In this document: in pieces, positions 1 through 64,000 of the stretch
Layout: each line of letters opens with the position of its first letter
Numbering within the stretch: the stretch's first letter is position 1
DNA from: Epilithonimonas arachidiradicis
GTDB lineage: Bacteria > Bacteroidota > Bacteroidia > Flavobacteriales > Weeksellaceae
Direction of reading: 5' to 3'
Length of the DNA stretch: 64,000 nt
Assembly (NCBI RefSeq): GCF_003610695.1
Contig: NZ_RAQH01000004.1
Span: 248,001 to 312,000, forward strand
Translations under genes and position numbers: made by a program
Notes under the pieces: generated by a model
The model's database searches: none
The model's input: the letters and a program-made list of their open reading frames with translations, nothing else
Told to the model about the DNA's origin: nothing

Positions 1-1022
1 CAACCGCATGTTCAGAAGGATATATTGATGATATTAGTAGTATGTCTCAAGGTGAGGACAAAGCGGCTCCAGTAATTACGATAAATAGTCCGACAGCAGG
101 AACAACAACTATTCCGTTTACTGATACTACTTCAGATTTTAAATTCGATTATAAAGTCTCTGATGATATAGAAATTGCAAGTATTGAGATTCTTGTAGAT
201 GGAGCAGTTCAGAAATCATACAATAATTTTTTAGATTACAGAACTTTCTCTGAAATCTACACGAAAAATATTGGATTGGGTTCTCATACATTCACAGTTA
301 ATGCTAAAGATCTTTCTGGTAAAACTTCCACAAAGTCAGTGACCTTTACTATAGATAATAAATATACTGCATTATATGGAGAAAAAGCCTATTTCCCATT
401 TTTTGCAGGCAATATATTTACAGAGTTGTTATCAGGAACAAACCCAACTGTTATAGGATCTCCGACAACTGTCAGTGGCGGTAAATCTGGCGCCGCTTAC
501 AAGGGAGCAATTGATTCTTATCTTCAAATTCCGTTTAATAACAATCTTTACAGCAATGAGAATGGAATTAGTTTTACATTCTGGTACAACGTAGATGCTA
601 CACAGGATAGAGCCGGGATTATTACACTTGGAGACGAATCGATTACTAATAATGATGATAGCAGAAAGAAAGGGCTTAGACTTTTCAGAGAGGGAGCAAG
701 CAAAACTGTTAAACTGAATCTTGGTATTGGTTCGGGAGAATCTTGGAATGATGGTTTCAATATTGGAAGTACAACAGGATGGATCCATATTGCTGTTACA
801 ATTTCTAAATCTGAATCAAAAATCTATATGAATGGTGTTTTACAAAGAACAGCAACCTATTCAACACCATTTGATTTCTCAAATTGTTCTAAACTGTCAA
901 TTGGCTCTGGAGCTCCAACATTTACATATTGGGATCATAAATATGACTTAAGTCAAATAGATGAACTTAGAATTTATGACAAAGCTTTAGACGAAACAGA
1001 AGTTAAAGCTACAATGCAATAA
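1..1022 (+). CDS. LamG/Ig-like surface lipoprotein of a polysaccharide utilisation locus (5' end outside window)
   Basis: The frame is open from the first bases, so the true start lies just upstream of the window. The first visible residues, TACSEGYIDD, fit a lipobox with the lipidated Cys encoded at bases 9-11, so only a signal peptide of about 15-20 residues should be missing. A linker is followed by an Ig-like beta-sandwich (about bases 70-360) and a concanavalin A/LamG domain (about 370-1019) with the typical FTFWYN strand and a final IDELRIYDKAL strand. Such proteins sit in the SusE/SusF position of Bacteroidota glycan loci and are thought to bind glycan on the outer membrane surface. 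No catalytic residues are recognisable. The two GH144-type enzymes downstream suggest that the ligand is a beta-glucan (inference). Confidence 0.82.
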   Translation, partial: TACSEGYIDDISSMSQGEDKAAPVITINSPTAGTTTIPFTDTTSDFKFDYKVSDDIEIASIEILVDGAVQKSYNNFLDYRTFSEIYTKNIGLGSHTFTVNAKDLSGKTSTKSVTFTIDNKYTALYGEKAYFPFFAGNIFTELLSGTNPTVIGSPTTVSGGKSGAAYKGAIDSYLQIPFNNNLYSNENGISFTFWYNVDATQDRAGIITLGDESITNNDDSRKKGLRLFREGASKTVKLNLGIGSGESWNDGFNIGSTTGWIHIAVTISKSESKIYMNGVLQRTATYSTPFDFSNCSKLSIGSGAPTFTYWDHKYDLSQIDELRIYDKALDETEVKATMQ

Positions 1023-1054
1023 AAAATACTTACCTTAGTATTAGACTAACAATG

Positions 1055-1086
1055 AAAACACTTTATGAATATTCATAAAGTGTTTT
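1055..1086 (+). terminator. Hairpin between the LamG gene and the first glucanase gene
   Basis: Bases 1055-1070 and 1071-1086 are perfect reverse complements (16-bp arms, no spacer), and the 3' arm runs into TTTTTC. It lies 33 bases after the LamG stop codon and just before the next lipoprotein gene, so it probably terminates or attenuates transcription inside the locus. It also argues against a start codon at 1065, which would fall inside the stem. Confidence 0.7.
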
Positions 1087-1103
1087 TCATAAAAAATAAA
1101 ACA

Positions 1104-2501
1104 ATGCTAAAACAGAATTTCTTTAATATATTTATTTGTTCGACTACAATTTTCTTAGGCAGTTGTTCCAACTCTAGTGATTGGGATCCAAATGATACAT
1201 TAGTAAATAATCCACAAGAACCGGCAACAGTTTACACAGATGCTCAGATTGTAGAAATGACGCAGAAAGACGCTCTAAAATATTTCTGGGATTTTGCTCA
1301 AACCAATTCCAAACTGGCTAGAGAAAGATATCATACAGATAATCCTGGTCAAGATGCTAATGTTGTAACCACAGGAGGTTCCGGTTTTGGATTGATGACG
1401 ATTTTGGTGGGAATCAAGAATGGTTATATATCACAGCCGGAAGCAGTTTCGAGATTAACAACTGCTCTTGATTTTCTCAAAACAGCCAATCGTTTTCACG
1501 GAGCTTGGCCACATTGGATCAATGGAACTTCTGGTAATGTAATTCCTTTTGGAGAAAAAGATAACGGTGGAGACTTGGTAGAAACGGCTTTTCTTGCACA
1601 AGGGTTGATTTGCGTAAGAGAATATTTTAAGAATTCAACTAACTCAACCGAATTGACATTAGCACAAAAAGCCGATGATCTTTGGAAAGGAATCGAATGG
1701 AACTGGTACACGAAGGGAGAAAATGCATTATACTGGCATTGGTCGCCGAATTATGATTTCCAGATGAATATGAAACTACAAGGCTTTGACGAAACGCTCA
1801 TCACTTACGTTTTAGCAGCGGCTTCCCCAACTTATTCAATAGATAAAGTTGTGTATCAAAATGGTTGGGCAAGAAATGGTGGCATCAAATCTTCGGGGTC
1901 ACAATTTGGGATTCCATTGGTGGTTAATCATAATGGAGCTACAGGAACAGTTGGTCCAATGTTTTGGTCACATTATTCTTTTTTAGGTTTAGATCCAAGA
2001 GGTTTGTCGGATGATTATGTTAATTATGGAGATGTAACGACGAACCATGCCAAAATTATGTACCAATATTGTGTTGCTAATCCGAAAGGCTGGCAAGGTT
2101 ACAATTCCAAAAGTTGGGGGCTAACAGCAAGTTATTCCAGAAATCCTACTACTGGAGGAGATGATTACGCTGCACATCAACCCAATAAGGATTTAGGAAT
2201 TATTTCCCCAACGGCAGCCATTTCTGATATGCCTTATACGCCTACAGAAAGTATGAATTTTCTTAGATTCTTGTACAACGAAAACTATTCAAAATATATT
2301 GGCGTTGCTGGACCTTATGATGCTTATTCAATTCAATACAATTGGGTTACACCAAGATATTTGGCTATTGATCAGGGTACAATTGCACCGATGATTGAGA
2401 ACCATAAGAACCAATTTTTATGGAATCTTTTTATGAATGCACCTGATGTGAGGCAAGGCTTAATTAAGCTTGGCTTTCACTCGTCTATTCATGGATTTTA
2501 A
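1104..2501 (+). CDS. GH144-type endo-beta-1,2-glucanase-like lipoprotein (glucoamylase-like domain), copy 1
   Basis: The 465-residue protein matches the glucoamylase-like (PF10091) family that contains the GH144 endo-beta-1,2-glucanases. The start at 1104 gives a lipoprotein signal ending LGSC; an ATG at 1065 would lie inside a terminator stem. The conserved core TTGGSGFGLMTILVG is followed by KDNGGDLVETAFL, with D153, D157 and E160, and by GFDE with E230. As I recall, the spacing matches the acidic residues implicated in the Chitinophaga pinensis enzyme. It should cleave beta-1,2-glucan at the cell surface or in the periplasm. A paralogue starts 17 bases downstream, implying one transcript. 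Many databases label this family only as glucoamylase, so the exact linkage remains an inference. Confidence 0.85.
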   Translation: MLKQNFFNIFICSTTIFLGSCSNSSDWDPNDTLVNNPQEPATVYTDAQIVEMTQKDALKYFWDFAQTNSKLARERYHTDNPGQDANVVTTGGSGFGLMTILVGIKNGYISQPEAVSRLTTALDFLKTANRFHGAWPHWINGTSGNVIPFGEKDNGGDLVETAFLAQGLICVREYFKNSTNSTELTLAQKADDLWKGIEWNWYTKGENALYWHWSPNYDFQMNMKLQGFDETLITYVLAAASPTYSIDKVVYQNGWARNGGIKSSGSQFGIPLVVNHNGATGTVGPMFWSHYSFLGLDPRGLSDDYVNYGDVTTNHAKIMYQYCVANPKGWQGYNSKSWGLTASYSRNPTTGGDDYAAHQPNKDLGIISPTAAISDMPYTPTESMNFLRFLYNENYSKYIGVAGPYDAYSIQYNWVTPRYLAIDQGTIAPMIENHKNQFLWNLFMNAPDVRQGLIKLGFHSSIHGF

Positions 2502-2518
2502 ATTCTAAAAATTTATTA

Positions 2519-3910
2519 ATGAAAAACCTATTATCAATATCCATTATTTCACTATCCGTTCTGCTATCCTGCAAGAACTCTCAGGCAACAAATACTACAA
2601 ATACCGAGACAAAAGCAGTTTCAAAAAACCTGACCGATAAACAATTAATGGATAAAGTTCAACGCGATGCGCTCAAGTATTTTTGGGATTTTGCAGAACC
2701 CAATTCACTATTAGGAAGAGAACGTTACCACGAGGACAACATCTACCCGGACAATGACAAACACGTGATTACGACAGGAGGATCGGGATTTGGGCTGATG
2801 ACGATTTTGGTTGGTGTAGACAGAAAATACATTCCTCGTCAGGAAGCTGTCAAAAGACTGACTCATATCGCGGACTTTTTGGAAAAAGCAGATCGTTTCC
2901 ACGGCGCCTGGTCGCATTGGATCAATGGAGAAACAGGCAAAGTTGTTCCTTTTGGGAAAAAGGATAATGGCGGAGATTTGGTCGAGACTGCATTTTTGGT
3001 TCAAGGGATTATTTGTGTACGCGAATATTTTAAAGACGGAAATGCGGAGGAAAAAGCTTTGGCTGCAAAAATGGACAAATTGTGGAAAGGTGTAGAGTGG
3101 AACTGGTACACCAAAGGTGGACAAAAAGTTTTGTATTGGCATTGGTCACCAAGTTATGGCTGGGAAATGAACTTTCCATTAGAAGGCTATAACGAATGTC
3201 TCATTACTTACGTTTTGGCCGCTTCATCACCAGATTATTCTATAGATTCCGAAACGTACAACAAAGGCTGGACCCGCAACGGAACTTACACAACAGATCG
3301 TACAAAATATGGACTTCCGTTGTATGTTAAGCACAATTATGCAGAAGAATTTGGTGGTCCGTTATTCTGGTCACAGTATTCTTATCTGGGGCTTGATCCA
3401 AGAGGTTTGTCCGACAAATATGTCAAAAGCTATTGGGATCTAAATCGGAATCATGTCTTGATAGATTACAAATATTGCCTGGAAAATCCATTCAATTACA
3501 AAGGATATTCTGAAAAATATTGGGGATTGACGGCGAGTTATTCCAGAAACAAAGACGGTTCTGTAGGCTACGCAGCACATCAACCTATGAAAGAAGATTT
3601 TGGGGTAATTACTCCTACGGCTGCGTTGAGTTCTATGCCTTACACTCCAAAAGAATCCATGGCTGTATTAAGATTTTTATACGAAGAAAAACCAAATTTC
3701 ATTGGACAAGCAGGTCCATACGATGCCACTTCCATCAATTTTAATGATTGGACAACGCCGCGCTATCTGGCTATAGATCAGGGAACAATCGCACCAATGA
3801 TCGAGAATTACCGTTCGGGATTATTGTGGAATCTCTTTATGAATGCGCCGGAAATTAGAACCGGACTCAAAAAAATCGGATTCAAATCCACAGAACATCA
3901 AATCCAATAG
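2519..3910 (+). CDS. GH144-type endo-beta-1,2-glucanase-like lipoprotein, copy 2
   Basis: This 463-residue protein is a clear tandem paralogue of the preceding gene along its whole length, sharing blocks such as TTGGSGFGLMTILVG, the KDNGGDLVET block, SHWINGETGKVVPFG and YLAIDQGTIAPMIEN. The signal peptide ends LLSC, so it is also a lipoprotein. The acidic residues are kept (D149, D153, E156 and E226). The two copies differ most in the N-terminal linker and in surface loops, which suggests differences in chain length preference or location rather than a recent duplication. It probably works with copy 1 and the GH3 enzyme downstream. Confidence 0.85.
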   Translation: MKNLLSISIISLSVLLSCKNSQATNTTNTETKAVSKNLTDKQLMDKVQRDALKYFWDFAEPNSLLGRERYHEDNIYPDNDKHVITTGGSGFGLMTILVGVDRKYIPRQEAVKRLTHIADFLEKADRFHGAWSHWINGETGKVVPFGKKDNGGDLVETAFLVQGIICVREYFKDGNAEEKALAAKMDKLWKGVEWNWYTKGGQKVLYWHWSPSYGWEMNFPLEGYNECLITYVLAASSPDYSIDSETYNKGWTRNGTYTTDRTKYGLPLYVKHNYAEEFGGPLFWSQYSYLGLDPRGLSDKYVKSYWDLNRNHVLIDYKYCLENPFNYKGYSEKYWGLTASYSRNKDGSVGYAAHQPMKEDFGVITPTAALSSMPYTPKESMAVLRFLYEEKPNFIGQAGPYDATSINFNDWTTPRYLAIDQGTIAPMIENYRSGLLWNLFMNAPEIRTGLKKIGFKSTEHQIQ

Positions 3911-3973
3911 CCAAAAAGTAGTATATTTAGGCGCTCATATTTATTGCCTCAATTTGAAGCAATGTAGATTTTA

Positions 3974-4058
3974 GGAGCCGGGAACCTGCTGTCCGCTGTA
4001 TCTTTTTCCTTTTTTGCAAAAAGAAAAAAGGATGCCGCTACCATCAGGGCTAGGGCAT
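3974..4058. repeat. Dispersed palindromic intergenic repeat (GGAGCCG...CAGGGCTAGGGC type)
   Basis: A conserved-looking left flank (GGAGCCGGGAACCTGCTGTC) and right flank (ATGCCGCTACCATCAGGGC) enclose a pyrimidine-rich arm around 4002-4014 and a purine-rich arm around 4018-4031 that pair as a hairpin. I recall similar elements repeated between genes in Flavobacteriia genomes. Only one copy of this type is present in the window. It separates the second glucanase from the esterase and GH3 genes. Confidence 0.55.
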
Positions 4059-4133
4059 TAGACAAAATAATAAAAATTCAACAACTTACGGAGAATTCAA
4101 CGTCTCAAATGAGTTTTTTTGAAAATTTAAAAA

Positions 4134-4844
4134 ATGAAATTAAAAAATATCATACTTCTATTACTTGCGTTTTCATCTTTTGCGGCAGCACAGGAAATCA
4201 AAGCTGAGTTCAATAAAGAAGTCAAAATTCAGAAAAAGTTAGCCTACATTCTGGATATTCCAAAAGATATAAAAAGCAAAATTCCATTAATTGTTTTTCT
4301 TCACGGTTCCGGCGAAAGAGGCAATGATCTGGAAATCGTAAAAGCGCACAGTCCATTTACATACAAAAATCTGATCAAAGAACCTGTTGCGATTTTGGCG
4401 CCCCAGTGTCCGGCCAATACATGGTGGGATACAGATGCGGTTTATTTTCTGATCAAAGAGATTTCAGAAAAATACAAAATCGACAAAGACAGAATCTACC
4501 TTACTGGATTATCAATGGGCGGATGGGGAACTCTGAAGTTGGCTGGTGAACATCCGGAAATGTTTGCCGCAGTCGCATCGGTCTGCGCTCCGACAGACCG
4601 TGTAATGTGGGCTAATATCCATAATTACAAAGATATGAACCTGAAGATTTTCCACGGCGGAATGGATGATGTGGTTCTTCCGGAAAATGCGTTCAATTTT
4701 TATCAGAAACTACATCCAGTCAATCCAAAAGCAGAATTGACCATTTTCCCTAATGACAATCATAACTCCTGGGATTCTACCTATTCCGATCCTAAGCTAT
4801 ACGAATGGATGCTATCATTCAAAAAAGAATCAATAAAAAAATAA
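4134..4844 (+). CDS. Secreted alpha/beta-hydrolase esterase
   Basis: The 236-residue protein has a Sec signal peptide (residues 1-19, ending AAAQ) and an alpha/beta-hydrolase fold of the dienelactone hydrolase/prolyl oligopeptidase-like group. The oxyanion region is FLHGSGERG, the nucleophile elbow is GLSMGGWG with S127, the acid is probably D178 or D179 in GGMDDVV, and the His is H210 in NDNHNSW. It lies 16 bases before the GH3 gene in a glucan-degrading cluster, so removal of ester substituents from a glycan is a reasonable role, but the substrate cannot be read from the sequence. Confidence 0.8.
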   Translation: MKLKNIILLLLAFSSFAAAQEIKAEFNKEVKIQKKLAYILDIPKDIKSKIPLIVFLHGSGERGNDLEIVKAHSPFTYKNLIKEPVAILAPQCPANTWWDTDAVYFLIKEISEKYKIDKDRIYLTGLSMGGWGTLKLAGEHPEMFAAVASVCAPTDRVMWANIHNYKDMNLKIFHGGMDDVVLPENAFNFYQKLHPVNPKAELTIFPNDNHNSWDSTYSDPKLYEWMLSFKKESIKK

Positions 4845-4860
4845 AAATAAATATCTACAT

Positions 4861-7188
4861 ATGAAAAAGTTCGTAATCCTTGCTGCATTGGCACTTTCGC
4901 CTTATTTTCTGGCGCAGGAATTGGTGACCAAGCCAGTTCAGTCTTATCAAACGGAAAAATACCAGTCAAAGAAAAAAGCTTTCGTTGATAACTTAATTTC
5001 CAAAATGACTCTGGATGAGAAAATCGGTCAGTTAAATCTGCCTTCATCTGGAGACTTCACAACTGGTACAGCGCAAAGTTCTGACATCGGAAAAAAAATT
5101 GAGCAAGGCTTAGTTGGAGGATTATTCAATATCAAAGGTGTGGATAAGATCCGCGACGTTCAAAAAGTAGCTGTCGAAAAAAGCCGTCTTAAAATCCCAA
5201 TGATTTTTGGAATGGATGTTATCCATGGTTACGAAACAACCTTCCCGATTCCATTAGGAATAGCTGCATCGTGGGATATGAATTTGATCCAGAGATCGGC
5301 CCAGATTGCTGCTCAGGAATCTACAGCAGATGGTATCAACTGGACCTTTTCTCCAATGACGGATATCTCAAGAGATCCAAGATGGGGCAGAGTGTCCGAA
5401 GGTTCTGGAGAAGATCCGTATCTGGGAAGTGAGATTGCAAAAGCGATGGTCTTTGGCTATCAGGGAACCGACCTTTCTAAAAATAATACAATGTTAGCTT
5501 GTCTTAAACATTTCGCGCTGTATGGAGCGCCGGAAGGTGGACGGGATTATAACACCGTTGATATGAGTCACGTATCTATGTTTAACAATTATTTCCCACC
5601 CTACAAAGCAGCTGTAGAAGCGGGTGTTGGTTCTGTGATGGCTTCTTTTAACGAAGTTGACGGCGTTCCGGCAACAGGAAACAAATGGCTGATGACAGAT
5701 GTCCTCAGAGATCAGTGGAAGTTCAAAGGTTTTGTGGTTACGGATTATACCGGCATCAATGAAATGGTAGACCACGGGATGGGAGACCTTCAGCAGGTTT
5801 CTGCGCTGGCGATGAATGCCGGAGTGGATATGGATATGGTTGGCGAAGGTTTCTTAAAAACTTTGAAAAAATCAATTTCTGAAGGAAAAGTTTCTGAACA
5901 AACTGTTACAGATGCGGCAAGAAGAGTTCTGGAAGCCAAATATGATCTTGGTCTTTTTGATGATCCTTACAGATACACGGATTCTAAGAGAGCCCAGAAA
6001 GAAGTTTTCAGTCCGAAGCATTTGGAAGCAGCGAGAACAATTTCTGCGAACTCAATGGTTTTGATGAAAAACGATAAGCAGGTTCTTCCGCTTAAAAAGT
6101 CAGGAACGGTAGCTGTTATCGGACCGTTAGCTGATAATGCCCTCAATATGACTGGAACCTGGAGCGTTGCAGCAAAGCACGCTAATTCTATTTCGTTATT
6201 GAGAGGTTTGAAGGAGACCGTAGGAAAAGATGTTAATTTCATTTTTGCAAAAGGAAGCAACATTTACGAATCTGCAACAATGGAAGAAAGAGCAACAATG
6301 TTTGGTAAAACAGCAGATAGAGACAGTCGTTCTGCTGATCAAATCAGGAAAGAAGCTGTAGACGTGGCTAATAAGGCTGATGTCATTGTCGTAGCCTTAG
6401 GCGAAAGTGCCGAGATGAGCGGCGAGTCAAGTTCAAGAACCGATATAGGGATTCCGGAAACTCAAAAAGAATTGTTGAGAGAACTGAAGAAAACAGGTAA
6501 ACCAATTGTTGTGGTTCTTTTCACAGGTCGTCCATTGGTACTTACAGAGGAATCCGAATTGGCTGATGCGATGCTGAATGTCTGGTTCCCTGGAAGTATG
6601 GCCGGATATGCAGTGTCTGATGTGCTTTACGGAAAAGTGAATCCTTCTGGAAAATTACCAATGACCTTCCCAAGAAGTGTTGGTCAGGTACCAATCTATT
6701 ATAATGCTAAAAATACAGGTCGCCCGTTAAGTGCGGAAAATACAGACAAATGTAATTTTGAAAAATTCCGTTCCAATTACCTGGACGAGTGCAACACGCC
6801 GCTTTATCCGTTTGGATATGGCTTGAGTTACTCTAAATTCGGTTATTCTGATGTTTCAGTTTCCAATGCAAAACCAACCGGAAATGCAGAGATCGAAGCG
6901 ACGGTAACATTGACGAATAATGGAAAATATGATGGTGCAGAAGTGGTTCAGCTTTATATCAGAGATTTGGTTGGAAGCATTACAAGACCGGTTAAAGAGC
7001 TGAAAGGTTTCCAAAAAGTGTATCTGAAAGCTGGCGAAAGCAAAAAAGTAACATTCAAAATCTCTCCGGAAGATTTGAAATTCTATAACAGTCAATTGAA
7101 ATATGATTGGGAAGCTGGAGACTTTGATATTATGATCGGAACCAATTCTCAAGAAGTTAAAACAACTAGAATCAATTGGTCTAAATAG
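4861..7188 (+). CDS. bglX: GH3 family beta-glucosidase
   Basis: The 775-residue protein has a signal peptide ending FLAQ, an N-terminal GH3 TIM barrel, an alpha/beta C domain (from about residue 390) and a C-terminal fibronectin III-like domain (about residues 660-760). The nucleophile should be D295 in FVVTDYTGINEM. Other landmarks are SPMTDISRDPRWGR, CLKHFALYG and the GESAEMSGE region of the C domain. It resembles BglX. Next to two GH144-type enzymes it would hydrolyse sophoro-oligosaccharides to glucose in the periplasm, as described for the GH3 partner in Bacteroides beta-1,2-glucan loci; this substrate is inferred from context. A strong terminator follows. Confidence 0.92.
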   Translation: MKKFVILAALALSPYFLAQELVTKPVQSYQTEKYQSKKKAFVDNLISKMTLDEKIGQLNLPSSGDFTTGTAQSSDIGKKIEQGLVGGLFNIKGVDKIRDVQKVAVEKSRLKIPMIFGMDVIHGYETTFPIPLGIAASWDMNLIQRSAQIAAQESTADGINWTFSPMTDISRDPRWGRVSEGSGEDPYLGSEIAKAMVFGYQGTDLSKNNTMLACLKHFALYGAPEGGRDYNTVDMSHVSMFNNYFPPYKAAVEAGVGSVMASFNEVDGVPATGNKWLMTDVLRDQWKFKGFVVTDYTGINEMVDHGMGDLQQVSALAMNAGVDMDMVGEGFLKTLKKSISEGKVSEQTVTDAARRVLEAKYDLGLFDDPYRYTDSKRAQKEVFSPKHLEAARTISANSMVLMKNDKQVLPLKKSGTVAVIGPLADNALNMTGTWSVAAKHANSISLLRGLKETVGKDVNFIFAKGSNIYESATMEERATMFGKTADRDSRSADQIRKEAVDVANKADVIVVALGESAEMSGESSSRTDIGIPETQKELLRELKKTGKPIVVVLFTGRPLVLTEESELADAMLNVWFPGSMAGYAVSDVLYGKVNPSGKLPMTFPRSVGQVPIYYNAKNTGRPLSAENTDKCNFEKFRSNYLDECNTPLYPFGYGLSYSKFGYSDVSVSNAKPTGNAEIEATVTLTNNGKYDGAEVVQLYIRDLVGSITRPVKELKGFQKVYLKAGESKKVTFKISPEDLKFYNSQLKYDWEAGDFDIMIGTNSQEVKTTRINWSK

Positions 7189-7190
7189 TT

Positions 7191-7221
7191 AAAAACCGCC
7201 TCAAAAAGAGGCGGTTTTATT
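7191..7221. terminator. Bidirectional intrinsic terminator between bglX and the sugar dehydrogenase gene
   Basis: AAAACCGCCTC (7192-7202) and GAGGCGGTTTT (7208-7217) form a perfect 11-bp stem with an AAAAA loop, followed by ATTTTTATT. Runs of A before and T after the stem let it serve both converging genes. Confidence 0.88.
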
Positions 7222-7225
7222 TTTA

Positions 7226-8584
7226 TTATTCTTTGATGAATTTCTTAGAGATCCATTTCTGATTATCTTTTTTCAGATTCAGAAGATAAGTGCCTTTTTG
7301 TAGTTTAGAGACATCAATGCTGTTGTCGTTGTCAGATATTTGAGCTTGATGAACAATTCGTCCGGTCAGATCCAGGATTTCTGCAGAAATATTTTTACCA
7401 TTCATATTTTTAAGGTAGATTTTCTCTCTGGCAGGATTGGGAGTGATCAAAAAATCAGGTTGATTGATATCCGATACAGCAAGATTATTGGTTTTGATTT
7501 TATAAATGGTATTGCCTGCTGCTATGTAAAGTTGTTTCTGATTGTCCTCGCCAAAAGTTGTAAAATTCGCTGAAAAACTCGGACTCCAAACAATGGTATT
7601 CGAAGTATCCATAACACCGATTTGACCAGAGCAGTAATCAGCAAAAACGTATTTTCCTATGAGATCTGTATATAGGTTGCCTCTGTAGAGATAACCGCCG
7701 GTAATGGAGCATTTTCCTCCGGAATGATCGTATTGCGCAATTGGAAAAGTCATTGTAGAAGCATTAGGACATCCTGTGGTGTTGTAGGGATCATTGCCTT
7801 CATAGCATCTCCAACCATAGTTGATTCCGGGTGTTGTAGCGGAAACTCTATTGATTTCTTCAATCTCTCCTTGTCCGACATCAGCAATCCAAACCTGATT
7901 GGTAATTCTGTCAAACGAAAATTTCCAGGCATTTCTAAGTCCGTAAGCCCAAATTTCATCGGCACCTTCACTTCCCACAAAAGGATTATCCGGAGGAATA
8001 TTATAAGCATTATCAGAATTGACATCAATTCTCAGCATTTTTCCTAAAAGCGAATTTTTATTTTGAGCATTATTATTCGGATCGCCGCCGCTTCCGCCAT
8101 CGCCGGTAGAGATCCACAAATAACCGTCCGCTCCAAAATGAATACTACCGCCGTTATGATTCGTAAAAGGTTTAGGAATCGTCAAAAGGATTTTTTCCGA
8201 TGACGGATCTGCTGTATTAGGATTTGATGAATTTGCAGTAAATCTCGAAACCCTGATATCTCCTTGCAAATTATTGTAATAAACAAAGAAATAACGATTG
8301 GTTGAAAATTGTGGATGAAATGCTAGTCCCAATAATCCTCTTTCACCTCCGAAAGTGATGAGATTAGAAATATTCAGAAAGTTATCCGGAACGACAGTTC
8401 CGTTTTCATTCACAATCTTAATGGTGCCGGATTGCTGGACAACAAATAATCTGTTATCCGAAGTTGGCGATGCAACAATCTCCACAGAATTAGAAATCCC
8501 GGAAACAAAGTTCTCTAGGCTAATGGTCTGAGCTGATAAACAGGCCGCTAAGAATAAGCCGATCCAAAGTAGAAGTTTTCCCAT
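7226..8584 (-). CDS. PQQ-dependent sugar dehydrogenase-like protein with T9SS sorting domain
   Basis: The 452-residue protein has a signal peptide (ending CLSAQ), a six-bladed glucose/sorbosone dehydrogenase beta-propeller (about residues 20-365) and a C-terminal type IX secretion type A sorting domain (about 378-452, starting near FLITPNPAREKIYLKN and ending KKFIKE). Propeller hallmarks are GERGLLGLAFHPQF, HNGGSIHFG, STGDGGSGGDPNN and YGLRNAWKFSFD. It would oxidise an aldose or sugar oligomer outside the cell, anchored or released by T9SS. It converges on bglX, so a link to the glucan locus is possible but not shown. PQQ binding is a family expectation. Confidence 0.88.
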   Translation of the reverse strand: MGKLLLWIGLFLAACLSAQTISLENFVSGISNSVEIVASPTSDNRLFVVQQSGTIKIVNENGTVVPDNFLNISNLITFGGERGLLGLAFHPQFSTNRYFFVYYNNLQGDIRVSRFTANSSNPNTADPSSEKILLTIPKPFTNHNGGSIHFGADGYLWISTGDGGSGGDPNNNAQNKNSLLGKMLRIDVNSDNAYNIPPDNPFVGSEGADEIWAYGLRNAWKFSFDRITNQVWIADVGQGEIEEINRVSATTPGINYGWRCYEGNDPYNTTGCPNASTMTFPIAQYDHSGGKCSITGGYLYRGNLYTDLIGKYVFADYCSGQIGVMDTSNTIVWSPSFSANFTTFGEDNQKQLYIAAGNTIYKIKTNNLAVSDINQPDFLITPNPAREKIYLKNMNGKNISAEILDLTGRIVHQAQISDNDNSIDVSKLQKGTYLLNLKKDNQKWISKKFIKE

Positions 8585-8772
8585 AACTTATTATTTTATA
8601 ATTAATTATAGCCTTACCAAATTATATGCCTGTTGACCAATTCTATTATTAATTTTTATAAAAAATTCTGATTCTCTTTCATTTTTCGGATAGATATAGC
8701 GCTTTTGTTATTTCTAAAATTTAGTAAATACATATTTCTCATTCCCAAATTCTTATTTCCGTTATAAATCAT

Positions 8773-8780
8773 TATATTTG
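8773..8780 (+). promoter_or_regulatory. -7 promoter box for secDF
   Basis: TATATTTG matches the Bacteroidota -7 consensus TAnnTTTG and lies 29 bases upstream of the secDF ATG. No good TTTG is seen at -33. Confidence 0.5.
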
Positions 8781-8809
8781 CCGACTAAAATTATATATAT
8801 CGTAAGAAA

Positions 8810-11716
8810 ATGCAAGGAAAAGGACTCGTTACACTAGTTGCCATCGTTCTTGGACTGATTTGTCTCAATGAGCTTTTGCCTTCTTTCTATGCCAATAAAA
8901 TAGAAAAGGAAGCTAGAGCTATTGCAGGTGATAATCAGGTAAAATACCAAGCCGAACTCGACAGACTTTCTAAAGACACGCTTAATCTTGGTTTTACAAA
9001 ACTGAATTATACGTCTGCAAAACAAAAAGAGATGAAGTTGGGGTTGGACCTAAAAGGTGGTATCAACGTATTATTGGAGATCAACCAAAGAGATTTGGTT
9101 AATGATCTTAGCAATTATTCTACAAACGCTATCTTGATAGAAGCGCTTAACAGAACAGATCAGGCTCAGAAAAGCTCGAGTAAGCAATACATCGAAGACT
9201 TTTTTACCCAGTTCGAAGCTGTTAACAAACAAAAAGGTACGAATCTGAAACTTGCTGATCCGGAAATTTTTGGTAATACCAATCTTTCTGAGATCAAATT
9301 CAATACGCCTGACGATCAGGTGAAAAATATTATCAGAAGAAAAATAGATGCGTCTGTAGGAACAGCTTATGAAGTTCTTAGAACGCGTATCGACAAAATG
9401 GGTGTAACTCAGCCAAACGTTCAGAGAGTTCCTGGAACCGGAAGAATCTTGGTAGAGATGCCTGGTATCAAAGATATCGACAGAGTTAAAAAGATGTTGG
9501 CGACTTCTGCCAAACTTCAGTTTTGGGAAGTACAAATGGGACCGGAAGTTCTGCCTTATTTCTCAGAACTCAACCAGTTGGTTAAAGTTAAAGGAGATTC
9601 CATTGGTGTTGCTAAAACTACAAACCTGACGAATCTTATCCAGTTAAACTCAACGCCAGGTAACGCTGTTGCTAATGTAAAATTATCAGATACAGCAGTT
9701 GTTAATAAGATCCTTAATAGTGCAATTGCTACAAAAGCTCGCCCGGTAAACCTGAAGTACACTCAGTTTATGTGGGGATACAAGCCGGAGACAAATACGT
9801 CAAACAGTCTTGTGTTATATGCAATCCGTGGGAATATCAATCAAAAAGCTCCGGTTGACGGTGCTGTAGAATCTGCAAACATCAACTATGACCAATTAGG
9901 ACGTATTGTTGTAGATATGCAGATGGATTCTCAAGGTGCTCGTGACTGGAAAGCAATGACGGAGAAAAACAAAGGAAAAGTTGTGGCTGTAACGCTGGAT
10001 AACAGAGTTTATACAGCGCCAATGGTAAATGAAGTCATTCCTAACGGAAGAACGCAGATTTCCGGAAATTTTAGTCAGGAAGAAGCTAAAGATTTAGTAG
10101 ATGTTTTAGGCGCAGGTAAGTTGCCTGCAGGTGCAAAAATCGTTCAGGCAGATGTTGTAGGACCATCATTAGGAGCAGAGTCTATCAACGACGGTGTCAT
10201 GTCTTTCTTGATCGCCTTTGCAGTAATTATTATTTACATCATTTTCTACTACGGTGGTGCTGGGGTCTATGCAGTAATTGCGATGGTCGTTAACTTATTC
10301 TACATTTTCGGGATAATGGATTCGATTGATGCGACATTAACGCTTCCAGGTATCGCTGGTATCGTATTATCAATGGCGATGGCGGTCGATGCGAACGTAA
10401 TTATCTACGAAAGAACAAAAGAAGAATTATTCCGAGGAAAAGGAATAATGGAAGCTTATAAAGATGGTTTCAAACACGCGATTTCTGCGATTATCGATGG
10501 TCACTTGACGACATTGATTACAGCAATTATCCTGTATGTATTCGGAACCGGACCAATCAAAGGGTTTGCGGTAACATTGATTATCGGTTTGATTATGACA
10601 TTGTTCACATCCGTATTGTTGTCAAGAGTCATGATCTTCAACAGATTGGAAAAAGGAAAATCGCTTTCTGTTTGGACTGCACCTACAAAAAATCTTTTCA
10701 GAAATACTTGGATCGATTTTATTGGAAAAAGAAAATGGTCTTATATCGTTTCTGCGATCCTGATGGTAATCTCTCTTGCATCCATTGCAATCAACGGTTT
10801 CAAATATGGTATCGACTTTACAGGTGGACGTAACTATGTTGTAAGATTCGAAAAACCGGTTGACGCTAACAAAATTGAAGAGAATCTTGCTAAGTTGATG
10901 AAAACTGCAGACGGTAAAAACGAGTCTGTGGAAGCTAAAACTTTTGGTAACTCATCTCAGTTGAAAATCACGACCGATTATCTGATCGACGACGAATCTC
11001 TTGCAGCAGATCAAACAGTTGAGAAAAAGATCTACGATGGCCTTAAGCAGGATTTACCGGCAAATATGACATTGGCAGATTTCAAATCAGCGGACAAAGG
11101 TCATGCAGGTATCGTGTCTTCTACCAAAGTAGGACCTACAGTAGCAGATGATATCACCACACACGGTATTTTAGCAGTTGTTGCATCACTGATTGGTATC
11201 TTCATCTATATCCTGGTAAGATTCGACAAGTGGCAGTTCTCTCTTGGAGCAGTTGCTGGTCTATTCCATGATACAGTGGTGATTCTGGGAGTTTACTCGT
11301 TATTCTACAAAGTAATGCCGTTCAATATGGAGATCAATCAGGATTTCATTGCGGCGATTCTGACAGTAATTGGTTACTCGATCAACGATACCGTAATCAT
11401 CTTCGATAGAATTAGAGAATACCTGCGCGAGAAAAAAGCCTTGACTTTGGCCGGGTTATTTGATGACTCAATCTCCAGTACAATTGGTAGAACGTTCAAT
11501 ACGTCATTCACGACGATTTTGGTGATCCTTGCGATTTTCATCTTCGGTGGAGATAACCTGAGAGGCTTTATGTTCTGTCTATTGATCGGTATTGGATTCG
11601 GTACATATTCATCTATTTTCATCGCATCGGCTACGGCTTATGACTTCTTGAGAGGAAAGAAAAAAGAAGAAAAAGTAACGGGAAAATCATCTACAGATGT
11701 AGAATTGGCAAAGTAA
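8810..11716 (+). CDS. secDF: Protein translocase subunit SecDF (fused)
   Basis: The 968-residue protein is a fusion of SecD and SecF, the usual form in Bacteroidota. It has an N-terminal membrane segment, the SecD periplasmic region (about residues 50-455, including LGLDLKGGINVLLEI and YTAPMVNEVIPNGRTQISG), the SecD membrane block with SMAMAVDANVIIYERTKEE, and then the SecF half (from about 640) with GIDFTGGRNYVVRFE and GYSINDTVIIFDRIRE. It uses the proton motive force to help pull proteins through SecYEG. A TAnnTTTG box lies upstream and an intrinsic terminator downstream, so it is probably transcribed alone. Confidence 0.97.
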   Translation: MQGKGLVTLVAIVLGLICLNELLPSFYANKIEKEARAIAGDNQVKYQAELDRLSKDTLNLGFTKLNYTSAKQKEMKLGLDLKGGINVLLEINQRDLVNDLSNYSTNAILIEALNRTDQAQKSSSKQYIEDFFTQFEAVNKQKGTNLKLADPEIFGNTNLSEIKFNTPDDQVKNIIRRKIDASVGTAYEVLRTRIDKMGVTQPNVQRVPGTGRILVEMPGIKDIDRVKKMLATSAKLQFWEVQMGPEVLPYFSELNQLVKVKGDSIGVAKTTNLTNLIQLNSTPGNAVANVKLSDTAVVNKILNSAIATKARPVNLKYTQFMWGYKPETNTSNSLVLYAIRGNINQKAPVDGAVESANINYDQLGRIVVDMQMDSQGARDWKAMTEKNKGKVVAVTLDNRVYTAPMVNEVIPNGRTQISGNFSQEEAKDLVDVLGAGKLPAGAKIVQADVVGPSLGAESINDGVMSFLIAFAVIIIYIIFYYGGAGVYAVIAMVVNLFYIFGIMDSIDATLTLPGIAGIVLSMAMAVDANVIIYERTKEELFRGKGIMEAYKDGFKHAISAIIDGHLTTLITAIILYVFGTGPIKGFAVTLIIGLIMTLFTSVLLSRVMIFNRLEKGKSLSVWTAPTKNLFRNTWIDFIGKRKWSYIVSAILMVISLASIAINGFKYGIDFTGGRNYVVRFEKPVDANKIEENLAKLMKTADGKNESVEAKTFGNSSQLKITTDYLIDDESLAADQTVEKKIYDGLKQDLPANMTLADFKSADKGHAGIVSSTKVGPTVADDITTHGILAVVASLIGIFIYILVRFDKWQFSLGAVAGLFHDTVVILGVYSLFYKVMPFNMEINQDFIAAILTVIGYSINDTVIIFDRIREYLREKKALTLAGLFDDSISSTIGRTFNTSFTTILVILAIFIFGGDNLRGFMFCLLIGIGFGTYSSIFIASATAYDFLRGKKKEEKVTGKSSTDVELAK

Positions 11717-11736
11717 TCCCTTACAGTATATAATTT

Positions 11737-11766
11737 AAAGCTCTCAAGTAATTGGGAGCTTTTTTA
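11737..11766 (+). terminator. Intrinsic terminator of secDF
   Basis: AAAGCTCTCAA (11737-11747) pairs with TTGGGAGCTTT (11752-11762) with one G-T wobble and a GTAA loop, followed by a run of T. Confidence 0.88.
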
Positions 11767-11786
11767 TTTATACACTTTCTAAATTT

Positions 11787-11876
11787 GGGCACCTTTTCCG
11801 CGCTCCGCTCCCGCTTTTCTGTTCGTCATACTTCCTCACAAAAAGAGCTCCGCTCAGCTCGGGGTGCGCTTCGCGG
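11787..11876. repeat. Dispersed repeat, GGGCA...CCGCTC family, copy 1
   Basis: It begins GGGCACCTTTTCCGCGCTCC and ends in a GAGCTCCGCTCAGCTCGGG block followed by GTGCGCTTCGCGG. It shares flanks and order with the elements at 34729-34817 and 42031-42112, but the central sequence differs. It lies between secDF and the MFS exporter and contains no gene. Confidence 0.7.
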
Positions 11877-11979
11877 ATCAGAACATTAGTTATCAAAGGA
11901 GTCATCTTTGTCAAGTAAAAAATTGCAAAAATAAAATCTTCAAAACGATCAATTCAAAAAAATATTATCTTCGCAACTT

Positions 11980-13197
11980 ATGAAACAGAATCAAAAATCA
12001 GCAGCTATAGGTTTTATATTTATCACCCTTTTGATAGATATTACAGGTTGGGGCATCATCATTCCCGTGGTACCGAAACTGATAGAAGAACTGATCCATG
12101 CAGACATCAGTGAGGCTGCCAAGTATGGCGGCTGGCTCAGTTTTGCCTATGCTTTCATACAGTTTGTGTTCTCACCTCTGGTCGGGAATCTAAGTGATAA
12201 ATATGGACGAAGACCGATTATTTTGCTTTCATTATTTGGATTCTCTATCGATTATATCTTCCTGGCTCTGTCGCCTAATATCTGGTGGCTTTTTGTAGGT
12301 AGAATCATTGCCGGGATTACCGGCGCCAGTGTGACGACTGCCAGCGCTTACATTGCCGATGTCTCCACAGATAAAGACCGGGCGAAGAACTTCGGGTTGA
12401 TAGGAGCTGCTTTTGGGATTGGTTTTATTATTGGTCCTGTCCTGGGTGGTGTGCTGGGACATTATGGATCAAGAGTCCCTTTTTATGCGGCGGCGGTGTT
12501 GTGTATGATTAATTTTATTTACGGCTACTTCATTTTACCGGAAAGCTTACCCAAAGAAAACCGGCGAGAACTGGACTGGAAAAGAGCAAACCCGGTTGGA
12601 TCTTTCAAATTCTTAAAAAAACACCCTGAGATTTCGGCATTGACAACTGCTTTGATCCTGATCTACATCGGTGGACACGCGGTGCAAAGTAACTGGAGTT
12701 TCTATACGATGTACAGATTTGCCTGGGATGAGCGAATGGTGGGTATCTCCTTAGGCGTTGTCGGTCTGTTGGTCGGCCTGGTGCAAGGATTATTAATAAG
12801 ATGGATCAATCCTAAGATTGGTGATCAGAAAAGCGTTTTCTTTGGACTGTTGCTGTATGCTGTAGGAATGCTGCTCTATGCTTTTGCGACAGAAGGCTGG
12901 ATGATGTTGGTGTTTACGATACCGTATTGTTTAGGAGGGATCTGTGGTCCTGCGTTGCAATCTATAATTACCAAAAATATACCGTCCAACGAGCAAGGTG
13001 AATTGCAAGGCGCATTAACCAGTCTGATGAGTGCAACCTCAATCATTGGTCCGCCAATGATGACGCAATTGTTCTATTATTTCACCCATAAAGATGCACC
13101 GTTTCTTTTTCCCGGGGCACCATTTTTCCTAGCATTTTTGTTATTTGCAGGTAGTCTCTATTTTGTTTATATCAGCTTTAAAGGGAAGAAATCATAA
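11980..13197 (+). CDS. TCR/Tet family MFS efflux transporter
   Basis: The 405-residue protein has about 12 hydrophobic segments. Landmarks are [18 protein letters not shown] in TM1, MFS motif [13 protein letters not shown] in the loop between TM2 and TM3, and motif C-like [13 protein letters not shown] in TM5, which places it in the proton-coupled antiporter group that contains Tet(A). Chromosomal Bacteroidota members of this group are common and mostly of unknown substrate, so tetracycline export should not be assumed. It stands alone. An imperfect -7 box (TATCTTCG) lies about 10 bases before the ATG. Confidence 0.88.
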
Positions 13198-13275
13198 AAG
13201 CCCTCACAGATTGGGCAAATTCAGTAGATCATAAAATAAATCTATAAAATCTGCGCGATTGCAAGAATATTAATC

Positions 13276-14526
13276 TTAAGATTTTGGAACGTAAGTGTAA
13301 ACATTGTAAGGAATGATTTTTTCTGCTGTTTTTTTAGCTATCAGACTTCCTAGAAGAATCGGAAAAAATAATTCATAACCGTTGGGAACCAAACTGCAGG
13401 TAAGAATCAATGCTGTAAAAGGTGCATAGACAGCAGCGGACAAAGTGGCTGCGATGCCAACCAATGCAAAATTGAGATACACCAGTGTGGTTCCAAAAAA
13501 TGTATTGCAAATAATCGCAAAAGCTAATCCCAGATATGCTCCGGCAACAATGCTCGGTGCGAAAACACCGCCGTCACCGCCAGCTCCCAAGGTAAGTGAT
13601 GATGCCAAAGGTTTTAAAAGAACCAGAGCTAATATAAATAAAACCGAGTAGTTCTGAGGATGACCAATCAACGCGTTCAAAGAATGGTAACTGTCACCAT
13701 ATAAAAACGGAAATAGACAAATCAACCCGCCAACAGCTAATGCACCCAGATTAACTCTCAGAAAGTTGTTATGAATTCCGGAAAAGAAATTTTTGATTTT
13801 GATTACCAATAATGTAAAGTAAACAGATAAGGTTCCGCTGATCAAACTCAGTATAATCATAAATGGAACAGCCACCCAATTCCATTCCCTGACAGGTAAA
13901 CTAATCAAAGGTTTCGAAGGGAAAAAGTGAAGGAATACCCAAGCCACCACAGCGGCAGAAACACAACTGATCAATAATGTTTTGTTGATTTTTCTGGCGA
14001 TTACTTCCAACGCAAAAAGGCAACCGACGAGAGGATTTCCGAAAAGAACAGCAACACCAGCCACAACGCCGGCACAAATCAATTCCAGCTTGTAAACATT
14101 AGCAGCAAACTGTTTTTCGTAAACAGAATTGCCAACTGTAGCGGTGGCAACCACTGTAGAAACCTCGATTCCGGTAGAACCACCAAAAATAACGGTCAGG
14201 AATCCGTTGATATAATGAGAGGGTATTTTGAAAAACGGCAGATGATCCTTTCTCTGATCCACTGTTTTGTAGATCTCGGTAATGCCTTTGTTTTTCCTGT
14301 TTTTGAAAAGATACTTTCTCAGAAAATAGATGGCAGTAATCCCAATTGTTGGCAGAATGATAAACAGGTAAGCATTAGTTTTTTCAGCAAATTCAAATAT
14401 ATGTTCCTGGCAAAGCTCTGTGATTTTCTTGAGTGTTAATCCTAAAATGGATGCGATAATGCCGATGAATAATGATGAAATAATTAATTTGAAATAATTG
14501 TGCGCTTGCACTTTCTGTCTTTTCAT
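13276..14526 (-). CDS. ClC family chloride channel/transporter
   Basis: The 416-residue protein is almost all hydrophobic helices and has ClC signatures: GGSTGIEVSTV at the place of the usual G(K/R)EGP motif, and GAGGDGGVFAPSIVAGAYLG with the GxFxP anion-binding segment. The glutamate in GIEVST is a candidate for the gating Glu. There are no C-terminal CBS domains. It exchanges or conducts chloride or a related anion across the inner membrane. The altered GREGP motif fits a distinct branch seen in Bacteroidota; whether it is a channel or an exchanger cannot be told from the sequence. Confidence 0.9.
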   Translation of the reverse strand: MKRQKVQAHNYFKLIISSLFIGIIASILGLTLKKITELCQEHIFEFAEKTNAYLFIILPTIGITAIYFLRKYLFKNRKNKGITEIYKTVDQRKDHLPFFKIPSHYINGFLTVIFGGSTGIEVSTVVATATVGNSVYEKQFAANVYKLELICAGVVAGVAVLFGNPLVGCLFALEVIARKINKTLLISCVSAAVVAWVFLHFFPSKPLISLPVREWNWVAVPFMIILSLISGTLSVYFTLLVIKIKNFFSGIHNNFLRVNLGALAVGGLICLFPFLYGDSYHSLNALIGHPQNYSVLFILALVLLKPLASSLTLGAGGDGGVFAPSIVAGAYLGLAFAIICNTFFGTTLVYLNFALVGIAATLSAAVYAPFTALILTCSLVPNGYELFFPILLGSLIAKKTAEKIIPYNVYTYVPKS

Positions 14527-14668
14527 TGCTCAATCTCTTACGAGTCATAAATTTACGGCAAAAATATTTGATAAAAGAATGCGTTGTTTTTGAATCGAGA
14601 ATCTATTTCTATGTTATTTTTAAGTAAAAATTAATAAAATTCTCTGTATCAATTCTCTAAATCTTTCT

Positions 14669-14676
14669 TAATTTTG
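14669..14676 (+). promoter_or_regulatory. -7 promoter box touching the tatA start
   Basis: TAATTTTG matches TAnnTTTG but ends only four bases before the tatA ATG, which would give a nearly leaderless mRNA. No TTTG is seen 19 bases upstream, so it may be fortuitous. Confidence 0.35.
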
Positions 14677-14680
14677 CCAA

Positions 14681-15004
14681 ATGGAATTGAGTATTGGAGA
14701 AATGCTGATGATTGCTCTGGCAATTGTAGTTTTATTCGGACCAGATAAATTACCCGAGATCGCTAGAGGTCTGGGCGAAGGTGTCCGTAAAATGCGCGGC
14801 GCAGTAGATGATATCAAAACCGAAATCATGAAGGAAGCAGACAACCCTGTTTCCGAAATCAAAAAAGAGATCGAAAAAGTGAAGCAGTCTGCGCAGGAAT
14901 TTAATCCGTTAGCGGACAAAAAAAACGAAGCTTTTCTCAAGCAAGAAATGCCTAAAATAGATCTTTCCGAAGATGATACACACGAAGGTCCCGTAAGCCG
15001 ATAA
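14681..15004 (+). CDS. tatA: Sec-independent protein translocase TatA/TatB family
   Basis: The 107-residue protein has the TatA/B plan: a short N-terminal membrane helix (about residues 5-20), the FGPDKLPEIARGLGEG hinge and amphipathic helix, and a charged, partly coiled-coil tail. It forms the protein-conducting part of the twin-arginine pathway with TatC, which is not in this window. The PAP2 gene starts 3 bases after its stop, so the two are probably co-transcribed. Confidence 0.9.
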   Translation: MELSIGEMLMIALAIVVLFGPDKLPEIARGLGEGVRKMRGAVDDIKTEIMKEADNPVSEIKKEIEKVKQSAQEFNPLADKKNEAFLKQEMPKIDLSEDDTHEGPVSR

Positions 15005-15007
15005 CCT

Positions 15008-15562
15008 ATGAACGAACTGATTTCTCTCGATCAACAATTGCTGTTATTTCTCAATGGATTGGGGAGTTCTACATTCGATCCATTTTGGCTGTTGGTAACA
15101 GGAAAGTGGTTTTGGATTCCATTTTATGTGATTTTACTTTATCTTGTTTATAAAGCCGTTCCACGAAGAAAATTACTATTTGTTTTGATTTTTATTGCCA
15201 TCGGTGTCACTATTTCCGATCAGCTGGCAAGTGTTTTCAAACATGGTGTAGAAAGGTTAAGACCTTGCCAGGACCCATTGATACTGGAAAAAATGCGGTT
15301 TGTGATCTGCGGCGGAAAATATGGATTCTATTCTGCCCATGCATCCAGTGCTTTCTTTCTGTTCAGTTTTCTGACGATATTGATTGGAAAGAATTACAAA
15401 TATCTTCCTTATATTCTCATTTTGTGGGCTTTTATCGTTTCTTATAGTAGGATTTATATTGGCGTACACTATCCCGGCGATGTTGCTTTTGGTGCAGCAG
15501 TCGGTTTTCTTTTGGGTGGCGTTTTAGCCAATCTAACTAAGAAAGTTGTTAATAGAAATTAG
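15008..15562 (+). CDS. PAP2 family membrane phosphatase
   Basis: The 184-residue protein has about five membrane helices and the three-part PAP2 motif: KHGVERLRP (KxxxxxxRP), SAHASSAF (in place of PSGH) and SRIYIGVHYPGD (SRxxxxxHxxxD). It should remove a phosphate from a lipid such as undecaprenyl pyrophosphate or phosphatidate on the outer face of the inner membrane. It follows tatA directly. Substrate is uncertain: BacA-independent undecaprenyl pyrophosphatases and lipid A phosphatases share this motif. Confidence 0.9.
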   Translation: MNELISLDQQLLLFLNGLGSSTFDPFWLLVTGKWFWIPFYVILLYLVYKAVPRRKLLFVLIFIAIGVTISDQLASVFKHGVERLRPCQDPLILEKMRFVICGGKYGFYSAHASSAFFLFSFLTILIGKNYKYLPYILILWAFIVSYSRIYIGVHYPGDVAFGAAVGFLLGGVLANLTKKVVNRN

Positions 15563-15575
15563 AAATTAATTTTGC

Positions 15576-15603
15576 TAACATCTAACATCTAACATCTAAC
15601 ATC
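15576..15603. repeat. Short tandem repeat, four copies of TAACATC
   Basis: Four exact 7-base units run from 15576 to 15603 and touch the stop codon of rlmH on the other strand. Copy number could vary between strains. Confidence 0.9.
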
Positions 15604-16076
15604 TAATCATTATGATAAGGTTTCCCTTGCAAAATTGTTGCTGCTCTATAAATCTGTTCCACAAAAAATAACCGAATCATTTGGTGTGTAAAAGTCATTT
15701 TGGACAGAGAGATTTTCTCATTCGAACGTTGGTAGATCTCCTCCGAAAAACCATAAGCACCACCAATCAAAATATTGACTTTTTTCACGGAACTTCCCAT
15801 CCAGAAATCTATTTTTTCGGAAAACTCGCGGCTGGTGAACTGTTTGCCTTTTTCGTCCAGAAGAATAACGAAGTCCGACGGATCAATTTGGTTTTGAAAT
15901 AGCTTGGCTTCTTCTTTTTTCAATTGGTCCGGATTCAGGTTTTTGGCATTTTTTACATCCGGAATTTCCAGCAATTCAAAGTTCCAGTGTTTGGGGATTC
16001 TCGGCAGATAATACTTGATAAGAGAAACAATTTCTTTATCATCCGTTTTCCCGATACAGATCAAATTGATACGCAT
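15603..16076 (-). CDS. rlmH: 23S rRNA (pseudouridine1915-N3)-methyltransferase RlmH
   Basis: The 157-residue protein is the normal RlmH length, with the SPOUT-fold signatures LLDEKGKQFTSREFSEKI and ILIGGAYGFSEEIYQR and the C-terminal QIYRAATILQGKPYHND that carries the SAM-binding knot and the conserved PYH end. It methylates pseudouridine 1915 in helix 69 of 23S rRNA in assembled ribosomes. It is transcribed away from the YihY gene, with 30 bases between their starts. Confidence 0.96.
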   Translation of the reverse strand: MRINLICIGKTDDKEIVSLIKYYLPRIPKHWNFELLEIPDVKNAKNLNPDQLKKEEAKLFQNQIDPSDFVILLDEKGKQFTSREFSEKIDFWMGSSVKKVNILIGGAYGFSEEIYQRSNEKISLSKMTFTHQMIRLFFVEQIYRAATILQGKPYHND

Positions 16077-16080
16077 TTAG

Positions 16081-16088
16081 TATATTTG
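16081..16088 (+). promoter_or_regulatory. -7 promoter box for the YihY gene
   Basis: TATATTTG matches TAnnTTTG and lies 18 bases before the ATG at 16107. The -33 region would fall within the start of rlmH and shows no TTTG at the best spacing. Confidence 0.5.
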
Positions 16089-16106
16089 TGAGGCAAAGAT
16101 AAATGA

Positions 16107-17048
16107 ATGGCAAAAAAAATACGAGGTTTTTTTCTCAGAATCGAAAACTTTTTCGACGGAATCCATATCCCGGTTTTAGGAATTTCTTTGTGGAAAATGT
16201 TGACAATTTACACAGATGCGATTTTTAAAAATCCTTTGGGAAAGCAGGCTGCCAGTATTTCCTGGAACTTTTTCCTAAGTCTATTCCCGATGATTTTGTT
16301 TTTCTTGTCGGTTTTGCCCTTTATGCCGCATTACGATAAGCTTCAGTTTTATATTTTTGAGGTTTTGATGCCAAGGATTTTCCCGTCCCATATGCAGAGC
16401 GATGTGACCACTTACATCCAGGAAAATATCATCCCAAATATGAAATCTCTTAGCAACCTTACCATACTATTGTCGTTTGTATTTGCCACCAATGGATGTT
16501 TTACCCTGATCAACGGATTCAACAGAAATACGGAATTGCAGAGAGGATTTGTAAAAGAATATGCTTTGGCAATGCTTGTGACGATTTGTTTTTTAACCCT
16601 GGTTTGTCTCTCTATTTTTGGAATTTATTATAGTGAAGTTGTTCTGAAGCTTTTTACACCGACGTATGACATCAGCTGGTTTACCAAAAACCTGACGAAG
16701 ATTATTGGATTCATCTCGTTTCCAATATTCTATTTTATCTTGTTGACACTGTTTTACTGGGTTGGCTGTCTGAAGATTACAAGACTACGGGAAGCTGTTC
16801 CGGGCGCAGTATTAACAACCGTGTTATTTGTTCTGTTGACTTACTTTTTTGCATTATATGTTGCCAATATCGCAAGATACAATGTGCTTTATGGTTCCAT
16901 CGGATCCATTATTTTGGTAATGGTTTGGGTGAATGTGAACGTTTTTTTGGTATTGATGGGTAATGAACTGAATCTCGCAATCAAAAAAGTTAAATTGGAA
17001 AAGTTAGTTCGTGAAGAAATGAATTCTACCGAAATGATCGATTCCTAA
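16107..17048 (+). CDS. YihY/BrkB family membrane protein
   Basis: The 313-residue protein has about six membrane helices and the family core, with QAASISWNFFLSLFPMILFF near the N-terminus and YGSIGSIILVMVWVNVNVFLVLMGNELN near the C-terminus. The family was once called ribonuclease BN, which is now known to be a mistake; the function is unknown, with export or lipid handling suggested. Its last 4 bases overlap the end of nhaA on the other strand, and no separate terminator is visible. Confidence 0.9.
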   Translation: MAKKIRGFFLRIENFFDGIHIPVLGISLWKMLTIYTDAIFKNPLGKQAASISWNFFLSLFPMILFFLSVLPFMPHYDKLQFYIFEVLMPRIFPSHMQSDVTTYIQENIIPNMKSLSNLTILLSFVFATNGCFTLINGFNRNTELQRGFVKEYALAMLVTICFLTLVCLSIFGIYYSEVVLKLFTPTYDISWFTKNLTKIIGFISFPIFYFILLTLFYWVGCLKITRLREAVPGAVLTTVLFVLLTYFFALYVANIARYNVLYGSIGSIILVMVWVNVNVFLVLMGNELNLAIKKVKLEKLVREEMNSTEMIDS

Positions 17049-18199
17049 TTTCGTTTCAATTTTAAAATCAAATAACCAGTAATTCCTGATATGACAGAGG
17101 CAAAGAGGATACTGATTTTGGAAATATTCTGAGTTTCGATTTCATTTGGAAAAGCTAAAAGCGATACGAAAATTGACATTGTAAAACCGATTCCGGCCAA
17201 GAATCCAACACCAATCATTTCTTTCCAGGCAGATAAAGCAGGCATTTTTCCCCATTTCAGTTTAATGGCTAGAAAGGAAAACAAATTGATGCCTAAAACT
17301 TTTCCCGCAAATAATCCGAAGATGATTCCCAGACTCAATGGACTGATAAAATGAGCAAATATTTCGGACTGAAAAGTAATATTGGTATTTGCTAAAGCGA
17401 ATAACGGCATAATTAAAAAGCTGACAGGAATATGAAGTTTTTGTTCTAATTTTTCTAATGGCGAAATCTCGGTTGTAGAAATATTGGTAGGAATGGTAAA
17501 AGCCAGTATGACGCCGGCTATCGTTGCATGGATCCCGGAATGATGCATAAAATACCATAGAAATAATCCCGGAATAATATAAAAGATGATCTTTGTAATT
17601 CCGACTCTGTTGAGAATAATTAGTAAAGCTGTTATTCCGCCGCAGATTCCCAAAGAAATCCAATCTATAGAATCTGTATAGAATAATGCTATGACGATAA
17701 TTGCTCCTAAATCATCAACAATTGCCAGAGCGCTTAGGAAGATTTTCAAAGAATTAGGGACACCTTTTCCCAACAATGAAATTATAGCAAGCGAAAACGC
17801 AATGTCAGTTGCCATTGGGATGGCCCAGCCATTTTTGTAATCGGTATTATGATTGAAAGCAAAATAGATTATTGCCGGAACCAACATCCCACCAAGCGCA
17901 GCAAAAATCGGAAGACTTGCTTTTTTGATGTCGGACAATTCGCCTTCCAGCAATTCCCGCTTGATTTCCAGTCCAACCAAAAGAAAGAAAACCGCCATTA
18001 ATCCATCATTAATCCAGACCGAAACGGAATAATTGAGATGGAATAGTTCTGTTCCTATTTTCGAATCAAGAAGATTTTGAAAATTTTCTGCCAGAGATGT
18101 ATTGGCGATTAGTAGTGAAATCAAAACACAAATAATCAAAAGAGTCCCGGAAGTTTTGCTGTTATGAAAAAATTTCTGAAAATACTGTGATAGCTCCAT
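17045..18199 (-). CDS. nhaA: Na+/H+ antiporter NhaA
   Basis: The ATG at 18199 gives 384 residues and is preferred to a TTG three codons upstream. There are about 12 membrane segments and the NhaA core: NDGLMAVFFLLVGLEIKREL, PMATDIAFSLAI, and ALAIVDDLGAIIVIALFY with the paired aspartates that bind Na+ or H+. It extrudes Na+ in exchange for protons and supports pH and salt tolerance. Confidence 0.96.
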   Translation of the reverse strand: MELSQYFQKFFHNSKTSGTLLIICVLISLLIANTSLAENFQNLLDSKIGTELFHLNYSVSVWINDGLMAVFFLLVGLEIKRELLEGELSDIKKASLPIFAALGGMLVPAIIYFAFNHNTDYKNGWAIPMATDIAFSLAIISLLGKGVPNSLKIFLSALAIVDDLGAIIVIALFYTDSIDWISLGICGGITALLIILNRVGITKIIFYIIPGLFLWYFMHHSGIHATIAGVILAFTIPTNISTTEISPLEKLEQKLHIPVSFLIMPLFALANTNITFQSEIFAHFISPLSLGIIFGLFAGKVLGINLFSFLAIKLKWGKMPALSAWKEMIGVGFLAGIGFTMSIFVSLLAFPNEIETQNISKISILFASVISGITGYLILKLKRN

Positions 18200-18259
18200 A
18201 TAAGGCAAATATACGAGGAATCTAAAAATTAATCTTGAAAATAAAAGTTTAAAAAATTC

Positions 18260-20461
18260 TTAAACTCGCTTCACTTTAGAAACGCCATTGATGTTTTTAA
18301 GCTGTTTAAAAGTCTCTTCCAGCTGGCTTTTGTTTCTGACTTCCAGGTTGATATTTCCTGTGAAAATTCCGTCATTAGAAGCAATGCTCATACTCTTCAT
18401 ATCCATATTCATATTATTACTGATCACAGCAGTGATGTCATTGATCATTCCCATCCTGTCAAGCCCTTCGATCTCGATTTTGATTCTGTTTTTAAAGCTT
18501 TCTGCGTTTACCCATTTCGCTTGCAGAACGCGATAATCATAATTAGCTCTCAGGTTGATAGCATTCGGGCAGTTATCATTATGCACTTTGATACCGTCAG
18601 AAATCGTAATGAATCCGAAAATTTTATCACCAGGAATCACTGTGCAGCATTTAGCAAAGGTATAATTCAGTTTTTCTTCATCTTTTCCAAAGACGATCAT
18701 ATCCAGGTTGGAGTCAACTTTCTCAACATATTCTTCCTTGTTGGACGATTTTCGGAAACGGTTAAAAATATTGCTGAGAATACTTTTTTTGTCAGAATAT
18801 CTTTTGATATCACCAATATCGAAAGTCCCGTTCTGGAAACCGATAAACAAATCCTGGGAAGTTTTCAGATTCAGGAATTTTTGCAAGCCATTGATTTCGT
18901 CATCATTAAAATTCAGTTTGGCGTGGCGCATTTTTCTTTGCAGAATTTCCTTCCCTTCTGCTGTATGCTGATTTTTTTCTGAATTAAGGATATTCTTAAT
19001 TTTAGATTTGGCTTTGGAAGTGACTACAAACTCCAGCCAATCCGCTTTAGGTTTTTGGTTCTGTGACGAAAGAATGTCGATCTGATCGCCGTTTTGCAAC
19101 ACGTAACTGATTGGAACCAGTTTTCCATTGATTTTAGCTCCGAGACATTTCATTCCCAAATCAGTGTGAACAGAGAACGCAAAATCCAATGCTGTGGCGC
19201 CAGTCGGCAAAATCTTGATTTCCCCTTTTGGCGTGAAGACAAAAACTTCTTTGGAGTAGAGATTAAGTTTAATGTTATCAAGAAGTTCGGATGTAGAAAG
19301 GTTTTGCTGTTGTTCCAAAACTTCCCGGATCTCTGAAACCCAATTTTCAAACCGCTGATCATCACTATTTTTCCGGTAACCTTCTTTGTATTTGTAGTGG
19401 GCAGCAACACCTTTTTCTGCGATGTCATCCATTCTCTCGGAGCGGATTTGGACTTCGATCCATTTTTTATCAGGACCCATTACGGTAAGGTGCAAACTTT
19501 CGTAGCCAGTAGATCTCGGTTGAGAAATCCAGTCGCGCATTCGGGAAGGATTACTTTGATAAAGGTCGGTGACGATAGAATAGATTTTCCAGGCAAGGAA
19601 TTTCTCATTTCTCGGATCAGATTTATAAATGATTCTGATGGCGTAATTATCAAAAACTTCCTCAAAAGTCACATTCTGTTTCTGCATTTTACGATAAATT
19701 GAACTGATGGCTTTCGCACGGCCTTTTATGGTAAAATTGAGTCCTTCTTCTTTCAGCTGTTCAGAAACTTCTTTGGTAAACTCCTCAACATATTTTTCGC
19801 GGCCTTCTTTGGCGATTTCCAATTTACCAACAATCTCGTTATAGATATCAGGATTGTTATATTTCAATGAGAGGTCTTCCAGCTCAGATTTGATATTGTA
19901 AAGCCCGAATCTGTGAGCAAGTGGTGCATAGATGTAAGCGGTTTCCGCAGCAATTTTTTTCTGCTTTACAGGATGCATACTTTCCAGCGTTCTCATGTTA
20001 TGCAGGCGGTCAGCGATCTTGATGAGAATCACCCGGAAATCTTCAGATAATGTCAGCAACAGTTTTCTGTAATTTTCAGACTGAACCGATATGTTCTGCT
20101 GGTTCATCACAGAGATTTTTGTCAAACCGTTAACGATATCCGCAATATTTTTCCCAAAGATTTTTTTAAGATCTTCATACGTGTATTCGGAATCTTCGAT
20201 CACATCGTGGAGTAGTGCGCAGGCAATGCTAGTTGCACCCAACCCAATCTCGTTGGCCACAATTTTTGCAACTTCTATCGGATGATAGATGTATGGTTCT
20301 CCGGTTTTTCTGCGCTGATCTTTGTGAGCATCCAAAGCTATATCAAAAGCCTTTCTGATAAGCTTGTTCTGCTCTTCATCCAAAGTACGGTAAGTATTGG
20401 AAATTAGGTCTTTATATCTCGCAAGGATTTCCTTGTTTTCTTTCTCTAAATCGTAAATCAT
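18260..20461 (-). CDS. Bifunctional (p)ppGpp synthetase/hydrolase (RelA/SpoT family)
   Basis: The ATG at 20461 gives 733 residues starting MIYDLEKENKEI; an in-frame start 17 codons upstream adds a hydrophobic stretch not seen in the family. Domains in order: HD hydrolase (about 40-190, with YIYHPIEVAKI and ALLHDVIEDSEY), synthetase (about 225-350, with RAKAISSIYRKMQ and NYAIRIIY), TGS (about 400-460, VFTPKGEIKILPTGATALDFAF), the conserved CCTVIPGD segment and a C-terminal ACT domain (about 655-733). It makes and degrades the stringent-response alarmone, and the intact HD motif indicates that hydrolysis is retained. Confidence 0.96.
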   Translation of the reverse strand: MIYDLEKENKEILARYKDLISNTYRTLDEEQNKLIRKAFDIALDAHKDQRRKTGEPYIYHPIEVAKIVANEIGLGATSIACALLHDVIEDSEYTYEDLKKIFGKNIADIVNGLTKISVMNQQNISVQSENYRKLLLTLSEDFRVILIKIADRLHNMRTLESMHPVKQKKIAAETAYIYAPLAHRFGLYNIKSELEDLSLKYNNPDIYNEIVGKLEIAKEGREKYVEEFTKEVSEQLKEEGLNFTIKGRAKAISSIYRKMQKQNVTFEEVFDNYAIRIIYKSDPRNEKFLAWKIYSIVTDLYQSNPSRMRDWISQPRSTGYESLHLTVMGPDKKWIEVQIRSERMDDIAEKGVAAHYKYKEGYRKNSDDQRFENWVSEIREVLEQQQNLSTSELLDNIKLNLYSKEVFVFTPKGEIKILPTGATALDFAFSVHTDLGMKCLGAKINGKLVPISYVLQNGDQIDILSSQNQKPKADWLEFVVTSKAKSKIKNILNSEKNQHTAEGKEILQRKMRHAKLNFNDDEINGLQKFLNLKTSQDLFIGFQNGTFDIGDIKRYSDKKSILSNIFNRFRKSSNKEEYVEKVDSNLDMIVFGKDEEKLNYTFAKCCTVIPGDKIFGFITISDGIKVHNDNCPNAINLRANYDYRVLQAKWVNAESFKNRIKIEIEGLDRMGMINDITAVISNNMNMDMKSMSIASNDGIFTGNINLEVRNKSQLEETFKQLKNINGVSKVKRV

Positions 20462-20514
20462 ATAAAATGTAAACTCACAAACGAATATAAGAAATTTAAT
20501 ACAGATTATCAAGC

Positions 20515-20522
20515 TATCTTTG
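20515..20522 (+). promoter_or_regulatory. -7 promoter box for the VanZ-like gene
   Basis: TATCTTTG matches TAnnTTTG. It covers the first base of a possible GTG start at 20522, which rules that start out and supports the ATG at 20555. Confidence 0.5.
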
Positions 20523-20554
20523 TGCCAGATTTTTCTAATAATCTGATTTTGAAA

Positions 20555-20995
20555 ATGGAAAATTGCGGGCTTTTATTCCGGAAAGTTTACAGAATTTTGA
20601 TTCCGGTTTACACTCTTTTTTTGCTTTATCTGATGTTTTTCGGATTTGGCAGAAGCCAGTATGATATCAATATTGTAAGGATGATTCCTATGTTTTCAAC
20701 AGTTGGTTTTGTTGAGCACACGATTCTTTGGAAAACCATTATCATTAATATCTTCGGTAATATCGTAATGTTTATTCCATTTGGGTTTTTAGGAATTGTC
20801 TTTCCGAAACTCAACAACTTCCGGATCCTGATTCTGGACTTTCTTTTTGCAATCATAGCCGTAGAAAGTCTTCAGTATTTCACAAGACTAGGCGTTTTCG
20901 ATATTGATGATATTATTCTGAATACAATTGGTATGGCAACAGGATTCTGGATATATCAATGGTTGAACAGAAGGTTTATTGGTAAGGATTCTTAG
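20555..20995 (+). CDS. VanZ family membrane protein
   Basis: The 146-residue protein has four membrane helices and VanZ-like features, including NIFGNIVMFIPFGFLG and the acidic FDIDDIILNTIGMATGF near the end. The ATG at 20555 is chosen because the earlier GTG overlaps the promoter box. VanZ relatives are widespread membrane proteins of unclear function; the teicoplanin resistance seen with enterococcal VanZ should not be inferred here. Its last 20 bases overlap the end of the convergent GNAT gene. Confidence 0.85.
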   Translation: MENCGLLFRKVYRILIPVYTLFLLYLMFFGFGRSQYDINIVRMIPMFSTVGFVEHTILWKTIIINIFGNIVMFIPFGFLGIVFPKLNNFRILILDFLFAIIAVESLQYFTRLGVFDIDDIILNTIGMATGFWIYQWLNRRFIGKDS

Positions 20996-21407
20996 TATGA
21001 ACTTCCATCCATCTTGCCGGATCTTTGATATTATTCCAACCAAATTTTTTATAAAGTTCGTGCGCATCAGCAGTTAAAAGAATCCACCTTCTCAAACCTT
21101 GTAATTCCGGATGATTCATAATGTTTTCCATTAATAATTTTGACAGACCAAGTCCACGATAGTCATTCAAAATAAAAACATCGCCCAAATAAGCAATTGT
21201 CGTAAAATCTGTAATCACTTTTGCAAATCCAACCTGCTTGTCTTTGTAAAACACACCGAAACAGAAAGCATTGGCAACCGATTTTTCGACAATATCTCTC
21301 GGAATTCCTTTTGCCCAATAGGATTCTTCTGACAGATATTGATGAATTATATCAATATCCATTTTGGATTTGTCGGTAGAGATATAAAAGTCTTGTTGGT
21401 TATACAT
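20976..21407 (-). CDS. GNAT family N-acetyltransferase
   Basis: The 143-residue protein has the GNAT fold, with the acetyl-CoA loop in LNDYRGLGLSKLLMEN and the final beta-strand region WILLTADAHELYKKFGW. The C-terminal ARWMEVH resembles the group that acetylates small molecules or amino groups. The substrate is unknown. It starts 2 bases after the stop of proC, so the two are probably in one operon, with proC first. Confidence 0.88.
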   Translation of the reverse strand: MYNQQDFYISTDKSKMDIDIIHQYLSEESYWAKGIPRDIVEKSVANAFCFGVFYKDKQVGFAKVITDFTTIAYLGDVFILNDYRGLGLSKLLMENIMNHPELQGLRRWILLTADAHELYKKFGWNNIKDPARWMEVHTKNPYQ

Positions 21408-21409
21408 TG

Positions 21410-22213
21410 TTATGAATTTAATTCTTTGGCTCTGTTTTCTGCGGCTAAAATTCCGTTTTTGAGAATAGATTTCAATTGATTTTCTTCGAAAGTTTTAAGG
21501 GCGGCTTCTGTTGTTCCGCCTTTTGAAGCGACATCTTTTATGAGTTCTTCCAAAGATTTATCAGAATTATTAATAAGATGATAAGCGCCCAGCATTGTCT
21601 GCTTGACGAATAATTTCGAAAGGTTTTCATCGATTCCCATTTCTGTTCCGGCTTTTATCATTGCATCGATGATGTAATAGAAATAAGCTGGCCCGCTTCC
21701 GGAAAGAGCTGTTACGCCATTCAGAAGACTTTCGTCTTCCAGATAAACAGAACGTCCTGTGGAGTTTAATAATCGTTCAACGTTCATCAATTCGGAGAAA
21801 GAAATGCCTTCTGCAGCAGTATAACCTGTGATTCCCATTCCGAGAAGAGTGGGCGAATTGGGCATTGCTCTTACAACGGATTGATGGTTGAGCAGTTTCT
21901 GGATTTTTTCAATCGAGATCCCTGCCATTATTGATAAAACCATTGATTTTTCGGGTATATTGAAAGATAAATTTTCTGCGACATAACTAAAATCCTGAGG
22001 TTTCACAGCAATAATAATCAAGTCTGCTTCTAGATTTTCAACTTCATCAAAAGACGAAATTTCAGAATTCGGAAAAATCGATTTTATTTTCTCCTTTTTA
22101 TTTTGATTTCTTGTAATCAGATGCAGGTTCTGAGGTTTTATCAGTTCATATTTCAAAAATGATCTGGAAAATGATAAACCCATATTTCCTGCTCCTAAAA
22201 CTGCAATTTTCAT
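21410..22213 (-). CDS. proC: Pyrroline-5-carboxylate reductase
   Basis: The 267-residue protein is full length. It begins MKIAVLGAGNMGLSFSRSFL (Rossmann GxGxMG), contains AVKPQDF and VVRAMPNSPTLLGMGITGY, and ends with the dimerisation domain that carries VTALSGSGPAYFYYIIDAM and DVASKGGTTEAALKTFEEN. It performs the last step of proline synthesis, reducing pyrroline-5-carboxylate with NAD(P)H in the cytoplasm. It lies 23 bases after the DsbA-like gene on the same strand. Confidence 0.97.
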   Translation of the reverse strand: MKIAVLGAGNMGLSFSRSFLKYELIKPQNLHLITRNQNKKEKIKSIFPNSEISSFDEVENLEADLIIIAVKPQDFSYVAENLSFNIPEKSMVLSIMAGISIEKIQKLLNHQSVVRAMPNSPTLLGMGITGYTAAEGISFSELMNVERLLNSTGRSVYLEDESLLNGVTALSGSGPAYFYYIIDAMIKAGTEMGIDENLSKLFVKQTMLGAYHLINNSDKSLEELIKDVASKGGTTEAALKTFEENQLKSILKNGILAAENRAKELNS

Positions 22214-22236
22214 TGGTGTTTTTTAGGTTTTAAATT

Positions 22237-22938
22237 TTAACAATTCCCGTCGATTTCGCAAGAATCGCCTTCGTTGATGATATTGATTTTTGAATTATTT
22301 TCAGAAAACTCTGTCCAGCTTTTTTCCAGGACTTCCGAAAACAAATCCGTTGGTTGTGCTCCGGAAACACCATATTTTTCATTGAAAACAAAAAAAGGAA
22401 CACCTCTTATTCCCATAGAATTGGCTGCGGAAATATCTTGATTAACCAGGTTTGCTAAATGGGGAGATTCAACAGCTTTTTGGATTTCCTCTTCAGTGAA
22501 GCCTAGTTTTTCTCCAATTTCACAAAGAACAGCAACATCGTCAATATCTTTTCCTGAAATGAAATAAGCTTCGAAAAGCAATTCTTCCATTTCATTTGCT
22601 TTTCCTTTTTGTTTGGCAAATTGAACCAGCATTTGACTTTTGAAAGAGTTGGAAACTTTCACTTCATCAAAATTAAAATCAATGCCGGCATTTTTTCCTG
22701 TTTGGATCAGATTCTCGTGCATCTGCATTATTTGAGGCATCGGAAAACCTTTGATTTCGGAAAGATATTCGTAATGATTTTTGGACAGATCCGTTTTCAT
22801 ATTCGGATCCAATTGAAACGAATGCCAATTGACTTCAACCTGATCATTCTGAACAAACTTCCGAAGGGCTTTTTCAAAATTCTTTTTTCCAATAAAACAA
22901 AACGGACAACGCGTATCGCTCCAGATATCTACTTTCAT
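22237..22938 (-). CDS. DsbA family oxidoreductase (FrnE-like)
   Basis: The 233-residue protein has a thioredoxin fold with a helical insertion and an N-terminal CPFC active site (C11 and C14) in SDTRCPFCFIGKKNFEK. GIRGVPFFVFNEKYGVSGAQ holds the cis-Pro loop. There is no signal peptide, so it acts in the cytoplasm like FrnE or HCCA isomerase relatives, not as a periplasmic DsbA. The C-terminal tail ends CEIDGNC, two extra cysteines that may bind metal or form a disulfide. Confidence 0.92.
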   Translation of the reverse strand: MKVDIWSDTRCPFCFIGKKNFEKALRKFVQNDQVEVNWHSFQLDPNMKTDLSKNHYEYLSEIKGFPMPQIMQMHENLIQTGKNAGIDFNFDEVKVSNSFKSQMLVQFAKQKGKANEMEELLFEAYFISGKDIDDVAVLCEIGEKLGFTEEEIQKAVESPHLANLVNQDISAANSMGIRGVPFFVFNEKYGVSGAQPTDLFSEVLEKSWTEFSENNSKINIINEGDSCEIDGNC

Positions 22939-23003
22939 TTTTTCTTATTTTAAATGTTTTTCAGAATCATAAATACCATCAATTATCAACCAGAAACCTT
23001 CAA

Positions 23004-24023
23004 CTAAATAATATTGACTTCCCGTTCCAATTCAATTCCAAATTTCTCTTTTACTGAATCAATAATCATCGTGGAAAAATCAAAAATCTCTTGTCCGGTT
23101 GCATTTCCTGTTGCATTGATGATGACCAAAGCCTGTAGTTGGTTGGAAGCTACATTTCCGATTTTTTTGCCTTTCCAACCGGCTTGTTCTATTAGCCAGC
23201 CTGCAGGGACTTTCACAAAATCACCATTCGGATAGCCAGGGATATTTTCGAAATTTTGTTTTAAATTTTCGAATTGTGAAGCAGAAATTGTTGGGTTTTT
23301 AAAGAAACTTCCTGCATTTCCAATGACTTTTGGGTCAGGTAATTTGCTTTGTCTGATATTAATTACAGCTTTGGAAACATCCTGAATCGTTGGGTTACTG
23401 ATTCCCATTTTTGCAAGTTCCGACTGGATTGCACCATATTCTACATCAATTTTGTGGTCTTTTCTGTTGAGCCTGAACGTGACTTCCAGAATCACATATT
23501 TCCCTTTTCCTGCCTGTTTGAAAATCGAATCTCTATAACCGAATTGACATTGTCCAGAGTTTAATGTTTCTAATTCCAAAGTTTCAAGATTCAAGACTTT
23601 ACAACTTTCAAAAACATCTTTGATTTCGGTTCCGTAAGCGCCGATATTCTGCATCGGTGACGTTCCCACATTTCCTGGAATCAATGAAAGATTTTCCAGC
23701 CCGCCATAATTCTTATCTAAACAATACATCACGAGCTGATGCCAGTTTTCCCCAGCTTTTGCAGTCACCAAAACCTGATTGTCATCAATGATTTTTTCAG
23801 TAATGCCTTTCAGATTAAGCCTAATGACTAATCCGTCAAAGTCCTTTGTCAAAAGAATGTTACTTCCACCACCTAGGAAAAGGATTGGGAGCGCTTGTGT
23901 GTTTGAGAATTGGAGACTTTCTAATAGTTCTTTAGCAGAATTAACTTCTGAAAAATATCGGGCTGAAACCTCAACTCCGAATGTGTTGTATGGTTTTAAA
24001 GAAACGTTTTCTTGGATTGACAT
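23004..24023 (-). CDS. murB: UDP-N-acetylmuramate dehydrogenase (MurB)
   Basis: The 339-residue protein is a type I MurB, with the FAD-binding LFLGGGSNILLTKDFDG, the NIGAYGTEIKDVF block, the GYRDSIFK tyrosine loop and NAGSFFKNPTI that holds the catalytic Ser. It reduces UDP-GlcNAc-enolpyruvate to UDP-MurNAc in the cytoplasm. Its start codon overlaps the upstream lipoprotein's stop as TAATG, a layout that favours translational coupling. Confidence 0.96.
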   Translation of the reverse strand: MSIQENVSLKPYNTFGVEVSARYFSEVNSAKELLESLQFSNTQALPILFLGGGSNILLTKDFDGLVIRLNLKGITEKIIDDNQVLVTAKAGENWHQLVMYCLDKNYGGLENLSLIPGNVGTSPMQNIGAYGTEIKDVFESCKVLNLETLELETLNSGQCQFGYRDSIFKQAGKGKYVILEVTFRLNRKDHKIDVEYGAIQSELAKMGISNPTIQDVSKAVINIRQSKLPDPKVIGNAGSFFKNPTISASQFENLKQNFENIPGYPNGDFVKVPAGWLIEQAGWKGKKIGNVASNQLQALVIINATGNATGQEIFDFSTMIIDSVKEKFGIELEREVNII

Positions 24024-24466
24024 TAATATTTTTTAAGAAGATTTTCGAGATTATTTTTAAGGGTTTCGATTTGTTTATAACCTTCGGAACCTTCCGGGAC
24101 GTTGATTAATTCATACTCTTTATCAGTTGTTGTGATTCGGAAAATATCATCCGGACCATCATAATGGCCGCGTGCTTTTCCGCTTTTGGTTTTTTCCAAA
24201 AGAGAAATGTTGATGTCTGCAACGATTTTGTCCCAATCTTTTTGATTGATTTTCTTTTTGAAGACAGGGTAATCTTCAAATCTTCCACCGGTTTTATTCG
24301 ATTCCAGGGAATCTTTGGTTGCATTGATGAAAGAGCGGCCGCCTCTTCCGGCTGTGTGCGTATACGAAACTGATGTTATATTTGTTTTCTGTGCAGAAGT
24401 TTTGCAATTGATCAGAAGCATTGCAAGGACAGAAAGTATAAACCCGATTTTTAATATTTTCATCAT
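24023..24466 (-). CDS. Small lipoprotein, function unknown
   Basis: The 147-residue protein has a signal peptide ending LLINC, a clear lipobox with Cys at about residue 21. The mature part is charged, with an internal AGRGGRSFINATKDS stretch and GHYDGPDDIFRITTTDKEYE. It resembles small Bacteroidota lipoproteins of about 150 residues that lack a named domain; the general layout is similar to the DUF6438 lipoprotein at 52105-52590, but I cannot show homology. It overlaps murB by one base. Confidence 0.75.
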   Translation of the reverse strand: MMKILKIGFILSVLAMLLINCKTSAQKTNITSVSYTHTAGRGGRSFINATKDSLESNKTGGRFEDYPVFKKKINQKDWDKIVADINISLLEKTKSGKARGHYDGPDDIFRITTTDKEYELINVPEGSEGYKQIETLKNNLENLLKKY

Positions 24467-24582
24467 AATTAATTTTAAGATTGATGTAAATTTAATGATA
24501 AAACCACATAGAAATTTTAATTTTTAAGAGATTTTAAAACTATTTTTTCTATGTGGCTTTGACGAAGAATTTGGAATTGAAA

Positions 24583-25791
24583 TTAATTCAAACCAAACTC
24601 AGCTCTGTATTTTTCAATTGCATCTTTCAGAAGCTCAACACTTCTTTTAAGGTCTTCCTGCTTCAGAACATAAGCGATTCTTACCTGCTTTTTACCCAAT
24701 TCCGGATTGCTGTAAAATCCTCCCATTGGGGCAACCATAACGGTTTCGTTGTTGTTGGAATAGCTTTCCAGAAGCCACTGAGCGAATTTGTCAGAATCAT
24801 CAACCGGTAATTCTACACCACAATAGAAAGCACCTTTTGGTTTTGGACAAATCACGCCGGGAATTTCATTCAACAGTTCTACCAAAAGATTTCTTCGGCT
24901 GGTGTATTCTTCCCTTACTTTGGCAATATATTCCGCATCATTTTTGTGAGCAGCAGTGGCTGCAATCTGACCTAAAAGAACAGGACTCAATCTGGCCTGT
25001 GCAAAAAGAATGGCAGCATCGTGGATTTTCTTGGAACGGGTGATCATACAACCGATTCTCGCCCCACACATCGAATATCTTTTAGACTCGGAATCAATAA
25101 CGATAACGTTTTCCGCAACTTCCGGGAATTCTAACATCGAGATCTGTTTTTCGCCGTCGTAAACATATTCCCTGTAAACCTCGTCCGAAATAATCACGAT
25201 GTCGTGTTTCTTTGCAATCTCGGCAAGCTTTTGAAGTTCATCTCTTGAATAGAGGTAACCTGTCGGATTTCCGGGGTTACAAACGACAATGGCTCTGGTC
25301 TTATCCGTGATTTTTTTCTCAAATTCTTCAATTGAAGGCAAAGCAAATCCTGTATCAATAGTAGAAGGAACTGCTACAACGTTAATATTGAAAGTTCCGG
25401 CGAATCCATTATAGTTCGCATAATAAGGTTCCGGAATAATGATCTCGTCTCCGTCATCGCAAAGCGTGGAAATTGCAAAATTCAAAGCTTCCGAACCACC
25501 GTTGGTTACAATGAAATTATCAGGTGTTAGATCTGTAAATCCTAAAGAATGATAATAGTCGGTCAAAGCTTTTCTGTATTCGATATTACCTTCTGATAAG
25601 GCATATTCCAAAACTTTGAGGTCGATATTTTTTACAGCATTCAAAGCAGTTTCAGGCGTTTCGATATCTGGCTGACCAATGTTAAGATGATAAACTTTGA
25701 TTCCTTTCTGTTTAGCTGCAGTGGCAAAAGGGACTAATTTTCTAACGGGAGATGCAGGCATATGCTGCGCTCTTTGCGATATTTTCGGCAT
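24583..25791 (-). CDS. PLP-dependent class I aminotransferase
   Basis: The ATG at 25791 gives 402 residues starting MPKISQRAQHMPASPVRK; a longer reading frame upstream would begin inside AT-rich non-coding sequence and contain the promoter. Fold-type I motifs are HLNIGQPDIETP, NGGSEALNFAI, VCNPGNPTGYLYS, ISDEVYREY and the PLP lysine in DSESKRYSMCGARIG. It is close to aspartate/alanine-type aminotransferases, but the donor and acceptor cannot be decided. It appears to be a single-gene unit. Confidence 0.93.
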   Translation of the reverse strand: MPKISQRAQHMPASPVRKLVPFATAAKQKGIKVYHLNIGQPDIETPETALNAVKNIDLKVLEYALSEGNIEYRKALTDYYHSLGFTDLTPDNFIVTNGGSEALNFAISTLCDDGDEIIIPEPYYANYNGFAGTFNINVVAVPSTIDTGFALPSIEEFEKKITDKTRAIVVCNPGNPTGYLYSRDELQKLAEIAKKHDIVIISDEVYREYVYDGEKQISMLEFPEVAENVIVIDSESKRYSMCGARIGCMITRSKKIHDAAILFAQARLSPVLLGQIAATAAHKNDAEYIAKVREEYTSRRNLLVELLNEIPGVICPKPKGAFYCGVELPVDDSDKFAQWLLESYSNNNETVMVAPMGGFYSNPELGKKQVRIAYVLKQEDLKRSVELLKDAIEKYRAEFGLN

Positions 25792-25811
25792 TGTTTCTTG
25801 ACTTTGGAGTA

Positions 25812-25819
25812 CAAAAATA
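25812..25819 (-). promoter_or_regulatory. -7 promoter box for the aminotransferase
   Basis: On the minus strand this reads TATTTTTG, a match to TAnnTTTG, 20 bases upstream of the ATG at 25791. A weak TTTG lies about 16 bases further up. Confidence 0.5.
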
Positions 25820-26024
25820 AGCTTTAATTTTTCAACAAAAAAATTAGTACTTTTGATTTGAAATAATTGGATTTTATTTAATCGCAAAGGCGCTGGATTT
25901 TATCAATTATCGTATTTTTTAAGTCGCCGATTTTTTTTTAATAATAAAAAGCTTTGTGACTTAATAATAATTGAATTTTAATTCGTTTTTTGTGACTTTG
26001 CGATAAACTTTAATAAATAATCAT

Positions 26025-26480
26025 ATGCAGATTTTTGTTGATACCATAGAAGAATATATTTCCCAGATTCCTGAGGAAAGACGAGAAGCTTTTAGAGAGC
26101 TTTTGGAAACTGTTGACAGTAATCTTCCGAAAGGTTTTCAACAGAATATGCAATACGGAATGGCAACCTGGTGTGTTCCTTTGAAAACGTATCCTGCAGG
26201 TTATCATTGTGCGAAAAATACACCGCTTCCTTTCATCAGTGTGGCTTCTCAAAAGAATTTTGTGGCGTTTTATCATATGGGCATTTATGCGGATCCAAAA
26301 CTTTTGGATTGGTTTGTAGGAGAGTTTCCAAAACATTCCAAAAAGAAATTGGATATGGGCAAATCCTGTATCCGTTTCAAAAAGATGGAAGATATTCCAT
26401 TCGAATTAATGGGAGAGTTATGTTCGAAAATCACTGTGGATGAATGGATTGCAACTTATGAGAAAAATTTCAAAAAGTAA
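26025..26480 (+). CDS. DUF1801 domain protein
   Basis: The 151-residue cytoplasmic protein fits the DUF1801 (YdhG-like) family, with VDTIEEYISQIPEERREAF at the start, the MQYGMATWCVPLKTYP core and SVASQKNFVAFYHMG. The function of the family is unknown. The following gene starts 22 bases before its end, so the two share a transcript. Confidence 0.88.
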   Translation: MQIFVDTIEEYISQIPEERREAFRELLETVDSNLPKGFQQNMQYGMATWCVPLKTYPAGYHCAKNTPLPFISVASQKNFVAFYHMGIYADPKLLDWFVGEFPKHSKKKLDMGKSCIRFKKMEDIPFELMGELCSKITVDEWIATYEKNFKK

Positions 26481-27102
26481 TTTACTTTGCTGTATTTTTG
26501 CGCTGTTTTTTTTAACAAGCTGCAAAACTTACAATATTTCGATTTTGGAAAACGGTGATTTACTTTTTGTCCCATCTGTGGATTCTGGGCTGTCTGGAGC
26601 AATTAATAATGTCACACAGACAGAAAAGAAAACATCGTATGATCATATCGGGATCGTGAAAAAAGAAGAACATCATCTATATGTGCTTCACGCTGCGCCA
26701 AAAGGCGGTTCACAAAAACAAAAGCTCAATCATTTCTTAAAAGAACAAACCAAATCCGGACGAGCTATCGACGTGTATCGCTTGAAATCGGCATTCAAAT
26801 CATCCATTCCGGCTTCAGTTTCTAAAGCTGAATCGTTGATTGGAAAGCCTTATAACTTCAATTATATTCTGGATGATAATTCATTTTACTGCTCAGATTT
26901 TGTTGAAAGAGCATTCCGGGATAATCAGATCTTCCAATTGGAGCCAATGACCTTCGTTGACCCTAAAACAGGAAAGACCAATGCTTTCTGGGAAAAGTTT
27001 TATCAGGACAAAAACCTAAAAGTTCCTGAGGGTGAACCTGGATGTAATCCCAATGGTCTTGCTGCATCCAACAAAGTTTACAAAGTAGGAGAGCTGAAAT
27101 AA
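26458..27102 (+). CDS. YiiX/NlpC-P60-like cysteine hydrolase lipoprotein
   Basis: The ATG at 26458 gives 214 residues with a lipoprotein signal ending FLTSC; a start six codons upstream would add nothing recognisable. The domain is a circularly permuted NlpC/P60 (YiiX/YebB-like): NGDLLFVPSVDSG, the His motif YDHIGIV and later the Cys motif FYCSDFVERAF. It probably cleaves amide bonds in peptidoglycan or related peptides at the envelope. It overlaps the DUF1801 gene by 23 bases. Confidence 0.85.
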   Translation: MRKISKSNLLCCIFALFFLTSCKTYNISILENGDLLFVPSVDSGLSGAINNVTQTEKKTSYDHIGIVKKEEHHLYVLHAAPKGGSQKQKLNHFLKEQTKSGRAIDVYRLKSAFKSSIPASVSKAESLIGKPYNFNYILDDNSFYCSDFVERAFRDNQIFQLEPMTFVDPKTGKTNAFWEKFYQDKNLKVPEGEPGCNPNGLAASNKVYKVGELK

Positions 27103-27128
27103 ATTTTTTTAAATTTAATTCATACTTA

Positions 27129-27159
27129 TTTGGTGGGAATTAAATAATTTCTATATTTG
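27129..27159 (+). promoter_or_regulatory. Full consensus promoter of the structured leader
   Basis: TTTG (27129-27132), a 19-base spacer and TATATTTG (27152-27159) match the Bacteroidota TTTG/TAnnTTTG promoter at both boxes and at the expected spacing. Transcription should start near 27165, about 130 bases before the DUF4395 gene. Confidence 0.82.
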
Positions 27160-27164
27160 CAATA

Positions 27165-27278
27165 GATTTAGAATTAAATGATAAGCATATTCTCTCATAT
27201 TATGATGTGTAATCCCAAATAAAACATTTGGTAGGAGAGAATGTGTGAAAGCTCTGCCTTACCGGTAGAGCTTTTTTT
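27165..27278 (+). ncRNA. Candidate structured leader RNA or sRNA with three-way junction
   Basis: Between a consensus promoter and the DUF4395 gene lies about 114 bases of foldable RNA. P1 is an 11-bp stem, CATATTCTCTC (27186-27196) with GAGAGAATGTG (27235-27245), one G-T wobble. Inside it are P2, ATTAT (27199-27203) with GTAAT (27209-27213), and P3, CCAAAT (27215-27220) with ATTTGG (27226-27231), joined by 2, 1 and 3 bases. A strong terminator hairpin follows. The compact three-way junction plus terminator is the plan of a riboswitch, but I do not recognise a known class. An independent sRNA is the main alternative. The 5' end is inferred from the promoter. Confidence 0.72.
27248..27278 (+). 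terminator. Intrinsic terminator 20 bases before the DUF4395 start
   Basis: AAAGCTCTGCC (27248-27258) pairs with GGTAGAGCTTT (27264-27274), 11 bp with one G-T pair and a TTACC loop, running into a T tract to 27278. GTAGGAGAG (27231-27239) can pair instead with CTCTGCCTTAC (27252-27262), nine pairs and two bulges, which would open both this hairpin and stem P1. Confidence 0.88.
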
Positions 27279-27297
27279 ATTTAAAATTTGAAATGAT

Positions 27298-27729
27298 ATG
27301 GATAAGACTAACAAATATTATACGGATGAGAACGTGGTGAGATTAACTGCGTTTCTGGTGATCGTGATCGTCGCTGTATCCTTATTTTTCAAATGGTCTT
27401 TACTGGTTTTGCTTTTAGTTTTTGCTTTTGTATTGAGAGCTTTAGGATTATCGATTTCTCCTTTAGCTCTTTTTTCAAAATTTATTTTAAAAATACTGAA
27501 TATCAAACGTAAACCGATTTTTGCAACACCAAAGAGATTTGCTGCAATATTAGGATCGGTTTTCACATTGCTGATTTTCCTATTGACAATTAATGACTTT
27601 TATGATGCAGCTGTTGCATTAGGAGTTGTACTGATAATATTAGCGAGACTGGAAAGCTTTTTCAAGATCTGCGTTGGCTGTTATGTCTATCAGGCTATTG
27701 TTGTTCCGATCCAAAATAAAATTAAATAA
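27298..27729 (+). CDS. DUF4395 family membrane protein
   Basis: The 143-residue protein has about four membrane segments (roughly residues 16-32, 34-52, 82-98 and 103-118) and DUF4395 landmarks: DENVVRLTAF at the start, LRALGLSISPLALFSKFI, ATPKRFAAILGSVF and, at the end, a C-x2-C pair (C125 and C128) in FFKICVGCYVYQ. Family members often occur beside sulfurtransferase or thioredoxin-like genes, and the paired cysteines suggest redox or sulfur handling (inference). It lies 20 bases after an intrinsic terminator, so expression should depend on readthrough of the leader. A NIL-domain gene follows. Confidence 0.82.
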   Translation: MDKTNKYYTDENVVRLTAFLVIVIVAVSLFFKWSLLVLLLVFAFVLRALGLSISPLALFSKFILKILNIKRKPIFATPKRFAAILGSVFTLLIFLLTINDFYDAAVALGVVLIILARLESFFKICVGCYVYQAIVVPIQNKIK

Positions 27730-27748
27730 TCCACCAAAAAATATTACT

Positions 27749-28057
27749 ATGATTTACAAACAAGAAACTACAAATAATGCTTTTTTTGCAACGCCGAAAA
27801 AAGAGATCATTCTGGAAATAGAGCTGAATGGAAAGATAAGATTTGATATTCTCCTTTACACGATCTACAACCATTATAATATCAGTTACAAAATTGTGAA
27901 TGCGCACATCGAATATCTGAATGGAAATAATTTCGGGAATGTTAAACTCTTGTTGAAAATCACTCAGGAAGAAATAATGAAGATTGAAAACTATCTGGCG
28001 CAATACAAATTGTTGAGCAGTAAGATCGATGTTCTGCAAAAAAAGGAAGCTTCATAA
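27749..28057 (+). CDS. Stand-alone NIL-domain protein
   Basis: The 102-residue protein starts at the ATG at 27749, 19 bases after the DUF4395 stop. It lacks a signal peptide and membrane segments. From about residue 16 it follows the NIL domain pattern that normally ends the MetN methionine-import ATPase: an EIILEIELNG strand, a helix, then NAHIEYLNGNNFGNVKLLLKI and a last helix. In MetN this domain binds methionine and inhibits transport. Here it stands alone, with no ABC genes nearby, so it may be a small sensor for a methionine-like ligand. NIL assignment is by pattern only. The stop codon lies in the terminator loop. Confidence 0.7.
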   Translation: MIYKQETTNNAFFATPKKEIILEIELNGKIRFDILLYTIYNHYNISYKIVNAHIEYLNGNNFGNVKLLLKITQEEIMKIENYLAQYKLLSSKIDVLQKKEAS

Positions 28058-28070
28058 AAGCTTCCTTTTT
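28041..28070 (+). terminator. Intrinsic terminator of the DUF4395-NIL unit
   Basis: AAAAGGAAGCTT (28041-28052) and AAGCTTCCTTTT (28058-28069) form a perfect 12-bp stem whose loop holds the stop codon of the NIL gene. The unit is thus closed by terminators at both ends. Confidence 0.9.
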
Positions 28071-28098
28071 ATTTTTATAATAATTAATTGAATTATTA

Positions 28099-29409
28099 TT
28101 AATCAATTCTTCTGATATCAGCACCAATTGCTCTCAATCTTTCGTCGATGTTTTCATAACCACGATCGATTTGTTCGATGTTTTGAATGACCGATTTTCC
28201 TTCAGCAGAAAGTGCAGCGATCAATAGCGCATTTCCGGCTCTGATATCCGGCGAAACCATTGTTGTTCCTCTTAAAGGCGTTTCTTGATTCATTCCAATT
28301 ACAGTTGCCCTGTGCGGATCGCAAAGGATAATTTGAGCACCCATATCGATCAGTTTGTCAACGAAGAATAATCTGCTTTCGAACATTTTCTGATGAATCA
28401 AAACAGAACCTTTTGCCTGCGTCGCAACGACCAGGATAATAGATAACAAATCCGGAGTGAATCCCGGCCAAGGCGCGTCGGAAACCGTTAAGATAGACCC
28501 GTCGATAAATTTCTGTACTTTATAATGATCTTGAGAAGGGATGTAGATATCATCGCCTCTTTGTTCCAGCTCAATTCCTAATTTTCTGAATGTATTGGGA
28601 ATAACACCAAGCTGATTCCAGTTAACATTTTTAATGGTGATTTCGGATTTTGTCATTGCTGCCAATCCAATCCAGGAACCGATTTCCACCATATCTGGCA
28701 GCATTGTATGCTCTGTTCCGTGCAGCTTATCCACACCTTCGATGGTTAATAGATTTGAACCAATTCCTGTAATGTTCGCACCCATTCTGTTCAGCATTTT
28801 ACATAATTGCTGTAAGTAAGGTTCGCAGGCAGCATTGTAGATTCTGGTTTTTCCTTTTGCTAAAACAGCAGCCATTACAATATTCGCAGTGCCCGTAACA
28901 GAGGCTTCTTCTAGTAGAATGAATTTTCCGTTCAGTTCTTTAGCAGTTAAAGAGTAGAAAGCTTCTTCCTCATCATAAGAAAACTCTGCGCCCAATTCTA
29001 CAAAACCTTGGAAATGCGTATCCAGACGTCTTCTCCCGATCTTGTCTCCACCAGGCGTTGGCAAATAGGCTTCACCAAATCTCGCCAACATTGGACCAAG
29101 GATCATCACAGAACCTCTCAATTTTGCGCCGTCCTTTTTGAATTCTTTAGATTTGATATAATCAAAATTAACTTCGTCAGCTTTGAAAGTATAATCGCCT
29201 TTTCCGTTTTTGGTTACTTTAACGTTGAAATCCTGAAGAATCTCAATCAGTTTATTAACATCTTTGATGTCAGGGATGTTGGTGATTCTCACTTCGTCCC
29301 CAGTCAAGAGAACAGCACAAAGAATCTGCAAAGCTTCATTCTTCGCACCTTGAGGGGTAATCTCTCCGCTCAATCTTTTTCCACCTCTTATTTCGAAAGC
29401 TCCGCTCAT
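28099..29409 (-). CDS. murA: UDP-N-acetylglucosamine 1-carboxyvinyltransferase (MurA), Asp-type active site
   Basis: The 436-residue protein is a full EPSP synthase-fold MurA, with GGKRLSGEITPQGAKNEALQ and K23-N24 at the start. The loop that holds the fosfomycin-target Cys in Escherichia coli reads PTPGGDKIGRRRLD, so residue 122 is Asp (codon at 29044-29046), not Cys. It transfers enolpyruvate to UDP-GlcNAc in the first committed step of peptidoglycan synthesis. MurA with Asp here is active but insensitive to fosfomycin in other bacteria. The start overlaps the DUF4290 stop as TAATG. Confidence 0.96.
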   Translation of the reverse strand: MSGAFEIRGGKRLSGEITPQGAKNEALQILCAVLLTGDEVRITNIPDIKDVNKLIEILQDFNVKVTKNGKGDYTFKADEVNFDYIKSKEFKKDGAKLRGSVMILGPMLARFGEAYLPTPGGDKIGRRRLDTHFQGFVELGAEFSYDEEEAFYSLTAKELNGKFILLEEASVTGTANIVMAAVLAKGKTRIYNAACEPYLQQLCKMLNRMGANITGIGSNLLTIEGVDKLHGTEHTMLPDMVEIGSWIGLAAMTKSEITIKNVNWNQLGVIPNTFRKLGIELEQRGDDIYIPSQDHYKVQKFIDGSILTVSDAPWPGFTPDLLSIILVVATQAKGSVLIHQKMFESRLFFVDKLIDMGAQIILCDPHRATVIGMNQETPLRGTTMVSPDIRAGNALLIAALSAEGKSVIQNIEQIDRGYENIDERLRAIGADIRRID

Positions 29410-30062
29410 TATCGTCTTTTATTTTTATGGTTTTGGAAGTTATTTTTCCTTTTGTTATTGTTATTATTTTGGTTTCTGTTATTTTGATTTCTGTTGTTGT
29501 TTCTGTTAGTGGCGTAATAGATTTTGCTCTTGTCCAGCGTATCCAGCCCTGTAAGATCCAGTCTGTTCTCTGATAGCTCTTTCAAATGACGAAAAATGAC
29601 ATCATCCTGAACGTGTTCTTTGTTATACACATTATAGGATTTTTTCATATTGTTGGCAATCACCTGGATCAGAGCGTCTTTTTCATCACCTTCTTCCAGG
29701 GCAATCGCTTTTTCAATCAATTGTAAAATGCTTTTTCCGTAAAATTTATAATCGTTATCCAAAGACGGATAATCCATTTTTCTTGGTTTGGTGATCAGAT
29801 CTTCTGCAGAAACAACCGGATATGGAGAATCTACATCCAGATCATGATTGGCAAGGATAAAAAGATGATCCCAAAGTTTATGTTTATAGTTTTCTTCGTC
29901 GCGAAGATGCGGGTTTCTTTGTCCCATAAACTCAACAATTGCAAGCGCCATTTCATTTCTTTCTTCTTTGGTTTGTAGCGTTTTACAATGTTCTACGAGC
30001 TGTTGTATATTGCGCCCATACTCGGGCATTAGCAGTTGTGTTCTGTCGGTATTATATTCCAT
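29409..30062 (-). CDS. DUF4290 family protein
   Basis: The 217-residue protein belongs to a Bacteroidota family found next to murA. It starts MEYNTDRTQLLMPEYGRNIQQ and has a mostly helical body (about residues 1-175) with NPHLRDEENYKHKLWDHLF. The last 35 residues are an Asn/Arg/Lys-rich, disordered basic tail likely to bind nucleic acid. The function is unknown. The TAATG overlap with murA points to coupled translation. Confidence 0.88.
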   Translation of the reverse strand: MEYNTDRTQLLMPEYGRNIQQLVEHCKTLQTKEERNEMALAIVEFMGQRNPHLRDEENYKHKLWDHLFILANHDLDVDSPYPVVSAEDLITKPRKMDYPSLDNDYKFYGKSILQLIEKAIALEEGDEKDALIQVIANNMKKSYNVYNKEHVQDDVIFRHLKELSENRLDLTGLDTLDKSKIYYATNRNNNRNQNNRNQNNNNNKRKNNFQNHKNKRR

Positions 30063-30348
30063 AATATTGCAAATATAAAAATAAACTTATAATCTTTTGA
30101 GAAGATATTTCTCCGAATTTTTACAACTGCAGATTTACAAGAAAATACCTGTGTCAAAACCTCGACAATTGTATATTATCACTTTCAAGTAAAATCATAA
30201 TCTGGGCCAATTTTGTTCGATGTTTTTAATGTATAGTAACTCTATTATAATTAGCAAAGTAAATTTAGAAAGTGCAATAATTCATACACTTATAGACATT
30301 ATTCAAAACAATAAAATATCTTGATTTATTCGGTGCAACGTTTTTAAT
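30063..30348. other. AT-rich intergenic gap
   Basis: This 286-base gap holds the promoter region of the DUF4290-murA unit and the end region of tex. I see no open frame with coding character, no strong hairpin with a T tract and no repeat of the families found elsewhere. Confidence 0.5.
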
Positions 30349-32472
30349 TTACAAAATCATCGTCAACTGGATTCTTTTCCTTGCCTCATCTACTTCTGTA
30401 ACCTTCACCTGAATGTGCTGGTGCAGTTTTACGACTTCATTCACATCTGAGACAAAACCGTCCTTCAGTTGTGAAATGTGAACCAACCCACTTTCTTTGA
30501 TTCCTAGATCCACGAAACATCCAAAGGCAGTAATATTATTTACAATGCCGGGAAGTATCATGCCGGGTTTTACATCTTTGATTGATTTTATATTGGGATC
30601 AAATTCAAAAACCTTGGCGGCTTTTCTTGGGTCTAATCCTGGCTTTTCTAATTCTTTCAGAATGTCTTTGATTCCAAGAATTCCAATATCATTAGTCACA
30701 TATTTTTCTGGATTGACAGTAGCTATTTTTTCTTTATTTGAAATCAAATCTTCAGTTTTCAAGCCTAAGTCTTTCGCCATTTTTTCTACAATTTTGTAAG
30801 CTTCCGGATGAACGGCTGAATTATCCAAAGGATTTTTTGCATTCTTGATTCTCACAAAAGCGGCTGCTTGTTGATAAGCTTTTTCGCCTAATCGTGGTAC
30901 TTTTTTAAGTTCTTTTCTTTCGGAGAAAGCGCCATTTTCTGTTCGGTAATTAACGATGTTTTCTGCCATTTTTTCTCCGATTCCAGAAACATAACTTAAT
31001 AATGATTTACTGGCTGTATTCAGGTTGATTCCTACTGAATTTACAGAGCGAATCACCGTATTATCCAGTTCTTCTTTCAGCTTAGTTTGATCCACATCGT
31101 GCTGGTATTGCCCAACGCCAATAGATTTGGGATCGATTTTTACTAATTCTGCTAAAGGATCGACCAATCTTCGTCCGATAGAAACGGCGCCACGAACGGT
31201 CACATCATAATTCGGAAACTCATCTCTAGCAATTTTACTGGCTGAATAGACCGATGCGCCTGCTTCTGAAACCACAAAAACCTGAATTGGTTTATCGAAT
31301 GCAATTTTTTTGATGAAGAATTCGGTTTCACGGCTGGCAGTTCCGTTGCCGATGGAGATGGCTTCAATATTATAAGCATTAACCATCGAGCGGATTTTTT
31401 TCATCACCATTCCGCTTTCGTTTTGAGGTGCGTGTGGATAGATATTTTCGTTGTGTAAAAGGTCACCTTGTTCGTCCAGACAAACGACCTTGCAACCAGT
31501 TCTGTAACCAGGATCAATGGCTAAAATTCTCTTTTCTCCTAGTGGCGAAGCGAGTAGCAGTTGTTGAAGATTCTCAGAAAAAACCTCAATCGCTTTGATA
31601 TCTGCTTTTTCTTTAGCTTCCTGAAGTGCTTCATTGGAAAGAGCCGGTTCTAATAATCGCTTGTAGGAATCAGCAATCGCTAATTCGATTTGTTTTGTGG
31701 ATGAATTGTTGCTTTTTATAATTGCATTTTCGATGAGGTCAAGCGCTTCATCTTTTTCGATATCGACAGAAGTTTTTACAAAGCCTTCATTCTCAGCACG
31801 GAGCATTGCCAATAGTCGGTGTGACGGAATTCTGTTCAAGGCTTCCTGCCATTCAAAATATTGTGAGAATTTTTGTGCTGCTTCATCATCTTTTTTTGAT
31901 TTGACAACTTTGGAAGAAATAATGGCTTTTCTCTGGAATAATCGCCTCAGGTTTTTACGAACGTAGAGATTTTCATTAATCCATTCTGCAATGATATCTC
32001 TTGCACCTTGCAGAGCTTCCTCTTCATCGGCAACATTTTGATTAATATATTTCGAAGCGATAAAATCAATATCATCAGAACGTTGGCTCATAATGATTTT
32101 GGCTAAAGGTTCCAGTCCTTTTTCCCTCGCTGTATCGGCTTTTGTCTTTTTTCGTTTTTTGTAAGGCAGATAAAAATCTTCCAGTTCCTGAAGGTCAAAA
32201 CTTTGTTCTATTTTTTGCTTCAGCTCTGGAGTCAAAGCACTTTGTTCTTCAATAGATTTCAGGATGCTTTCCTTTCTTTTAACGATTTCTTCAAATTGTT
32301 TATTCAGTTTGTAGATGTTTTCAATTGCAACTTCGTCCAGATTTCCTGTTTTGTCTTTTCGATAACGTGCTATGAAAGGGATGGTGCAATCTTCGGAGAA
32401 AAGCTGAAGCGTACTATCTATATTTTTGGTTGGGATATTTAATTGCTTTTGTATAAATTCTGAGGCCGTCAT
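30349..32472 (-). CDS. tex: Tex family RNA-binding transcription accessory protein
   Basis: The 707-residue protein is a complete Tex: an N-terminal helical region with PFIARYRKDKTGNLDE, the YqgF/RuvC-like domain (about residues 320-450, with ILAIDPGYRTGCKVVCLD), helix-hairpin-helix repeats (about 480-560, with LLSYVSGIGEKMAENIV) and a C-terminal S1 domain (about 635-705, with GIVNNITAFGCFVDLGIKESGLVH). It binds RNA and affects transcription and translation. It stands alone on the minus strand. Confidence 0.96.
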   Translation of the reverse strand: MTASEFIQKQLNIPTKNIDSTLQLFSEDCTIPFIARYRKDKTGNLDEVAIENIYKLNKQFEEIVKRKESILKSIEEQSALTPELKQKIEQSFDLQELEDFYLPYKKRKKTKADTAREKGLEPLAKIIMSQRSDDIDFIASKYINQNVADEEEALQGARDIIAEWINENLYVRKNLRRLFQRKAIISSKVVKSKKDDEAAQKFSQYFEWQEALNRIPSHRLLAMLRAENEGFVKTSVDIEKDEALDLIENAIIKSNNSSTKQIELAIADSYKRLLEPALSNEALQEAKEKADIKAIEVFSENLQQLLLASPLGEKRILAIDPGYRTGCKVVCLDEQGDLLHNENIYPHAPQNESGMVMKKIRSMVNAYNIEAISIGNGTASRETEFFIKKIAFDKPIQVFVVSEAGASVYSASKIARDEFPNYDVTVRGAVSIGRRLVDPLAELVKIDPKSIGVGQYQHDVDQTKLKEELDNTVIRSVNSVGINLNTASKSLLSYVSGIGEKMAENIVNYRTENGAFSERKELKKVPRLGEKAYQQAAAFVRIKNAKNPLDNSAVHPEAYKIVEKMAKDLGLKTEDLISNKEKIATVNPEKYVTNDIGILGIKDILKELEKPGLDPRKAAKVFEFDPNIKSIKDVKPGMILPGIVNNITAFGCFVDLGIKESGLVHISQLKDGFVSDVNEVVKLHQHIQVKVTEVDEARKRIQLTMIL

Positions 32473-32543
32473 TTCTTGATTTTGAACAGCGAAAATAGTG
32501 TTTTTTGTAATTCATTTGACGCAAAACAGATAAGTTGTAAAAC

Positions 32544-32580
32544 AAACAGCCCGCTTAATAAGCAGGCTGTTTTATTTTTT
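32544..32580 (-). terminator. Terminator of the small membrane protein gene
   Basis: A 13-bp stem with one mismatch spans 32544-32572 around an AAT loop (core AACAGCCCGCTT with AAGCAGGCTGTT). On the minus strand it follows the small membrane gene and precedes tex, and TTTGTTTT trails it. A TTTATTTTTT run on the other side would allow bidirectional use. Confidence 0.75.
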
Positions 32581-32591
32581 AATTCGTAAAA

Positions 32592-32765
<174 letters not shown>

Positions 32766-32837
32766 TTAAATTTTTTAGTGTGATTTAATTAGCTATAAGC
32801 ATATACTGTGCCTTTTCAATTTTGAAATGATAAAAGC

Positions 32838-33761
32838 TTATGATTCGTGATTTCGGAATAATTTTAAAATAACAGGAAAATGATCGCTGTAACCACTCAA
32901 ATATCTTGAACCTGAATAAGTTCTGGAAGGATAATTGCTGTTCTTGTTATCTTTGTTTCTTAGTCTTGGAGAATTATAGATTTGAGCTTCGATATTTTTA
33001 AAAGTGAATTTTTCTTTTAGAATTTTTTCAGTAAATAAAATTTGGTCAAAACAAACACCTTTCTTTCCGTGGTAGGTCGAAAATTGATTTTGTTTATATA
33101 ATGTTTCAAAAGGATTATTCAGAATTTGTTCACCATCTTTATCAAAAAGCAATTCCTGAACAACTTCATTATCCGGATTTTCATTGAAATCGCCCATCAA
33201 AACAATAGCTTCTCCTTTATCAAATAGTTTCTGAAGTATTTCTTTTAACTTTCCAATAATAAAATTTCGTTTTTCTTTTTTTTCATCCTGATTTCTTTTG
33301 GAAGGCAGATGGAGGACAAAAATATGAAGCTTTTTTTCTTGGTAAGAAAACTCCGCTTGCAAAATATCACGTGTATCAAATTCTTTATCTTTATCCCATT
33401 GAAACTGTAAAGTCTGATATTTCAGTAACGTGAATTTCTCTTTATCAAAAAGCAAAGCCACACTTAGATTACGAGAATCTTTAGAAGGTTCATAGATGAT
33501 TTTGTAATTATTAAGAGGAGAATTTTCATTGGTCAAATCTTCTAAAACTGATCTTGCACCAATCTCAGCCAAACCAATAATGGAAGGTAATTGTCCAAAA
33601 TCTTCCTCGATAAAACGAAAAACATTTGAGATTTTTCTGACTTTCAAATTGTATTTGTAATTATCCCAATTATATAATCCGGAATGGTAAGATTCTGTAG
33701 AATCCTGGTCAGGCGGATAAAAGTTTTCGACATTATAAAATGTCAGTAATTCTTCACTCAT
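32838..33761 (-). CDS. Endonuclease/exonuclease/phosphatase family protein
   Basis: The 307-residue protein has the DNase I-like fold in the usual order: FYNVENFYPP, IIGLAEIGARSVLEDL (metal-binding Glu), FVLHLPSKRNQDEKKEKR, VLMGDFNENPDNEVV (catalytic Asp and Asn) and GYSDHFPVILKL (final His). There is no signal peptide, so it should act in the cytoplasm. DNA, RNA and phospholipid substrates are all possible. It starts immediately after the corA stop (TAGATG), so the two are co-transcribed. Confidence 0.9.
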   Translation of the reverse strand: MSEELLTFYNVENFYPPDQDSTESYHSGLYNWDNYKYNLKVRKISNVFRFIEEDFGQLPSIIGLAEIGARSVLEDLTNENSPLNNYKIIYEPSKDSRNLSVALLFDKEKFTLLKYQTLQFQWDKDKEFDTRDILQAEFSYQEKKLHIFVLHLPSKRNQDEKKEKRNFIIGKLKEILQKLFDKGEAIVLMGDFNENPDNEVVQELLFDKDGEQILNNPFETLYKQNQFSTYHGKKGVCFDQILFTEKILKEKFTFKNIEAQIYNSPRLRNKDNKNSNYPSRTYSGSRYLSGYSDHFPVILKLFRNHES

Positions 33762-34670
33762 CTAGCCTTGCCATTTTTTTCGGCGCATATAGATGAAGGT
33801 GACAATAACAATCAGCGCCATTAGTCCCAGTGTAAAATAGTAACCCTTCTTGTGATGCAGTTCCGGCATATTGTCGAAGTTCATGCCGTAGATTCCGGCA
33901 ATGAAAGTAATCGGTAAAAAATATACCGAGTACATCGCCAAAAGTTTCATCACCTGATTCGCTTTTTGGTCAGACAAAGCCAGAAACATAGAGATAAGGT
34001 TGACCGTTTGGGCATTCACGTGGTCAAAATCTGCAATTACATCCTTTTGTTTATCCATCAAATCCATTACTTCCACTTCCTGCAAATCTAGAGTTTTGAA
34101 TTTAGTAATCCATTCTCCGGAGATGGTTAAGATTCTCGTATTAAGACCAGATTTTCTTTTCAGTTTATAAAGCCTTCTGATTTGATTGCTTTGATTGGTG
34201 TTTTTAAGGAAGATTTCATTTTCCATACTATCCATCACTTCGAGCAAAGTATTACTCTCGTCATCGAAGGTTTTTATGATTTTCAAAGCTAATCGAAGCG
34301 CCAAATGATCACGCGAAATATTTTCTGGAGTGTCTTTTTTCAATTCCTCAAAAACTTCGTTGATGCTTTTGCTTTTTGCCCGGTGTGTTGTGATAATTAA
34401 TTTTGGAAGCAAGAAAATCCCTAATTTACTACTGATATCACTGATGTTGTTCAGTGTCCGCTTTTCCAAATCCGTAGATTCGCGGGTCAGAAAAAACTTC
34501 ACTTGGTCCACTTCTTCATATTTCGGAAGGTGGTTGGGATCTATCGTATCCTCTAGCAGGAGATAATTGATGTGGTAACGCTCGTGCAAAAACTGCAAAT
34601 CCTCTTCAGTAGGCGCAGTTACGTCTATCCATTCCCAGTTGGCAGTTTTATATTTCTGTTCTATCGGCAT
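33762..34670 (-). CDS. corA: CorA-like magnesium transporter
   Basis: The 302-residue protein has the CorA layout: a long cytoplasmic N-terminal domain (about residues 1-235) and two C-terminal membrane helices with the GMN selectivity motif in FIAGIYGMNFDNMPE between them. It ends in a short basic tail, YMRRKKWQG. It forms pentamers that admit Mg2+, or Co2+ and Ni2+, down the membrane potential. The nuclease-like gene follows without a gap. Confidence 0.94.
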   Translation of the reverse strand: MPIEQKYKTANWEWIDVTAPTEEDLQFLHERYHINYLLLEDTIDPNHLPKYEEVDQVKFFLTRESTDLEKRTLNNISDISSKLGIFLLPKLIITTHRAKSKSINEVFEELKKDTPENISRDHLALRLALKIIKTFDDESNTLLEVMDSMENEIFLKNTNQSNQIRRLYKLKRKSGLNTRILTISGEWITKFKTLDLQEVEVMDLMDKQKDVIADFDHVNAQTVNLISMFLALSDQKANQVMKLLAMYSVYFLPITFIAGIYGMNFDNMPELHHKKGYYFTLGLMALIVIVTFIYMRRKKWQG

Positions 34671-34728
34671 AGAACAAAACTAATTAAAATATTACTTATT
34701 TCAAGACTATCAATGTTTCAAAATATTT

Positions 34729-34817
34729 GGGCAGCTTAATCCGCCTTCCACTCCCGCTTTTTTCTTTTTTGGCAAAAAAAAGAAAAAGAGCTCCGCTCAA
34801 GTCGGGCTGCAGCTTCG
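34729..34817. repeat. Dispersed repeat, GGGCAGC...CCGCTC family, copy 2
   Basis: The left flank GGGCAGCTTAATCCGCCTTC and the right flank CTCCGCTCAAGTCGGGCTGC match the copy at 42031-42112 closely. Between them a run of TTTTTTCTTTTTTGG faces AAAAAAAAGAAAAAG, a long AT hairpin. The terminal GCAGC and GCTGC can also pair. It fills most of the 296-base gap between corA and fabH. Confidence 0.75.
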
Positions 34818-34936
34818 CAATATTCAACATTAGTCATAATTTAGGGGTTTTATCATTCAACCAAAATAATTTAACCTGATATGAAAGAGTTAAATTTTAG
34901 CAATCAATAAAAAATCTATGTAATAAATAAAATATT

Positions 34937-34944
34937 TACATTTG
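34937..34944 (+). promoter_or_regulatory. -7 promoter box for fabH
   Basis: TACATTTG matches TAnnTTTG 22 bases before the ATG. The -33 box is not clear. Confidence 0.5.
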
Positions 34945-34966
34945 TCAAAATTTCTAAAACACACCA

Positions 34967-35989
34967 ATGTTTAAAAGTGTAATATCCGGCGTGGGACATT
35001 ACGTCCCGGAAAATATAGTGACCAACGACGACCTTTCTAAACTAATGACCACCAACGATGAGTGGATTACGGAAAGAACAGGCATCAAAGAAAGAAGACA
35101 TCGCAAAAATCGTGTAGATTCTGAAGAAACAACTTCTTTTTATGGTTTGAAAGCTTCAGAAATCGCTCTCAAAAATGCCAAACTTACCGCAAAAGACATA
35201 GATTATATTGTATTCGCAACCTTGTCTCCGGATTATTATTTTCCGGGTTCTGGCGTGTTGTTGCAAGAGATGCTGGGTTGTGATACAATTGGTGCATTAG
35301 ATGTTCGAAACCAATGTTCAGGTTTTGTTTATGCAATGAGCGTGGCAGATGCGTTCATCAAATCCGGATTGTACCAAAATGTTTTGGTTGTTGGTGCAGA
35401 GATTCATTCTTTTGGATTGGATTTTTCTGATGCCGGACGTGGAGTTTCAGTGATTTTCGGAGATGGCGCTGGAGCGGTAGTTTTATCTGCAAGCCAAGAT
35501 GAAAATGCAAAAGGAATTCTCTCCGTAAATATGCATTCTGAAGGAAAGTATGCGGAAGAATTAGCAGTGAAATTCCCAGGAACCAAATTAGGCTGGAGCG
35601 ACAATCTTCTTAAAAATCCAGATTCTTTGACAGCAGAAGATATTTATCCAGTAATGAACGGAAATTTCGTTTTCAAACACGCTGTTACAAGATTTCCTGA
35701 AACCATTTTGGAAGCGCTTGAAAAAGCAGGAAAGTCGATTGAAGATTTGGATTTATTAATTCCTCACCAAGCGAATATCAGAATCGCGCAATATGTTCAG
35801 CAATTGTTGAAATTACCGGACGAAAAAGTATTCGTGAATATCCAGAAATATGGTAATACAACTGCGGCTTCTATTCCGATTGCTTTGAGTGAGGCGATTC
35901 AGGAAGGTAGAATGAAACGTGGTGATTTGGTTTGTATGTCAGCTTTCGGAAGTGGTTTCACTTGGGGAAGTGTTTTATTTGAATATTAA
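34967..35989 (+). CDS. fabH: 3-oxoacyl-[acyl-carrier-protein] synthase III (FabH)
   Basis: The 340-residue protein is a thiolase-fold KAS III with the Cys-His-Asn triad in DVRNQCSGFVYAM, LIPHQANIRIAQ and KYGNTTAASIP. DEWITERTGIKERR near the start and the final GSGFTWGSVLFEY are typical. It condenses an acyl-CoA primer with malonyl-ACP to start fatty acid synthesis. It is a single gene, away from other fab genes, so it may be a second copy that prefers branched or unusual primers (inference). Confidence 0.95.
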   Translation: MFKSVISGVGHYVPENIVTNDDLSKLMTTNDEWITERTGIKERRHRKNRVDSEETTSFYGLKASEIALKNAKLTAKDIDYIVFATLSPDYYFPGSGVLLQEMLGCDTIGALDVRNQCSGFVYAMSVADAFIKSGLYQNVLVVGAEIHSFGLDFSDAGRGVSVIFGDGAGAVVLSASQDENAKGILSVNMHSEGKYAEELAVKFPGTKLGWSDNLLKNPDSLTAEDIYPVMNGNFVFKHAVTRFPETILEALEKAGKSIEDLDLLIPHQANIRIAQYVQQLLKLPDEKVFVNIQKYGNTTAASIPIALSEAIQEGRMKRGDLVCMSAFGSGFTWGSVLFEY

Positions 35990-36023
35990 TTTGATAATAA
36001 TATTTTAGATTTAATTAATAAAG

Positions 36024-36105
36024 ATATCTCGCAGATTTGCTGATTGAGCAGATTAATTTCAAATATTTATAATCAGCTAAATCTGCAAAATCAGCGAGAA
36101 ATATT
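36024..36105. repeat. Palindromic repeat with AATCTGC/AATCAGCGAGAA arms
   Basis: ATATCTCGCAGATTTGCTGA (from 36024) faces AATCAGCTAAATCTGC and AATCAGCGAGAAATAT (36071-36104) as an imperfect inverted repeat. A related fragment, TTAATCTGCAAAATTTGCC followed by TAATCTGCGAGAA, lies near 42170-42200. It directly follows fabH. Confidence 0.55.
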
Positions 36106-36114
36106 ATATTTTAC

Positions 36115-36155
36115 AATAAAAAAGAGCTATTCAAAAACGAATAGCTCTTTTTTTT
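36115..36155. terminator. Bidirectional terminator between fabH and ohrR
   Basis: A-rich GAGCTATTC (36124-36132) and GAATAGCTC (36139-36147), flanked by A6 and T8, form a 15-bp stem with an AAAAAC loop. It serves the convergent fabH and ohrR genes; ohrR's stop codon is at its edge. Confidence 0.9.
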
Positions 36156-36582
36156 ATTGATTAATTTTCTGAACAACTTTGTCGGATAATGTTTTCAATT
36201 CCATTATTTCATCGATGCTTAGGTTCATTGCTTTTGCCAGTTCAATTGGGATGCAAGTGGCTTTTTCTTTTAGTTTTGTACCTTTTTCTGTTAAATGAAT
36301 TTTTACAACACGTTCATCTTCCTTGCTGCGTTTCCTTTCCAGATAACCCTTTGATTCCAATCTTTTTAAAAGTGGCGTCAGAGTTCCGTTATCTAATTGT
36401 AAAATTTCCCCAACTTGATTCACGGTCAAATCATCTTTTTCCCAAAGCGTCATCATCGTGATGTATTGCGGATAAGTCAACCCAAAATTTTTCAGAATCG
36501 GACGGTAACATTGCATTATTTCACGATGTAAAACATAAACGGAAAAGCAAAGTTGTTTGTCTAATTTTAATAAATCTTCCAT
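36154..36582 (-). CDS. ohrR: MarR family organic peroxide sensor (OhrR-like)
   Basis: The ATG at 36582 gives 142 residues starting MEDLLKLDKQLCFSVYVLHR; a longer frame adds a 13-residue stretch with no family match. It has a winged-helix DNA-binding domain (GEILQLDNGTLTPLLKRLES and the DERVVKIHLTEKG wing). Cys12 in QLCFSVY is at the position of the reactive Cys of OhrR. It should repress ohr until the Cys is oxidised by organic peroxide. It lies 51 bases downstream of ohr on the same strand, and an operator-like palindrome precedes ohr. Confidence 0.88.
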   Translation of the reverse strand: MEDLLKLDKQLCFSVYVLHREIMQCYRPILKNFGLTYPQYITMMTLWEKDDLTVNQVGEILQLDNGTLTPLLKRLESKGYLERKRSKEDERVVKIHLTEKGTKLKEKATCIPIELAKAMNLSIDEIMELKTLSDKVVQKINQ

Positions 36583-36633
36583 ATTGAGTTTTGATTGATT
36601 TCCACAATTCAAAGATAGCAAATTAAGCTTTTC

Positions 36634-37056
36634 CTAATCGTTGCTCACAGTCAATTTTACTTCGATGTTTCCTCTTGTAGCGTTAGAATAAGGACAGATT
36701 TGATGCGCTTTATCGATCAATCCCTGAGCTTGTTCCAAAGAAACACCTGGGATATTAGCGTGCAATTCTGCTTCTAATCCAAATCCGCCGTTCTCGATTT
36801 GACCAATTCCAACTTTAGCCGTTACAGTTGTTTCGCCAGTTTCGATTTTACTTTGTTTGATAACCAAATTCAATGCGCTGTCAAAACAAGCCGAATATCC
36901 TGCAGCAAAAAGCATTTCTGGATTCGCATAATCATCATTAGCGCCGCCAAGACCTTTTGGCATTCTCACTTCCAAATCCAAAATTCCGTTATCGCTTTTT
37001 ACGTGTCCGTTTCTTCCTCCTTTGGCTGTAGCGCCAATGCTGTACAATGTTTTCAT
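36634..37056 (-). CDS. ohr: Organic hydroperoxide resistance protein Ohr
   Basis: The ATG at 37056 gives 140 residues, the usual Ohr length, starting MKTLYSIGATAKGGRNGHV. The OsmC-fold peroxidase cysteines are C57 in AAGYSACFDSAL and C121 in HQICPYSNATRGN, and the substrate-loop Arg lies in RMPKGLGG. It reduces fatty acid and other organic hydroperoxides using lipoylated or thiol partners. Longer reading upstream would run through the promoter and operator. ohrR follows. Confidence 0.95.
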   Translation of the reverse strand: MKTLYSIGATAKGGRNGHVKSDNGILDLEVRMPKGLGGANDDYANPEMLFAAGYSACFDSALNLVIKQSKIETGETTVTAKVGIGQIENGGFGLEAELHANIPGVSLEQAQGLIDKAHQICPYSNATRGNIEVKLTVSND

Positions 37057-37088
37057 TTTTTTATGATTTAAATTATTTTTTGATGAGA

Positions 37089-37129
37089 CAAATGTATGGT
37101 GTAAAATTATATTGTACACGATATAAATT
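37089..37129 (-). promoter_or_regulatory. ohr promoter and OhrR operator candidate
   Basis: On the minus strand the -7 box is TACATTTG (37089-37096). The region expected for -33 is covered by an imperfect palindrome, AATTATATTGTACACGATAT and onwards to 37129 (37105-37129), with core TATATTGTACACGATATA. Binding there would block RNA polymerase. Confidence 0.62.
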
Positions 37130-37190
37130 GAAGTTTTCATCAAAATCGATTATTGATGTAAACTATAAATATTTTTTCTGAATTTAAATT

Positions 37191-38387
37191 TTAAATAAAA
37201 TCATAGTAACCATTATCTTTTCCGAGGATTTTTTGATCATTGGTATTCAGCCATCTTTTGAGAACTGTCGCATAAACTTTTCTGAAATCTTCCGTATAAA
37301 TCAAATCACCGTCTTTAAGATTAGTCAAATCAGGAAGCGGATTCAATAATCCTTTTTTCTTAAGCCCACCGCTGATGAAAAACATTTGATTAGCCGTTCC
37401 GTGGTCGGTTCCGTTACTGGCATTTTGTGCCACTCTTCTGCCAAATTCTGAGAAAGTCATTATCATCAAATCATTGAATTTCCCATTCTCCTTCATATCC
37501 TTTGTGAAAACTTCAACTGCATCATTAATAGCTTTAAACAGTTGTGCTTGTCTTTGATTCTGATTGGCGTGTGTGTCAAAACTTCCTACAGAAAGATAAT
37601 AAACCTGAGTGTTGATATCGGATTTGATGAGCGAAGCAATCGTTTTGAAATCTTTTCCTATTTGTGTAGCGGGGTAGATCTTGTCTGTAGGTTTGGCTTT
37701 GCTTTCAGAAAAAATATATTCGGAATTGTTGATAGCATTGCCAAGTGTGTTGTAAAGATAAGAAGCTAAATCATGCTCGTGGTCGTGATTGTCTGCATTC
37801 AGTTTTTTGTAAAGCATTTCCTGACTGATGTCGAATAATTTTTTTGGATCTTTGAAAGCGATGGCATTTTTCGTTTCGCCTTTCATTGCGAGACTTAACA
37901 AATCATCAACTTCTATCGCCTGAGTGGGATTCTGACAATCATGGCAAGCTTCATCCAAATACCGCCCGAGCCAGCCGGAATTTTTGAATTCATTACTTTC
38001 ACTCGCAGATTGCCAGATATCCATACTTCTGAAATGGGATTTGTTAGGTTCCGGATAACCAACATTATTCATCACCGCCAATTCTCCATTGTCATAAAGT
38101 TCTTTGAAGAATTTGAGATTAGGATTGATGCCTGCTTCATCTGTCAACAAAAGCGAATTTTCTTCCTTGATAGAAATCTGATTTCTGGATTGATAATAAA
38201 TATCATTTTTGACAGGAATAATCGTGTTAAGACCATCATTGCCGCCAGATAATTGCAGAATGATAAGCGTTTTTCCATTCATTGCAATCGCTTCTGGCAG
38301 CGTTAAAGCTTTTAGAAAGTTTGGAAAAAGAAAAGAAGCGGCAGCCAGACTGCTAGTTTTCAAGAATGTTTTTCTATTGATAATCAT
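37191..38387 (-). CDS. DUF1501 domain protein
   Basis: The 398-residue protein has an alkaline phosphatase/sulfatase-like fold typical of DUF1501, with LIILQLSGGNDGLNTIIPV near the start, NNVGYPEPNKSHFRSMDIWQ and later MIMTFSEFGRRVAQNASNGT with DHGTANQMFFISG. The N-terminal NRKTFLKTSSLAAASFLF looks like an export signal, but with one Arg rather than two. No enzymatic activity is established. DUF1800 lies immediately upstream on the same strand, the usual partner. Confidence 0.93.
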   Translation of the reverse strand: MIINRKTFLKTSSLAAASFLFPNFLKALTLPEAIAMNGKTLIILQLSGGNDGLNTIIPVKNDIYYQSRNQISIKEENSLLLTDEAGINPNLKFFKELYDNGELAVMNNVGYPEPNKSHFRSMDIWQSASESNEFKNSGWLGRYLDEACHDCQNPTQAIEVDDLLSLAMKGETKNAIAFKDPKKLFDISQEMLYKKLNADNHDHEHDLASYLYNTLGNAINNSEYIFSESKAKPTDKIYPATQIGKDFKTIASLIKSDINTQVYYLSVGSFDTHANQNQRQAQLFKAINDAVEVFTKDMKENGKFNDLMIMTFSEFGRRVAQNASNGTDHGTANQMFFISGGLKKKGLLNPLPDLTNLKDGDLIYTEDFRKVYATVLKRWLNTNDQKILGKDNGYYDFI

Positions 38388-38398
38388 AACTGCTTATT

Positions 38399-39766
38399 TT
38401 AACAAAGTTGATATTCAGGCGTTGACATAATACTAATCATAAGATGCTTCTTACTTTTATCAGAATTGAAATCTGTAATCAATTTTTGAAGGTTTTCGTT
38501 AGGTTTTGATAACAGAAGACTGAAAAGGTCTTCATTCAGAATATTACTAATGCCTTCCCAATGGATGGTAATCGTATTTTGTTTTTTGTTGACAACCACT
38601 TTTTTCTCATCTTTTCCCATATTGACATCATCATTAGATTTGGGTTCGATGCCCAAAGTTTTGTAACCAGCCATTACCGCAGGGATTCTCATTCTAAGTA
38701 ATAGAGTAGAGCTGTCTATCCAAAGGGTTCCGCTCGGCCAACCGGCAACATTCGGAGGTTGGAGCAATTCTTGTCCGAGAAGTTTTTCAAAGTTGTAAAT
38801 CGTATCCCGATTCTGCAAATCCATTGGCATTATTCGTCTGATACCAACAATTAATTCTACCGGTGATTTTATTTTTGCACCGATGTTTTTTTCGGAATAA
38901 AACCAATCTGACAGAAAAATTTCGTCCATCAAAGTTGTGATATCATAATTGGATTTGTAAAATTTATCGCTTAAAGATTTTATTATTTTCTCATCAGGAT
39001 TTTCATTAACCAAGAATTTGTAAATTTTTTCTGTGATGAAATGAGCACATTCTGGTTTTTCGAGAATCATATTAATGATATCAGTTCCGTCAAAGTTTCC
39101 GGTTTTTCCGAGAAACACTTTTTCTCCGGAATCATGTTGTTTTTTATTATCCGTGAATTCCCCCAAACCATTATAGCCCCACCCTGTGAAAGCTCTTGCA
39201 GATTCTTTAATATCTTTTTCGGTGTAAAGATTTCCTCTTCCAAGCGTGAAAAGTTCCATCAGTTCTCTGGCGAAGTTTTCATTCGGTTTGGCTTTTTTAT
39301 TTTGTTGATTATTCAGAAAATTAAGCATTGCCGCCGATTTTGAAACTTCAAAAACCAAATCTCGAAAGTTTCCCAATGCATTTTTTCGAAAGATTTCTAT
39401 AATCTCCTTATTAAATAATGACTGCTGAATTCTTGTTGCAAAATGTCCGTGCCAGAAAAGCGCCATTTTGTCCCGAAGCTGATAAGGCGTGTTGATCATT
39501 TGAGAATGCCAGGATTTCCGAATCGAACTGTTATAATTTTTATTGAATTGATTATAAGATTTTCTGTTGACCGCTTTCGACATTTCCTGGTATTGTTCGC
39601 GAGTGACAGGCTGCATATCTGTTGACAAAGGCTCGTAATCCGAATTGTTCTTTAGTTCATGATATAATTTCTTTGGACTGAGGTTTTTATATTTCTCAAT
39701 ATCATTATGATGAATTCCAAAACCTGCTCTGGAAACCAAATGTTTATTCTTCTGGAAATTATTCAT
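38399..39766 (-). CDS. DUF1800 domain protein
   Basis: The 455-residue protein fits DUF1800, with HLVSRAGFGI at the start, MALFWHGHFATRIQQ, NENFARELMELFTLGRGN and LLQPPNVAGWPSGTLWID. No signal peptide is seen. The family is found with DUF1501 in one operon across Bacteroidota and Planctomycetota and its function is unknown. DUF1501 starts 11 bases after its stop. Confidence 0.93.
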   Translation of the reverse strand: MNNFQKNKHLVSRAGFGIHHNDIEKYKNLSPKKLYHELKNNSDYEPLSTDMQPVTREQYQEMSKAVNRKSYNQFNKNYNSSIRKSWHSQMINTPYQLRDKMALFWHGHFATRIQQSLFNKEIIEIFRKNALGNFRDLVFEVSKSAAMLNFLNNQQNKKAKPNENFARELMELFTLGRGNLYTEKDIKESARAFTGWGYNGLGEFTDNKKQHDSGEKVFLGKTGNFDGTDIINMILEKPECAHFITEKIYKFLVNENPDEKIIKSLSDKFYKSNYDITTLMDEIFLSDWFYSEKNIGAKIKSPVELIVGIRRIMPMDLQNRDTIYNFEKLLGQELLQPPNVAGWPSGTLWIDSSTLLLRMRIPAVMAGYKTLGIEPKSNDDVNMGKDEKKVVVNKKQNTITIHWEGISNILNEDLFSLLLSKPNENLQKLITDFNSDKSKKHLMISIMSTPEYQLC

Positions 39767-39934
39767 AAGTAGAAATTATAGTTCTTTGACTAGAATACAG
39801 AGGTCAAGTTAAATCAAAAATGATGAAAATGTCAGTTTGTGAATAAATTTTAATATTTAATTATGATTTTAAAGAATTGAAAATTAGATAGTTGTTAGCT
39901 TGATTGTTAGAATTGTCAAACAAAAAAAGAGCTT

Positions 39935-39950
39935 TGGCACGGAATTTACA
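39935..39950 (+). promoter_or_regulatory. Sigma-54-like promoter for the beta-barrel gene
   Basis: TGGCACG (39935-39941), four bases, then TTACA (39946-39950) matches the TGGCACG-N4-TTGCA pattern except for G to A in the -12 element; the GG-to-(G)C spacing is exactly 10. The ATG is 34 bases further on. An inverted repeat TTTACAA/TTGTAAA also surrounds this site. Confidence 0.5.
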
Positions 39951-39984
39951 AGAATGACCTTTGTAAAATTTAAAATTTAAGAAT

Positions 39985-40557
39985 ATGAAATCTTTAAAGC
40001 AGTTAATATTAGGCGCAGGAATTTTGGCAGGAGGGTTAATGTCTGCACAGAGTTCTGATATGACCAATATGTTAAAGGTCGGTCTTAACACGGGTATATC
40101 AACCGGTGGTAATACAGCTGCAAATCTAGGAGTGGATTTATCTTACCAGAATTTAATTACTCCAGGTTTTGGTTTAGGTGTTGCAACAGGTTATAACCAT
40201 TATTTCGGAAAAAATAAAACAATAAATGGTGTCAATGTCGAAAACAACGACTTTGGAGTGATTCCGGTTGCTGCATTGTTTAGATTCTACCCACAACAGA
40301 CTGGATTCTATTTTGGAACCGACTTAGGTTATGGCTTCATCGTTGGAGATGATAAAGTAGCAAGTAATGTTGATGTTAACAGACCAGACGGTGGTTTTTA
40401 TATCAGACCGGAGATTGGCTATCACAATCGTGACTGGAACTTCTTTGTACAGTACAACAAAACATTTACTGGAGACAAAGGACAGATTGCGGACCAAAAA
40501 TACAATGCCGGTGCAATCGGTGTAGGTTTCGCTTACAACATTCCGTTAGGTAAATAA
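39985..40557 (+). CDS. Outer membrane beta-barrel protein
   Basis: The 190-residue protein has a signal peptide (ending LMSAQ, about residue 22) and then alternating beta-strands with many Gly and aromatic residues, such as FGLGVATGYNHYFGK, GFYFGTDLGYGFIVG and GGFYIRPEIGYHNRDWNFFV. The end, GAIGVGFAYNIPLGK, is a typical terminal barrel strand. It is likely an eight-stranded outer membrane barrel of unknown function. A possible sigma-54 promoter lies upstream, and a terminator follows. Confidence 0.85.
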   Translation: MKSLKQLILGAGILAGGLMSAQSSDMTNMLKVGLNTGISTGGNTAANLGVDLSYQNLITPGFGLGVATGYNHYFGKNKTINGVNVENNDFGVIPVAALFRFYPQQTGFYFGTDLGYGFIVGDDKVASNVDVNRPDGGFYIRPEIGYHNRDWNFFVQYNKTFTGDKGQIADQKYNAGAIGVGFAYNIPLGK

Positions 40558-40613
40558 TCAGAATTTTTGGTTTTCTAAGAAAATCTAAAAATATTAATCA
40601 AACTATGACACAT

Positions 40614-40653
40614 AATTAACGTCTCCATTAATTTGGAGGCGTTAATTTTTTTT
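40614..40653 (+). terminator. Intrinsic terminator of the beta-barrel gene
   Basis: AATTAACGTCTCC (40614-40626) pairs with GGAGGCGTTAATT (40635-40647), with one wobble, and is followed by T8. Confidence 0.9.
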
Positions 40654-40726
40654 AAAACTTATCATACATCAATTTTTATTTTGAACGATTCTAAGTAGAT
40701 TTGCATCATTAAAATTATTTAAAACA

Positions 40727-41293
40727 ATGAAAAAGGTATTATTACTAGCTGTATTGGTAAGCGGATTAGCTTTCGGACAAACTAAAAAATTAACAAGCTC
40801 AGACGTACACTGGTGGGGTTATAAAATCGCAAAAACGGAAGCATCTTCTCACGATGGGACTGTGAATGTAAAATCTGGAAACCTGGTTCTTAAAAACGGA
40901 GCAGTTGTAGGTGGAGATTTCGTATTGGATATGACGTCTATCAACGCAACAGACCTTTCCGGAGAATACCAAGGTAAATTGAACGGTCACTTAAAAAACG
41001 GAGATTTCTTCGAGGTTGAAAAATATCCGACTGCCACTTACGTAATCACGTCTGTTAAGAAAAACTCTAATAAAGATTACAATTTTGTAGTAAACGGAAA
41101 GTTGACTGTAAAAGGAAAAACAAATCCAGTTTCTTTCCCTGCAAAAATCACTGCTGCAAACGGCGTTGTGACTTTGGAATCTGATAAATTCTCTTTCGAC
41201 AGACAAAAATTTGACGTAGCTTACAAATCTACAATGCAAGACGTTTTGGTAAAAGACGATGTTGATTTGAAGGTTAAAATCAGCGTAAAATAA
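40727..41293 (+). CDS. YceI family periplasmic lipid-binding protein
   Basis: The 188-residue protein has a signal peptide ending LAFGQ and then a YceI lipocalin-like barrel: VHWWGYKIAKTEASSHDGTV, GGDFVLDMTSINATDLSG, LNGHLKNGDFFEVEKYPTATY and KFSFDRQKFDVAYKST. YceI proteins bind isoprenoid or fatty-acyl ligands in the periplasm, and expression often responds to stress or pH. It has its own TAGATTTG -7 box (40696-40703) and a terminator after it, so it is a single-gene unit. Confidence 0.93.
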   Translation: MKKVLLLAVLVSGLAFGQTKKLTSSDVHWWGYKIAKTEASSHDGTVNVKSGNLVLKNGAVVGGDFVLDMTSINATDLSGEYQGKLNGHLKNGDFFEVEKYPTATYVITSVKKNSNKDYNFVVNGKLTVKGKTNPVSFPAKITAANGVVTLESDKFSFDRQKFDVAYKSTMQDVLVKDDVDLKVKISVK

Positions 41294-41317
41294 TTACCAC
41301 AGTAATACATAAATATC

Positions 41318-41345
41318 AAGAGCAGAATTTTTTCTGCTCTTTTTG
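41318..41345 (+). terminator. Intrinsic terminator of the YceI gene
   Basis: AAGAGCAGAA (41318-41327) and TTCTGCTCTT (41332-41341) form a perfect 10-bp stem with a TTTT loop and trailing T. Confidence 0.9.
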
Positions 41346-41381
41346 TTTTAAATTTGAATCTCAAAATCCAAACCTCAAATT

Positions 41382-42023
41382 TTGAAATTATACACCATAA
41401 GCGGTCTCGGAGCAGATGAAAAAGTTCTGGAAAAACTGACTTTCAATCCAAATATAGAAGTCGTTCACATTCCTTGGCTCATTCCGGATTTGAATGAGGA
41501 TTTCCATCATTATGTTGCAAGAATGTCAGAAACCATATATGATTCCGAAGATTTTTATTTGTTGGGATATTCCTTTGGTGGTATTATAGTTCAGGAGATT
41601 CATAAATTGAAGCCAGCAAAAAAAGTTGTCATCTTAGGAAGTATCAAATGTGACAAGGAAAAGTCCAAACTCATAAAAGCCGGCGAAAAAATGAATGCTG
41701 TAAAATATATCCCGAGACAATTTTTTGGAAGTAGCGGTTCGGTTTTATATATGTTTCTGAAAAAAATATTTGATTCCAAAAACGCCAATCTTTTACAGTA
41801 CTTCCGTTTCAAAGATCCATATTATCTCAAGTGGTCTATGGACAAAGTGGCGCATTGGAAATTCGATAAAATGCCGGATGTTATTCAGATTCTGGCAGAT
41901 AAAGACATTGTTTTTCCAGTTAAAAATTCGCAACCTGATTTCGTGATTAAGAATGCCACCCATCTTTTCCCATTAACCAAAGCAAGACAAGTTTCCGAGA
42001 TTCTAAAGAATATTTTTGTTTAA
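41382..42023 (+). CDS. Alpha/beta hydrolase
   Basis: The 213-residue protein begins at a TTG codon (residues MKLYTISGLGADEKV); no ATG lies upstream in frame close by. It has the YSFGG nucleophile elbow in FYLLGYSFGGIIVQEI and ends with the acid and His regions ILADKDIVFPV and NATHLFPL. There is no signal peptide, so it is cytoplasmic. It resembles small esterase-like hydrolases with unknown substrate. A dispersed repeat follows. Confidence 0.82.
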   Translation: MKLYTISGLGADEKVLEKLTFNPNIEVVHIPWLIPDLNEDFHHYVARMSETIYDSEDFYLLGYSFGGIIVQEIHKLKPAKKVVILGSIKCDKEKSKLIKAGEKMNAVKYIPRQFFGSSGSVLYMFLKKIFDSKNANLLQYFRFKDPYYLKWSMDKVAHWKFDKMPDVIQILADKDIVFPVKNSQPDFVIKNATHLFPLTKARQVSEILKNIFV

Positions 42024-42030
42024 ATTATTT

Positions 42031-42112
42031 GGGCAGCTTAATCCGTCTTCCGCTCCCAATTTTCACTCCACTTCGTTGCGTAAAAAGGATTTCCGCTCAA
42101 GCCGGGCTGCAG
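42031..42112. repeat. Dispersed repeat, GGGCAGC...CCGCTC family, copy 3
   Basis: It starts GGGCAGCTTAATCCGTCTTC and ends TCCGCTCAAGCCGGGCTGC. The outer parts match the copy at 34729-34817; the middle is replaced by TTTTCACTCCACTTCGTTGC and onwards, so it is not a simple hairpin there. Confidence 0.75.
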
Positions 42113-42374
42113 ACTCAATAAACAATTAAAATTTCTATAAACTTCACGATTTGTCATTCCGTTGGAAATTAATCTGCAAAATTTGCCTAATCTGCGAGAA
42201 CCTCAAAACCTTATTTGAGTGAAGCGCTTTTGTGAACCCTAAAAATATCTTCAATAATTTCAAAAAACTTTGCACTCTTTGCGTTCAAAAATATCATAAA
42301 CTAATGCTAACAATATAAAGTTGCGCCGATTTCAAAAATCAATTACATTTACAAACGATAATTTTTTACAATTA
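42113..42374. other. Non-coding gap with fragments of two further repeat families
   Basis: With the element before it, this makes a gap of about 350 bases before sdaA. It contains TTAATCTGCAAAATTTGCC and TAATCTGCGAGAA (about 42170-42200) and an AACTTTGCACTCTTTGCGTT block (about 42266-42288), each similar to sequences elsewhere in the window. A TTG at 42321 reads into sdaA, but the ATG at 42375 fits the family start. Confidence 0.55.
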
Positions 42375-43793
42375 ATGGAATCTATCAGTGTTTTTGATAT
42401 TATAAAAATAGGAATCGGACCATCTTCTTCCCACACAATGGGACCGTGGAATGCAGCAAAGATGTTTCTGGATTTGGTCAAACGAAATCATTCTTTACAA
42501 GATGTAAAAGAAGTTTTTGTAGAATTCTTTGGCTCGCTGGCAAAAACGGGTGTTGGTCACGGAACTGATATTGCAGGAATGCTTGGCTTAAGCGGAGAAA
42601 ATTTCCGAACAATCGATACCAATAAGATTGATGAGAAAATTGAAAAAATAAAATCAGAACAAAAAATCCATCTTGGTGGAGAAGTTTGGCTGCCATTTAT
42701 CTATGGACATCATTTGATTCTTAACAAAGAAAAATCCCTCGATTTCCACCCCAATGGAATGATTTTTAAAATTGTTTTTGAGAACGGTGAAGAGTTTAGT
42801 CAGGATTATTATTCAGTTGGAGGTGGATTTGTCGCAACCAAGGAAGATAATTCTATGGAAGACAGATGTGTAAGAACTTTATATCCTTGTCATCACGGTA
42901 GTGATATTCTAAAATATTGTGAAAAACTGAATATTGATAAGATCTCCGATTTAGTTTTCCTAAACGAAGAATCTTGGAGAACGCATGAAGAAACGCGTGA
43001 AAAAGCCTTAGAAATTTGGGATAATATCAAGGATTGCGTTTATAAAAGCATCAACAAAAAAGGAATTCTTCCAGGCGGTTTGAACGTTACAAGACGTGCT
43101 TCCGAAATGAATGAAAAACTACTCGGAACTCAGATTTACAAAAATAAAAATGAGTGGTTCGAAATGGTAAAGAACGAGCAAAAAACGTTCAGTTCGGTTA
43201 CCAAATGGGTTTCTTGTTTCGCTCTTGCTGTAAACGAGGAAAATGCATCTTTCGGAAGAATTATTACAGCGCCAACCAACGGTGCCAGTGGAGTAATTCC
43301 TGCCGTTTTGATGTACGCTCAAACTTTTACAGAGTTCAATTCTGAAGAAGATATTATTAGATTTCTTTTGGTTGCAGGAGAAATTGGAACTTTATTCAAA
43401 AAGAATGCAACGATTTCCGCGGCTATGGGCGGTTGTCAGGCAGAAGTTGGTGTTTCGTCAGCAATGGCCGCGGCTGGATTGACCGAGATTTCTGGTGGAA
43501 CTCCTGGACAGGTTCTGATGGCAGCAGAAATAGCAATGGAACATCATCTTGGACTGACTTGTGATCCGATTGGCGGTTTGGTTCAGATTCCTTGTATTGA
43601 ACGAAATTCTATGGGCGCAATGAAAGCGATTACTGCAGCATCATTAGCTCTGGACGGTGATCCAACAAAAGCAAAAGTGTCTTTGGATAGTGTCATCAAA
43701 TCGATGTGGGAAACCGCTTTGGATATGAATTCTAAGTATAAAGAAACTTCCGAAGGTGGCTTAGCCGTAGCCGTGAATGTGGCAGAATGTTAG
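42375..43793 (+). CDS. sdaA: L-serine ammonia-lyase (iron-sulfur type, one chain)
   Basis: The ATG at 42375 gives 472 residues starting MESISVFDIIKIGIGPSSSH, the typical start of this enzyme. Beta and alpha domains are fused in one chain. The N-terminal part holds IGPSSSHTMGP, and the C-terminal part holds the [4Fe-4S] cysteines in AMGGCQAEVGVSS and TCDPIGGLVQIPCIERN. It deaminates serine to pyruvate and ammonia in the cytoplasm. It appears to be transcribed alone. Confidence 0.95.
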   Translation: MESISVFDIIKIGIGPSSSHTMGPWNAAKMFLDLVKRNHSLQDVKEVFVEFFGSLAKTGVGHGTDIAGMLGLSGENFRTIDTNKIDEKIEKIKSEQKIHLGGEVWLPFIYGHHLILNKEKSLDFHPNGMIFKIVFENGEEFSQDYYSVGGGFVATKEDNSMEDRCVRTLYPCHHGSDILKYCEKLNIDKISDLVFLNEESWRTHEETREKALEIWDNIKDCVYKSINKKGILPGGLNVTRRASEMNEKLLGTQIYKNKNEWFEMVKNEQKTFSSVTKWVSCFALAVNEENASFGRIITAPTNGASGVIPAVLMYAQTFTEFNSEEDIIRFLLVAGEIGTLFKKNATISAAMGGCQAEVGVSSAMAAAGLTEISGGTPGQVLMAAEIAMEHHLGLTCDPIGGLVQIPCIERNSMGAMKAITAASLALDGDPTKAKVSLDSVIKSMWETALDMNSKYKETSEGGLAVAVNVAEC

Positions 43794-43877
43794 ACAATTT
43801 ATAGTTTTAAATCTTAAAATTATTTAACTTTCCAATATTAATTTTCCGTAATAAAGAATCGTTAAAAAAGAAGCCTG

Positions 43878-43908
43878 ATTGTTATCAAAAATAAAAATTG
43901 TATCTTTG
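43878..43908 (+). promoter_or_regulatory. Consensus promoter of the DEAD-box helicase
   Basis: ATTG (43878-43881), a 19-base spacer and TATCTTTG (43901-43908) fit the Bacteroidota promoter at both boxes; the ATG is 22 bases further on. Confidence 0.75.
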
Positions 43909-43930
43909 CAGCAAATTAGACGATCTTTAA

Positions 43931-45625
43931 ATGAATTTATTTACGGAATCCAATCTTAGCGCTGAAGTTCTTCAGGCGATTGGCGACCTCGGCTTCGTAG
44001 AGCCGACAGAAATCCAAAAACAGACTATTCCTTTTATCTCTACAGATACTCGCGATCTCATCGCACTTGCGGCAACAGGAACAGGCAAAACAGCAGCATT
44101 TTCGCTTCCGATTTTGGATATGATAGACGACAATAGTCGTAAAATCCAATTATTGGTGCTTTGCCCGACTCGTGAACTTTGCCTTCAGATTACCAAAGAC
44201 ATCAAAAATTATACAAAATACCTAAAAAACATCAAAACTACAGCAGTTTATGGTGGTAGCAGTATTATGGATCAGATCCGATCTTTGAGAGACAAACCGC
44301 AGATTATTGTGGGAACTCCGGGTCGTGTGATCGATATGATTGGCAGAAAAGCTTTAGATTTTTCTGAAGTACAATGGGTTGTTTTGGATGAGGCTGATGA
44401 AATGTTATCAATGGGTTTCAAAGATGATTTGGAAACTATTCTTAGCGAAACACCAGAAACCAAGCAGACTTTCTTGTTCTCAGCAACGATGAACAAAGAA
44501 GTGGAGCGTATTTCTAAAAACTATTTGACCAATCCACACAGAATTTCTGTTGGATCTATCAATGCGGTTAAGAAAAACATCAAGCACGAATATTATGTAG
44601 TTGGCTACAGACAGAAAAAAGAAGCGTTGAAGCGATTGATCGACGCCAATCCGAATCAATATTCAATTATCTTTTGCAGAACCAGAATGGAAACTCAAGA
44701 AGTTGCAGACTTCTTGATGCAGAATGGTTATGCGGCTGATGCTCTTCACGGAGATCTTTCGCAAGCACAGAGAGATACGGTGATGAAAAAATTCAGACTG
44801 AAAAACATTGATATCCTGGTTGCGACTGATGTTGCGGCGAGAGGGTTAGATGTTGATTCTTTGACGCACGTGGTTCATTTTTCTTTACCAGATGATCCGG
44901 AAGTTTTCGTTCACAGAAGTGGTAGAACAGGACGTGCAGGAAAAGACGGGATTTCTATGGCTTTGATTAAACCAGAAGAGTCTAGAAAATTGAAGCAAAT
45001 CAAATCCGAAACAAAAATCGAGATTGAGGAGAAGAAAATCCCGACTGGAAAAGATATTATCAAAGCTCAGGTTGGTGGTGTTTTCGAAAAATTATTAACG
45101 GAGCACGAAGATTTCTTCGAATTTGATGATTCTTTGATTCCGGATCTTTCCAGCTTTACAAAAGAAGAATTGGTTCATCAGTTACTACAATTCCAATTGA
45201 AAGATCTTGCGACTTATTATAAGGATAGAAATGACATCCAGCAGCAAGAATTCAATACTAGAGGGGACGACAGAGGTAGCAGAAGAGAGAGAGGAAGAGA
45301 GCGTGAGAGAAATGGTGAAAAGAGAGAAAGAAGAGACCGAAACGATAGAAGTGACAGAGGAGGAAAACCAAGAAGAAAGAATGAAGATATGGTAAGATTC
45401 TTCTTCAATCTTGGTAAAAGAGACCAGCTGAAAAAAATGGATATGTTGGAGATCATCAATAAAGCGACTTCAAAATCTAAAAAGAGAGCCGACATTGGTG
45501 ATATCGAAATATTAGACAAGTTCAGTTTCTTCGAAATCGAGAAATCATTCAAGAATGAAGTTTTGGATGGATTAACTAGTATGAAATTTCGGGGAAAAGA
45601 AATGCGTGCAGAAGTTGCTAATTAA
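43931..45625 (+). CDS. DEAD-box RNA helicase with DbpA-type RNA-binding domain
   Basis: The 564-residue protein has both RecA-like helicase domains (motif I AATGTGKTAAF, motif II DEADE, motif III SAT, motif VI HRSGRTGRAG). After about residue 430 there is a low-complexity linker rich in Arg, Glu and Asp (about 440-490), then a C-terminal DbpA-like RNA-recognition domain (about 490-564, MVRFFFNLGKRDQLKK). This is the DeaD/CsdA type that acts on ribosomal or cold-induced RNA structures. It has a strong promoter and a terminator of its own. Confidence 0.94.
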   Translation: MNLFTESNLSAEVLQAIGDLGFVEPTEIQKQTIPFISTDTRDLIALAATGTGKTAAFSLPILDMIDDNSRKIQLLVLCPTRELCLQITKDIKNYTKYLKNIKTTAVYGGSSIMDQIRSLRDKPQIIVGTPGRVIDMIGRKALDFSEVQWVVLDEADEMLSMGFKDDLETILSETPETKQTFLFSATMNKEVERISKNYLTNPHRISVGSINAVKKNIKHEYYVVGYRQKKEALKRLIDANPNQYSIIFCRTRMETQEVADFLMQNGYAADALHGDLSQAQRDTVMKKFRLKNIDILVATDVAARGLDVDSLTHVVHFSLPDDPEVFVHRSGRTGRAGKDGISMALIKPEESRKLKQIKSETKIEIEEKKIPTGKDIIKAQVGGVFEKLLTEHEDFFEFDDSLIPDLSSFTKEELVHQLLQFQLKDLATYYKDRNDIQQQEFNTRGDDRGSRRERGRERERNGEKRERRDRNDRSDRGGKPRRKNEDMVRFFFNLGKRDQLKKMDMLEIINKATSKSKKRADIGDIEILDKFSFFEIEKSFKNEVLDGLTSMKFRGKEMRAEVAN

Positions 45626-45662
45626 TAGCCAAGCATTCATTTTTAACCTTAAATTAATTTAT

Positions 45663-45689
45663 AAAAACCTGCTAATCAGCAGGTTTTTA
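45663..45689 (+). terminator. Intrinsic terminator of the DEAD-box helicase
   Basis: AAAAACCTGCT (45663-45673) and AGCAGGTTTTT (45678-45688) form a perfect 11-bp stem with an AATC loop. Confidence 0.9.
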
Positions 45690-45775
45690 TGGTTTCTAAT
45701 CTTAATAATTATTTAACATAAAAATTTTCATCGCCTTTTGTTTTTTATCATATTTGCAGAAATTAACATTAAAAA

Positions 45776-46414
45776 ATGGGAATAGGTAATATTTTCAGAG
45801 CATTTCAGCCAAAAGACAAAATCTTTTTTGATTTGTTTCTTCGCGTAGCAGATAACCTGGTAGAGATGTCAAAAACGTTTCACGAAGGTTTATTAGAATT
45901 TGATATCAATGATGAAACGCTGTTGAATCAGATGAGTGATTACGAGCACAAATTGGATGATCTTACACACGAGATTTTTGTACAATTGGGAGAAAACTTC
46001 ATCACACCGTTTGACAGAGAAGATATCAATTATCTGGCTTCTGGTCTGGATGATATCGCAGATTATATTTATGCTTCTGCAAAATATATTTATTTATACA
46101 AAAGCCCGGACAACAAGGTTTACTCAGAGTTTTCATTATTGATCCACAAATCTTGTCTTGAGATTAAGAAAGCTTTGGAAAATCTGAAAGATTTCAAAAA
46201 CCCGGATGAGGTGAGAGAATCTTGTATCAAGATCAATTCGTATGAGAATATTGCGGACGACGTTTTGAGCCAGGCTATCGTAAAATTGTTTGAAACCAAT
46301 GATGCTATCTTGATCATTAAGCAAAAATCTATCCTGGATTATCTGGAGATCGTTACGGATAAAGCAGAAGATGTTGCCAACACAATGGAAAGCATAGTTA
46401 TCAAATACGCATAA
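45776..46414 (+). CDS. DUF47 (PhoU-like) phosphate transport regulator
   Basis: The 212-residue protein is an all-helical PhoU-like DUF47 protein, with FRAFQPKDKIFFDLFLRVAD at the start, YEHKLDDLTHEIFVQL and DREDINYLASGLDDIADYIY, whose acidic clusters resemble PhoU metal sites. It is 24 bases upstream of the Pit gene. Family members regulate or assist the Pit transporter at the inner membrane. Confidence 0.95.
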   Translation: MGIGNIFRAFQPKDKIFFDLFLRVADNLVEMSKTFHEGLLEFDINDETLLNQMSDYEHKLDDLTHEIFVQLGENFITPFDREDINYLASGLDDIADYIYASAKYIYLYKSPDNKVYSEFSLLIHKSCLEIKKALENLKDFKNPDEVRESCIKINSYENIADDVLSQAIVKLFETNDAILIIKQKSILDYLEIVTDKAEDVANTMESIVIKYA

Positions 46415-46438
46415 GCGCGAGACCAAAAAATAAAACGA

Positions 46439-47578
46439 ATGGAATTTCCAATTCTACTAATTATTATTATCGCATTAGCGCTAATATTTGATTTTATCAA
46501 TGGTTTTCACGATGCGGCCAACTCTATCGCAACCATTGTTTCTACAAAAGTTTTGACGCCTTTTCAGGCAGTTCTTTGGGCAGCACTTTGGAACTTCGCT
46601 GCTTTTTTTATCGCCGCTTATGTCGTTGGCGAGTTCAAAATTGGTAATACGATTGCTAAAACTGTCGACGAAAACTTCATCACACTGGAGGTGATTTTCT
46701 CAGGATTAGTGGCAGCCATTGCCTGGAATTTATTTACCTGGTGGTTCGGTATCCCGTCATCATCATCACACACATTGATTGGAGGTTTTATTGGGGCTGC
46801 ATTGATGCATGCTTTGATCACAGATTACCACGTTGTCACGCAGACACATCCGGAATATTCATTTTTTGAGGCCGTAACACAGTCTTTCAAACAGCTGTTC
46901 TCACAAAATATTGTTAAGTACAAAGTCGTTATTCCGATTTTCCTTTTCATATTTCTGGCGCCGTTTATCGGGATGTTTGTTTCCATCATCATCACATTAA
47001 TTATTGTAAACATCTGCAAGAGATCGAATCCGCACAAAGCAGAACGTGCTTTCAAAAAGCTGCAGCTGGTTTCATCAGCGTTATTCAGTCTTGGTCACGG
47101 AACCAACGATGCGCAGAAAGTAATGGGAATTATTGGTGCTGCGATGATCTATTTCCACGTTAATATGATCCACGATCCGCAATACCTTAATATTCCGGAA
47201 GCAGAAAGATTCGGTTATTTTGCTCAGCATTACCTTTGGGTACCGTTCGTTTCATTCTTAGCAATTGGGCTTGGAACAATGAGTGGCGGTTGGAAAATCA
47301 TCAAAACAATGGGAACGAGAATCACAAAAGTTACGCCGTTGGAAGGTGTAAGTGCTGAAACAGCCGGAGCTGTGACATTATTTATCACAGACCATCTTGG
47401 AATCCCGGTTTCTACGACTCATACCATTACAGGATCAATCATTGGTGTTGGTTTGACAAAAAGGGTATCAGCCGTAAGATGGGGTGTTACCGTCAGCTTA
47501 CTTTGGGCGTGGGTACTTACCATTCCTATCAGTGCAATCATTGCAGGACTCACTTATCTTTTGGTGATATTGATATAA
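46439..47578 (+). CDS. pitA: Low-affinity inorganic phosphate transporter (Pit)
   Basis: The 379-residue protein has about ten membrane segments and two copies of the PiT signature: FDFINGFHDAANSIATIVST near the start and SLGHGTNDAQKVMGIIGAAM further on. It carries metal-phosphate across the inner membrane with protons. The DUF47 gene directly before it is its usual partner. A large palindromic element, not a simple terminator, follows its stop codon. Confidence 0.96.
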   Translation: MEFPILLIIIIALALIFDFINGFHDAANSIATIVSTKVLTPFQAVLWAALWNFAAFFIAAYVVGEFKIGNTIAKTVDENFITLEVIFSGLVAAIAWNLFTWWFGIPSSSSHTLIGGFIGAALMHALITDYHVVTQTHPEYSFFEAVTQSFKQLFSQNIVKYKVVIPIFLFIFLAPFIGMFVSIIITLIIVNICKRSNPHKAERAFKKLQLVSSALFSLGHGTNDAQKVMGIIGAAMIYFHVNMIHDPQYLNIPEAERFGYFAQHYLWVPFVSFLAIGLGTMSGGWKIIKTMGTRITKVTPLEGVSAETAGAVTLFITDHLGIPVSTTHTITGSIIGVGLTKRVSAVRWGVTVSLLWAWVLTIPISAIIAGLTYLLVILI

Positions 47579-47585
47579 AATAATT

Positions 47586-47750
47586 GGGCGTATCCCTTTG
47601 CGTTTTGTACGGAAAAGCCTCACAGATTCCAGAATCTGTGAGGCTTTTCCGTACAAAACGCAAGCGGGCCGGTCTACGGCAAGTCGCTTTCCCGGGAAAC
47701 CTTGCAAGGTTTCCCGGGAAGAGCTCCGACAATTGCCTTCGCCCTTACGC
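47586..47750. repeat. Complex palindromic element after pitA: perfect 32-bp inverted repeat plus perfect 32-nt palindrome
   Basis: The element begins GGGCGTATCCC and ends GCCCTTACGC. Inside, 47598-47629 and 47632-47663 are perfect 32-base reverse complements with a 2-base spacer (arm start TTGCGTTTTGTACGG). Then GCCG/CGGC forms a small hairpin (47668-47680), and 47689-47720 is a perfect 32-nt palindrome centred on TTGCAA (arm start TTCCCGGGAAACC). GGGCG (47586-47590) can pair with CGCCC (47740-47744). It fills most of the 305-base gap before the polyprenyl synthase and has no coding function that I can see. Confidence 0.88.
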
Positions 47751-47857
47751 AGTTTCGCCACTTTCAACATTTTTTAAGCAAATAAATCTTCAATAAATAA
47801 TTTAGATTTAATCCCAGTTTCTTACTGATTCGGTTTTTCGGAACATCGAAAAAATCG

Positions 47858-47865
47858 TATTTTTG
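47858..47865 (+). promoter_or_regulatory. -7 promoter box for the polyprenyl synthase
   Basis: TATTTTTG matches TAnnTTTG, 18 bases before the ATG. The -33 region has only T-rich sequence. Confidence 0.5.
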
Positions 47866-47883
47866 CCCTAAACAAGTTTTTAA

Positions 47884-48855
47884 ATGGAATTTCTAGATCA
47901 GTATCAGAAAATTGTAGCGGACGCTATAGAAAAACATTCTTTCACCAACAAGCCGGACGAGCTGTATAGCCCAATGAACTATATCATCTCCCACGGCGGA
48001 AAAAGGCTCCGTCCGATTATGGTTCTGATGGCCTGCGACTTGTTTCAAGGTGATCTGGAAAAAGCATTAAAACCATCATTAGCCATCGAGTTTTTTCACA
48101 ACTTCACATTGATCCACGATGACATTATGGACGAAGCGCCGTTGAGGAGAAACAAACCAACCATTCATACCCTGCACGGTATTAATGTTGGGATTCTTTC
48201 CGGTGATGCACTTCTGATCAAGGCTTATCAATTCTTTGAAGATCTGGAGCCGGAGTTATTCAAAAAGTGTATCATAATATTTTCAGAGACGGGCGCTGTT
48301 CTTTGCGAAGGTCAGCAGAATGATGTCAACTTCGAAACTCAGAAAAATGTCACTTATGATGACTACATCCATATGATTACCAGCAAAACCGGTGTTCTGA
48401 GCGCAGCATCGTTCCAGATTGGCGCTTTGATCGCAGGAGCTTCGGAAGAGGATGCAGAAGCAATGTATAATTTCGGGAAACATATCGGGATTGCATTCCA
48501 GATTATGGATGATTACCTGGATGTGTTTGGGAATCAGGAACAATTTGGGAAAAAACATGCTGGTGATATCTACGAAAACAAAAAAACAATTCTTTATCTT
48601 TTGGCTCTTGAACACGCTAACGAAGAAGAATTATCTGAACTGAACTATTGGTATTCTAAAAAAACGGATAACGTTGACAAAATCTACAGCGTGGAGAAAA
48701 TATTCCGCAGAACAAAAGTGGATGATAAAGTGTTGAGGCTCATTCAGAAGCATAACGAGATTGGACAAAGTTACCTTGATAAGATCAATCTTCCTGATGA
48801 AAAGAAATTACCATTCAGAGAATTAGCCAATTATCTTTTGAGAAGAGAGAGTTAA
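47884..48855 (+). CDS. Polyprenyl diphosphate synthase
   Basis: The 323-residue trans-prenyltransferase has the first aspartate-rich motif LIHDDIMDEAPLRRNKPT, the second motif FQIMDDYLDVFGN, and GGKRLRPIMVLM near the start. The residues before the first motif lack bulky aromatic blocks close to DD except for FFHNFT, so a chain of medium to long length is likely, as for quinone side chains, but this cannot be fixed by eye. It is in the cytoplasm and uses farnesyl diphosphate and IPP. Confidence 0.92.
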   Translation: MEFLDQYQKIVADAIEKHSFTNKPDELYSPMNYIISHGGKRLRPIMVLMACDLFQGDLEKALKPSLAIEFFHNFTLIHDDIMDEAPLRRNKPTIHTLHGINVGILSGDALLIKAYQFFEDLEPELFKKCIIIFSETGAVLCEGQQNDVNFETQKNVTYDDYIHMITSKTGVLSAASFQIGALIAGASEEDAEAMYNFGKHIGIAFQIMDDYLDVFGNQEQFGKKHAGDIYENKKTILYLLALEHANEEELSELNYWYSKKTDNVDKIYSVEKIFRRTKVDDKVLRLIQKHNEIGQSYLDKINLPDEKKLPFRELANYLLRRES

Positions 48856-48954
48856 TTGAAATTGTAAGATCGCAGAATTGTTCAATCGTGAATTGTTGAA
48901 TTGCTGCATTAGAAATTTTACAGATCAACAAATTAACAGTTTAATAAAATCAAA

Positions 48955-49905
48955 ATGAAATTCAGGACAGAAGTAGATATTAATGAAAGTGAAAAGAAAA
49001 TAGGAGTCGAAGATTGCATCTTCTCGATCGGTTCCTGTTTTGCAACGGAGATGCACGAGAAATTTTCTGAAGGCCAGATTCAATCTTTGAACAATCCATT
49101 TGGAACTATTTTCAATCCTTATTCCGTTTTTCAGGCGATTCAGCAGGTTTATGATGCGAAGGAATATCAGGAAAGTGATCTAATTTTGGCCAATGACAAT
49201 TATATCAGTCTGGATCATCATTCTTCTTTTGATTCCAGATATGCACATAAGTCTCTAGAGAAAATCAACCAAAATATAGAAGAAAGCAATCAGTTTTTGC
49301 AAAATACAAGCTTTGTAATCATGACATTTGGAACATCTTATATTTATGAATTTTTGCCAAAAAACAGATTAGTTGCCAATTGTCACAAGATTCCGCAAAA
49401 GTTTTTTGAAAAACGATTGTTATCTCATCAGGAACTGACGAGTTCTATCAATAAAACGATTGAAATTCTAAAAGATATCTGTAAAGATGATGTTCAGATT
49501 TTATTTACTGTTTCGCCAGTTCGTCATACAAAAGACGGTATTGTTGAAAATCAGTTGAGCAAATCAAAATTAATAACAGCCATTCACGAGGTAATTTCTG
49601 GAAAAGAAAACTGTCAATATCTTCCTGTTTATGAGATCTTGATGGATGACCTTCGGGATTATCGTTTTTATAAAGATGATTTGATTCATCCTAATTCTCA
49701 GGCAGTGCAATACATTTGGGAAAAATTTGGAAACGCATATTTTTCGGATGAGACCAAAGTTTTCATCAATGAAAATAATAAGATTGTCACAGCCCTGACC
49801 CATAAAACAGCAGATGATAAAAATCCAAAATATCAGGAATTTTTGGATAAAATCAATCTCAGAATAAAGGAACAACAAAAGAAAGTAAAACATAAAATAT
49901 TTTAG
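48955..49905 (+). CDS. GSCFA domain protein
   Basis: The 316-residue protein has the namesake motif SIGSCFATEMHEKF and NNPFGTIFNPYSVFQAI, with the SGNH-like TFGTSYIYEF block and ILFTVSPVRHTKDG and DDLIHPNSQAVQYIWEKFG in order. GSCFA is an SGNH/GDSL-related hydrolase family mostly in Bacteroidota; the substrate is unknown. No signal peptide is seen. The 70 bases after it contain an inverted repeat. Confidence 0.9.
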   Translation: MKFRTEVDINESEKKIGVEDCIFSIGSCFATEMHEKFSEGQIQSLNNPFGTIFNPYSVFQAIQQVYDAKEYQESDLILANDNYISLDHHSSFDSRYAHKSLEKINQNIEESNQFLQNTSFVIMTFGTSYIYEFLPKNRLVANCHKIPQKFFEKRLLSHQELTSSINKTIEILKDICKDDVQILFTVSPVRHTKDGIVENQLSKSKLITAIHEVISGKENCQYLPVYEILMDDLRDYRFYKDDLIHPNSQAVQYIWEKFGNAYFSDETKVFINENNKIVTALTHKTADDKNPKYQEFLDKINLRIKEQQKKVKHKIF

Positions 49906-49920
49906 TAATTATTAATTGTC

Positions 49921-49950
49921 AATGATTAATTGAAAATTTGATTAATCATT
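49921..49950. repeat. AT-rich inverted repeat upstream of tatD
   Basis: AATGATTAAT (49921-49930) and ATTAATCATT (49941-49950) are perfect 10-base reverse complements around a TGAAAATTTG spacer. It may be a weak terminator for the GSCFA gene; there is no T tract. Confidence 0.6.
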
Positions 49951-49975
49951 AATAATTAAACATTGATAATTAATT

Positions 49976-50740
49976 ATGATAGATACGCACACCCATTTAT
50001 ATTCCGACCAATTTGATGAAGACCGTACAGAAGTTATTCAAAGGGCTTTGGATAAAGGCGTGGAAAAGTTTTTCCTTCCAGCAATAGATTCAGAAACACA
50101 CGAGAAAATGCTCTCATTAGAATCTGAATATCCTGGGAAAATTTTCTCAATGATGGGATTACATCCTTGTTCAGTGCAGCCAGAATCTTGGAAAAACGAA
50201 TTACAATTGGTTAAAAATTACCTAGATCAAAGAGATTTTGTAGCAATTGGAGAAATCGGAATTGATTTGTATTGGGACAAATCGACTTTGGATATCCAAG
50301 TAAAAGCTTTTGAACAACAGATTGATTGGGCAATAGAAAAAGATCAGCCAATTGTTATCCACACCAGAGAAAGTTTTGATGAAACTTTTGAAGTTCTTGA
50401 GAAAAAAAGACATCCAAAACTTCGTGGGATTTTCCATTGTTTTTCTGGAAATCTTGAACAAGCACAGCACGCTATTGACCTTCAATTTATTTTAGGAATC
50501 GGTGGAGTAGTGACCTTCAAAAATGGGAAAATAGACCAATTTCTGAATGAAATTCCGTTAGATAAAATCGTTTTGGAAACAGATTCTCCTTATCTGGCGC
50601 CCGTTCCTTTCCGTGGAAAAAGAAATGAAAGTGCATATGTGGAATTGGTTGCTGGGAAATTAGTTGATATTTATGGAAAAGATTTTTCTGAAATCGATAG
50701 GATTACAACTGAAAATGCTTTGAAGTTGTTTAAAAAATAA
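49976..50740 (+). CDS. tatD: TatD family metal-dependent hydrolase
   Basis: The 254-residue protein is a TIM-barrel amidohydrolase of the TatD type: MIDTHTHLYSDQFD with the metal-binding His pair, the AIGEIGIDLYWD Glu, IVIHTRESFDETFEVL, GIFHCFSGN and VLETDSPYLAPVPFRGKRNE. It is likely a 3'-5' DNase or RNase and is not needed for Tat export despite the name. A perfect palindromic terminator follows. Confidence 0.95.
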   Translation: MIDTHTHLYSDQFDEDRTEVIQRALDKGVEKFFLPAIDSETHEKMLSLESEYPGKIFSMMGLHPCSVQPESWKNELQLVKNYLDQRDFVAIGEIGIDLYWDKSTLDIQVKAFEQQIDWAIEKDQPIVIHTRESFDETFEVLEKKRHPKLRGIFHCFSGNLEQAQHAIDLQFILGIGGVVTFKNGKIDQFLNEIPLDKIVLETDSPYLAPVPFRGKRNESAYVELVAGKLVDIYGKDFSEIDRITTENALKLFKK

Positions 50741-50765
50741 AACCGGAAATATTTCCGGTTTTATT
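50736..50765. terminator. Bidirectional terminator between tatD and rhlE
   Basis: AATAAAACCGGAAAT and ATTTCCGGTTTTATT make a perfect 30-nt palindrome with T after it, serving the convergent tatD and rhlE genes. The tatD stop codon is within it. Confidence 0.9.
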
Positions 50766-50768
50766 TTT

Positions 50769-52019
50769 TTATTTCTTTCGGAAAAATCCTTTATTCTTAG
50801 GTTTCTTAAAACCTACTTCAGTTTTTGCCTGGGGTTTTGGCTTTGGAGTAAAAGGCTTGTTGTTACTATCTCTTTTCTGTTCCACAAGATTATCTGTATG
50901 ATAAGGATGATCCTTAACCACAGGGATTTTTTTGCCAATCAATTTTTCAGTGCTTCTAAGGTTAGCTAAATCCAATCCATCAACAAACGAAAAAGAAGTT
51001 CCTTCCGAGCCGGCTCTGCCGGTTCTCCCGATTCTGTGAACATAAGTCTCGGAAACATCAGATAATTCATAATTCACGACATATTTCAATTCATCGATAT
51101 CAATTCCTCTTGCCGCAATATCTGTCGCAACCAGAACTCTCGTCTTTTTCGATTTGAAATTGTTAAGTGCATTTTGTCTCGCATTCTGAGACTTGTTTCC
51201 ATGGATTGCTTCAGCCGAAATTTTGGATTGATGGAGTTTTCTGGCGATTTTATCCGCACCGTGTTTAGTCCTTGAAAATACCAAAACCTGATCCAATTTC
51301 GGATCTTGTAAAAGATGTACCAAAAGGTCAGTCTTGTTATCTTTCTCTACAAAATAAATACTTTGCTGAATGGTATCTGCGGTAGAAGAAACCGGAGCAA
51401 CTTCTACTTTTACAGGATTTACCAAGATCTCAGATGCAAGGTTGGCAATCTCTTTCGGCATTGTTGCGGAGAAGAAAAGGTTTTGTCTTTTAGCAGGAAT
51501 TATTTTCAGGATTTTTTTCACATCGTGTACAAATCCCATATCCAGCATTCTGTCAGCTTCATCCAAGACAAAAATCTGCAGATGATGGAGTTTAATAATC
51601 CCTTGAGAAATAAAATCTAATAATCTTCCTGGAGTAGCAATCAAGATATCAACACCTCTTTTCAGCTGTTGCTCCTGTGCGTGTTGTTTAACACCACCAA
51701 AAATCACCAAAGATTTTAGTTTCAGATGTTTTCCGTAAGCTTGGAAATTCTCTTCTATTTGGATGGCTAATTCTCTCGTTGGCGTTAGAATTAGCGCTTT
51801 TATTTGGTTTCTGTGTTGGTCTTTTTCAGAAAGGTTTTGTAAGATGGGAATGGCAAATGCTGCGGTTTTTCCGGTGCCTGTCTGTGCGCTTCCCAAAAGA
51901 TCTTTTTTCTGTAAAATCGATGGTATTGCTTTTTCCTGGATTGGAGTCGGCTGTTCGTAACCTTGGGTTTTAAGAGCGTCTAATATTGGTTTGATTAAAC
52001 CTAATTGTTCAAAATTCAA
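50769..52019 (-). CDS. rhlE: DEAD-box RNA helicase RhlE-like
   Basis: The 416-residue protein starts at a TTG codon (residues MNFEQLGLIKP), because the frame has a stop seven codons upstream and no ATG between. It has all helicase motifs: GSAQTGTGKTAAFAIP, LTPTRELAIQI, LDEADRMLDMGF, FFSATMP, ATDIAARGIDI and HRIGRTGRAGSEG. The C-terminal tail (about 375-416) is basic and low complexity (KPKNKGFFRKK), as in RhlE, and lacks the DbpA domain found in the other helicase of this window. Confidence 0.93.
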   Translation of the reverse strand: MNFEQLGLIKPILDALKTQGYEQPTPIQEKAIPSILQKKDLLGSAQTGTGKTAAFAIPILQNLSEKDQHRNQIKALILTPTRELAIQIEENFQAYGKHLKLKSLVIFGGVKQHAQEQQLKRGVDILIATPGRLLDFISQGIIKLHHLQIFVLDEADRMLDMGFVHDVKKILKIIPAKRQNLFFSATMPKEIANLASEILVNPVKVEVAPVSSTADTIQQSIYFVEKDNKTDLLVHLLQDPKLDQVLVFSRTKHGADKIARKLHQSKISAEAIHGNKSQNARQNALNNFKSKKTRVLVATDIAARGIDIDELKYVVNYELSDVSETYVHRIGRTGRAGSEGTSFSFVDGLDLANLRSTEKLIGKKIPVVKDHPYHTDNLVEQKRDSNNKPFTPKPKPQAKTEVGFKKPKNKGFFRKK

Positions 52020-52104
52020 TTGAAATATTTTTAATTAAAATGAAAATTCCTTCTCACGTCGGAAGGAATTGTATTGTGCAAAGGTAGTTGAAAAATAATT
52101 AATC

Positions 52105-52590
52105 TTATTTTATCTTTTCCCATTGTTGTTTTTGCTTCAATTCAGAGATGTAAGTAATAAGTTTTGTTAGTTTTTCCGGCTTTTCACCTGCGGACATTGC
52201 GATACCTTTTTTGCTGCCGTCAGAAAAATAAACTCTCAAATTGGTTTTGGAAGCATCCATGATCCGTTTATCCTCGTATTTGTCATTCAGGGATTTGACA
52301 TTAGCTGCGTCAGTTAAAGCAATTAATTGATCGTAGTCTTCTTTGCTGACAGTCGATTTGAAAGTTCCTTCTCTTGGTTTGTCAAAATCGCCTTTACCTT
52401 CTCCTTGAGAAAAGTTAAAATGTTCTGCTTCCAAAACAGCTGTTCTGTCGGAGTTAATTGTGATTTTATAAATCGGACAAAATCCGAAACAAGGACCTAC
52501 TTCATATTCAATCTTGGAATATTGGGTTGTCTGAGATGTTGTACAGGACATTAGTCCAATAAAAACTAAAAGGCTTAATATATATTTCAT
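52105..52590 (-). CDS. DUF6438-like lipoprotein
   Basis: The 161-residue protein has a lipoprotein signal ending GLMSC. The mature domain follows the DUF6438 pattern, with YSKIEYEVGPCFGFCPIY, ITINSDRTAVLEAE, LRVYFSDGSKKGIAM and a helical end. The C-x3-C pair in GPCFGFCPIY is typical. Function is unknown. Confidence 0.8.
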   Translation of the reverse strand: MKYILSLLVFIGLMSCTTSQTTQYSKIEYEVGPCFGFCPIYKITINSDRTAVLEAEHFNFSQGEGKGDFDKPREGTFKSTVSKEDYDQLIALTDAANVKSLNDKYEDKRIMDASKTNLRVYFSDGSKKGIAMSAGEKPEKLTKLITYISELKQKQQWEKIK

Positions 52591-52632
52591 AGTAAATTTT
52601 TTCGGAGTATAGCTTTCAATAATTGTTCCGAA

Positions 52633-53268
52633 TTATTTGAATCGGTAGCCCAATCCGATTTGGAAGAAACTCACTCTCGTATCAATTCCTTCTTTGTTGA
52701 TATTAGAGATTCCAAAATTATATCTGGCGTCAGCAAAAATATTTTTATTAAAATGAAATTCTGTTCCTATAAAAGGAAATACGTTAATGGATTTTACATT
52801 TTCCAATTTGTTAGAAGAATTTCCATTGATAGTAAAATCACTTTTAATTTTAGAATCTACATTAAATCCAAAATTAAACCCGCCTAGAACAGAAAACTTA
52901 TCGATAATATAATACTTTGCTGAGATCGGAACTTGAATTTGTGAATATTTATATTTCAACTCCATTGTTCCGCCTTGTATGATTTCATTTCCTACAAGAT
53001 CATACAAATCAACAGCTGTTTTACCACCAAGTTCGGTATAAATAAGTTCTCCTTGTAAAGCCAGCTTAGTGGTTAAAAAATGCTCTGCAAAACCTCCAAC
53101 ATAAAAATAAGATTTGGAGTCGAAGTCAGAAAAATCTTCCCAAAATGTATCGGGAGAATCCTTCCAGTCTAAAGAAGAATTGATGTATCCTGCCTTAACT
53201 CCAAAATGCGTTTGTGCCAACGTTAAAGATGATACTGCCATTAATAATAGCAAAATGATTTTTTTCAT
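52633..53268 (-). CDS. Porin family outer membrane beta-barrel protein
   Basis: The ATG at 53268 gives 211 residues starting MKKIILLLLMAVSSLTLAQ, an ideal signal peptide; an alternative start 18 codons upstream would disrupt it. The mature protein has alternating amphipathic strands (THFGVKAGYINSS, FYVGGFAEHFL, PISAKYYIIDKFSVLGGFNF, FADARYNFGISNI) and ends in VSFFQIGLGYRFK, a typical last barrel strand with terminal aromatic. It is an eight- or ten-stranded PorT-like barrel of unknown function. Confidence 0.87.
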   Translation of the reverse strand: MKKIILLLLMAVSSLTLAQTHFGVKAGYINSSLDWKDSPDTFWEDFSDFDSKSYFYVGGFAEHFLTTKLALQGELIYTELGGKTAVDLYDLVGNEIIQGGTMELKYKYSQIQVPISAKYYIIDKFSVLGGFNFGFNVDSKIKSDFTINGNSSNKLENVKSINVFPFIGTEFHFNKNIFADARYNFGISNINKEGIDTRVSFFQIGLGYRFK

Positions 53269-53293
53269 AGTAATAGTTTTTATTAGTTTAAAT

Positions 53294-54277
53294 TTATCCG
53301 TGCAATTTTTTCCAAATGGCATCTTTTAATTCCTGAAGTCCTTCACCAGTAACACCGGAAAAAAATAAAGGCTGTCTGTTTTCTGGGAATTCGGCGGCGA
53401 TTTCTTTTTTCAGTTCATCATCCAGCAAATCTGCTTTGGATACGGATAAAATGAAATCTTTGTCTACCAATTCAGGATTATATTCTTTCAATTCATTTTC
53501 CAAAATCTTGAATTCCTGAAAATGATCTTCGGAATCCGCCGGAATGAGGAATAATAAAATCGAATTTCTCTCGATATGTCTCAGGAATCGGTGACCGAGA
53601 CCTTTACCTTCTGCGGCGCCTTCTATAATCCCGGGAATATCTGCCATTACAAAAGATTTGTAATTTCTCCATTCTACGATTCCAAGATTAGGTGTCAAAG
53701 TGGTAAAAGCGTAGTCCGCAATTTTGGGTTTAGCGGCAGAAACCGATGACAATAACGTGGATTTTCCGGCATTTGGGAATCCCACTAAGCCAACATCTGC
53801 CAAGATTTTCAATTCAAAAATGACATAACCTTCCTGGCCTTCCATTCCCGGCTGAGCATATCTGGGTGTTTGGTTTGTAGAAGACTTGAAATGCTCGTTA
53901 CCAAGTCCGCCTTTTCCGCCTTCCATCAAAATGATTTCTTGACCATCTTCCAGGATTTCCCCGATGATTTCTCCGTCCTCATTTTTAGCGATAGTTCCCA
54001 ATGGGACATTGATGTAAACATCGGCACCATAGGCACCGGTCAATTGATTTTTACCGCCGTTTTCTCCACGTTCTGCTTTCACGTGACGTGTATAGCGAAG
54101 GGGTAGAAGAGTCCACTCATTGGCATTACCTTTCATAATCACGTGTCCGCCACGTCCGCCATCACCACCATCGGGACCACCTTTTGGGATGTATTTTTCT
54201 CTGCGGAGATGGGCTGATCCAGCACCACCGTGGCCACTTTTACAATGAATTTTTACGTAATCTACGAAATTTGACAT
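53294..54277 (-). CDS. obgE: GTPase ObgE/CgtA
   Basis: The 327-residue protein has the Obg glycine-rich fold (about residues 1-158, with [20 protein letters not shown] and [10 protein letters not shown]) and then the GTPase domain with G1 [16 protein letters not shown]3 DIPGIIEGA and SKAD. It lacks a C-terminal OCT domain, as usual in Bacteroidota. It binds the 50S ribosomal subunit and links ribosome assembly with growth state. It is the last gene of an hpt-adk-obgE series. Confidence 0.96.
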
Positions 54278-54350
54278 ATTTTTTTATTGATGGAAGGTGG
54301 AAGTCCGAAGGTGGAAAAACTTCCTGCTTCAAACTTCCATCTTCTTGCTT

Positions 54351-54929
54351 TTACTTAATTTTTTCTACTTCAGCAAATAATTTTTCAGAAATCTCGGAGA
54401 TATCGCCAATCCCGTTAACTTCTACATATTTACCTTGTTTTTTATACAGTTCTGCAACTTCTGCAGTTTTGGTATAATATTCTTTGATTCTGTTTCTGAT
54501 GATATCTTCGTTAGAATCATCTGTTCTTCCACTTGTTTCTCCTCTTTTAAGAAGTCTTTCTACCAAAACTTCATCCTCAACAACCAAAGAAAGACAAATA
54601 CTGATCTCAGTTCCCAACTCTTCTTTTACGATGTTTTCCAAAGCTTCTGTCTGAGTTGCCGTTCTGGGGAAACCATCAAAAATAAATCCGTTGGTTTCTG
54701 TCGGTTTTCTCAACTCATCAATCAGCATATCTATGGTTACCTGATCCGGAACGAGTTCTCCTTTGTCGATATATGATTTTGCTAATTTGCCAAGATCTGT
54801 ATCGTTTTTCATATTGTAACGGAAAAGATCTCCTGTTGAAATCTGTTTCAGATTGAATTTCTCGATAAGATGTTGAGCCTGGGTTCCTTTTCCGCTTCCT
54901 GGAGGGCCAAAGAGAACAATATTGATCAT
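54351..54929 (-). CDS. adk: Adenylate kinase
   Basis: The 192-residue protein starts MINIVLFGPPGSGKGTQAQ (P-loop) and has the DGFPRTATQTEAL motif and the lid Arg in LLKRGETSGRTDDS. The lid is of the short type, without zinc cysteines. It interconverts ATP plus AMP and 2 ADP. It lies between hpt and obgE, and a hairpin-forming stretch (about 54290-54345) separates it from obgE. Confidence 0.97.
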   Translation of the reverse strand: MINIVLFGPPGSGKGTQAQHLIEKFNLKQISTGDLFRYNMKNDTDLGKLAKSYIDKGELVPDQVTIDMLIDELRKPTETNGFIFDGFPRTATQTEALENIVKEELGTEISICLSLVVEDEVLVERLLKRGETSGRTDDSNEDIIRNRIKEYYTKTAEVAELYKKQGKYVEVNGIGDISEISEKLFAEVEKIK

Positions 54930-54975
54930 AATTTCTTTAATTTATTGATGATTTATTTCTTTCTTTTTTCTTTGA

Positions 54976-55530
54976 TTAATGATTGATTCTGCCTTCTTCT
55001 AATTGATAAAGGTCCGGTAGATTTCTACCCAATTCATCATAATCCAAACCGTAGCCTAAAACAAATTTGTTAGGGATTTCTTTAGCAACATAATCAATCG
55101 TGAAGTCCTTTTGAAAAACATCCGGCTTCAAAAGAAGAGATGCGACTTTTAATGATTTTGGACGTTGTGTGTTTTTGAAATATTCAAAAAGGTTTTCAAG
55201 CGTATTTCCGGTATCCACAATGTCTTCCATCAAAATAATATGACGGTCCACAACATCTTTAGTCAGGTCCATTTTTTTATAAACAATGCCTGTAGATTGT
55301 GTCCCGGAATAAGAACTTACCTGCAAAAAAGCAATTTCACATTTCCCAGGATAATATTTTAAAAAATCTGAGAAAAACATAATTACACCGTTCAAAACGC
55401 CTACGAAAATAGGTGTTTCATCTTTGTAATCTTCGTAAACTCTAAGGGCTAATTTTTTGATAATTTCCTGAATTTCATCGTGTTTCAGGTAGGGTACGAA
55501 ACTTTTGTCGTGAACTTGTATAGACTCCAT
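54976..55530 (-). CDS. hpt: Hypoxanthine phosphoribosyltransferase
   Basis: The ATG at 55530 gives 184 residues. The type I PRTase signature ILMEDIVDTGNTLENLF, the GVLNGVIMFFSDFLK substrate loop, SSYSGTQSTG and the C-terminal FVLGYGLDYDELGRNLPD are all present. It salvages hypoxanthine (and guanine) with PRPP to nucleotides in the cytoplasm. It is the first gene of the hpt-adk-obgE group; the gaps (46 and 73 bases) allow one transcript. Confidence 0.94.
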   Translation of the reverse strand: MESIQVHDKSFVPYLKHDEIQEIIKKLALRVYEDYKDETPIFVGVLNGVIMFFSDFLKYYPGKCEIAFLQVSSYSGTQSTGIVYKKMDLTKDVVDRHIILMEDIVDTGNTLENLFEYFKNTQRPKSLKVASLLLKPDVFQKDFTIDYVAKEIPNKFVLGYGLDYDELGRNLPDLYQLEEGRINH

Positions 55531-55658
55531 ATGTATTTCAAAGCACAAAAATAAGGTTTTTATAACAATTGATCGATTTTCTTTTTTGCAGCGTTCGGAA
55601 ATTAGGAATACAATTTAATTATTTATATTTGCGTTACTATTTCTGAAAAAGAATCCAT

Positions 55659-56708
55659 ATGTTCAAATCACTTTTCCACTGGAAAGTATTAGTAAATATA
55701 GTTTTAGCGATGGCCATTTTTGCCGGATTGGTTTGGCTGACATTCCGTTGGCTGGAGTTTCATACCAATCACGGTGAGGAAGTACCCGTTCCTAATGTCA
55801 TGAATATGACTGTTCACGAAGCGATTAAGATCCTTGATGATTCTGGTCTGGAATACGAGGTGGACAGTTTCAAATATGATCCAAAGTATCGCCCGTTTCA
55901 GGTTTTAGCTGTAAATCCAAATCCTGGAGCTAATGTTAAGAACGGAAGAATCATTACACTGAAAGTTAATCCGAGAACTTGGGCGAAAGTAGCTATTCCT
56001 GATATTATTGATAGGTATAAAGGGTTGGCATTTAATCAGTTAAATCTTGTTGGTTTGAAAGTCGGTGACACTCTTTATGAACCAAGTATCCAGCGAGATG
56101 CTGTTCTTAGAATCATTTATAATGGTACAAGTGTGAAGCCGGGAACACAGATTCCGAGATTTTCGGCAGTAGATTTAGTAATTGGTTCAGGCCCTCTTAG
56201 AAATGTATCAATTCCTAATGTTGTAGGCAGAACGGTTCAGGAAGCCAAGAAAATTATTGCACAGGCTTTATTCGAAGTTGGAATTGTAGAACACGAGGAC
56301 GGTAGAAGTGATGATTCTGACATTGTTTATTATCAGGATCCGGAGTTTGGTTCTCTCAGAGATCAGGGGATGCAGATTGATCTTTGGGCGAGCAAAAAGA
56401 CACCTGCCGAGTTACAAAATAAAATCAGACAGCTGGATGAGATGTATAAACCTAAGATTGATACTACGTTGGCGCCTGTTGAATATAGAGAGTTACCGCC
56501 GCCTGTTGAGCAGCGACCTACGAGTGTAAACAGTCAGCCAGCTGCAACATCTGCGCCTGCGGTTACGAAGCCCAAAGTTTCGACAAATCCATCGACAACG
56601 AGTGCGGGTTCTAATCAGCCAGCTGCAAAACAAAATACCAATACACCACAATCTTCTACAGCCAAACCTGTAGAAAAGCCTAAACCCAAGAAAGTAGTAA
56701 TAGAATAA
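55659..56708 (+). CDS. PASTA domain membrane protein
   Basis: The 349-residue protein has a short cytoplasmic end and a membrane helix (about residues 11-30, LVNIVLAMAIFAGLVWLTF), then three PASTA repeats (about 42-108, 110-183 and 184-250; PVPNVMNMTVHEAIKIL, AIPDIIDRYKGLAF, SIPNVVGRTVQEAKKII) and a Pro/Ala/Thr/Lys-rich tail after about residue 280. There is no kinase or transpeptidase domain, so it is a stand-alone wall sensor or scaffold. It has a TATATTTG -7 box (55624-55631), and a terminator precedes the next gene. Confidence 0.93.
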   Translation: MFKSLFHWKVLVNIVLAMAIFAGLVWLTFRWLEFHTNHGEEVPVPNVMNMTVHEAIKILDDSGLEYEVDSFKYDPKYRPFQVLAVNPNPGANVKNGRIITLKVNPRTWAKVAIPDIIDRYKGLAFNQLNLVGLKVGDTLYEPSIQRDAVLRIIYNGTSVKPGTQIPRFSAVDLVIGSGPLRNVSIPNVVGRTVQEAKKIIAQALFEVGIVEHEDGRSDDSDIVYYQDPEFGSLRDQGMQIDLWASKKTPAELQNKIRQLDEMYKPKIDTTLAPVEYRELPPPVEQRPTSVNSQPAATSAPAVTKPKVSTNPSTTSAGSNQPAAKQNTNTPQSSTAKPVEKPKPKKVVIE

Positions 56709-56712
56709 ACAG

Positions 56713-56741
56713 AGGCTTCAACATATTGTTGAAGCCTTTTT
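56713..56741 (+). terminator. Intrinsic terminator between the PASTA gene and the pseudouridine synthase
   Basis: AGGCTTCAACA (56713-56723) and TGTTGAAGCCT (56727-56737) form a perfect 11-bp stem with a TAT loop and T tract, 12 bases before the next ATG. Confidence 0.9.
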
Positions 56742-56752
56742 AAAATTAAATT

Positions 56753-57817
56753 ATGCTGGACGATAACGAAGATTTTTTAGAAGACGAATTAACAACTGAT
56801 GCCTCTGTTGATGATGAAAACAGTGGGCTGTATGAGCATCTTAATATCAAAGTCGATAAAAATCAGGAACCACTTCGTATTGACAAGTTTTTATTAATTC
56901 ATCGTCAAAATTCATCGCGAAACAAAATATCTCAAACCTGTCGTGCGGGTAATGTTGTTGTTAATGGTAATGCTGTCAAACAAAATTACAGAGTTAAGCC
57001 AGGTGACGAGATCAGTGTTTTATTAGCGCATCCGCCAAGAGAAAATGTCATTATTCCGCAAGATATTCCAATTAATATCGTTTACGAAGATGCTGATCTG
57101 GTAGTAGTAGATAAAGATGCAGGGATGGTTGTACATCCGGGTTTTGGAAATTGGGATGGAACACTGGTGAATGCATTGGCATTTCATTTTGCAAAAGATC
57201 CTGACTATAATTCAGATCTTGACAGAGTAGGATTAGTGCACAGGATAGACAAAGATACTTCCGGTCTGTTGGTGATTGCAAAAAATGAATACGCTCTAAG
57301 CCATCTTGCCAAACAATTTTTTGACAGAAAAACCAGACGTCTGTACTGGGCATTTGTCTGGGGCAATGTTCAGGATGATGAAGGAACTATTATTGGACAC
57401 ATTGGCAGACATCCGAAAAACAGAATGCAGATGTACACCTATGCGGATGGTAGCCACGGAAAACATGCAGTGACGCATTACAAAGTTTTGGAACGTTTCC
57501 GCTATATGACTTGGGTAGAATGTAAACTGGAAACAGGGAGAACACACCAAATCCGAGCTCACATGAAACATATCGGTCATACGTTATTTAATGATGAAAG
57601 ATATGAGGGGAATATCATAATGCGGGGCATTAATTTGCCAAAGTATAAACAATTTGTTCAGAATGTTTTCGAAGTTTTACCAAGACATGCTCTGCATGCG
57701 CATACATTGGGATTTATTCATCCGGTGACTAAAAAAGAAATGTATTTTGAAAGTCCAATGCCGAAAGATATGCAGGAAGCATCTGAACGTTGGAGAAAAT
57801 ATCTTGATAATAATTAG
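56753..57817 (+). CDS. rluD: RluA family 23S rRNA pseudouridine synthase (RluD-like)
   Basis: The 354-residue protein has an acidic N-terminal extension, an S4 domain (about residues 41-85, RIDKFLLIHRQNSSRNKISQ) and the catalytic domain with RVGLVHRIDKDTSGLLVIAKN (catalytic Asp in HRIDKDTSG), LETGRTHQIRAHM and FNDERYEG. It converts uridines in 23S rRNA to pseudouridine; as RluD it would act at helix 69, the same helix that RlmH in this window methylates. It is downstream of a terminator, so its expression may need readthrough or its own promoter. Confidence 0.95.
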   Translation: MLDDNEDFLEDELTTDASVDDENSGLYEHLNIKVDKNQEPLRIDKFLLIHRQNSSRNKISQTCRAGNVVVNGNAVKQNYRVKPGDEISVLLAHPPRENVIIPQDIPINIVYEDADLVVVDKDAGMVVHPGFGNWDGTLVNALAFHFAKDPDYNSDLDRVGLVHRIDKDTSGLLVIAKNEYALSHLAKQFFDRKTRRLYWAFVWGNVQDDEGTIIGHIGRHPKNRMQMYTYADGSHGKHAVTHYKVLERFRYMTWVECKLETGRTHQIRAHMKHIGHTLFNDERYEGNIIMRGINLPKYKQFVQNVFEVLPRHALHAHTLGFIHPVTKKEMYFESPMPKDMQEASERWRKYLDNN

Positions 57818-57836
57818 ACTTTTATATATTTGTACT

Positions 57837-58805
57837 GTGAAGAACAATTACCAATTTTATAAGATATTTCTACTAATAGTTTCAATTCTTTTTGTTGAAT
57901 CTAAGGCGCAGGAAACATTACCTTTTTATCAGCAATATTTGATTGATGGGGATTTTTTATTCAATCCGGCGTTATTAGGTAAAACTGATGATGTTGTTCT
58001 GAATCTTAACTACCAGAAACAATTCTCCCAGCTTAACGAGTCTCCAAATGTTCAGACTATTGGATTGCATGCTAATATATTTGATAGAGTAGGCGCGGGT
58101 GTTTCTTTTTTTAGAGATCAGAATGGTCCAATTTCTTCCAATGGATTGATGTTGGGTGCATCTTATTTTATTCCATTATCAGATGAGGAAGATCGTCAGG
58201 ATCAATTCTCTTTCGGTATCGGAACCAATCTCTATAATATGAATATCGACTATTCCCAACTGAATCCGGAACAACCTGGAGATCCTGTTTTGGGTGAGAA
58301 TACCAACGATATTTTTTTAGCTTACGCTAATTTAGGAGCAGCTTTTAAATACAGGCATTTCTTTGCCGGAATCTCAGTCATTGATATCCCAATCAGTAAT
58401 GATTTGCCGATTGTAAATGGAATCGAGCCTTCACCAACTAAATTTTATCTTAATGCCGGGTATGATTGGCATTTTACTGACGGAATTTTCTTAACGCCAT
58501 CATTAATGATGAATCTGAATACCAATTCATCAAGGATAATGGATTATAATCTGATGGCGACTGTATTTGGAGAACAAAATAATCTTTCTGCTGGTCTAAG
58601 TTTCCGAAGTGCAAAAAGTGCAGTAGGAAGCCAAAATCTGGGAATGTCACCAGTTATCAAAGGAAGAGTTGGTAATTTTACATTTGGAGCGGTTTATAAC
58701 TTTGGCGTTTCAGAATTGACTGAAAATTTTGGAAATAGTTTTATGTTATCGATTGGATTTAATATTGATAACTTTATCAACACAAGAGGTTTCCGATATA
58801 GATAG
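57837..58805 (+). CDS. PorP/SprF family type IX secretion membrane protein
   Basis: The gene probably starts at the GTG at 57837 (residues MKNNYQFYKIFLLIVSILFV), giving 322 residues with a signal peptide ending SKAQ; a longer reading frame overlaps the end of rluD. The mature part begins PFYQQYLIDGDFLFNPALLG, the typical PorP/SprF start, and continues as an outer membrane beta-barrel ending FNIDNFINTRGFRYR. The group works with T9SS adhesins or machinery. A TATATTTG box (57825-57832) is only 4 bases before the GTG. Confidence 0.9.
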   Translation: MKNNYQFYKIFLLIVSILFVESKAQETLPFYQQYLIDGDFLFNPALLGKTDDVVLNLNYQKQFSQLNESPNVQTIGLHANIFDRVGAGVSFFRDQNGPISSNGLMLGASYFIPLSDEEDRQDQFSFGIGTNLYNMNIDYSQLNPEQPGDPVLGENTNDIFLAYANLGAAFKYRHFFAGISVIDIPISNDLPIVNGIEPSPTKFYLNAGYDWHFTDGIFLTPSLMMNLNTNSSRIMDYNLMATVFGEQNNLSAGLSFRSAKSAVGSQNLGMSPVIKGRVGNFTFGAVYNFGVSELTENFGNSFMLSIGFNIDNFINTRGFRYR

Positions 58806-58887
58806 TTTTATTAAATTGCTAATGTTTAATTGTTAATGATTTTCAATTTATAACTAACAATTCATAATTAATCATTTATAATTCAGC

Positions 58888-60012
58888 TTGATTTACCTCC
58901 ACATTCCTTTTTGTAAGCAAAAATGTAGTTACTGTAATTTTCATTTTTCAACTTCTTTTAGTTTGAAAGACGAGATGCTGTCAGCTATAAAAAAAGAAAT
59001 CCAACTCAGACATACTGAACTAGAAAATAAAAGCCTTAAATCACTTTATTTTGGTGGAGGAACACCTTCGGTTTTAAGTGTTGATGAAATCAAATCTCTT
59101 TTAGACGAATTTCAAAAATATTTCAGTTTTGATGACAATATAGAAATTACATTGGAATCTAATCCAGATGATTTGAATAAAAATTTCCTAAAAGAATTAT
59201 CCCAGACAGAAATTAATCGTTTATCCATCGGAACCCAAAGTTTTTTTGATGAGGATTTGAAATTGATGAATCGAGCACACAATGCTTCCGAAGCAGAAAG
59301 TTCAATCAAAAGAGCGCAGGATTTTGGATTAGAAAATATCAGTATCGATTTGATTTACGGTTCTCCCACTTCCAACTTCGAAATCTGGAAAGAAAATCTC
59401 AACAAAACAATTGAATTACAAGTTCCTCACGTTTCATCTTATGCTCTAACTGTTGAGCCCAAAACAGCTTTGGAAAAATGGATTGAAAATGGAAAAGTCA
59501 GTTCTCCCGAAGAAGCGGAACAGAATCAAGAGTTCTATTATATGAAGGATTTCTTAAAAGATAATGGATTCGACCATTACGAGATTTCAAATTTTGGAAA
59601 ACCCGGATTTCACTCCAAGCATAATTCTGCTTACTGGAAATCTGAACCGTATTTAGGGATTGGTCCTTCGGCGCATTCTTATAACGGAAGTTTGGAAAGA
59701 AGCTGGAATATTGCCAATAATCCAGTCTATATCAAAAATCTGAATCAAAATATTCTTCCAAAAGAAACCGAAATCCTTTCTGAAAAAGACAGATTCAACG
59801 AAATGATGATGATCGGACTCAGAACAATTTGGGGCGTAGATTTAGATAAAATCAATCAAAATTTTTCTTCAGAAATAATCGATTATCTTAACCTAGAAAT
59901 CAAGTCAAAACTAGAATCCGGAATTCTGAAAATCGAAGATAATTATCTCAAAATTCCTGAACAGCATTGGTTTTTAGCAGACGGAATTGCGAGTGATTTA
60001 TTTATAGTCTAA
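58888..60012 (+). CDS. hemW: Radical SAM haem chaperone HemW
   Basis: The gene starts at a TTG (residues MIYLHIPFCKQKCSYCNF); upstream sequence is AT-rich and non-coding. The cluster-binding C-x3-C-x2-C (C9, C13 and C16) and a following Cys-to-Asn change, together with LYFGGGTPSVLS, RLSIGTQSF and YEISNFGKPG, place it with HemW rather than the oxygen-independent coproporphyrinogen oxidase HemN. It delivers haem to haemoproteins. The 374 residues match the family. Confidence 0.92.
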   Translation: MIYLHIPFCKQKCSYCNFHFSTSFSLKDEMLSAIKKEIQLRHTELENKSLKSLYFGGGTPSVLSVDEIKSLLDEFQKYFSFDDNIEITLESNPDDLNKNFLKELSQTEINRLSIGTQSFFDEDLKLMNRAHNASEAESSIKRAQDFGLENISIDLIYGSPTSNFEIWKENLNKTIELQVPHVSSYALTVEPKTALEKWIENGKVSSPEEAEQNQEFYYMKDFLKDNGFDHYEISNFGKPGFHSKHNSAYWKSEPYLGIGPSAHSYNGSLERSWNIANNPVYIKNLNQNILPKETEILSEKDRFNEMMMIGLRTIWGVDLDKINQNFSSEIIDYLNLEIKSKLESGILKIEDNYLKIPEQHWFLADGIASDLFIV

Positions 60013-60014
60013 AG

Positions 60015-60082
60015 ACTTCGACAAGCTCAGTCTGACAATGCACAATTACTATCAGAGTTGTCACATTGAGCTTGTCGAAATG
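60015..60082. repeat. Dispersed inverted repeat with TTCGACAAGCTCA arms
   Basis: ACTTCGACAAGCTCAG (60015-60030) faces ATTGAGCTTGTCGAAATG (60064-60081). The TTCGACAAGCTCA/TGAGCTTGTCGAA arms are perfect 13-base reverse complements with a short T-GACA/TGTCA extension. I recall this motif as a frequent intergenic element in Flavobacteriia. It lies directly behind hemW. Confidence 0.78.
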
Positions 60083-60221
60083 TTTTTCAGAATAAAAAAT
60101 TCCCTACTTTTGTAAAGTTAAATCTTTGCTGAGTTTTACGCCTTTGCGAACTTAAAAACATTGCAATTATCAAAAAAACTTTGCGAACTTTGCGTTCAAA
60201 ATAACAGATAAATATTATCTC

Positions 60222-61052
60222 TTGAAAAAGAAAAAAGCCGACTACACGCATCTTTCAGCCAATCAGCCAATAGGGATCTTTGATTCCGGAGTTGGTGGAT
60301 TAACGGTGGCGAAAGAAATCAAAAGATTGTTGCCCAACGAAGATTTGATTTATTTTGGGGATACAAAACATCTTCCTTACGGTGAAAAATCCCGTGAAGC
60401 TATCGTCGGTTATTCTACAAAGATTACCAATTTTTTGCTTGAGCAAAATTGTAAAGCGATTGTAATTGCTTGTAACACCGCTACAGCAAATGCTTTGCAG
60501 GAAGTTCAGGCATTGGTTGCAGATAGAGTTCCTGTGATTGATGTAATTAATCCGGTTGCAGAAAAAGTTTCTTACGAAATTCACAATAATGTTGGCGTGA
60601 TTGCGACCAAAGCAACAGTTAATTCCGGACTTTATAAAAAATCAATCCGAAAGCATAACAAGTTTATTAAGGTTGATGAATTGGCAACACCGCTTTTAGT
60701 TCCGGCAATTGAAGAAGGTTTTAAAAATCATCCGATTACACATTCGATTATTTATAATTATTTGAGTAATAGCAAATTAAAAAATATCGAAACTTTGATT
60801 CTCGGTTGTACGCATTATCCGCTTCTGATTGACGAAATCAAACAATACTACGGCAACCGTGTTCGCGTCATTGATTCTCCTAATATCGTTGCCAATCAGC
60901 TGAAAATGATTCTCGACAAGCATCATCTTTTGAACGAAGAAAATCATCAATCCACTTATCAATTTTTCTTATCGGATATTACCAAGAATTTCGAAAAAAT
61001 CTCGAAAAAATTCTTCGGAAAATCCATTGATTTAGAACTTAAAGTTCTTTGA
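60222..61052 (+). CDS. murI: Glutamate racemase
   Basis: The gene starts at a TTG (residues MKKKKADYTHLSANQPIGIF); the upstream region is non-coding repeat. It has the two-Cys active site in VIACNTATANALQ and LGCTHYPLLIDEI, and FDSGVGGLTVAKEIKRLLP at the start. It converts L- to D-glutamate for peptidoglycan. The 276 residues match the family. The upstream region carries repeated CTTTGCG blocks (about 60140-60200). Confidence 0.95.
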   Translation: MKKKKADYTHLSANQPIGIFDSGVGGLTVAKEIKRLLPNEDLIYFGDTKHLPYGEKSREAIVGYSTKITNFLLEQNCKAIVIACNTATANALQEVQALVADRVPVIDVINPVAEKVSYEIHNNVGVIATKATVNSGLYKKSIRKHNKFIKVDELATPLLVPAIEEGFKNHPITHSIIYNYLSNSKLKNIETLILGCTHYPLLIDEIKQYYGNRVRVIDSPNIVANQLKMILDKHHLLNEENHQSTYQFFLSDITKNFEKISKKFFGKSIDLELKVL

Positions 61053-61070
61053 TAATATTTAGTAAAACTC

Positions 61071-61137
61071 CTTCGACTCCGCTCAGGATAACATCTCTGA
61101 ACTAATATTGAAATTGTTAGGTTGAGCAGAGTTCAAG
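61071..61137. repeat. Dispersed inverted repeat with CTTCGACTCCGCTCAG arms
   Basis: CTTCGACTCCGCTCAGGATA (from 61071) faces TGTTAGGTTGAGCAGAGTTC (from 61115) as an imperfect inverted repeat. It lies between murI and the LysR gene and resembles the element at 60015-60082 in overall plan but not in sequence. Confidence 0.65.
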
Positions 61138-61164
61138 CCTTTTGTGACTTTTGTGGTTTAATAA

Positions 61165-62061
61165 TTAAAAATTCTCATTTCGAAAAATGTCCTTGATTCT
61201 GTCAATCTCATTTTGAACATTATTTTTCACACGTTCGCCAAAGTGTAGTGTGTTTTCAATTTTGTTGTTACCTTCCCACGTAATCTCGATCCCGCCGTTG
61301 GCAATCTCTTTTTTGCACAGAAAATCGGGAACGATGGAAAACCCGGAATTCCCACTTAAACAACGGACAATCGAGCAGATATTCGGGACAATATAATTCG
61401 GTTTGAAGTCTGGATGCCTGTTAAAATTCGCTTTCCAAAAGTTATTCAGATGTTCCATATCCGCCGCAGTGCTGTACCAGATTTGCTGTTTCAGCCAGTT
61501 TTCTGCTTCTTCGATTTTATTGGCTTTAATTAAATTTTGAAACTCAGAAGTATCAGTTCCTGTTCCATTAATCAGAACAATTTTTTCTTTGGAAAAAGCT
61601 TCGAAATTCAGGTTTTTAAGGTTGGTTTTTCTTGGTGTGATAATCAAATCCAACAATCCGTTATCCAGATCCGAAAACATCTGTTCATACAATCCAAAAC
61701 GGATAATTACATTGAAATCAAATGTCGGAATATGCTTTTCCAAAGTGAACTGAAAGGTCTCAAAACACATCCCAACACTTACAGTTGGACGCTCGGTTTT
61801 CGTTGTTTTATGAAAAGTTTGTTCGGCGGTTTCTAACTTTAGAAGCGGTTCCAAAGTAAAATTATAAAGAATCTTCGCTTTCTCTGTCGGAATTAGTTTC
61901 TTTGAAATCCTTTCGAACAAAGAATAGCCAACATAAGCTTCCAGCGAACCAATATGAAGGCTCACGCCGGGTTGGGAAATATACAATTCCTTCGCTGCTT
62001 TGGTGTAAGACTGCGTTTCATAGACACTTTTAAAGGTTCTAAGCCATTCCAGATTGATCAT
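61165..62061 (-). CDS. LysR family transcriptional regulator
   Basis: The 298-residue protein begins with the winged-helix domain (about residues 1-60, WLRTFKSVYETQSYTKAAKE and then LYISQPGVSLHIGSLEAYVG) and continues with a periplasmic-binding-like effector domain (about 88-295). It is divergent from a quinone reductase/monooxygenase pair, the usual LysR layout. A 24-nt perfect palindrome begins one base upstream of its ATG, which suggests that it represses itself and regulates the pair. Confidence 0.93.
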   Translation of the reverse strand: MINLEWLRTFKSVYETQSYTKAAKELYISQPGVSLHIGSLEAYVGYSLFERISKKLIPTEKAKILYNFTLEPLLKLETAEQTFHKTTKTERPTVSVGMCFETFQFTLEKHIPTFDFNVIIRFGLYEQMFSDLDNGLLDLIITPRKTNLKNLNFEAFSKEKIVLINGTGTDTSEFQNLIKANKIEEAENWLKQQIWYSTAADMEHLNNFWKANFNRHPDFKPNYIVPNICSIVRCLSGNSGFSIVPDFLCKKEIANGGIEITWEGNNKIENTLHFGERVKNNVQNEIDRIKDIFRNENF

Positions 62062-62085
62062 TTTGTATTATAATTATAATACAAA
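62062..62085. promoter_or_regulatory. Perfect 24-nt palindrome between lysR and the quinone reductase gene
   Basis: TTTGTATTATAA and TTATAATACAAA are perfect reverse complements with no spacer and contain a GTAT...ATAC pair at LysR-type distance. The left end touches the LysR ATG, and the quinone reductase ATG is 65 bases to the right. Confidence 0.75.
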
Positions 62086-62150
62086 TATATAATTTATATT
62101 ATTTTTATAATTAATTTTTCTGTCGGAACTTTGTATCATTAAATTATTAA

Positions 62151-62780
62151 ATGAAAAAATCAATGAAAATATTTATAATCAACGGCGGACAGAAATTCGC
62201 ACATTCCGGCGGCAGTTTTAATAATACCATTACAGAATGGACAAAGGAAACACTTGATAAGCAAGGTTTTGAAATTAAAATAACTAATATTAATGATGAT
62301 TTTAACCCAGTTGATGAAGCAGAAAACTTCAAATGGGCGGATGTTGTCATTTATCATTTTCCGGTTTGGTGGTTTCAGGTTCCTAATCGTTTGAAATTTT
62401 ATATTGATGAAGTTTTCACTGCCGGACATAACAACGGGATTTACAAAAGCGATGGTCGCTCGAGAGTTAATCCAGCCATTAATTACGGAACTGGCGGTTT
62501 GATGCACGGCAAGCAATATTTTGTGACAACAAGCTGGAACGCGCCGGAAACAGCTTTTACTTTGGAAGGTGAGTTTTTCGATCAACATTCTGTGGATGAA
62601 GGTGTGTTGTTCGGTTTTCATAGAATGAATGCTTTTACAGGAATGAAAAGTTTGGGAAGTTTCCATTTTCACGATATGGAGAAACAGGCGACACAGGAAC
62701 GAATCGATAATTATGAAAAAGAATATAAAAATTATCTGAAAAGTGTTTTCTTTAGTGTTGAATCTGAAATTCTAAATTAA
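62151..62780 (+). CDS. NAD(P)H-dependent quinone reductase, MdaB-like flavodoxin fold
   Basis: The 209-residue protein starts MKKSMKIFIINGGQKFAHSG, with the FMN/FAD-binding loop at the N-terminus, and contains VIYHFPVWWFQVPNRLKFYI, a TAGHNNGIY loop and NYGTGGLMHGKQYF. This is the MdaB-type NAD(P)H:quinone oxidoreductase group, which reduces quinones by two electrons. The monooxygenase gene follows after 2 bases, as mdaB and ygiN do in Escherichia coli. Confidence 0.92.
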   Translation: MKKSMKIFIINGGQKFAHSGGSFNNTITEWTKETLDKQGFEIKITNINDDFNPVDEAENFKWADVVIYHFPVWWFQVPNRLKFYIDEVFTAGHNNGIYKSDGRSRVNPAINYGTGGLMHGKQYFVTTSWNAPETAFTLEGEFFDQHSVDEGVLFGFHRMNAFTGMKSLGSFHFHDMEKQATQERIDNYEKEYKNYLKSVFFSVESEILN

Positions 62781-62782
62781 TT

Positions 62783-63070
62783 ATGTCTATCTATTTAACA
62801 GCAATTTTAAAAGCAAAAAAGGAATCAGTTCAGGATTTGAAATCAATTCTTGATCATATGGTTCTGAATACGAGAAAAGAAGAAGCTTGCGAAAAATATG
62901 ATTTGCAGCAAGGTTTGGAAGATGAAACGGTTTTCATATTTCACGAGATTTGGAAGAGCAAAGAAGGTTTGGATGCTCATAATCAACAATCTTATATCAA
63001 AGAGTTTGTAGAAAAAGCGCCTGATTTATTGGAAAAACCGGCAGAGATTTATCTGGTGAAATTAGTTTAA
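62783..63070 (+). CDS. Antibiotic biosynthesis monooxygenase family protein (YgiN-like)
   Basis: The 95-residue protein is a ferredoxin-like ABM domain, with LTAILKAKKESVQDLKSIL, CEKYDLQQGLEDETVFIFHE and WKSKEGLDAHNQQSYIKEF. It is like YgiN, the quinol monooxygenase partner of MdaB. The start codon is 2 bases after the stop of the quinone reductase, so the two are translated together. The pair probably handles quinone cycling or detoxification. Confidence 0.93.
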   Translation: MSIYLTAILKAKKESVQDLKSILDHMVLNTRKEEACEKYDLQQGLEDETVFIFHEIWKSKEGLDAHNQQSYIKEFVEKAPDLLEKPAEIYLVKLV

Positions 63071-63075
63071 AATAG

Positions 63076-63105
63076 AAACGCCTCGATTAATTGAGGCGTT
63101 TTTTA
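63076..63105. terminator. Bidirectional terminator between the monooxygenase and the ABC-F gene
   Basis: AAACGCCTCGATT (63076-63088) and AATTGAGGCGTTT (63089-63101) form a nearly perfect palindrome with one wobble, followed by a T tract and reaching the ABC-F stop codon. Confidence 0.9.
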
Positions 63106-64000
63106 TAACGAAATAGTCTTATTAATATTAATGTCTTCCAAAAAACGATTATCGTGAGAAACCACAATCAAAGTTCCTTGGTAATCGTTGATTGCTGATG
63201 TTAAAATCTCAATATTTTGGATGTCTAGATTATTGGTTGGCTCATCCATAATTATCATATCTGGCAAAATATTTTGAATAGAAAGACAGCAGAGCAGGAG
63301 TTTCATCTTTTCGCCACCACTCAGGAATTCACATTTTTTGTCCCAATCATTTTTCCAGAATAGAAATCTTGCTAAAATGGTTTTGACCTCGTGTCCTTCA
63401 AGATTTTTTAAATTAAATTGCTGAGCTTGTTCATAAACTGAAAGTTCATTTTTAATCAAAGAATATTCTTGGTCGATGTAAATTGTTTTCTTTTCTGATA
63501 AATAAATTTCGCCAAAATTAGGTTTAATTTCTCCCAAAATCAGTTTTATCAAACTTGTTTTTCCTGAACCGTTATCACCTTTTATTGCAACTCTTTCTCC
63601 ACTCAGAATTTGAAAATCGAGATTGTTTTCCCAAAGATTTTCTTGATGATAATTGAAATTAATTTGTTCGGCTTTGACCAAAATTTTCCCTTTATGAAGA
63701 TGAGAATTATCGAAATTAATTTTCATCTTATCGATTCCGGAAAGATTATCTTTCAAACTGTGAAGATTTTCTCTGATATTATCAATTTTTTCAGAATGAA
63801 CAGATTTTAGTTTTGATGTACTGTTTTCCGCTTTGTTGCGAAGTGTGTTCATCATAATTCTGGAAACGCCCGATTTCTCCTGCTTTCCTTTTCCTCGGGA
63901 ATCCAATTTGTTTTGCCTTTCAATCGTTTCGCGTTCTTTTTCTTTGGCTTTTTTCAGTTCTTTTTCTCGGTTTTGAATATTCTGTTCAAGCGAATTTTGT
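63103..64000 (-). CDS. ABC-F family ATP-binding protein (5' end outside window)
   Basis: The frame is open to the right edge, so only the second half is visible, at least 299 residues. The N-terminal side of the visible part is a charged, Lys/Glu-rich linker (bases about 63906-64000), followed by the second ATPase domain: Walker A GDNGSGKTSLIKLILG, signature FLSGGEKMKLLLC, Walker B DMIIMDEPTNNLD and switch His VVSHDNRF. The C-terminal coiled coil of Uup is absent. ABC-F proteins act on the ribosome, in some cases protecting it from antibiotics; which subfamily this is cannot be told without the first half. Confidence 0.92.
   Translation of the reverse strand, partial: QNSLEQNIQNREKELKKAKEKERETIERQNKLDSRGKGKQEKSGVSRIMMNTLRNKAENSTSKLKSVHSEKIDNIRENLHSLKDNLSGIDKMKINFDNSHLHKGKILVKAEQINFNYHQENLWENNLDFQILSGERVAIKGDNGSGKTSLIKLILGEIKPNFGEIYLSEKKTIYIDQEYSLIKNELSVYEQAQQFNLKNLEGHEVKTILARFLFWKNDWDKKCEFLSGGEKMKLLLCCLSIQNILPDMIIMDEPTNNLDIQNIEILTSAINDYQGTLIVVSHDNRFLEDININKTISL

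Follow-up and report, generated by a model that had tools for sequence, protein, structure and literature searches.

The window, by which we mean the whole stretch of 64,000 nucleotides that was analysed, carries behind a Peptidase_C92 gene a short leader followed by the genes for a DUF4395 membrane protein and a stand-alone NIL-domain protein (Table 1). A first-pass annotation of this DNA had already named both genes, a TTTG-N19-TATATTTG promoter, a T-tailed hairpin 19 bases before the DUF4395 ATG and a further terminator past the NIL gene, and all of these were recovered. The promoter, which we take to belong to the Bacteroidetes-type class, was read in the sequence with its 19-base spacer, and the leader terminator was placed between its upstream reading frame and DUF4395, as leader-peptide attenuators require. 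The DUF4395 protein gave an all-helical model (mean pLDDT 87.6) for which Foldseek returned no PDB match at E <= 0.001; it carries a CVGC motif near its C end, and the cysteines of CxGC do not vary among 33 sequences. The NIL protein scores 31.3 bits in Pfam against a curated cut-off of 24, and its alignment to the MetN model TIGR02314 covers model positions 268-335 at 18 bits, far under that model's cut-off. Downstream of the NIL gene, on the opposite strand, lies what is presumably a murA-like gene.

Table 1. Positions of the genes and leader elements in the window.
Feature	Position	Strand	Details
Peptidase_C92 gene	26440-27102	+	5' of leader
Palindrome ATTTAATTC-N15-GAATTAAAT, core TTCATACTTATTTGGTGGGAA	27113-27145		candidate operator over the -33 box
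Promoter TTTG-N19-TATATTTG	27129-27159	+	TTTG 27129-27132, TATATTTG 27152-27159; read in sequence, conserved in alignment A2
Leader-peptide uORF, ATG to TAA, MISIFSHIMMCNPK-stop	27178-27222	+	candidate control codons ATG ATG TGT at 27202-27210
Hairpin P1, proposed anti-antiterminator	27185-27246	+	27185-27196 with 27235-27246, extended inward; predicted by folding only
Proposed antiterminator	27230-27263	+	GGTAGGAGAG 27230-27239 with 27252-27255, 27257-27258 and 27260-27263; predicted by folding only
Intrinsic terminator with T tract (attenuator)	27247-27278	+	stem 27247-27275, T tract to 27278
DUF4395 membrane protein, 143 aa	27298-27729	+	PF14340, E 4.9e-25
Stand-alone NIL-domain protein, 102 aa	27749-28057	+	PF09383, E 1.8e-7
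Second terminator	28040-28070	+	3' of NIL gene; stem starts within last NIL codons

The leader contains a short upstream open reading frame (uORF) that the earlier annotation had missed. A frame of 14-15 codons is found in 22/22 Epilithonimonas leaders (that of L012 was read off the alignment), with its ATG 12-22 bases past the -7 box in the 21 leaders measured; in three of the five subtype B leaders it reads MKQIFSQMAMMCNTN followed by a stop. Among 17 distinct uORFs, the changed codons have a mean BLOSUM62 score of +1.47 in frame, compared with -0.18 to -1.23 in four shifted frames, and stops interrupt none of the 17 rows in frame but 15-16 of 17 in the shifted frames; since the rows are related sequences, these counts are not independent events. 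Within the frame, length varies by a single whole codon and in no other way. In five rows the alignment sets a one-base gap at the stop codon; this is a matter of placement, as each row translates to its stop. Met-Cys occupies codons 10-11 in all 17, the Cys codon alternating between TGT and TGC, and the stop codons themselves vary (TAA 9, TAG 4, TGA 4). The conserved frame with its Met-Cys codons points to ribosome-mediated attenuation. Counting against attenuation, candidate control codons are fewer in the window's uORF than in textbook attenuators: a single codon for Cys and two internal ones for Met.

Conservation of the peptide beyond Met-Cys (mostly I4, F5, S6 and N12) would also suit a nascent-peptide arrest, in which a leader peptide IFSxxxMCN stalls the ribosome on a small molecule and not on an uncharged tRNA. 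We regard this as improbable. The 5' arm of P1 sits within the uORF and coincides with the IFS codons, which may be kept for pairing, and the uORF of locus L161 has a different first half (MYQNCSN, MYQNCSNMMMCNTN) that replaces IFS yet retains the MMMCNTN end. Moreover, the peptides of the other lineages described below are unrelated and have only Cys/Met richness in common.

The first-pass annotation had drawn the leader as a three-way junction of stems P1-P3 and read it as a riboswitch or attenuator for a sulfur compound. A riboswitch, that is, a leader RNA that binds a sulfur metabolite and governs termination with no need of translation, would fit the strong fold (z -6.3 against shuffles, equalled by none of 200), the terminator ahead of the gene, the sulfur-related neighbours and the similar palindrome found at some SAM-I riboswitches of congeners. 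However, the minimum-energy and centroid folds are a single long hairpin plus the terminator, and the extended P1 hairpin absorbs the bases proposed for P2 and P3. A consensus fold of the 22 leaders, derived from a sequence-based alignment, keeps the terminator only (10 pairs, 3 of them changed on both sides); P1 is absent from it, and the covariation that had been suggested as a check is lacking for P1. The sequence and register of P1 differ between subtypes A and B, and L161, with its different first half of the uORF, has a different and weaker hairpin (-7.1) in its place. When P1 was compared with shuffled arms, it was better (matched by at most 5% of shuffles) in 15 of 20 distinct leaders and no better in L009 (5.7%), L015, L016, L017 and L023; its own arms (-14.6) were hardly better than swapped ones (-13.6), being at least equal in 59%. 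The Rfam check of the leader, also suggested earlier, gave no match at gathering score. What is conserved is the reading frame, with its coding signature in the same bases. On the folding, the P1-less consensus and this coding signature we reject a three-way-junction riboswitch, and consider control by a folded, ligand-binding RNA very unlikely; of the earlier wording we favour the attenuator, which is probably sulfur-related.

The best Rfam scores at the leader, for the sRNAs GibS and BTnc231, were 25.1 and 20.2 bits against thresholds of 115 and 80.4, and an sRNA was rejected on these grounds. Eight related loci compared with Rfam yielded one tRNA as their only match. The one gathering match in the window is a Flavo-1 RNA (RF01705, 67.7 bits) at 3978-4055 on the minus strand.

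By DNA search the leader was found in 22 of 23 Epilithonimonas genomes, the window's own included (identity 100%, and 73-96% in the others), the exception being G011. The NIL gene is likewise missing from G011 alone, and in 22/22 genomes the leader precedes NIL by coordinates. DUF4395 is missing from G011, G014 and G004; in the latter two (loci L014 and L022) the leader stands directly before NIL, and the NIL match of G004 contains a stop. Since the leader lies before NIL in every case, twice without DUF4395, it goes with NIL, and DUF4395 is a first gene that may be missing. The earlier notion that the leader controls a DUF4395-NIL unit by way of a terminator is supported. A covariance model (R1) run on 320 genomes of the family gave 22 strong matches (E 2e-13 or better), all in the genus itself, followed by a next-best match at E 4.8e-4; no related uORF was seen in the 320-base stretches around eight weaker matches. 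No leader was present at eight inspected loci of NIL genes from genus g20, and leaderless DUF4395 genes exist, contrary to the expectation that DUF4395 always comes with the leader. That the leader is a stand-alone sRNA or small-protein gene acting in trans, while read-through or another promoter serves the pair, is hardly credible: its greater conservation than that of DUF4395 (86% DNA against 46% protein identity in G010), the sub-threshold GibS match and weak 9-of-12 sites from a sigma-70 scan at 27178-27206 and 27293-27321 would suit such a gene, but the leader precedes NIL wherever it occurs, both are missing from G011, and the T tract ends just short of the DUF4395 ATG.

A leader-peptide attenuator calls for an antiterminator that excludes both P1 and the terminator and depends on where the ribosome is. 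The segment GGTAGGAGAG on the 3' side of P1 has a second possible partner, the loop and 5' arm of the terminator. Folding was carried out with assumed ribosome footprints and with RNA polymerase set at the end of the terminator loop. For the window's leader, the antiterminator was the predicted fold (-9.0) when the footprint of a stalled ribosome was blocked, P1 was the predicted fold (-21.5) without a ribosome, and no antiterminator formed with the ribosome on the stop codon. Since the finished terminator of the window is more stable than the antiterminator, the switch would have to be kinetic. Once the upstream part was removed, the antiterminator won over the complete terminator in four of five subtype B leaders, in a comparison that covers 10 of the 22 leaders (all but L005-L016), and, folded separately, in L161. 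Its own partners gave -10.3 against -9.1 for swapped ones and were at least equal in 74%. Among 18 distinct leaders it was better than 95% of shuffles in two when the 3' part was shuffled and in four when the 5' part was shuffled, the window's antiterminator being among those that did not beat shuffles. At loci of other lineages, pairing with the terminator exceeded shuffles in L161 and L189, and was no better in L165, L166, L169, L198 and L235. The P1/antiterminator switch is thus a folding prediction that performs weakly against shuffled sequences in the majority of leaders.

Taken together, we consider ribosome-mediated (leader-peptide) transcription attenuation the likely mechanism of the leader, with charged tRNA-Met and tRNA-Cys as what it senses. 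The sequence itself shows the conserved uORF, the terminator and the palindrome, folding suggests the switch, and translation, stalling, the amino acids sensed and the parts played by the palindrome and the proteins are inferred. The model is as follows. RNA polymerase would transcribe the short leader while a ribosome translates the 14-codon uORF. With methionine and cysteine plentiful, the ribosome would get to the stop codon, GGTAGGAGAG would be covered by it or kept in P1, and the terminator would form and transcription would stop before DUF4395. When cysteine (or methionine) is scarce, the ribosome would stall at ATG ATG TGT and mask the 5' arm of P1; the freed GGTAGGAGAG could then pair with the loop and 5' arm of the terminator as it emerges, and transcription would run on into DUF4395-NIL. 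The two products would probably supply cysteine/methionine sulfur or handle its redox state, and a palindromic operator on the promoter probably provides a second, repressor-type layer of control.

This palindrome, absent from the earlier annotation, overlaps the promoter and is largely conserved in alignment A2, with many invariant columns across 22 rows. In the genome, its core pattern has this site as its sole exact match and two others at 3 mismatches. In congeners, similar palindromes precede an aminotransferase-fold gene and some loci of the SAM-I/met type. Copies at 3-5 mismatches were found in 6 of 30 SAM-I loci (L149 and L152-L156), where the background, taken as the best copy in each of 32 shuffled loci, is 6-9 mismatches; those of L150 and L151, at 6-7, are therefore background, and the other 22 showed no copy better than background. 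An Rrf2 protein as the regulator of the palindrome was not supported: the genome has two Rrf2 genes above cut-off, and the best palindrome copies in their vicinity, at 6-7 mismatches, resemble those of shuffled loci.

Several further palindromes were observed. At L028, L029 and L030 the palindrome lies directly 5' of a SAM-I riboswitch; at L028 a Cys_Met_Meta_PP gene (a PLP enzyme of Cys/Met metabolism) follows, and the other two look alike, so that two-layer control by palindrome and riboswitch is possible there. The same type precedes an aminotransferase-fold gene at L025 and L027 (PF00155, tested for L025), which we presume may be a sulfonolipid-type acyltransferase. The g20 NIL genes (L083-L090) carry a TTAGTCTACTAATTTGGTGGACTAA-type palindrome at the promoter, without a structured leader. 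A Chryseobacterium-like palindrome (GTCTACYNNTTTRGTRGAC) matched 2 of 247 genomes of the class against three matches of the reversed control, and is therefore not enriched in the class. One of its two loci, L235, read on the reverse strand, shows a GTCTACTTATTTGGTAGAC palindrome (position 1501 of the turned locus) and behind it a uORF that closes with Cys5 (...LYCCCCC-stop) and a GC-rich hairpin, and the genes behind do not resemble DUF4395; no such uORF was seen at the other, L236.

Of 48 DUF4395 loci collected by a pattern-based, non-exhaustive search, 16 have the Epilithonimonas-type uORF and the remainder lie outside the genus. An upstream uORF with at least 3 Cys per 10 codons was present in 5 of the other 32, compared with a rate of 1.9% in 6400 shuffles. 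Four of these, each unequalled by its 200 shuffles, come with a terminator ahead of DUF4395: MCCMYMCDTC in Parapedobacter (L165, about 180 bases upstream with two terminators in between), Cys7 in Bacteroidetes 37-13 (L169), MNCCC in Cloacibacterium (L189) and MCMCNF...CCMKMRM in a Marinilabiliales MAG (L198). The fifth (L171), with 1% of shuffles as good and no terminator found, was not counted, and a Cys uORF with a terminator directly upstream was absent from 28 of the 32. The Cloacibacterium Cys3 leader (MNCCC) was present in four of five genomes read (L052-L056), being absent in L052, and at L055 the frame opens at an inner ATG only. A natural control came from the same loci, in 153 of their other upstream regions, where the criterion was 10 codons with 3 Cys or with 2 Cys and 4 Cys+Met. 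Six had such a uORF, two of them with a terminator, and two of the six belong to the DUF4395 neighbourhood. At L166 (Bacteroidetes 43-16), an EamA...DUF4395-metN-metI-metQ run is headed by a VCCCMSPGCC uORF, a terminator and a GTCTACTATTTTAGTAGAC palindrome; at L194, the uORF precedes an AhpC/TSA-like gene, then tRNA-Cys and DUF4395, with no evident terminator. The remaining four are background, one of which (L165:3743) has a terminator. A plain poly-Cys DNA pattern matched 378 of 395 genomes and was uninformative.

The neighbours of DUF4395 also bear on cysteine. ARAGORN found nine tRNA genes in the 48 loci, six of them tRNA-Cys (gca), and none in the Epilithonimonas-type loci. The tRNA-Cys stands 11-18 bases ahead of DUF4395 on the same strand at L173, L177 and L194, farther upstream on that strand with a peroxiredoxin-type gene in between at L166 and L168, and downstream on the other strand at L195. 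A metNIQ set with a NIL-bearing MetN lies nearby at L166 (all three genes by Pfam) and L168 (MetN only), and a PALP - Prok-JAB - ThiS/ThiF/rhodanese set at L173. The Cys-coded leaders, adjacent tRNA-Cys, metNIQ and PALP-JAB-ThiF genes offer a lead to the function of DUF4395, namely cysteine/methionine supply; a link of DUF4395 to cysteine was not found in the literature searched, where just two papers mention the family. A broader reading, which we hold tentatively and judge slightly more apt to fail than to stand, is that DUF4395 is a cysteine-supply membrane protein before which unrelated Cys/Met-coded attenuators evolved repeatedly in Bacteroidota, some with a palindromic sulfur operator and elsewhere with an adjacent tRNA-Cys, as a widespread cysteine-limitation module under charged tRNA-Cys. 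The lineages concerned would be Epilithonimonas with L161, Cloacibacterium, Parapedobacter, Bacteroidetes 37-13, the Marinilabiliales MAG and the DUF4395-metNIQ run of Bacteroidetes 43-16.

No paper on this leader was found by title or abstract start in the literature searched, which was mostly without subscription papers. Related systems are known. The uORFC-8-2 motif before cysS of Rhodobacterales, as its account in PMC8632094 has it, likewise joins a short Cys-codon uORF to an intrinsic terminator; its first stem holds the control codons, and a response to uncharged tRNA-Cys was inferred there, as here. It belongs to another phylum and gene and is recognised by tandem Cys codons upstream of cysS, whereas our leader has Met-(Met)-Cys with one Cys codon, DUF4395 downstream and a promoter palindrome. 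Leader peptides of actinobacterial cys/cbs operons (PMC1262725) are also Cys-codon short ORFs before sulfur genes, but the mycobacterial regions are described in that account as being without a conserved terminator, in contrast to the intrinsic terminator here. The mycobacterial polycysteine short ORFs (Canestrari 2020, doi 10.1111/mmi.14498, as cited in PMC9094748 and PMC13236596) again precede sulfur genes; they are called leaderless and polycysteine there, unlike the single Met-Cys pair with intrinsic terminator found here. Closest in taxonomy are the amino-acid operon attenuators of Flavobacterium psychrophilum (PMC9723704), a flavobacterium for which the same mechanism was proposed from 5' regions; section 19 of that source names no Cys/Met or DUF4395 case. 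Such attenuation in the phylum has been proposed from sequence and transcript clues (PMC9723704, PMC7366714). The mechanism is ordinary and its place unexpected: leader-peptide attenuation is known, and this leader, which probably senses cysteine and methionine, would be a new member of that kind. What had appeared to be a riboswitch becomes a testable Cys/Met leader-peptide attenuator in Bacteroidota.
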